IMG/VR virus record: IMGVR_UViG_3300020020_000173
Location: 1 to 21,102 of that record
Length of the DNA: 21,102 nucleotides
From: a virus
Strand: one strand, 5' to 3'
Position 1 is the first letter of the stretch, and the number at the start of each line of letters is the position of its first letter. The notes beneath the pieces are model-generated. The model saw only the letters and a program-made list of their open reading frames with translations. It made no database searches and was not told the origin of the DNA. The position numbers and the translations under genes are program-made. Positions 1 to 21,102 of this stretch are shown piece after piece.

Positions 1-167
1 CCAAGCTTGTAATGGGCATTGTCTCCGATATGCTGACCTTGGGCTCGGAAGTTCTTGGGATGACTTTCGCGCAATGCCTCCCGCAACACTTGCCATTGAC
101 TGGTCTGGAATAGGGCCTGACACCAGCCAACAAGCTGTTTATCGGAACGGAATTGGTCAAGAGTCAT
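1..167 (-). CDS. Small phage protein, C-terminus cut by window edge
   Basis: An open frame of 55 codons begins at ATG 167-165 and runs off the left edge without a stop. The start overlaps the TGA of the preceding glycosyltransferase by ATGA, as at most junctions of this operon, which argues that it is real and translationally coupled. The visible protein begins MTLDQFRSDKQLVGWCQALF and continues as a hydrophilic, probably helical chain with QWQVLREALRESHP. It resembles short 'MTLEQFR...' proteins that I recall from near capsid/scaffold genes of uncultured phages, but that is memory and not a search. Function unknown. No membrane segment or signal peptide is visible. If the family memory is right, capsid-assembly genes should follow to the left of the window. 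Confidence 0.75.
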   Translation of the reverse strand, partial: MTLDQFRSDKQLVGWCQALFQTSQWQVLREALRESHPKNFRAQGQHIGDNAHYKL

Positions 168-793
168 ATCCACTTATGAGGGTCTACCAAGTCGGGTTTG
201 GACGCAATCATTTCGTCGTAGGGCCGATTGCGCCCTTCATGGACAGGATGAAACACGATCTTCCTATCGGTAAAGTCGATGAAGTTATCTCCGAACTCGT
301 CTCGGAACCAATTGACGAACGCCGCATCCCAACGAGCATTGCCGATACGGAGATCCTCTGGCAGTACACGAGTCAACCTTCGCCAGATGTCTTGGCGGGC
401 GATAAAGATATCCCTGCCACGGTCATCTCCAAGAGTCGCCTCATCCCATTTACAGGTATTGGGGTCGAAATGGTAACGACGAGACGAGGCACAGACTTTC
501 CCCTTTGCCTGCATCATTCGCTCCAGGAATCGAATATCTGGACTTACTACAATATCAGCATTCAGAATGGCGGTGAACCCAGGCAAACTGCTGGCCATCG
601 CCACCATATTTTTTAGGGGCGGATATTGTTCGCTTGGAATGAACACCGTCTTGCGGCTTACAAGCTCCCTTTCCTCGGCGCCAAATAGCACAATGGCGCG
701 GGCCCATACCTCCCACGAACGCTTAGCCATAAGCTGGTTTCGCTTCCATTCCTCATCTTGGGCCAAAGGCCGGAATGAACTTACGGCATTCAT
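164..793 (-). CDS. Glycosyltransferase-like protein (GT-A fold), 209 aa
   Basis: This is a probable small nucleotide-sugar glycosyltransferase. The key signal is FTAILNADIVVSPD around residues 73-86, a hydrophobic strand ending in an Asp-containing N-A-D motif in the position of the GT-A DxD metal site. It is followed by a C-terminal half with SSRRYHFDP and a KIVFHPVHEGR segment typical of the end of the domain. No membrane segment or signal peptide is present, so it would act in the host cytoplasm. Its ATG overlaps the TGA of the upstream FkbM gene by ATGA, and its TGA overlaps the next start in the same way, so it is the last enzyme of a coupled sugar-modification cassette. The first strand of a classical GT-A domain is weak, so acceptor and donor cannot be named. 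Confidence 0.7.
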   Translation of the reverse strand: MNAVSSFRPLAQDEEWKRNQLMAKRSWEVWARAIVLFGAEERELVSRKTVFIPSEQYPPLKNMVAMASSLPGFTAILNADIVVSPDIRFLERMMQAKGKVCASSRRYHFDPNTCKWDEATLGDDRGRDIFIARQDIWRRLTRVLPEDLRIGNARWDAAFVNWFRDEFGDNFIDFTDRKIVFHPVHEGRNRPYDEMIASKPDLVDPHKWI

Positions 794-1479
794 TTAGGAC
801 GACAAAGCAGTTCTAATCCGCTGTCAGAGATTGATTCGTCCCCCATGACCACAGAGTAGGAATAACCCAACTTTTCCAAAAGGTCGTAGAGCATTTTGGG
901 TCTCACTCCATACCGAAATAACATAAGCGGGTTCATCTCAACCATCATTGCAGGACGACAGCGTTGGATTGTTTCAGTGGCTCCCCTGATAGCGAAGAAC
1001 TCAAACCCTTCCAAGTCTAACTTGATGAAACCCACATCTTGTAGGTGCAATGAATCCAGTGTAACAGCATTAACCATCACGTCCGATTGATCGATGCTGC
1101 TTAAGTGTGACGCACCCACGTTGGTGAAAGGACCAAGAGTGGATTTGCATTCACGATGGAACCAAAGCCCCTCATGCCGATCAGATAGTGCCAAAGGGTA
1201 AATATTAGCTCCGGGACAATTATAACGCAGGCATTCGACCATTTCCGGTCCAGGCTCAAAGGCGTGTACAAGCTCTGGGCTCCCAGCCTTTTCCATGTAG
1301 GCAATAGTATGGTCACCAAGGGCGGCACCGCCATCAACCACCTGCCTTCCGGGGGTGATGTGGGGCAGGTAATGCAGGGCAACACCATCGTCATGGCAGA
1401 GCTTTCCGCTCTCTTCGATCCACTCACAAAGCTGGTCTCTCTGGTCTAGCACCGCAATGCCATTTGGGAGAATCCTCAT
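790..1479 (-). CDS. FkbM-family SAM-dependent methyltransferase, 229 aa
   Basis: This belongs to the FkbM family of class I methyltransferases, which typically O-methylate sugars or polyketides. SAM motif I is VVDGGAALGDHT (residues 47-58), followed by the acidic strand HAFEPGP (72-78). The family hallmark strand IKLDLEGFE (about 152-160) precedes a VEMNP segment. I place the start at ATG 1479, giving MRILPNGIAV, because this ATG overlaps the TGA of the upstream methyltransferase by ATGA. An 11-codon longer frame from 1512 would overlap that gene by 37 bases. It sits between a Methyltransf_24-like enzyme and a glycosyltransferase, so its likely substrate is a sugar or glycan made by the cassette, for example a terminal hydroxyl on a virion or host surface glycan. 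The substrate is inferred and the family is clear. Confidence 0.9.
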   Translation of the reverse strand: MRILPNGIAVLDQRDQLCEWIEESGKLCHDDGVALHYLPHITPGRQVVDGGAALGDHTIAYMEKAGSPELVHAFEPGPEMVECLRYNCPGANIYPLALSDRHEGLWFHRECKSTLGPFTNVGASHLSSIDQSDVMVNAVTLDSLHLQDVGFIKLDLEGFEFFAIRGATETIQRCRPAMMVEMNPLMLFRYGVRPKMLYDLLEKLGYSYSVVMGDESISDSGLELLCRPK

Positions 1480-2222
1480 CGACGGACAAAGACCCCCAGG
1501 CTCGGGTTGCACTCCTTTGGATAACCATCACCCCATTCATTCAGGCAATCCACCTGTTCACAGGTTGGCAAAATATATCCATCGAGTTTAGTGCCAACAA
1601 GAGACAGGACATACGATCTGACTGGTGGCGGGGCGCGGTGGCTGGGAGTCTGCCACTCAGGCAGGTCATGCATCAGGATGATGGTGCCTTTACGTGTCAG
1701 CGGCCATAATGCCTCCAGTTCCTTGGTTGTATGCTCAACAGAATGGTCGCTATCCACGAACACTAAATCGAACGGCACCTCATCACCATAGAATTCGCTA
1801 ATCTTAAGCGACTCTGGGGTGGGTTGAGATTTGTGCCTAAGGATGTCCCTGAACTCGCGCTGTTCCCACCATGTCTTGTCATGGGCTGGCCGAAAGTCGA
1901 TGGACACAATCTTGGCTCCAGGCTTCCCGTATATAGCCCGCAGCATGTGCAGCGTGGTAAATCCGGTGCAGGTGCCAATTTCTAAGATCTTACGAGAATC
2001 CGTCATCGTGATGATGGCCTCTATGCACTCAGCGGTTTCTGGAGGGGTTATGAAACGAGGCTCGAATAGCGACTCGATCTTGGCCGTGATGGCAGCCCGA
2101 ATCGCCGCATTCTGCTTTCTCCGGGCCCACGCATCGCATTGCTCGGCGTACGGATTTGGACAGATTCCTACGCCATATCCATTGGCAGCAACTATCTTGG
2201 TTATCGCTTCGTGGTCAGTCAT
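1476..2222 (-). CDS. Class I SAM methyltransferase, Methyltransf_24-like, 248 aa
   Basis: A Rossmann-fold SAM-dependent methyltransferase of the Methyltransf_24/CmcI-like type. Residues 79-90 form motif I (ILEIGTCTGFTT), VSIDF (106-110) is the strand ending in the ribose-binding acid, and VFVDSDHSVEHT (154-165) followed by a MHD (184-186) is the characteristic metal/active-site region of this group. The first 60 residues are a helical extension with three cysteines in the protein's ends. The gene starts at an ATG that overlaps the glycosyltransferase TGA (ATGA) and ends overlapping the FkbM start, so it is translationally coupled to both. Related enzymes methylate sugars in antibiotic, LPS O-antigen and glycan clusters. 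With neighbours of that kind, glycan methylation is the best guess. No signal peptide or membrane helix. Confidence 0.87.
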   Translation of the reverse strand: MTDHEAITKIVAANGYGVGICPNPYAEQCDAWARRKQNAAIRAAITAKIESLFEPRFITPPETAECIEAIITMTDSRKILEIGTCTGFTTLHMLRAIYGKPGAKIVSIDFRPAHDKTWWEQREFRDILRHKSQPTPESLKISEFYGDEVPFDLVFVDSDHSVEHTTKELEALWPLTRKGTIILMHDLPEWQTPSHRAPPPVRSYVLSLVGTKLDGYILPTCEQVDCLNEWGDGYPKECNPSLGVFVRR

Positions 2223-3871
2223 TGCGCCATCCTTTCGGATTCCTCTGCACTTGCGACGTAATGCGGCTTTGTTTCGTTACCAAGGTAGCCCTCTATCTCT
2301 TTTCGGATCTGATCCGTAATCCCACCATGCGACCAGAAAGTTTTCTGTCTATCAGCCGGAGGCGGTGTCGTGTCCAGGTCAATCCAATGGTAACTGTGTC
2401 TGTGAAACCCCCAGGCGAAAGAGCCTAGCGTTGGATATTCAGCGAAGGTCTGCGGGAATTCATTTCGACCAGACAACACGTATGATTCAAACGGCTGGCC
2501 CTGTTTCTTCTCGATCCATCGCCGCATCTCAGGATACAGCCAGCGAGGATGGGCGCTTGGATGGCGGCACATCGTGTACATCTCCGCTTTTAGCTTAAGG
2601 GTCTTCTCCACCACAGCCTGCCACTGGGCACAATCGCTAATGACCTTGTTCACCGGGTCGTATAACCCAGCGTAACTGCGCCGCAACATGACCGGCTTAT
2701 CGTCTGTAATATAATTGTCCGGGGTGGTGTGAGTGTGGAAAATGCAATCGGCATCGATGTGAAAGATGATGTCGGATTCCTCGCACCACTCCTCTGCACG
2801 ACACTCCTGAACCATCTGGTGCAGTTTTCCCTTACCTGCTACCTCATCAAAGAACCTGAAGCGCAACATCGGGTGTTCGTAACAGGCCAACTTCTTGGCC
2901 TCCTCCGCGTCTTTGTGCGGCACCAGGATTACAATCTCAGTGAAGCCGTGAAGGAACTTGGTAAACCCACGAGCAGCATACTCCAGCCACTGGAAATCTT
3001 TGGCATGAGTCACTACCAGGATGCCAGATGTCCCCTTGTATTTGAGCGGTTTCTCCTCCCAAACTGCGGTGGGAGTAGAAGCAACCGCTGACACCCTTGG
3101 CGAGTCGGCTACCTGTGGAACCATCGCACTGGACGGGTCCGCGTAATAGATGCGTAATTGATCGATCAAACTACCATCTTTGCACCTATGGAATACGGCG
3201 AAGTTCAAGTCCACCAACCGCACGACATCTCGTGGATGAGTAAATGTCGGCAGTGCCCCCGATCCATTCCAGCACTTCCCATCTTCGGCCCTGATACACC
3301 AGCAATGCTGGAACAACTTATCAGCCGAATGCACCACGGACAGGATGTTGCCGGTATGCAGGGTCAACTCCTGACCCATCACAACATCCCATGCGGCTTC
3401 TTCAGTGCGAAAGGCTTGCTCGGAATATAAGGCTACGTTAGCCGGGTAAACCGCAGCCCCATTCATGTGTCCCATCCCATCAACGATGTGGCCCATGAAT
3501 GGCTTGCCAGCCTTCTCGTATTCCTTGGCGATGTCGCGCAGCCAATTGCTACGAATCGCCACTACGTCGGCTTCGATAAAGAACCACGGCTCATTAACCA
3601 CGGACGCAATGTAGCGGGCGCAGTTTTGCCAAGCCCAGTTGGGTGCGGCAGGCCAGCTTTTCTTAAGTGGAGCCGGATACCAAAGCGTAGTGACACCACT
3701 AAAATAACTTTCTGCCAGCCCCTTGAGCGCCGCCACCTTACTGGGAGGTGTTTGGTCGTCATGGGCGATGATTGCCTTAATAGCACTGGAACGGTCCAGC
3801 TCTTTCCACCAATGCATATTCTTGATGGCAAGATCGATGTCCTTATCGCAAGCGTGAATGACTACAACCAT
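2219..3871 (-). CDS. Two-domain glycosyltransferase, 550 aa
   Basis: The protein holds two consecutive GT-A-like domains. Domain 1 (about residues 1-250) opens with the strand MVVVIHACDKD and has WFFIEADVVAI near 97-107, with E-A-D in the place of a DxD metal motif. Domain 2 (about 280-550) opens with GILVVTHAKDFQWLEYAARG and carries DIIFHIDADCIF near 367-378, a good DxD motif. It resembles DUF6492-type glycosyltransferases. I chose ATG 3871, four bases after the upstream TAA. The longer frame from 3934 would overlap the previous gene by 59 bases. The end overlaps the methyltransferase start by ATGA. A bifunctional enzyme adding two sugars, or a duplicated catalytic/non-catalytic pair, would both fit. 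Expected to be cytosolic, since no membrane segment is visible. Donor and acceptor are unknown. Confidence 0.8.
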   Translation of the reverse strand: MVVVIHACDKDIDLAIKNMHWWKELDRSSAIKAIIAHDDQTPPSKVAALKGLAESYFSGVTTLWYPAPLKKSWPAAPNWAWQNCARYIASVVNEPWFFIEADVVAIRSNWLRDIAKEYEKAGKPFMGHIVDGMGHMNGAAVYPANVALYSEQAFRTEEAAWDVVMGQELTLHTGNILSVVHSADKLFQHCWCIRAEDGKCWNGSGALPTFTHPRDVVRLVDLNFAVFHRCKDGSLIDQLRIYYADPSSAMVPQVADSPRVSAVASTPTAVWEEKPLKYKGTSGILVVTHAKDFQWLEYAARGFTKFLHGFTEIVILVPHKDAEEAKKLACYEHPMLRFRFFDEVAGKGKLHQMVQECRAEEWCEESDIIFHIDADCIFHTHTTPDNYITDDKPVMLRRSYAGLYDPVNKVISDCAQWQAVVEKTLKLKAEMYTMCRHPSAHPRWLYPEMRRWIEKKQGQPFESYVLSGRNEFPQTFAEYPTLGSFAWGFHRHSYHWIDLDTTPPPADRQKTFWSHGGITDQIRKEIEGYLGNETKPHYVASAEESERMAQ

Positions 3872-3875
3872 AGTA

Positions 3876-4187
3876 TTACGAGAAACCGGATACCGGTATG
3901 GGTTGCCTGCCTGGCTCATAAGCCCAAACCTCATGCTTGGTTTTGCTTAGCATGAAAACATGCATCAGGTTCATCTTCCATTCGTTGGCCAGAGTTTGAT
4001 TTACACCATGAATCCACTCCTTGTATTGAGGGAATTCGACTGGAGTTGGATCGCCTCCCTCCCAGACTATTTTGGGACGGTGCTCCTGCCCAACGGATGG
4101 TTTGCCGTCAGTTGTGTAACGACAGCGCAGCCCCTTATCAAATTCCAGGACGAACTCTCTCATTTCAATTTGCAATCCTAATATCAC
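3876..4187 (-). CDS. Hypothetical protein, 103 aa
   Basis: I do not recognise this protein. It is a short soluble chain with an early MREFVLEFDKGLRCRY strand-like segment, a central PTPVEFPQYKEWIHGVNQ stretch and a C-terminal HVFMLSKTKHEVWAYEPG segment. The pattern suggests a small alpha/beta fold, without cysteine clusters, signal peptide or membrane helix. The reading frame opens with GTG at 4187, which overlaps the TGA of the zinc-ribbon gene by GTGA. An ATG at 4163 (MREFV...) is an equally possible start and would give 95 residues. Its stop lies four bases before the two-domain glycosyltransferase, so it is part of the same transcript. It could be an accessory factor of the cassette or an unrelated small phage gene. 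Confidence 0.65.
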   Translation of the reverse strand: MILGLQIEMREFVLEFDKGLRCRYTTDGKPSVGQEHRPKIVWEGGDPTPVEFPQYKEWIHGVNQTLANEWKMNLMHVFMLSKTKHEVWAYEPGRQPIPVSGFS

Positions 4188-4510
4188 TCTTTGCGCTCAA
4201 AGCCGCACTTTAGACATGAATAAACAATTGGATCGGAATACTCTGGCCCACTCTTATACTTCAACGGGAAGTGATTGCACTTTGGGCAAACGTTTGATTT
4301 TTTGCAGGCTGGGCAAAAGTGGACTGGCTTGCCTTTGAATTTGCCAGAAAACCAGCCAACCTTTTTAAGGACACAGGAAACCTGTCGCTCGATCCCTTTT
4401 GCGGTGTAAAAGTCGAAACGTTCTATTTCGTAACAAACTTCACCACAGTCAATAATTCCTATAATTTCCTTTTCGTCACACCAAACAGCAACCCCGTATG
4501 ATATGCTCAT
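4184..4510 (-). CDS. Small zinc-ribbon protein, three CxxC pairs, 108 aa
   Basis: The C-terminal half carries three CxxC pairs: CPAC (66-69), CPKC (75-78) and CLKC (99-102), the arrangement of a zinc ribbon or rubredoxin-like knuckle. Further cysteines stand at 11, 22, 26 and 46. The N-terminal half (residues 1-50) looks like a small beta-rich domain starting SYGVAVWCDEKEIIGI. The start ATG has a TGGAGA ribosome-binding site about 10 bases upstream, and the end overlaps the next frame by GTGA. GC is about 44 percent here, clearly below the neighbouring structural genes, which suggests recent acquisition. Such ribbons often bind nucleic acid or RNA polymerase, or simply stabilise a small fold. 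No specific role can be assigned. Confidence 0.72.
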   Translation of the reverse strand: MSISYGVAVWCDEKEIIGIIDCGEVCYEIERFDFYTAKGIERQVSCVLKKVGWFSGKFKGKPVHFCPACKKSNVCPKCNHFPLKYKSGPEYSDPIVYSCLKCGFERKE

Positions 4511-4516
4511 TCTGAT

Positions 4517-4624
4517 TCATCTCCAGCGTTTATTTTTGCAGGCCGGACAGGTTCTTGGCAGTCGAGTCATCCTTCTGATCCATGTGTGACGGCACCTTTT
4601 GCACTTAAGCTTTGCGACTTTCAT
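4517..4624 (-). CDS. Mini zinc-ribbon protein, 35 aa
   Basis: A 35-codon frame from ATG 4624 to TGA 4517 encodes MKVAKLKCKRCRHTWIRRMT followed by a second CPAC pair and an NKRWR end. The layout is CxxC (8-11), HTW, Arg-rich linker, CxxC (26-29), W, which is the classic minimal zinc ribbon of the 'CxxCGHxWxxR...CPxCxSxxW' type seen in many short bacterial, archaeal and phage proteins. It is strongly basic, so nucleic-acid binding is plausible. It ends six bases before the start of a second, larger zinc-ribbon gene, and the pair forms a low-GC patch between portal and glycosyltransferase genes. It is too short for standard gene callers, but the spacing of the cysteines and tryptophans is hard to explain by chance. 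Confidence 0.78.
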   Translation of the reverse strand: MKVAKLKCKRCRHTWIRRMTRLPRTCPACKNKRWR

Positions 4625-4632
4625 TGGTGAAA

Positions 4633-4653
4633 GCTCTCATAGTCTATAAGAGC
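4633..4653 (-). terminator. Possible weak hairpin after the portal gene
   Basis: An imperfect inverted repeat (GCTCT...AGAGC, with an inner ATA/TAT after one mismatch and a three-base loop) lies 17 bases beyond the portal stop. On the minus strand it is followed only by TTT, so any termination would be weak. It may instead act as an attenuator or RNA-processing site between the portal and the zinc-ribbon/sugar genes. Confidence 0.3.
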
Positions 4654-4665
4654 AACCAGTGTCAA
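4636..4665 (-). promoter_or_regulatory. Possible sigma70-like promoter before zinc-ribbon and sugar genes
   Basis: On the minus strand a perfect TTGACA (4665-4660) is followed after 18 bases by TATGAG (4641-4636), four of six matches to a -10 box. It lies in the only sizeable gap of the minus operon, between the portal stop and the mini zinc-ribbon start. Transcription would begin very near the ATG at 4624, giving an almost leaderless message, and the -10 overlaps the hairpin described here, so the call is tentative. Confidence 0.3.
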
Positions 4666-4669
4666 CAAC

Positions 4670-7003
4670 TTATTCCTCTTTAGATCCGTTCTTGTCTTTT
4701 ACGGCAGATTCGCGTTGTTGCAATTGAATCTTGGATGCGGATTGCAGATCGCTTATGACCATCTTTTGTCCACTTTGCAGGTCGCTATTACGCAGCTTTT
4801 GGTCGGCAGCCTGTTGGCGCAGTTGCATCTGATGCCGAGTCTTGGCTGCGGACAGGTCCAGTTTCGCCTTAGTTTCACTGGCCTTGAGGACAAACTCCGG
4901 GTCGGTGCCGCCATGAATGGCCTGAGCCCGCTGCATCGTCTGCTGTCCCTTTTGTTGCTCCATGGCCTGTTGTTCTAGCATCTTGCCCAACTTATCGTGG
5001 AACTGAGCCAAATCAGCCCAACGTCGTTGCATTTGTTCGACCACGTTTCCGCGAGTCGGATCGGCGCTGGCTTTCTCCAGGTGCTGCGCCAGGGCTGGCA
5101 TGATGGCATCTAGAAATGCGTAAACTTCTTGAGGATTGCCGCCTTGCTCCAAGCTCTTGGCGGCATCGCCTGCTGCGCTCAGGAACGTGCTGGCGAAGAC
5201 AAGGTTGTTCTGGGTGCCTGTGACTTGAGGTGGAACTCCGACCTTGGCTCCGGCCACTTGTGACACGGCAAAGGCGCGCTGGTCAGCCACGCTACTGCCG
5301 ATGTCGATGTCTGGATTATAGCGGTCAACCAAGGCTTGGCCGGCAATACTGGCGATGTAATCACTCAGTAGATTGTTACGGCCAGCCTCACTGGTCCACA
5401 GCGCCAGGGTGCCTAGTAATTTTTCCAGGCCCTGTTGGCGCATGAATTGGCTGCCCTGCCCAGTGATACGGGTGGCTTTGACCGATTCGATGTGTTCCAG
5501 AGCGATTCGTGGCACACCGCGTTTGGCGCATTTATCCTGGAATTGCTTGGCCAATCCGCCTCCAGGCTTGAATCCGTTCTGGCGAGGACAAGTGGCGCGC
5601 AAAAACTTCACTTCATAGAGCCGGTCCAACTGGTTGTAATAATGGTTGAGTTGGGTCTTGCCAAGGCGAGCCTGTTCGCTGGCACGGATGCTGGCTTCGT
5701 AAGCCGTGATTGGGTTGCCGCTCTCTTTGGTCAGTGATGGGGTATAGCTGGAAAGGTTGGAGGATACCAAACGACTCATCTCGCGGTGGAAAACAAGGCC
5801 ATCTTCGAGATAACTCCCGATGGGGATTTGCTGGACTTCGAACTGCGCTGGCACCTTCCCGTAATCGCCGAACTGGATGATGTTGAGTTGTTCGTTGGCG
5901 TTGGCCGTGGTTGGCCGGAAGAGGATCTTTGGCGCGAAAGTTTTGTCCGCAAGATTACACAGAAGCCGGTTCTGATATTCCATGGCAGAATACATCTTAA
6001 CCCCCATGCCGGTGACGGAATGGTGATAACCACCGCCGTCGTTGTCACTATACATGGGATGCACGATGTCCAACCATGACCGGAATCTGCCGATGTGCTG
6101 GAAGAGATAGTTAGTTTGTGTCTGCTGGAAGCCTTCGGGGTTTGGTACAACACAATGAGTGATACGTCCCTCTTCCTCACCTGGCAACGGGAACTCACGG
6201 AAGTAGTAATGCACGCACTGGATTACCTTGGATTGGGCCGAATACCAGTAGCTCTTGTTCTTGAGCATCTGCTGATGCCATTCCCAGGAGGAATACTGAC
6301 CACCGCTCTCAATCTTGGGGTGAGCCTGCATTATGGCTTGTTTGGTAGCCTCGATGTTCCAGCCCATAGCACGAGCGGCATCTTCTTTTCGTATGAAATC
6401 GTATAGTTCGGTGGCTTTGTAATCTCGCACTATTACGGCTTCCTCCCACCGGTTCACATCAGAGAGTGTGAAGTCTGAAACAATCAGGTTCTGATTAAGC
6501 ACCGCCTCGTTTCGCCAATCGCTGTCATCGGTAAATACAATTGGACCGGAACCGTAGAGTACCATCTCGTAATTGCTGATCTGGTTGACGTAATCCCATT
6601 GCGTGTCCTGCATCAATAACCACTGGAATTCTTCGGTAATGATGCGACTCCACATCTCTTGCTGGTCTGAGTTACCCCAGCCGGTGCGAATGGTGGCGAA
6701 GGACGGAGACTCGCTGAATACATCGTAATAGGCACCACGGGCCTGATTGAGATACATCTCGCTCACCCGCCAGTTGACGTTACATTGGTTGGCACGCCCC
6801 GCTCGCTTTAAATCCACGGCACGGTAAGGGGGGTTACCGTCAACCAGTCCCTTAACCAGTGCGCGCCGGCCAGATCGGCCCCTCTTCTCAGCATTCATCA
6901 TCTGCTGAATGCGGTAAGACGCCTCCAGGCAATCGCACATGCGGGTGTGTGGCACACGACCGTCTTCGGTCAGTGTCAGCAATCCATCGGTTCCTTCACT
7001 CAT
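4670..7003 (-). CDS. Portal protein, podovirus type, 777 aa
   Basis: The large portal (head-tail connector) forms the dodecameric ring through which DNA is packaged and ejected. Evidence is its length, its place one small gene after TerL, and the sequence character: an N-terminal helical region with RRALVKGLVDGNPPY, then NVNWRVSEMYLNQARGAYYD, a middle alpha/beta clip-like region and a long helical C-terminus. The last ~100 residues are Gln/Lys/Ala-rich, coiled-coil-like barrel sequence (QQKGQQTMQRAQ, RHQMQLRQQAADQ). I place the start at ATG 7003, MSEGTDGLLTL, because it overlaps the upstream TGA by ATGA. A 14-codon longer frame from 7045 would overlap that gene by 46 bases. It resembles the large portals of N4-like or other large podoviruses more than the ~500-aa siphovirus type. 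Confidence 0.87.
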   Translation of the reverse strand: MSEGTDGLLTLTEDGRVPHTRMCDCLEASYRIQQMMNAEKRGRSGRRALVKGLVDGNPPYRAVDLKRAGRANQCNVNWRVSEMYLNQARGAYYDVFSESPSFATIRTGWGNSDQQEMWSRIITEEFQWLLMQDTQWDYVNQISNYEMVLYGSGPIVFTDDSDWRNEAVLNQNLIVSDFTLSDVNRWEEAVIVRDYKATELYDFIRKEDAARAMGWNIEATKQAIMQAHPKIESGGQYSSWEWHQQMLKNKSYWYSAQSKVIQCVHYYFREFPLPGEEEGRITHCVVPNPEGFQQTQTNYLFQHIGRFRSWLDIVHPMYSDNDGGGYHHSVTGMGVKMYSAMEYQNRLLCNLADKTFAPKILFRPTTANANEQLNIIQFGDYGKVPAQFEVQQIPIGSYLEDGLVFHREMSRLVSSNLSSYTPSLTKESGNPITAYEASIRASEQARLGKTQLNHYYNQLDRLYEVKFLRATCPRQNGFKPGGGLAKQFQDKCAKRGVPRIALEHIESVKATRITGQGSQFMRQQGLEKLLGTLALWTSEAGRNNLLSDYIASIAGQALVDRYNPDIDIGSSVADQRAFAVSQVAGAKVGVPPQVTGTQNNLVFASTFLSAAGDAAKSLEQGGNPQEVYAFLDAIMPALAQHLEKASADPTRGNVVEQMQRRWADLAQFHDKLGKMLEQQAMEQQKGQQTMQRAQAIHGGTDPEFVLKASETKAKLDLSAAKTRHQMQLRQQAADQKLRNSDLQSGQKMVISDLQSASKIQLQQRESAVKDKNGSKEE

Positions 7004-7353
7004 AATGGCACTAGGGTATTCAGGCTGGCTTGACGCTGGGCGCAACCGTCGCAGCCCTGCAAGTTACTTCCGGTCATGTTATCGATAACCTTGGAGATGG
7101 GGTTTAGCACCACATGAACAATATCTCCCAATCCCCTAATAGCTTCTGTACAAACGCAATTGGGGGTGTTTCGGCAGATATTATCCTCGAATTCCTCGTT
7201 GTTCAGGACGAATCCGTTAGCCTTAACGTAGGCATCCACTTTATCGCGCAACAACGGAACGGTTATGGCTTGGAAGGTGGCTCCAGTTTGGGTGTGAACG
7301 TATATAAAGCCCTGGCCAACCACGTTGTCGGGGTAAGAAACACGCATTGGCAT
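7000..7353 (-). CDS. Hypothetical protein between TerL and portal, 117 aa
   Basis: I do not recognise a family. The protein opens MPMRVSYPDNVVGQGFIYVH, a short beta-like section, followed by a helical TVPLLRDKVDAYVKANGF stretch. The C-terminal half has four cysteines in two close pairs, CVC near residue 66 and CDGC near 101, which could bind metal. The gene starts one base after the TerL stop and its TGA overlaps the portal ATG, so it is translated with both. A position between terminase and portal suggests a role in packaging or head assembly. It is not an obvious small terminase: no helix-turn-helix was recognised and it lies downstream of TerL. No signal peptide or transmembrane helix. Confidence 0.7.
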   Translation of the reverse strand: MPMRVSYPDNVVGQGFIYVHTQTGATFQAITVPLLRDKVDAYVKANGFVLNNEEFEDNICRNTPNCVCTEAIRGLGDIVHVVLNPISKVIDNMTGSNLQGCDGCAQRQASLNTLVPL

Positions 7354-7354
7354 A

Positions 7355-9130
7355 TTAAATCAGTGCCTCCTGATATTGAGGTTCTTCATACGACACATTG
7401 GAGTATATCTGGTTTACTAATTCAAGTTCGTTATCAAACGCTTCTCGCGAACCTACTAAGCCGAGACCGGTTCCGCCAGCCAATGCGCTAAGGCGTTGGC
7501 GGCACAGTTCCACCATAACCGCCCAGGCGTCACCTTGGTCTGGACTAAATCCAAGCCGAGCACGCATGTCCTTCTTCGATTCAACGCAAACCTTGAGTCC
7601 TTCAGGGCCCTTGGCAGTTTCGTAGTGGCGAGATTTAAGTTCTCGGGCGAGATCCTTGGTGATGCCCCGAATCTGGCCGTACTTCATGAACTCCTTACCT
7701 ACCCACCACAGTTCCGACACACGCCGGTCAAACTGCGAATTGGCCATGAGCGTGTCGTTGGCTCGAACAAGGGTCGCACTTGGCGCACCGCTGAAGTTGA
7801 CTGGCAGCACCTGGGAGTTCCATTCCTCAGAGATAATCGAGTAGAGAGGCGCGCCAGCACCGGTCACGTCCAGAGCTGCGTACTGTGGGGCCACTCCAAG
7901 AGCGATACAGTTATCTCGGAACTGGCGGGCGATCTGATAGTCGCGAGGCACCCGCTTCATGGCGTCTTCGTGCAGGACCCGTATTTCGTCCACCTGAATT
8001 GTCCATACTCTGTCGATGGACAATCCGTAGCTACCCATCATTTGAACGGTGCGGTCCCCACCGTTGGAGAACGACGGGTCCATGGCGCTGATACGGGTGG
8101 GTGGAGCCAGCCAGATTATCTGTTTGTAAGCCTGACCAGCGAGCAGGTCTGCCTCAGTGTAAATCGAGTTATCGATGGAGATGGGCGCCTCGAAAGAACG
8201 GCACATCCTCCAGAACATGGCGCTATTCTCACCGAAATCCTTCTTGTGCGTGGCTAACTGCTTGGAGCCGTAAATCCAAGGGAACTCATCTCGACCCATG
8301 AGAATGTTTGGAGAGCGAGTACCATCGAAGCGAACGCAATAACCCTTCTCTGTCTCCCATTCGTCGGTATCGATGCTGATCGAGTCGTAACCATCTTTGG
8401 GTGCCACGAACTCACCAAATGGATCGTAGCGACTTTTGAAGTTGCTCATGGCCATGAACTGAAAGAACGGATTGGCCATTAGGTTGCCGAAACAAGCCGC
8501 CAGGATAGCCGGGGATAGTTCGGCCAATTCATCAGCGATGAATACAACTCGCTTATTCTTCCGCCCAATAAGCTTTCCAACCGCCTGAGCCTCCTTGCTG
8601 GGGGCAGCAGCAATCAGGAAGATTCCGGCTGTATCGTCGTGGTTACCATCTGCACGCACGGTTGGTATTTTACCCAACGAATCAATGAGCTTTCCTGGAA
8701 GCTGTGGAACGGCATTGAACATCTTGATTACACTCTTCCACACACGATGCTTGGCCTCTGACAAACTGGTGCTGGTAATGAAGACGTAGGTGTTCTGGGG
8801 ATCGGCTAGCCAGTTAATGATACCAAAGAGGGCTCCATACATCGACTTTCCAGACGAAGCGCATCCACTGAATGCGATGTGGGGCCGAGTGGCGCCAGTA
8901 ATTGGATGGGCGTGGGCACATTCATTCATCTTTTCAGCCCACGGATGCCAGATGAATGGTTCCTCGCTTTCGGGTCCATACAGGATTTCAGCTATGTTTT
9001 TGAAGTGTGCTGCTCCTCCCAAACCGCCTTGCTCAACTGTAAGGTCCAGTCGATAAGCCTCAAGCTCTACCTGTACTTGATCTAGAACGTCTGGGGATTC
9101 GATGCCGTACTCATAATGGTAGAGGGCCAT
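7355..9130 (-). CDS. terL: Terminase large subunit (TerL), 591 aa
   Basis: The DNA-packaging motor ATPase/nuclease. The N-terminal ATPase shows Walker A GCASSGKS (89-96), an adenine/coupling region after FITSTSLSEAKHRV, Walker B VVFIADELAEL with D200-E201 as the acidic pair, and a likely coupling motif MAMSNF (226-231). The C-terminal RNase H-like nuclease has three candidate metal-binding aspartates: D351 in AMDPSFSNGGD, D421 in AALDVTGAGA and D534 in SPDQGDAW. Length and motif order are normal for a complete terminase, and no frameshift is seen. It is the first gene of the minus-strand operon and is followed after one base by the 117-aa protein and then the portal. The small subunit is not adjacent, as the gene on the other side is a divergent tail fibre. 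Confidence 0.95.
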   Translation of the reverse strand: MALYHYEYGIESPDVLDQVQVELEAYRLDLTVEQGGLGGAAHFKNIAEILYGPESEEPFIWHPWAEKMNECAHAHPITGATRPHIAFSGCASSGKSMYGALFGIINWLADPQNTYVFITSTSLSEAKHRVWKSVIKMFNAVPQLPGKLIDSLGKIPTVRADGNHDDTAGIFLIAAAPSKEAQAVGKLIGRKNKRVVFIADELAELSPAILAACFGNLMANPFFQFMAMSNFKSRYDPFGEFVAPKDGYDSISIDTDEWETEKGYCVRFDGTRSPNILMGRDEFPWIYGSKQLATHKKDFGENSAMFWRMCRSFEAPISIDNSIYTEADLLAGQAYKQIIWLAPPTRISAMDPSFSNGGDRTVQMMGSYGLSIDRVWTIQVDEIRVLHEDAMKRVPRDYQIARQFRDNCIALGVAPQYAALDVTGAGAPLYSIISEEWNSQVLPVNFSGAPSATLVRANDTLMANSQFDRRVSELWWVGKEFMKYGQIRGITKDLARELKSRHYETAKGPEGLKVCVESKKDMRARLGFSPDQGDAWAVMVELCRQRLSALAGGTGLGLVGSREAFDNELELVNQIYSNVSYEEPQYQEALI

Positions 9131-9176
9131 TTAGGTGTTGAATGTGGGGGGGCGAGTGATAGCGTGCAATCACTTT
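9131..9176. promoter_or_regulatory. Divergent intergenic region between TerL and fibre operons
   Basis: Only 46 bases separate the TerL start from the chosen fibre ATG. This is the only space for promoters serving both operons, unless they lie within coding sequence. It contains a run of seven G (9146-9152). I see no convincing -35/-10 pair on either strand and no strong ribosome-binding site for the fibre, so the region is marked for its position rather than for a recognised motif. Confidence 0.35.
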
Positions 9177-10934
9177 ATGGCTGGAACTCTGCCAAGCCCA
9201 AACCAATGTTGCTCACCTTGCGATGACATCATCATCCAACAAATCTCTGGTCCAACAGGTCCAGCCGGGGCCAATGGCACTAATGGCGAAGACGGTGTAG
9301 ATGCGTTTACTCTCTTCACGGTTGACTTCACTATACCTGCTGAGCTTGGCACCGACACGGCCACCGTTAGTGACACCAGTTGGATGTCGATCAGCCAAAA
9401 GCTTTATGGGTCTAGAGCTGATGGAACCGTACATGCATTCTTCGAAGTAACAGCCATTGGCGGCTTAACGTCGGTTACGCTCAAGAACCTGGAGGATACT
9501 CCTACCAGTGCTTATATCGAGAACTCAGCTCCGGGCAGCATCCTAAACATAGGCTCCAAACTGATGCCTGCTGGCATTCAGGGGCCCGCAGGCACCACTA
9601 TAGGAGCGGCCAGCGGCGATCTCAAGGGCACCTATCCATCCCCAAAGATTGGTATCGGAAACACTCTGGGTTCAAGTCTGTGGGGTAATGGCACTGATAC
9701 GGTGGCTGTCCCAGCCGGAACCAACGGTCATATGGTGGCCTACGACTCCACAGATGCTGAAGGGGTTAAGACATTCAAGGCCTTACCGCTGACCGGAGAC
9801 ACAGACTTAGCCGATAATCGGGTGATGCGTGCTGATGGCGGAACCGGCCTTCCGGTACCAGCCCAACCAAGCAAGGTGACCATCACCGATAATGGGGCAG
9901 TCCGGGCAGATGGCAGCGGGGGAAATGCTCGCGGTGCAGACGCGATTGATTTGCAGGTGGTTCGAAGCGCCGTCACCCAGGTTGCCAGCGGCCTAGTTTC
10001 CACCATAGGCGGAGGCCAGAACAACACTGCCAGTGGTGATGGGTCAGTTATTCCAGGTGGTAGCGGAAATGTGGCCGCTGCCGCAAATAGCGCCATTGGC
10101 GGAGGAAATACCAACAGCATTACCGGAGTTGCTGTGGAAGGTGTCATTGCTGGAGGAGAGCTTAACATTTGCCAGACAGCCGAATCCTTCGTTGGAGGTG
10201 GACGACAGAATACGGCTGGTGACGGGGGCGGGGCCAATCAGCGGGCTACGGTGGTTGGCGGCGAGAACAACACTGCCAGTGGTCAGGAGAGCTTTATCGG
10301 TGGTGGAGACAGCAATACGGCCAGCGCCACCCAATCATCAGTGGTCGGGGGGGATAACAATGATGCCACAGGGGTGGAATCATTCGTTGGTGGCGGGGGC
10401 AGTAATACGGCTGGCGGCACTGACTCAGTGGTGGCTGGTGGACAGGATAATTCAGCGGCGGCGGATTACTCTGTAGTGCCTGGTGGACTACGCGCATCAG
10501 CCGATAAGTACGGCCAAGTGGCTCATGCTTCGGGTCAATTCCTAGCCGTTGGCGATGCACAAGCCAGCGAACTAATAGCCCGAAACAGCACCACAAACGC
10601 TACTCCGATTGAACTGTTCCTGGATGGGTCGGCCACGCGCATCACGGTGCCAGCCAGTAAAAGTTGGATGTTCCAGATCATGCTTGTGGCCAGACAAGAT
10701 ACGGGTCTGGATTCGATCTACAAGAGTGAGGGGATCATTCGTAACAATGCTGGCACAACCAGCGTCAACGCCGTCACCACCACTGAAATCTATGATGGCA
10801 TAGGATTGCCAGCCACGCCGGTCGTGGTGGATGCCGATGATCCAAATGATGCCTTGCGAATCACTGTGACGGGTGTGGCTGCAACCAATATCCGGTGGGT
10901 AGCTGTTATTCGGATAGCGGAGGTAAGCTTCTAA
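9177..10934 (+). CDS. Trimeric tail fibre, collagen-like and YadA-head-like repeats, 585 aa
   Basis: A receptor-binding fibre, probably a homotrimer. From MAGTLPSPNQCCSPCDD the order is: Cys-rich tip; a short collagen-like Gly-X-Y run (GPTGPAGANGTNG); a beta domain; a GDLKGTYPSPKIG motif of the kind found in many phage tail proteins; about eleven GGxxNxAxGxxSxVxGG repeats of 14-18 residues like the left-handed beta-roll head of YadA adhesins; and a C-terminal globular domain (about 460-585) with ELFLDGSATRITVPASKSW, a frequent phage fibre tip. A GTG frame begins at 9135, but ATG 9177 gives an N-terminus that fits the family better and leaves room for a promoter. It is first in the plus-strand operon, and its stop overlaps the next ATG (TAATG). 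Confidence 0.88.
   Translation: MAGTLPSPNQCCSPCDDIIIQQISGPTGPAGANGTNGEDGVDAFTLFTVDFTIPAELGTDTATVSDTSWMSISQKLYGSRADGTVHAFFEVTAIGGLTSVTLKNLEDTPTSAYIENSAPGSILNIGSKLMPAGIQGPAGTTIGAASGDLKGTYPSPKIGIGNTLGSSLWGNGTDTVAVPAGTNGHMVAYDSTDAEGVKTFKALPLTGDTDLADNRVMRADGGTGLPVPAQPSKVTITDNGAVRADGSGGNARGADAIDLQVVRSAVTQVASGLVSTIGGGQNNTASGDGSVIPGGSGNVAAAANSAIGGGNTNSITGVAVEGVIAGGELNICQTAESFVGGGRQNTAGDGGGANQRATVVGGENNTASGQESFIGGGDSNTASATQSSVVGGDNNDATGVESFVGGGGSNTAGGTDSVVAGGQDNSAAADYSVVPGGLRASADKYGQVAHASGQFLAVGDAQASELIARNSTTNATPIELFLDGSATRITVPASKSWMFQIMLVARQDTGLDSIYKSEGIIRNNAGTTSVNAVTTTEIYDGIGLPATPVVVDADDPNDALRITVTGVAATNIRWVAVIRIAEVSF
10005..10490 (+). repeat. YadA-head-like repeat array within the fibre gene
   Basis: Roughly eleven degenerate repeats of about 42-54 bases encode GGG.NN.ASG..S.VGG units. 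The Gly-Gly pairs recur at 14-18 residue steps, most regularly in the second half. Codon use varies between copies, so the array is old or kept apart by selection rather than freshly duplicated. Confidence 0.8.
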
Positions 10935-11632
10935 TGGGAAACGTAATCATCTCAATAGCCAACCTGCCCGGAACGCTTTGTTACTCAAACCCGCAGCAAG
11001 ATTGGCCGCTGTTGGTAAGCTATCTAACGGCAAACCTCTCCGGCACACTCAACACATTTAACGTCGGCAACTCTGTTCCAAGCGCCGACAACCGGGATAA
11101 GCCTTGGATTCGGACAAACTCCGATGGAACTCCAGACGCCCTCTATCAGTATTCAGGCGGCTATTGGCTGAGCAAGCATCCACTTCCAACAGGATTGGTA
11201 TGCATGTATGAAGGGACAGACGCCTCTATTGACGCCTTTGATGGTGGTGAAACTGCTGCCATAACCAACATATCCGGTCCGTTCTGGGAGAAGGTCACGG
11301 AGATGGAGGCTAAGAGCCCAATCATGCCAGGCACGCTGGAAAGCGGAACTGTGCTATCGATTGGGAACAATTACGGTGAGGAAAAGCATACGCTGTTGTC
11401 AGAGGAGATGCCTCGCCACACCCATACCATTCAGGCTTGGACCAGCGGTGCCACTGGCGGCGACGGTGGCCAGATATTAAACCAGCCGGACCCCGGAACC
11501 GAGGTGGAAAAGACAACCGGAGCCACTGGTGGACGAGAGGGTGAATCCAATCCAGACCCATTTACCATCATTCATCCGGTACGAACCATTTTCTTCCTAC
11601 GTCGAACGAGCCGGATCTATAGAAGGATCTAA
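10934..11632 (+). CDS. Phage tail-collar-like / short tail fibre protein, 232 aa
   Basis: Probably a tail fibre tip or collar protein. The middle contains GLVCMYEGTDASIDAFDGGE, typical of the start of a tail-collar domain, and the C-terminal part has LLSEEMPRHTHTI, the L..EMP.H.H motif of this family. In relatives such as T4 gp12, HxH histidines coordinate metal at a trimer axis. A Gly/Thr-rich loop (SGATGGDGGQ) follows, and the protein ends with IIHPVRTIFFLRR, matching the usual end of the domain. The start ATG shares one base with the fibre stop (TAATG), which coupling favours over a 13-codon longer frame from 10895. It directly follows the large fibre gene, so the two likely form the adsorption apparatus. 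Confidence 0.75.
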   Translation: MGNVIISIANLPGTLCYSNPQQDWPLLVSYLTANLSGTLNTFNVGNSVPSADNRDKPWIRTNSDGTPDALYQYSGGYWLSKHPLPTGLVCMYEGTDASIDAFDGGETAAITNISGPFWEKVTEMEAKSPIMPGTLESGTVLSIGNNYGEEKHTLLSEEMPRHTHTIQAWTSGATGGDGGQILNQPDPGTEVEKTTGATGGREGESNPDPFTIIHPVRTIFFLRRTSRIYRRI

Positions 11633-12643
11633 ATGCGCGTCACATTTGGAAGCATCAAAGGCAGGTTGGCCAGAGTGTTGAACATGTCCAGCACTGACAC
11701 GCGCATCCTGGACTACTGCGGAGATGCCTGTGAACGCCTTTTGTATTCTGGGAAATGGGTTGATAGCCAAGTGCGGTATGCGGTGTGCGTTAATGAAGCC
11801 TGCCTGACTTGGCCCCGGGACGTGGAGACGATTGAGGCGGCTGCTATCTGTAGTTGCCCGATCAACATTCGCAATGGTTGGTATGAATTCCTGGATGGCG
11901 GGCCCGGAATCGTCACCGAGGAAGACGGCTGGATTGGCCGCAACTTGGTCGATAGAGAGAATGCGGTAGCCTTCGATGATGTAGTTGGCACTGGAAAGAA
12001 GATCGCCGTTTACGCTGATGGCAGTGAGGCGGTGGGGTCACAGATCCTGTTGCGCTACTACAACAGTACCGGGAACAAGGTCTACACGGGCGCTGGGAGT
12101 GGGCGTGAGGAAGGCGAATACATCAGTCTTCCGGCTGCCGGAGGTTACACCTACAGCACCTTTGAAGTGTTACCTTACGGCCTGTATGGGGTGATTAAGC
12201 CAGTCACAAATCGGGTGATTCGACTCTACGAATACACTGTAGCTGGTGGGGCCTTGAAACCGTTGGCATACTATGAGCCAGACGAGACGGTGCCTGTATA
12301 TCGAAGGAGTATTATCCCGTTCCTTAAACGTGGAGGATGCAGCGCCTCTGGTGAAGGCTCTGAAGGGGGCTGCGATACCACGACCGTAACGATTCGTGGA
12401 AAGCTCCGATACATCCCGCCAGTTAATGACAATTCGATCTTGCAGATTCCACACGCCACGGCGATCCGGCTGGCCTGTCAGGCACTTAAGAAGGAGGAGG
12501 ACAATTTAATCACGGAAGCCGAGATGTATTGGCAGAAAGCTTATGAAGCATTGAACATGCAATTGCACCACTGGCAAGGGGACGGTGCATTGCAGCCGAT
12601 TCGCGTCGAAACCCCATCGTATCCAGTTTTGAACCTCCAATAA
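11633..12643 (+). CDS. Putative head-tail adaptor / tail tube protein, 336 aa
   Basis: No family is recognised with confidence. The layout is an N-terminal helical part (RILDYCGDACERLLYSGKW), a long beta-rich middle (about residues 45-260) and a C-terminal helical part (ATAIRLACQALKKEEDNLIT then AEMYWQKAYEALNMQLHHW). That helix-beta-helix plan resembles adaptor or tail-tubular proteins of podoviruses such as T7 gp11, and the position between fibre and internal virion genes agrees. Cysteines are frequent in the first 90 residues. The start follows the previous TAA directly, with AAGGA six bases before the ATG, one of the better ribosome-binding sites here. The structural role is inferred from position and fold pattern. 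Confidence 0.55.
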   Translation: MRVTFGSIKGRLARVLNMSSTDTRILDYCGDACERLLYSGKWVDSQVRYAVCVNEACLTWPRDVETIEAAAICSCPINIRNGWYEFLDGGPGIVTEEDGWIGRNLVDRENAVAFDDVVGTGKKIAVYADGSEAVGSQILLRYYNSTGNKVYTGAGSGREEGEYISLPAAGGYTYSTFEVLPYGLYGVIKPVTNRVIRLYEYTVAGGALKPLAYYEPDETVPVYRRSIIPFLKRGGCSASGEGSEGGCDTTTVTIRGKLRYIPPVNDNSILQIPHATAIRLACQALKKEEDNLITEAEMYWQKAYEALNMQLHHWQGDGALQPIRVETPSYPVLNLQ

Positions 12644-12647
12644 ATTT

Positions 12648-13361
12648 ATGGCAAGCATGATGGGAGCATTACTTCGGGACGTGCCAAAGGCACCGAAGTA
12701 TAACGTACTGGACTTCGAAGAGGAGCAGAGGAAGCAGGCACAGGCCAACATTAATACGCTGCCGTATCTGCAACCATTGGCCCGTGACATCAACCGGTTC
12801 ATGGCCGAAGAGACCGAGCAGAGCTTGCGACAGGCATTACCGGGGGCCTATGACCAGATCCAGCAGAACATTAAATCGGCGTTAGAGGGACAGATCCCGG
12901 AGGACGTTGAGGAAGGGATACGAAGACGCGGAGCCGAGATGGGTGTTGCACGAGGAACTAGCGGCTCACAGGGCCAACAATATTCAACCTTGAGAGACTT
13001 GGGTCTGACAAGTCTATCCAGGAGTGATTTTGGGGTTCAAGCGGCTGAACGCTGGTTGCAGATGGCCCGCAGCCCAATCTTCGACATCAGCAGCGGTTTT
13101 GTCCCCATCCAACAGCGCATGAACATCCGTCTGGAGGAACAGAAACGATTGTTCGAACGACAATGGTTACGAAACAAGCTGGCCGCAATTCCGCAGGGCG
13201 CCGAGGCTGCGATAATCACTCTGTTTGATAACATCGAAGAGATCGGGAGCAGTGTGCTGTCAGCGTATGCCGGTGGAGCGATTGGCGGAATGGGTGGAGG
13301 TGGTGGCGGCGGAGGGGGAGGAGGAGGTGGTGGTGAAGGCGGTGAAAGTCCCTGGTGGTAA
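12648..13361 (+). CDS. Virion-block protein with poly-glycine tail, 237 aa
   Basis: I do not recognise a family. Residues 1-200 are mostly helical and charged, with RKQAQANINTLPYLQPLARD, EETEQSLRQAL and a long helix EEQKRLFERQWLRNKLAAIP. Then comes a mildly hydrophobic LFDNIEEIGSSVLSAYAGGA segment and fourteen consecutive glycines (216-229), ending EGGESPWW. The Gly tract is encoded by mixed GGT/GGA/GGC/GGG codons. The gene lies four bases after the preceding stop, three bases before the next start, and in the same operon as the long helical proteins, so an internal virion or tail component is likely. No ribosome-binding site stands out before ATG 12648, and the ATGs at 12657 and 12660 are alternatives. 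Confidence 0.6.
   Translation: MASMMGALLRDVPKAPKYNVLDFEEEQRKQAQANINTLPYLQPLARDINRFMAEETEQSLRQALPGAYDQIQQNIKSALEGQIPEDVEEGIRRRGAEMGVARGTSGSQGQQYSTLRDLGLTSLSRSDFGVQAAERWLQMARSPIFDISSGFVPIQQRMNIRLEEQKRLFERQWLRNKLAAIPQGAEAAIITLFDNIEEIGSSVLSAYAGGAIGGMGGGGGGGGGGGGGGEGGESPWW
13293..13334 (+). repeat. GGN triplet repeat encoding 14 glycines
   Basis: Fourteen glycine codons in a row follow an ATG at 13290. The purine/G-rich tract contains a GGGGGAGGAGGAGG core and could slip in replication, but mixed third bases should limit this. It gives a flexible tail just before the terminal EGGESPWW. Confidence 0.9.
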
Positions 13362-13364
13362 CCT

Positions 13365-14540
13365 ATGGCTGACTGGTCTGACATAAGCGATTTGTGGTGG
13401 CTCCAGCCCCAGAGAGAGTCTGGGCGTGCGCTACAGGGGTTGGCGCTTGGCGCGCAGATGAGGCAGCAGCGAACCCAGGAAGACTGGCGCAAGGAACAGG
13501 CTCAGAGCTTGATTGACCAGCGCAGGGCAGCCATTGAGACGCAGCAAGCTAAAGTCCAGGGCGTGGCCAAGATTAGTTCTTATCTGACAGATGTAGCTAA
13601 GCGCAATGCATGGACCGACCCCGAATCCAGAGCTGGTCTATATAGCCTACACGCTCAATATCCTCAATCTTTAGAGCCAAACGAATTGCGCGCCATAGAT
13701 CAGAACTTTGTTAACGCCATAGAGAGCCAACAGAAAGCCAAGGATGCACTGCGCACGCCCGACATCACCGAAATGGAAAGGGCCAACAGGGACGAGGAAT
13801 TGGCCAATATGATTGAGGAGATGGGGCCACTGGAACCAAGGATGGCATCCAAAGTTGCACAGTTAAGACAAAACTCACAATTCATGCGTAGCCAATTTAC
13901 TCGTCCAGGTGAAACAACTCGCGTCTACGGACCTGGAGGTGAAGTGGTTTTTGAGAGCATCAGAGGTGGCGCTGGCGCACCAAAAGATCCCAATGCTCCC
14001 ACCCAAGCGGTGCTTACGGAGACACAGAAACAATCCCTGGCTGGAGAGTCTGCTGTGGCTTCTGGCGTTAACCTAATCAATAACCTGACTGAATCCTCCG
14101 TCGGTGCGCGAGGCTTCTTCAATGAATATGTCATAAACCGTGGGGTGGCCCAAGTGTTCCCGGAATTTCAACAAGATGAAGTAACCAGCGGACGCACAAT
14201 GATGCGTATCTTTAATGAGCGACAGAAGAAGGCCATCAAGGCCGATGCTCAGCTCAATGAGAAGGAGCAACAACGGTTAGAGGATGCACTTCCAAAATTT
14301 GGCCCATTCGAAAACCTTCGCGCTGCCAAAGTAAAGATGGCTGCATTCATTGAGGAGCATAAGACCGTAGAAAGAATTAGTGCGGCTCGAACCAAGAGAC
14401 CTGTTAGAGAGTGGGCCTGGACCAAAGAAGATATTGCCCAAAAGTTTAAGAACAGGGAAATTGATGAGCAGACTGCCCGAAATCTGCTAAAGAGCTATCA
14501 CTATAATTTAACTCCAGCCGAACGTGCCCCAGTTAACTGA
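13365..14540 (+). CDS. Helical virion-block protein, 391 aa
   Basis: Unrecognised, soluble and mainly alpha-helical. It opens MADWSDISDLWWLQPQRESG and continues with a long charged helix (residues 30-75, RQQRTQEDWRKEQAQSLIDQ). It includes a Gly/Pro-rich linker near 190-215 (VYGPGGEVVFE, GGAGAPKDPNAPTQ) and a second helical region around 230-350. The C-terminal motif KFKNREIDEQTARNLLKSYH resembles short helix-turn-helix ends found on phage internal proteins. A GGTGG sequence six bases before the ATG can serve as ribosome-binding site. The stop overlaps the next gene by 17 bases. Its place between the glycine-tailed protein and the 965-aa protein suggests an ejected internal virion protein, which is inference from context only. 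Confidence 0.6.
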   Translation: MADWSDISDLWWLQPQRESGRALQGLALGAQMRQQRTQEDWRKEQAQSLIDQRRAAIETQQAKVQGVAKISSYLTDVAKRNAWTDPESRAGLYSLHAQYPQSLEPNELRAIDQNFVNAIESQQKAKDALRTPDITEMERANRDEELANMIEEMGPLEPRMASKVAQLRQNSQFMRSQFTRPGETTRVYGPGGEVVFESIRGGAGAPKDPNAPTQAVLTETQKQSLAGESAVASGVNLINNLTESSVGARGFFNEYVINRGVAQVFPEFQQDEVTSGRTMMRIFNERQKKAIKADAQLNEKEQQRLEDALPKFGPFENLRAAKVKMAAFIEEHKTVERISAARTKRPVREWAWTKEDIAQKFKNREIDEQTARNLLKSYHYNLTPAERAPVN

Positions 14541-17421
14541 CCAGGAAATCAACGAGATTTTGGGCATCAACACGATGCCACTGAGCAATCGGCCGGTGAT
14601 GAATGCACCCCGAGAGATTGCTCCTCCAGGTCCACAGCCAACAACTCAGACCACCAGGCCCCAGAACGATTGGATGTCTCGTAATTATCGAGGCATCAAC
14701 ATCGATCTGTCACAAGAAGGCCCCTACGAGATGCAGAAAGAGTTAATGAAGCGGTCTCGGCCAGAGGATAAACTCTTGTTTTTGGAGCAACAGGTTGGGC
14801 TTGGAAATGCGCGATTAGCCGATGATGGCACCGCTCTTATCACTCGATTTGATCGGCAGAGCGGACAGCCATACGAGATTCCAGTTATTTCACCCGGAAT
14901 GACTGGCAACAAGGCTGCCGCTGCGATGACCACCACCGCCAGCCAGGCGGCAGGAGCGATGCTTGGCATCCTGGCAGCAAGACGCATCCCAACTCCAACG
15001 CCAATTGTGGGCGCGCTTAAGGAAGCCACGGCCGCTGCGTTGGCTGAGAAAACATTCCAAGCCGCCCAAGACGCTGGGGTCTCCGGATCACCACTTGGAG
15101 AGATTATCAGTGAACGAGCCGGTGAAGTTCCATCGGCTACTGCCCTTAATCTTGGCGGGGCAGCCGTTGGTAAAATGATCGGGAAAGTGGCCACACCGTT
15201 TGGGCAAGCAGTTGGACCAGTTCAGGAACAGACCAGTGAAGCCATTGAACACTTCGCCAAAAAATACGACGAATCTTGGCCGATGACACTTGGAGAGAAA
15301 ACTGGCTCCAAACTGTTGCAGCGGCTCGAAGCCAGTTTGTCTAGGGCTCCTGGAGCGAGCGTAAAATTTGAGAAGATAAAGCAGGAGAAGTTGGATTCCT
15401 TTCGACGTATCCAAGCCAAGATTCTTGAGAAAGGCGACCCATCAGACGTTGCCATGTTAAGTCGGCTTGAGGAAGACATCGGCGATGATGCCATTGCTGT
15501 CATACGAAACAATATCGATCCCGTCCGTAAAGCCGCCCTGGCAGCACAAGACTCTACTCAAGCACAAGCCACCCAGGCTGCACTGGATGAGTTCGGTGCG
15601 GCTGCTCCAGGGCCACCACAACTGTATCCAAATAAGGTTGGAGCAGCCTTAAGGGCCAGGGCCTTTACGGACCGAGTGAAGTTCAAGGCTGAATCAAACG
15701 AGGAGTATGGCGCGCTCTATGAATTACCTGGTGGAACTGACAAGATCATCACCCCTCCCAATCTAATCAAGGAAGCTGAGGAGTTGCTGAAGAAGCAACC
15801 TTCCCAATTACAAACAACCCAAACCCCAACGGCAATCGTGGGGCCTTCTGGTCAGCCAATCTTGATGACGGAAACCAAAGAAGTTCTAAAGAAGGAATTC
15901 ATTGATCCAGATGCCGTAAAACGTCTTAAGTCATTAACTGAACCCGGACAGTATTCCTTGCAAGATTTAGTCCAGATGCGACGCAATGTCCGGGATGCCA
16001 TTGAGAAGGGCGAGGCGTTGCCAAACATCGACACCCACTATATGGGAAAGATCGAGGATCTTTTGACAAAAGCCATCGATGAGGGCACCAAGGCCCTACC
16101 TGACAATCAAATTCGGGAAGCTTGGCAATTGGCCAATAACAACTATCGAGTGGGTGCCGAACGATTCAAGGACCGGACCATTGGACGGGTGTTTAAGGAA
16201 ATCGAGAGCGGTGGATTCGTGAAGGATGAGGATATTGTCACCGGCATGGGGCCGAGTGAATACGCATCATGGAAGAAATTCCTGGGGGAAGATTCGCCTG
16301 AATTTCGAGGGCTGAAACGGTCCGTGGTTGATCGGTTAATTGAAGACAGCCGCCCCGATGCTTCCAGCCCACTTCTGGACGGCAACAAACTCATCTCCAA
16401 CTTGAGCAAGTTTGCCCTGGGCGAGAATCGGTCAGTGGCGGAGGACATTTTGGGTCCAGAACGGGTCAAAGAACTCATCGGTTTGGGTAAATTGATAAAA
16501 GCCACCAAAGAGGGGCCACTCATCGATTACCAAGGGTTCACTGAAGCGATGGCTCGCGGTGACAACTTGGGCGATGCCGTTCGAAAACTGGCAGCCACAC
16601 AGGCCAAAGAGGTCGATCTATATGGCAAGGGCATCGCAAAAGACATCGCCGATGGGAAAGTAGGCCAAAACTTCGATTCCACCAAGTTCGTTGACTACTA
16701 CTACGACAAAGCCAGCCCAAAAGAGCTAAAAGCCATCCATGATCAGTTGAAAGACAGCCCGGAGACACTTTCGGAATTGCGCCGTAAGGTGATGGAGCGG
16801 ATTTTCTATCAATCTCAACGAGGAATTGCCGCAGGGGACACTTCTCGTGTTGGTGGAGGGCTATTTCGACAGCCTCACACCGGTTCGCTGGAAAAAGTGA
16901 TTGGAGATGACCAAAATCAGGAGCGGTTGAGGATAATTCTGGGCGATAAGTTCGAAGATTTTGAGAATTTGGGAAAATTGCTTCGAAGCAGCGAGGTGGC
17001 GGAGCAATCTTTCGCTGGAGCTGGAGGTTTTTCCGCTCAAATGCAGATCCAACAGATGATTCGCGGAGGCGTTTTGAGTTACGCAGAGGATTGGGTGAAG
17101 CAAAAAGTGGCCGCATTCATCTATTCCAATCCGATTAGCCGTGGATGGCTTGGAAATCGGCTTCTGGCCAGCGACGCCGGACGCACGGCGCTTATGCGGA
17201 CGATGATTGTGAGCCAGCCATTCCTAAAGGCCATGACCAATGATTTCGGGGAAGACAAGGCCAAGGTATTTATTTCCAATTTGCTGGACCGTGTTGCGCT
17301 GTATGAGGAGCGCGGATCACCTCAATCGGCGGTATTGCGACAACAACCATGGATCGATCAGGTAATAGACAAGAATCGTCCAAGGGTTCAACCAATAACC
17401 ACGCCAGCAGCCATTAAATGA
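14524..17421 (+). CDS. Large helical protein, putative internal virion / DNA-ejection protein, 965 aa
   Basis: The longest gene of the window. It opens MPQLTDQEINEILGIN, and residues about 120-220 form an Ala/Gly-rich, weakly amphipathic region (AAAAMTTTASQAAGAMLGIL, LGGAAVGKMIGKV) that could interact with membrane. The rest is largely charged helix, including GSKLLQRLEASLSRAPG near 260 and KMEN-poor, Lys/Asp-rich stretches to the end. No lytic transglycosylase, peptidase or polymerase motif was found. Long helical proteins with membrane-active patches located after adaptor genes are typical of podovirus internal core proteins that are ejected to span the envelope. The frame begins with GTG 14524, overlapping the previous gene by 17 bases. 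ATG 14575 is a possible alternative that loses 17 residues. Confidence 0.6.
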   Translation: MPQLTDQEINEILGINTMPLSNRPVMNAPREIAPPGPQPTTQTTRPQNDWMSRNYRGINIDLSQEGPYEMQKELMKRSRPEDKLLFLEQQVGLGNARLADDGTALITRFDRQSGQPYEIPVISPGMTGNKAAAAMTTTASQAAGAMLGILAARRIPTPTPIVGALKEATAAALAEKTFQAAQDAGVSGSPLGEIISERAGEVPSATALNLGGAAVGKMIGKVATPFGQAVGPVQEQTSEAIEHFAKKYDESWPMTLGEKTGSKLLQRLEASLSRAPGASVKFEKIKQEKLDSFRRIQAKILEKGDPSDVAMLSRLEEDIGDDAIAVIRNNIDPVRKAALAAQDSTQAQATQAALDEFGAAAPGPPQLYPNKVGAALRARAFTDRVKFKAESNEEYGALYELPGGTDKIITPPNLIKEAEELLKKQPSQLQTTQTPTAIVGPSGQPILMTETKEVLKKEFIDPDAVKRLKSLTEPGQYSLQDLVQMRRNVRDAIEKGEALPNIDTHYMGKIEDLLTKAIDEGTKALPDNQIREAWQLANNNYRVGAERFKDRTIGRVFKEIESGGFVKDEDIVTGMGPSEYASWKKFLGEDSPEFRGLKRSVVDRLIEDSRPDASSPLLDGNKLISNLSKFALGENRSVAEDILGPERVKELIGLGKLIKATKEGPLIDYQGFTEAMARGDNLGDAVRKLAATQAKEVDLYGKGIAKDIADGKVGQNFDSTKFVDYYYDKASPKELKAIHDQLKDSPETLSELRRKVMERIFYQSQRGIAAGDTSRVGGGLFRQPHTGSLEKVIGDDQNQERLRIILGDKFEDFENLGKLLRSSEVAEQSFAGAGGFSAQMQIQQMIRGGVLSYAEDWVKQKVAAFIYSNPISRGWLGNRLLASDAGRTALMRTMIVSQPFLKAMTNDFGEDKAKVFISNLLDRVALYEERGSPQSAVLRQQPWIDQVIDKNRPRVQPITTPAAIK

Positions 17422-17453
17422 GCAAGAAACGCAAAAAGCGAAAGAGTTACTGA
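17418..17453 (+). CDS. Possible 11-residue basic peptide, MSKKRKKRKSY
   Basis: An ATG overlaps the TGA of the 965-aa gene by ATGA, the same coupling used elsewhere in this genome, and opens an 11-codon frame ending in TGA at 17451. Seven of the eleven residues are Lys or Arg. The frame overlaps the last bases of the convergent Cys-protein gene. Tiny basic peptides are sometimes used by phages for DNA neutralisation, but a chance frame is possible at this length. Confidence 0.35.
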   Translation: MSKKRKKRKSY

Positions 17454-17662
17454 GGTTTCGGTTCGTGATGGATGCAACCGAATTCAGGACCTGTAAAAAG
17501 GTCGCTTAAAAAGTTGCCATCATGGATAGGGGACACTGAAGCCTCATAAGCAACTGGGCCATGCCTGTTGATGTGTTCGCAGATTTTGTTGTTCCCATAA
17601 GTCGTTACGGTCCTCGTCAGCAACGATCTTCCCCACCATCTGCAAGTGTCGCAGGTGTTCAT
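17447..17662 (-). CDS. Small Cys protein (possible zinc binding), 71 aa
   Basis: A short protein with CDTC at residues 4-7 followed by RWWG, a third cysteine in KICEH (28) and an ending TGPEFGCIHHEPK with a fourth (63). The 'CxxC-xWW ... C ... GPEFGCIH' plan recurs in small phage and prophage proteins that presumably bind one zinc ion. Their function is unknown to me. I chose ATG 17662 (MNTCDTC) because it overlaps the RusA-like gene's TGA by ATGA. A frame three codons longer starts at 17671. It is the last gene of a two-gene minus-strand unit and its end meets the end of the structural operon. No signal peptide or membrane segment. Confidence 0.72.
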   Translation of the reverse strand: MNTCDTCRWWGRSLLTRTVTTYGNNKICEHINRHGPVAYEASVSPIHDGNFLSDLFTGPEFGCIHHEPKPQ

Positions 17663-18042
17663 GGTTTCCATATCTGGATCACGGTTCTTTCTTCCGCTTT
17701 CGTGTGAACCTTTTGAGGGATGACATCCCCGAGGAGCTGATCCCAGTCGTCCCCATCCAGCAGACCAGATTTAACAAGGCAGTCCTGAAGTTGCTTGGTT
17801 GAGTAGTTGTCCCAGTCAGCGGGCCGCACGCTGTATATGAGGAAACGGATTCGAGTGCGTTCTTCAGGGCGAAGGCTGCCCTTTTCTTTTCTCTGAACTC
17901 TGCGCTCCAATGAACCCCCTTTAGCTGGTTTCGCGTCGTCGGAACGTAACCCGGCAGGACGATTCGAATCAGCCTTGGTGTTTCGTCTAATGGTGGACTT
18001 ACTGGCATAGGGGAAAAACTTCTTTAGGTCGGATTCATTCAC
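17659..18042 (-). CDS. RusA-like Holliday junction resolvase, 127 aa
   Basis: Probably a RusA-type endonuclease that resolves branched DNA during replication or before packaging. The core is RIRFLIYSVRPADWDNYSTK: the DWDN at residues 76-79 matches the D-x-D-N catalytic motif. KQLQDCLVKSGLLDGDDW (83-100) supplies the following helix and the DD pair that completes the metal site, and KVHTKAEERTVIQI forms the last strand. The first 60 residues (SDLKKFFPYASKSTIRRN then a Lys/Arg-rich linker) are a non-catalytic extension of a kind seen in other phage proteins. Start is GTG 18042. It is the first gene of a minus-strand pair and diverges from the small-protein operon at 18145. Identification rests on motif and length, not on alignment. 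Confidence 0.75.
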   Translation of the reverse strand: MNESDLKKFFPYASKSTIRRNTKADSNRPAGLRSDDAKPAKGGSLERRVQRKEKGSLRPEERTRIRFLIYSVRPADWDNYSTKQLQDCLVKSGLLDGDDWDQLLGDVIPQKVHTKAEERTVIQIWKP

Positions 18043-18144
18043 TTAATCCATTTGAGTCAGAAAATCCACTACCGGTCCAGCCTAGCCTTGTCCGGTAAAG
18101 TACGGACTAGCGAAACACCATAGACATGGTGTAAAAGCCTAACC
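18043..18144. promoter_or_regulatory. Divergent control region with inverted repeats
   Basis: The 102 bases between the RusA-like gene (minus) and the 43-aa membrane protein (plus) hold no gene. They contain ACCGGT (18071-18076, palindrome), a GTCCG/CGGAC inverted repeat (18090-18107) and a perfect 7-base inverted repeat ACACCAT-AGAC-ATGGTGT (18115-18132) 12 bases before the plus-strand ATG. The last could be an operator or a hairpin in the leader of the plus-strand message. No clear sigma70 boxes were found. Confidence 0.4.
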
Positions 18145-18276
18145 ATGAGAACGCTTAATCGCGACAATGGCTATGTGAACATGCGCCTAGTGACCTTTGC
18201 CGGGTTGGTATTTGGCGCAGTTAGTTGGGTCGTTATTGTCGTGATGTGGTTCATGAGGATGCTGCTTGAACTGTAA
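18145..18276 (+). CDS. Single-pass small membrane protein, 43 aa
   Basis: A 43-codon frame from ATG 18145 to TAA 18276. A short polar N-terminus with Arg (MRTLNRDNGYVNMR) precedes one hydrophobic helix of about 22 residues (TFAGLVFGAVSWVVIVVMWF), then a short tail with Arg. The layout fits a single transmembrane segment. It opens the plus-strand lysis/secreted-protein operon just after a perfect inverted repeat. Possible roles are antiholin, pinholin partner or membrane anchor, but nothing beyond topology supports a choice. The regular hydrophobic block flanked by charges, together with the tight gene layout, makes a chance frame unlikely. Confidence 0.6.
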   Translation: MRTLNRDNGYVNMRLVTFAGLVFGAVSWVVIVVMWFMRMLLEL

Positions 18277-18320
18277 GTTTATGAGCAACGAAGAGAAATA
18301 AGCAAGAGGTGCGGCTCGAC

Positions 18321-18482
18321 ATGGAAGACAAGATTGTCATCACGCAATATGCGGCTGAGTTGGTGGAAGAGTTGATGAACACGATTCGTGGTGTGGACGC
18401 AACGCCGTGGTTCATAACCATCGAGCGCAAGATGAAGAAGTTGATGAAGCGATTGCTCTGTAAGCGGCAAAATAAACCATGA
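18321..18482 (+). CDS. Small helical protein, 53 aa
   Basis: A 53-codon frame from ATG 18321 ends in TGA 18480-18482, overlapping the next gene's ATG by ATGA. That coupling supports it. The protein MEDKIVITQYAAELVEELMN... is soluble, with an acidic amphipathic first half and a strongly basic second half (ERKMKKLMKRLLCKRQNKP). An in-frame GTG at 18309 would add four residues. I do not know its function. A basic C-terminal helix might bind nucleic acid or membrane. The 44 bases before it hold only a six-codon frame, which I do not count as a gene. Confidence 0.6.
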   Translation: MEDKIVITQYAAELVEELMNTIRGVDATPWFITIERKMKKLMKRLLCKRQNKP

Positions 18483-18799
18483 GCGATCAGAACCAATCCA
18501 GCTTGCTGCGTCAGTTGTCTATAAACGATGGACTACGTAACAAGCCTATCAAGAAGATGCTCGAAGAGAAGGACCGCGAGATTGGCCAACTAGCAGATAT
18601 AAATCAGGACTTAATTGTTAATAATACCGCTAACATCTGCCGCATCGACGAAATGGCCAGGTTGCTAGACGATGCCATGGGCGTCTTTAAGGCTTACGTG
18701 AATGTGCCGGAAGCCAATGCGCTGCGCGAACGATGGGAGCAACTTAAGAGTGAATTGGTGGTCCAAAACATTTCCACCCTAGCAAAAACAGCAGGATGA
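18479..18799 (+). CDS. Coiled-coil hypothetical protein, 106 aa
   Basis: A soluble, largely helical protein with a probable coiled coil in residues 20-70 (KPIKKMLEEKDREIGQLADI, then a second polar helix RIDEMARLLDDAMGVFKAY) and a final helix RERWEQLKSELVVQ. No catalytic motif is visible. It is coupled to the upstream 53-aa gene by ATGA. Its last 56 bases overlap, tail to tail, the 3' end of a gene on the other strand, an unusual arrangement in this otherwise linear operon. The frame is supported by coupling and by the heptad-like pattern. Function unknown. Confidence 0.65.
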   Translation: MSDQNQSSLLRQLSINDGLRNKPIKKMLEEKDREIGQLADINQDLIVNNTANICRIDEMARLLDDAMGVFKAYVNVPEANALRERWEQLKSELVVQNISTLAKTAG

Positions 18800-18914
18800 A
18801 CAGAACGATGTTGCCACCAAGCGGTTTGATGTTTCCTGCGACTGGCCAGCTTGCCCAAAGGCCGAAGACAAACCAGACCAACCACAACACCCAAAATGCA
18901 AGACCAAGGCTCAT
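18744..18914 (-). CDS. Two-helix small membrane protein, 56 aa, antisense to operon
   Basis: On the minus strand ATG 18914 opens 56 codons to TAA 18744. The protein begins MSLGLAFWVLWLVWFVFGLW, a first membrane helix, then a short loop with ASWPVAGNIKPLGG, then a second helix NIVLFILLFLLGWKCF and an end FGPPIHS. The pattern 'FWVLWLVWFVFGLWxxW...GGNxxLFILLxLLGWxxFGPPI' is one I recall from small membrane proteins of many phages and prophages, which is why I prefer it over a polar 63-aa frame on the plus strand (18796-18987). Its 3' end overlaps the coiled-coil gene. Function unknown. A lysis accessory or membrane-disturbing role is conceivable from its place beside the holin-like gene. Confidence 0.8.
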   Translation of the reverse strand: MSLGLAFWVLWLVWFVFGLWASWPVAGNIKPLGGNIVLFILLFLLGWKCFGPPIHS

Positions 18915-18983
18915 AGGTAGGGAAAGCTATCGGCCAAACAGTGCTATTGCAAGAGTCGCCTGCGTATGCCCCTATTGGTCTAT

Positions 18984-19193
18984 ATGAGAGATTGGCAAAC
19001 AACTGTCTTCGGAGCGATGGCCGCTGTGGGCGGGATTCTTTTCAATGCAGCGTCGCTGCCGCCGTGGGCTTGGACTGTAGGTCAATGCCTCACGGCGATT
19101 GGCTTGGTGGGACTTGGCCTGTATTCGCCAAGCAAGAAGATCAATCTCCAGCCGAAAGACCCGGTGCCTCCCGAACCTCCTAAGATACCATGA
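18984..19193 (+). CDS. Holin-like membrane protein, 69 aa
   Basis: A short protein with two hydrophobic segments, TVFGAMAAVGGILFNAASL (about 7-25) and WTVGQCLTAIGLVGLGLY (about 30-47), and a polar Lys/Pro-rich tail (SPSKKINLQPKDP). This is the size and topology of a class II holin or of the small 'TTxxG' membrane proteins commonly found in phage lysis regions. I prefer ATG 18984 (MRDWQTTVFG). An in-frame ATG at 18966 adds six residues. The stop overlaps the lipoprotein start by ATGA, so both are made together, as expected of lysis genes. No endolysin lies next to it, so the holin role is inferred. Confidence 0.65.
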   Translation: MRDWQTTVFGAMAAVGGILFNAASLPPWAWTVGQCLTAIGLVGLGLYSPSKKINLQPKDPVPPEPPKIP

Positions 19194-19480
19194 GGGCGAT
19201 TCTGATTCTGTTGTGCGTAGCCTGCCTGTCAGGTTGTGCATTCTCTCGGCCCTACATCGTTGAAACCACAATCCAGACTAACGGTGTGACTGTGGTGCGC
19301 GAGTTGCGCCTGACTCTATTTGCGGTTTGGCCGGCAACCCAGACGATGGAGAAGCAGCGGGGTAGCATCGGTAAAACTCTGTCGTTGGGGGTGACTGGAA
19401 GCGATCAGGACACTACAGGAACAAACGCTATTGAGGCGCTTAAGGTTATCGATTCTATTTTAGGCAAACTACACCCATGA
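19190..19480 (+). CDS. Lipoprotein, 96 aa (possible lysis-associated)
   Basis: A signal peptide MRAILILLCVACLSGC ends in the lipobox L-S-G-C with Cys16 as the lipid-carrying residue, so the protein is exported and anchored in an envelope membrane. The mature part starts AFSRPYIVETTIQTNG, continues as beta-like sequence with VVRELRLTLFAVWP, and ends with a short helix AIEALKVIDSILGKLHP. It is coupled by ATGA to both the holin-like gene upstream and the next secreted gene. A lipoprotein beside a holin can be an outer-membrane spanin, but no partner inner-membrane spanin is visible and the chain is longer and less Pro-rich than Rz1. An adsorption-blocking lipoprotein is the other common phage option. 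Confidence 0.75.
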   Translation: MRAILILLCVACLSGCAFSRPYIVETTIQTNGVTVVRELRLTLFAVWPATQTMEKQRGSIGKTLSLGVTGSDQDTTGTNAIEALKVIDSILGKLHP

Positions 19481-19986
19481 AAATACTACTGGCCCTGCTT
19501 CTCTCCGCCATCAACGCAGTCGCTGCCACCACCAACATCACATTTACATGGGATGTGCCGGCCGGAGTCGTAACGGGATTTAAGTTTTACGAGATTGTCG
19601 GAACCACCAGAATCTTACTTGGTGGAGTCACCGCTAACCGATTCACAGTACAGAACTGGACTGTTGGTACGGCAAGGACTTTCACCGTCACGGCAACAAA
19701 CTCGCTATGGGAGAGTGCTGAGGCCATTCCCTACATTGCTCCGCCCAGCCCGCCAACTCCATCCAATCTGACTCCAGTGCCTTTTACGTTTATGACGCCA
19801 GTTCCTGGGGTGCTGGAGTTATCACGAGACCTGACTGATTGGCGACAACGCTTGCGTATTGTGTCGGCTTCATCCAGTTCAGCTAACATCGAGCTTGTGC
19901 AAATCCCTTCGGAGCCCATGTTGTTTGGACGTGTAAAATCACCCTACACCCAGGCTTCCCTGCCCACCCCAACTTCACCACCATAA
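19477..19986 (+). CDS. Secreted protein with fibronectin-III-like domain, 169 aa
   Basis: The N-terminus MKILLALLLSAINAVA is a signal peptide with a likely cleavage after AVA. Residues about 20-85 (TTNITFTWDVPAG, GFKFYEIVGTTRILLGG, ARTFTVTATNSLWESAEA) have the strand and Trp/Tyr pattern of a fibronectin type III domain. A Pro/Thr linker (APPSPPTPSNLTP) leads to a second beta segment with VLELSRDLTDWRQRLRIV, similar to the 'STDLxxW' repeat of verrucomicrobial exported proteins. It is coupled by ATGA to the lipoprotein gene. It may sit on the virion or at the host surface, since phages use such Ig/FnIII folds for weak glycan binding. Export rests on the signal peptide. Confidence 0.68.
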   Translation: MKILLALLLSAINAVAATTNITFTWDVPAGVVTGFKFYEIVGTTRILLGGVTANRFTVQNWTVGTARTFTVTATNSLWESAEAIPYIAPPSPPTPSNLTPVPFTFMTPVPGVLELSRDLTDWRQRLRIVSASSSSANIELVQIPSEPMLFGRVKSPYTQASLPTPTSPP

Positions 19987-20013
19987 CAAACACTCAAAGA
20001 GAAAGCACATAAA

Positions 20014-20241
20014 ATGAACCCGGTCGAAGGATACATCCTCTATTTTAACTCTGGGAGTAAATTGCAGGTCTTAATCTACTTTGAAATAACCCCTAGTAAG
20101 ACCTACGTCGTTCAGGGTACCACTGACGGCATCAATTACACCGACATCTTTGAGTTCACCTCGGTCCCACAACAGAATAATTTTTCCTGGACGGTGACCC
20201 CGACTCCCGGCGTTCTGTGGCCACGGCTCCTCCAAAAATAA
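20014..20241 (+). CDS. Small beta-rich protein, 75 aa
   Basis: A short chain without signal peptide: MNPVEGYILYFNSGSKLQVL, then FEITPSKTYVVQGTTDGINY and TDIFEF, ending GVLWPRLLQK. The 'TYVVQGTTDGxNYTDI ... WPRL' pattern resembles the C-terminal 'TYVLQxSTDLxNWTxI ... RFYR' beta unit of many Verrucomicrobiota exported proteins and matches the second half of the previous gene, so the two may be related. A purine-rich AAAGAGAAAG about 10 bases before the ATG may be the ribosome-binding site. It stands 27 bases after the previous stop and is not coupled. Function unknown. Confidence 0.6.
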   Translation: MNPVEGYILYFNSGSKLQVLIYFEITPSKTYVVQGTTDGINYTDIFEFTSVPQQNNFSWTVTPTPGVLWPRLLQK

Positions 20242-20271
20242 GTTGCCCATTACATACACACTGGAAATACC

Positions 20272-20877
20272 ATGAAAACATCCTTAACCCTCTGGGCCAT
20301 CGCAATAGCCTTGGCGTTACTCACCACGATCAGCAAAGCATCCGGAGCCGACCGAAAGGCACTTCATCTCAACGCTCCGACCAATGTCCCACCGGCACAG
20401 CCCGCTCCAGCAGAACAGAGTTGGTGGACCAAGATCAGCATCTCTCCATATGGAGCGGTAAAGCACCCTGATTTTGGCAAACCGGTCTGGGGCGCCGGGC
20501 TGGACCTAGGATATGCCATCAACCGAACCGTTTCGCTGCATCTTGGAAATTCCATCTTCGATCAGCCCGACATCGAAAGAAAGCACGAAACCTTGAATCA
20601 AGATTGGTTTAGCGGCTCAGCCATTGACGAGACTGAATTGCTATTCAGGGCTGACCTGATACGTGGTGGCGGGACAGGTAAAGACCGATTTGTTGGCTAC
20701 CTCATCGGCAGTGGTACTCGTGACTGGGAGTCAGAGGATTGGGGCTTTGGCGTGGGTGCAGGGGCTGAGCTTCGCTTCACCAAAAACATCGGCCTTGGGG
20801 CAGACAGCCGCATCCGAGCTTGGTTTGACGCTGAGAAAGACGTGATTACCAGGGCATATCTTTCTTTGAAGTTCTGA
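20272..20877 (+). CDS. Predicted outer-membrane beta-barrel protein, 201 aa
   Basis: A signal peptide MKTSLTLWAIAIALALLTTI ends near SKASG-AD. After a Pro/Ala linker come about eight strands with alternating hydrophobic residues, for example WWTKISISPYGAVK, VWGAGLDLGYAINRTVSLHL, ELLFRADLIRG, RFVGYLIGSG, GFGVGAGAELRF and ADSRIRAWFDAE. The protein ends YLSLKF with a terminal Phe, the BAM recognition signal of outer-membrane proteins. Size fits a small 8-stranded OmpX/OmpA-like barrel. In a phage such a protein, like Lom of lambda, could alter the host surface or block other phages. It is preceded by TGGAAATACC as a possible ribosome-binding site and followed by another exported gene one base later. 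Confidence 0.75.
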   Translation: MKTSLTLWAIAIALALLTTISKASGADRKALHLNAPTNVPPAQPAPAEQSWWTKISISPYGAVKHPDFGKPVWGAGLDLGYAINRTVSLHLGNSIFDQPDIERKHETLNQDWFSGSAIDETELLFRADLIRGGGTGKDRFVGYLIGSGTRDWESEDWGFGVGAGAELRFTKNIGLGADSRIRAWFDAEKDVITRAYLSLKF

Positions 20878-20878
20878 C

Positions 20879-21102
20879 ATGAAACTACTCCAATATTTAT
20901 TGGCCCTCCTCATAGCACCATTTTCATTGGCAGCTCAAAGCGCCTGTGAAACCAATATCACCAAAGGGCTGAATGGAGGGTTGCTCCTGACATTACAACC
21001 AGGAATCGCTCAAACAGTTAGTTGGGATTTCTCCACCTGTTGGTTTGGCATCCAAAACTTCACGATTTACGTCACCAAGCCCAGGGCGTGTCCCTCTTGT
21101 AC
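20879..21102 (+). CDS. Secreted protein, C-terminus cut by window edge
   Basis: The frame opens with ATG 20879, one base after the barrel gene's TGA, and runs off the right edge after 74 codons. The N-terminus MKLLQYLLALLIAPFSLA is a signal peptide with a likely cut before AQSAC. The visible mature part is beta-like and polar, with SWDFSTCWFGIQNFTIYVT and several cysteines (near residues 23, 54, 70 and 73) that could form disulfides after export. It has no recognised family. Together with the preceding genes it makes a run of exported proteins. The end of the gene is not in the window. Confidence 0.7.
   Translation, partial: MKLLQYLLALLIAPFSLAAQSACETNITKGLNGGLLLTLQPGIAQTVSWDFSTCWFGIQNFTIYVTKPRACPSC

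Follow-up and report, generated by a model that had tools for sequence, protein, structure and literature searches.

To our knowledge, good evidence for glycosylated particles exists for only a few phages, most of them mycobacteriophages. In the Corndog-type mycobacteriophages, an O-methyltransferase gene and three glycosyltransferase (GT) genes lie between those for the portal and the capsid protease (PMC4351075). Passages in two articles that cite Freeman et al. 2023 report that these enzymes modify the capsid and the tail tube (PMC11600133, PMC12363180), and a passage in one of them, citing Freeman 2023, reports that the GTs of Che8 glycosylate the capsid (PMC12363180).

A comparable arrangement is found in the window, which is the whole of an uncultured virus record (21,102 bases) and possibly a fragment of a genome. 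Four genes, gtA, mt24, fkbM, and one encoding an orphan protein of 209 residues, form a cassette downstream of the terminase and portal genes. We put the probability at roughly 60% that this cassette is a virion-glycosylation set residing in a cargo slot between the portal and head-assembly genes.

The Corndogvirus comparison was made with Firecracker and Catdawg, close kin of Corndog, whose records give the order portal, O-methyltransferase, GT, GT, GT, protease, and capsid. The cassette of these Cluster O phages (gp35–38 in Corndog; gp33–36 in Firecracker and Catdawg) occupies the same slot as that of the window, after terL and portal and before the head-assembly and capsid genes, and contains the same mixture of O-methyltransferase and GT genes joined by similar overlaps, which are of 4 to 8 nt in the mycobacteriophages. 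It differs in that the methyltransferase comes first, no FkbM protein is annotated, sulfotransferases are absent, and the host is a Mycobacterium. Searches of the cassette against Firecracker proteins by BLASTP, profile HMM, and hhalign gave nothing above chance, and no homology to Corndogvirus was detectable for the GTs, methyltransferases, TerL, or portal of the window, nor for the capsid. Thus, the likeness is one of architecture only. By analogy, the cassette may work as the Corndogvirus one does, yet it is not a homologous member of that system.

Two other phages offer partial parallels. Che8 (Cluster F) also encodes GTs (gp108–110), but these lie at the far end of the genome, outside the head operon, with no methyltransferase annotated beside them, and no homology between them and the cassette enzymes was found. 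The Manatee Spring phage (MW202462) carries a mannosyltransferase gene and an FkbM gene just upstream of its terminase, portal, scaffold, and capsid genes, and its FkbM protein is 33% identical to that of the window (7e-21). However, its terminase is unrelated (no match), its portal gives weak profile scores, and the set comprises only two enzymes placed upstream rather than downstream of terL.

The packaging region of the window reads, along the minus strand, terL, a gene for a 117-residue protein, portal, two small genes, and then the cassette (Table 1). A sequence-only reading made earlier had described four consecutive genes in a chain of ATGA stop–start overlaps, and these are indeed present at all three internal junctions (2222/2219, 1479/1476, and 793/790). 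That reading missed a fourth ATGA (167/164), which opens a fifth gene that runs out of the window. Its statement that the cassette lies directly downstream of terL and portal is correct in direction but approximate, given that two small ORFs (4510–4184 and 4187–3876) intervene. The product of the second of these has no family match in Pfam or PHROG. Because the GC content and third-position GC content of the cassette resemble those of terL and portal, the cassette is not a compositional outsider.

Table 1. Genes of the packaging and cassette region and the adjoining fibre-like gene, with the basis of each assignment.
Feature	Coordinates	Strand	Basis
terL (terminase large subunit)	7355–9130	−	Walker A ASSGKS and Walker B FIADE motifs
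117-aa protein between terL and portal	7000–7353	−	N-terminal likeness, by eye, to Cys-rich proteins at the same place in L016 and L040
portal	4670–7045	−	synteny; conserved family in 64 loci
108-aa Cys-rich (zinc-ribbon-like) protein between portal and gtA	4184–4510	−	ORF; sub-threshold zinc-ribbon matches only
103-aa protein between portal and gtA	3876–4187	−	ORF only; GTG start
gtA, two-domain glycosyltransferase (550 aa)	2219–3871	−	AlphaFold/Foldseek; L016 homologue
mt24, SAM methyltransferase, Methyltransf_24 / O-methyltransferase (CmcI-rhamnosyl-OMT-like)	1476–2222	−	Pfam; solved structures
fkbM, FkbM-family methyltransferase	790–1479	−	Pfam PF05050; TIGR01444; L016 homologue
orphan 209-aa protein	164–793	−	ORF; no match in any library
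start of pre-scaffold gene, running off the window edge	1–167	−	ATGA-coupled; alignment to L016 10438–10722
fibre-like gene, divergent, with a short collagen-like Gly-X-Y run	9135–10934	+	sequence; homologues in L002–L004

The position of the cassette depends on the identity of its neighbors. Neither TerL nor the portal matches a Pfam or PHROG family directly, and a portal profile compared with the PDB returned nothing meaningful; a TerL homologue from the related locus L005 (42% identical) matches the terminase family phrog_2 (2.3e-10). At the other end, the 55 residues available from the fifth gene align to a small gene of the relative L016 with a local score of 102, compared with 22 ± 4 for shuffled sequences, none of which scored as high in 2000 trials. 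In L016 this small gene comes just before a scaffold-like gene and the capsid gene. On this identification, the cassette is bracketed by the portal and pre-scaffold genes and therefore lies between the portal and head-assembly genes. The capsid gene itself is outside the window, and the capsid genes are predicted to begin just past its edge.

Both methyltransferases named in the earlier reading are borne out by curated profiles. The mt24 product matches Pfam Methyltransf_24 (PF13578) over profile positions 1 to 104 of 105 (8.4e-20; 72.1 bits against a cut-off of 26.3) and, at 1e-5, Pfam RMNT_CmcI; its nearest solved structures are O-methyltransferases (1.7e-8), and one PHROG match, a weak one, is labelled DNA methyltransferase (1.3e-6). 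The fkbM product matches PF05050 (Methyltransf_21/FkbM; 1.2e-18; 68.3 bits against 22.7) as well as NCBIfam TIGR01444 (7.2e-20; 71.9 bits against 37.7), and a homologue that is 33% identical is encoded in the same slot of L016. With scores above the curated cut-offs, the two proteins are members of the Methyltransf_24 and FkbM families, respectively.

The gtA product has no significant match in Pfam, PHROG, or NCBIfam, and searches of 50,697 phage records with the products of gtA, mt24, and the orphan gene returned zero matches. An AlphaFold model built with 24 homologues gives an N-terminal domain (pLDDT about 90) with a GT-A fold, which pairs with glycogenin, a GT8-like enzyme (Z 14.8; rmsd 3.7; 204 residues aligned), and an acidic D/ExD motif, E121-x-D123, is at least 90% conserved among those homologues. 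The model and the motif together make the GT-A assignment of this domain clear. For the whole chain, the top Foldseek pairings are the bimodular GTs LH3, LARGE1, and chondroitin polymerase (K4CP), each of which has two GT-A-like modules in one chain; the Foldseek/VIA alignments cover residues 19 to 537 with high rmsd, and at about 10% identity the likeness is one of fold only. The C-terminal domain is modelled with low confidence (pLDDT 30–80) because just two homologues were found for it. Thus, the proposal of a two-domain glycosyltransferase is upheld for the N-terminal domain; the second half is of low confidence, although the whole chain pairs with two-domain GTs. A full-length homologue in L016 is 37% identical. 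An in-frame ATG upstream, at 3934, would give a protein of 571 residues, and most homologues begin at the methionine encoded at 3871.

The fourth protein had been called a small glycosyltransferase, an assignment that the analysis does not support. Searches of Pfam, PHROG, NCBIfam, and the PDB gave no match, no relative turned up among phages, plasmids, or viral contigs, and comparison with phage records at E values up to 10 gave only chance-level matches. Its single-sequence AlphaFold model (pLDDT 37.5) is unusable, and hhalign found no relationship to the gtA family. A resemblance to the C-terminal domain of a GT2 enzyme from the relative L004 is weak and non-significant, since shuffled sequences reached its score in 39 of 500 trials. 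The by-eye likeness between these two proteins consists of the pattern I-N-x-DI ... RR ... WD. We refer to this protein as the orphan.

Alignment of TerL identified relatives at 80 loci in IMG/VR, and among the loci analyzed, of which the window is one, terL was called at 82 and portal at 64. In L016 (TerL about 42% identical), the order is portal, two-domain GT, sulfotransferase, FkbM, sulfotransferase, small gene, scaffold-like gene, and capsid, and in L004 (TerL 50% identical), it is portal, gtA-family GT, GT2, GT2/methyltransferase fusion, small gene, scaffold-like gene, and capsid, where the scaffold and capsid labels are based on position, size, conservation in the lineage, and one weak scaffold profile match. 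In more distant relatives, gtA-family GTs lie in the interval from terL to portal (L005, L026, and L030) or flank terL on either side, accompanied by a SAM methyltransferase and a protein resembling GT9 (L007 and L085), and L045 has an additional GT47 (exostosin) enzyme. The same slot contains fibre-like genes in L017 and L038, and a gene for a 270-residue protein with no Pfam match in L076 and L088.

Of the 29 non-redundant members for which portal is available, the window among them, 14 carry a GT gene no more than 9 kb from terL; the GT families were seeded from this slot, some labels were given by inspection, and further GT families may have escaped the count. Roughly half of the relatives thus have no recognised GT, and the function is therefore dispensable. 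On the terL tree, where the window clusters with L003, L004, L016, and L040 and some long branches make placement unsure, GT presence requires about five changes, which implies several gains or losses of the cargo. Of the four GT and methyltransferase families, 87 members lie no more than 5 kb from terL, and the other 314 kb of the loci contain none; since these families were seeded from the slot, the count shows only that further copies of them are not found elsewhere in the loci. Together with the recurrence in L016 of a GT-to-FkbM order between portal and the pre-scaffold gene, this count agrees with the expectation that the gene order is conserved rather than scattered. A cassette for glycan modification is a genuine and recurring feature of the head operon in this uncultured lineage. 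The initial description of such a cassette in the packaging operon stands for three of its four enzymes and is matched by the GT, methyltransferase, and sulfotransferase sets in the slots of relatives, but is not supported for the fourth enzyme.

If the cassette does serve the virion, the ATGA overlaps would couple its translation to that of the packaging and head genes, presumably late in infection. The two-domain GT-A enzyme would then start a short glycan on a protein of the virion, extend one, or both, working in the cytoplasm with host nucleotide sugars; the major capsid protein or a fibre would be the likeliest acceptor. The FkbM and Methyltransf_24 enzymes could O-methylate hydroxyl groups of the sugars and so cap the chain, and the orphan might add another sugar or assist. 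Such a glycan would change the surface of the particle and thereby its adsorption, stability, or shielding.

The earlier reading left the virion and the host surface as alternative targets; the position of the cassette, its ATGA coupling, the absence of membrane-spanning segments from its proteins, and the example of Corndogvirus favor the virion. Modification of the host, in which capsule, LPS, or O-antigen is altered during infection or lysogeny such that superinfection is blocked or a receptor is removed by methylation, is in our judgment unlikely, though its enzymology is apt: bacterial loci for envelope glycans typically contain FkbM, Methyltransf_24/CmcI-like, and GT8-like enzymes. Some relatives also encode a family that resembles GT9 (heptosyltransferase), with weak profile matches. 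Moreover, a tyrosine integrase adjoins terL in many relatives, an integrase-family gene being found in 20 of the 29 non-redundant members for which portal is available, and some may therefore be temperate and could modify a host in lysogeny; however, clustering found no integrase-family gene in the loci of the window, L004, or L016. A pattern-based scan for terL in 84,980 prokaryote genomes, which can miss relatives, likewise returned no relative, host, or prophage. None of the four cassette proteins has a membrane-spanning-like segment (maximum 19-residue hydropathy 1.35), and no flippase or lipid-linked GT was recognised alongside; the arrangement that characterizes Gtr-type serotype conversion, a membrane flippase and membrane GTs next to integration genes, was not recognised in the window. 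Coupling to a head-assembly gene would, in addition, make expression of the cassette late.

The interval between portal and scaffold might instead tolerate "morons" of varied purpose, such as modification of nucleotide sugars or metabolites, with no link to the virion. The fibre-like genes and the 270-residue gene inserted in some relatives, and the half of relatives that lack a GT, are what such a slot would give. We consider this reading less probable again than a host-surface role, as the contents are strongly biased toward glycan chemistry, with several unrelated GT, methyltransferase, and sulfotransferase families across relatives, and the remaining inserted genes are often fibre-like virion genes themselves. 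Phage GTs are well known for modifying DNA bases, as in T4, which glucosylates hydroxymethylcytosine, and the cassette could in principle decorate modified bases with sugars and methyl groups. This is very improbable: the T4 base glucosyltransferases are GT-B enzymes, whereas the N-terminal domain encoded by gtA is GT-A; the window has no recognisable gene for a hydroxymethylase or for base modification; and, apart from the weak PHROG match of mt24, the methyltransferases fall into families of the O-methyltransferase type rather than those of DNA methylases.

Virion glycosylation is thus the reading that we favor, and the different sets in the slots of relatives, including the two sulfotransferases, make it appear that the lineage swaps its surface chemistry. 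We hold as a tentative possibility that the slot is a swappable one for surface chemistry, such that members of the lineage coat their particles with differing glycans, O-methylated for the window and both sulfated and methylated for L016, by using enzymes unrelated to those of mycobacteriophages. If so, virion glycosylation would have arisen independently and would be broad among environmental phages, and sulfated virion glycans would be a new chemistry. The same operon architecture with unrelated enzymes and exchangeable contents suggests that sugar-coating of virions is a recurrent strategy, and the genes named here are sets open to expression and testing.

The product of the divergent fibre-like gene beside terL is a conceivable target of glycosylation. 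A link between the LH3-like fold of the GT and the collagen-like run of this fibre was considered and left as speculation, as only the general GT-A fold is shared. A gene similar to the fibre-like gene occupies the same place in L040.

In L016, a phage relative from the window's own group on the terminase large subunit (terL) tree, the slot between portal and scaffold holds an FkbM methyltransferase gene with one sulfotransferase-domain gene on either side. Judged from sequence, these two flanking PF00685 genes suggest that virion glycans are sulfated in this phage. In three other relatives (L076, L080 and L088), the terL-portal interval holds a conserved 270-aa gene in place of glycosyltransferases; this gene had no Pfam match and by eye resembles a metallophosphoesterase. 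The spring-water phage MW202462.1 has a mannosyltransferase and an FkbM gene beside a head block unrelated to the window's.

Features in the window and in phage loci
Feature	Location	Remarks
Sulfotransferase-domain gene	L016:7740-8444	PF00685, 8.6e-7
Sulfotransferase-domain gene	L016:9121-9795	PF00685, 7.6e-7
terL, apparent intein	L040:8726-11506	Intein_splicing 2.4e-6, under curated cut-off
terL, apparent intein	L038:4967-7921	Hint and homing-endonuclease domain
Tyrosine-recombinase/integrase gene	L005:8327-9541	Adjoins terL, divergent
Mannosyltransferase and FkbM genes	MW202462.1 (L091:6007-7072)	Immediately upstream of terminase-portal-scaffold-capsid block
Fibre-like gene	window 9135-10934	Divergently transcribed; short collagen-like Gly-X-Y run

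Inteins apparently interrupt terL in two relatives, and the apparent insertion point in L040 is the Walker A motif. No tyrosine-recombinase/integrase gene was found next to terL in the window's own group; such a gene, divergently oriented, adjoins terL in L005 and about 55 loci, which make up most of the distant relatives. In the window's fibre-like gene, beta-roll-like repeats follow the Gly-X-Y run. This gene evolves faster than terL, since the identities to the relative L002 are 89% and 98%, respectively.
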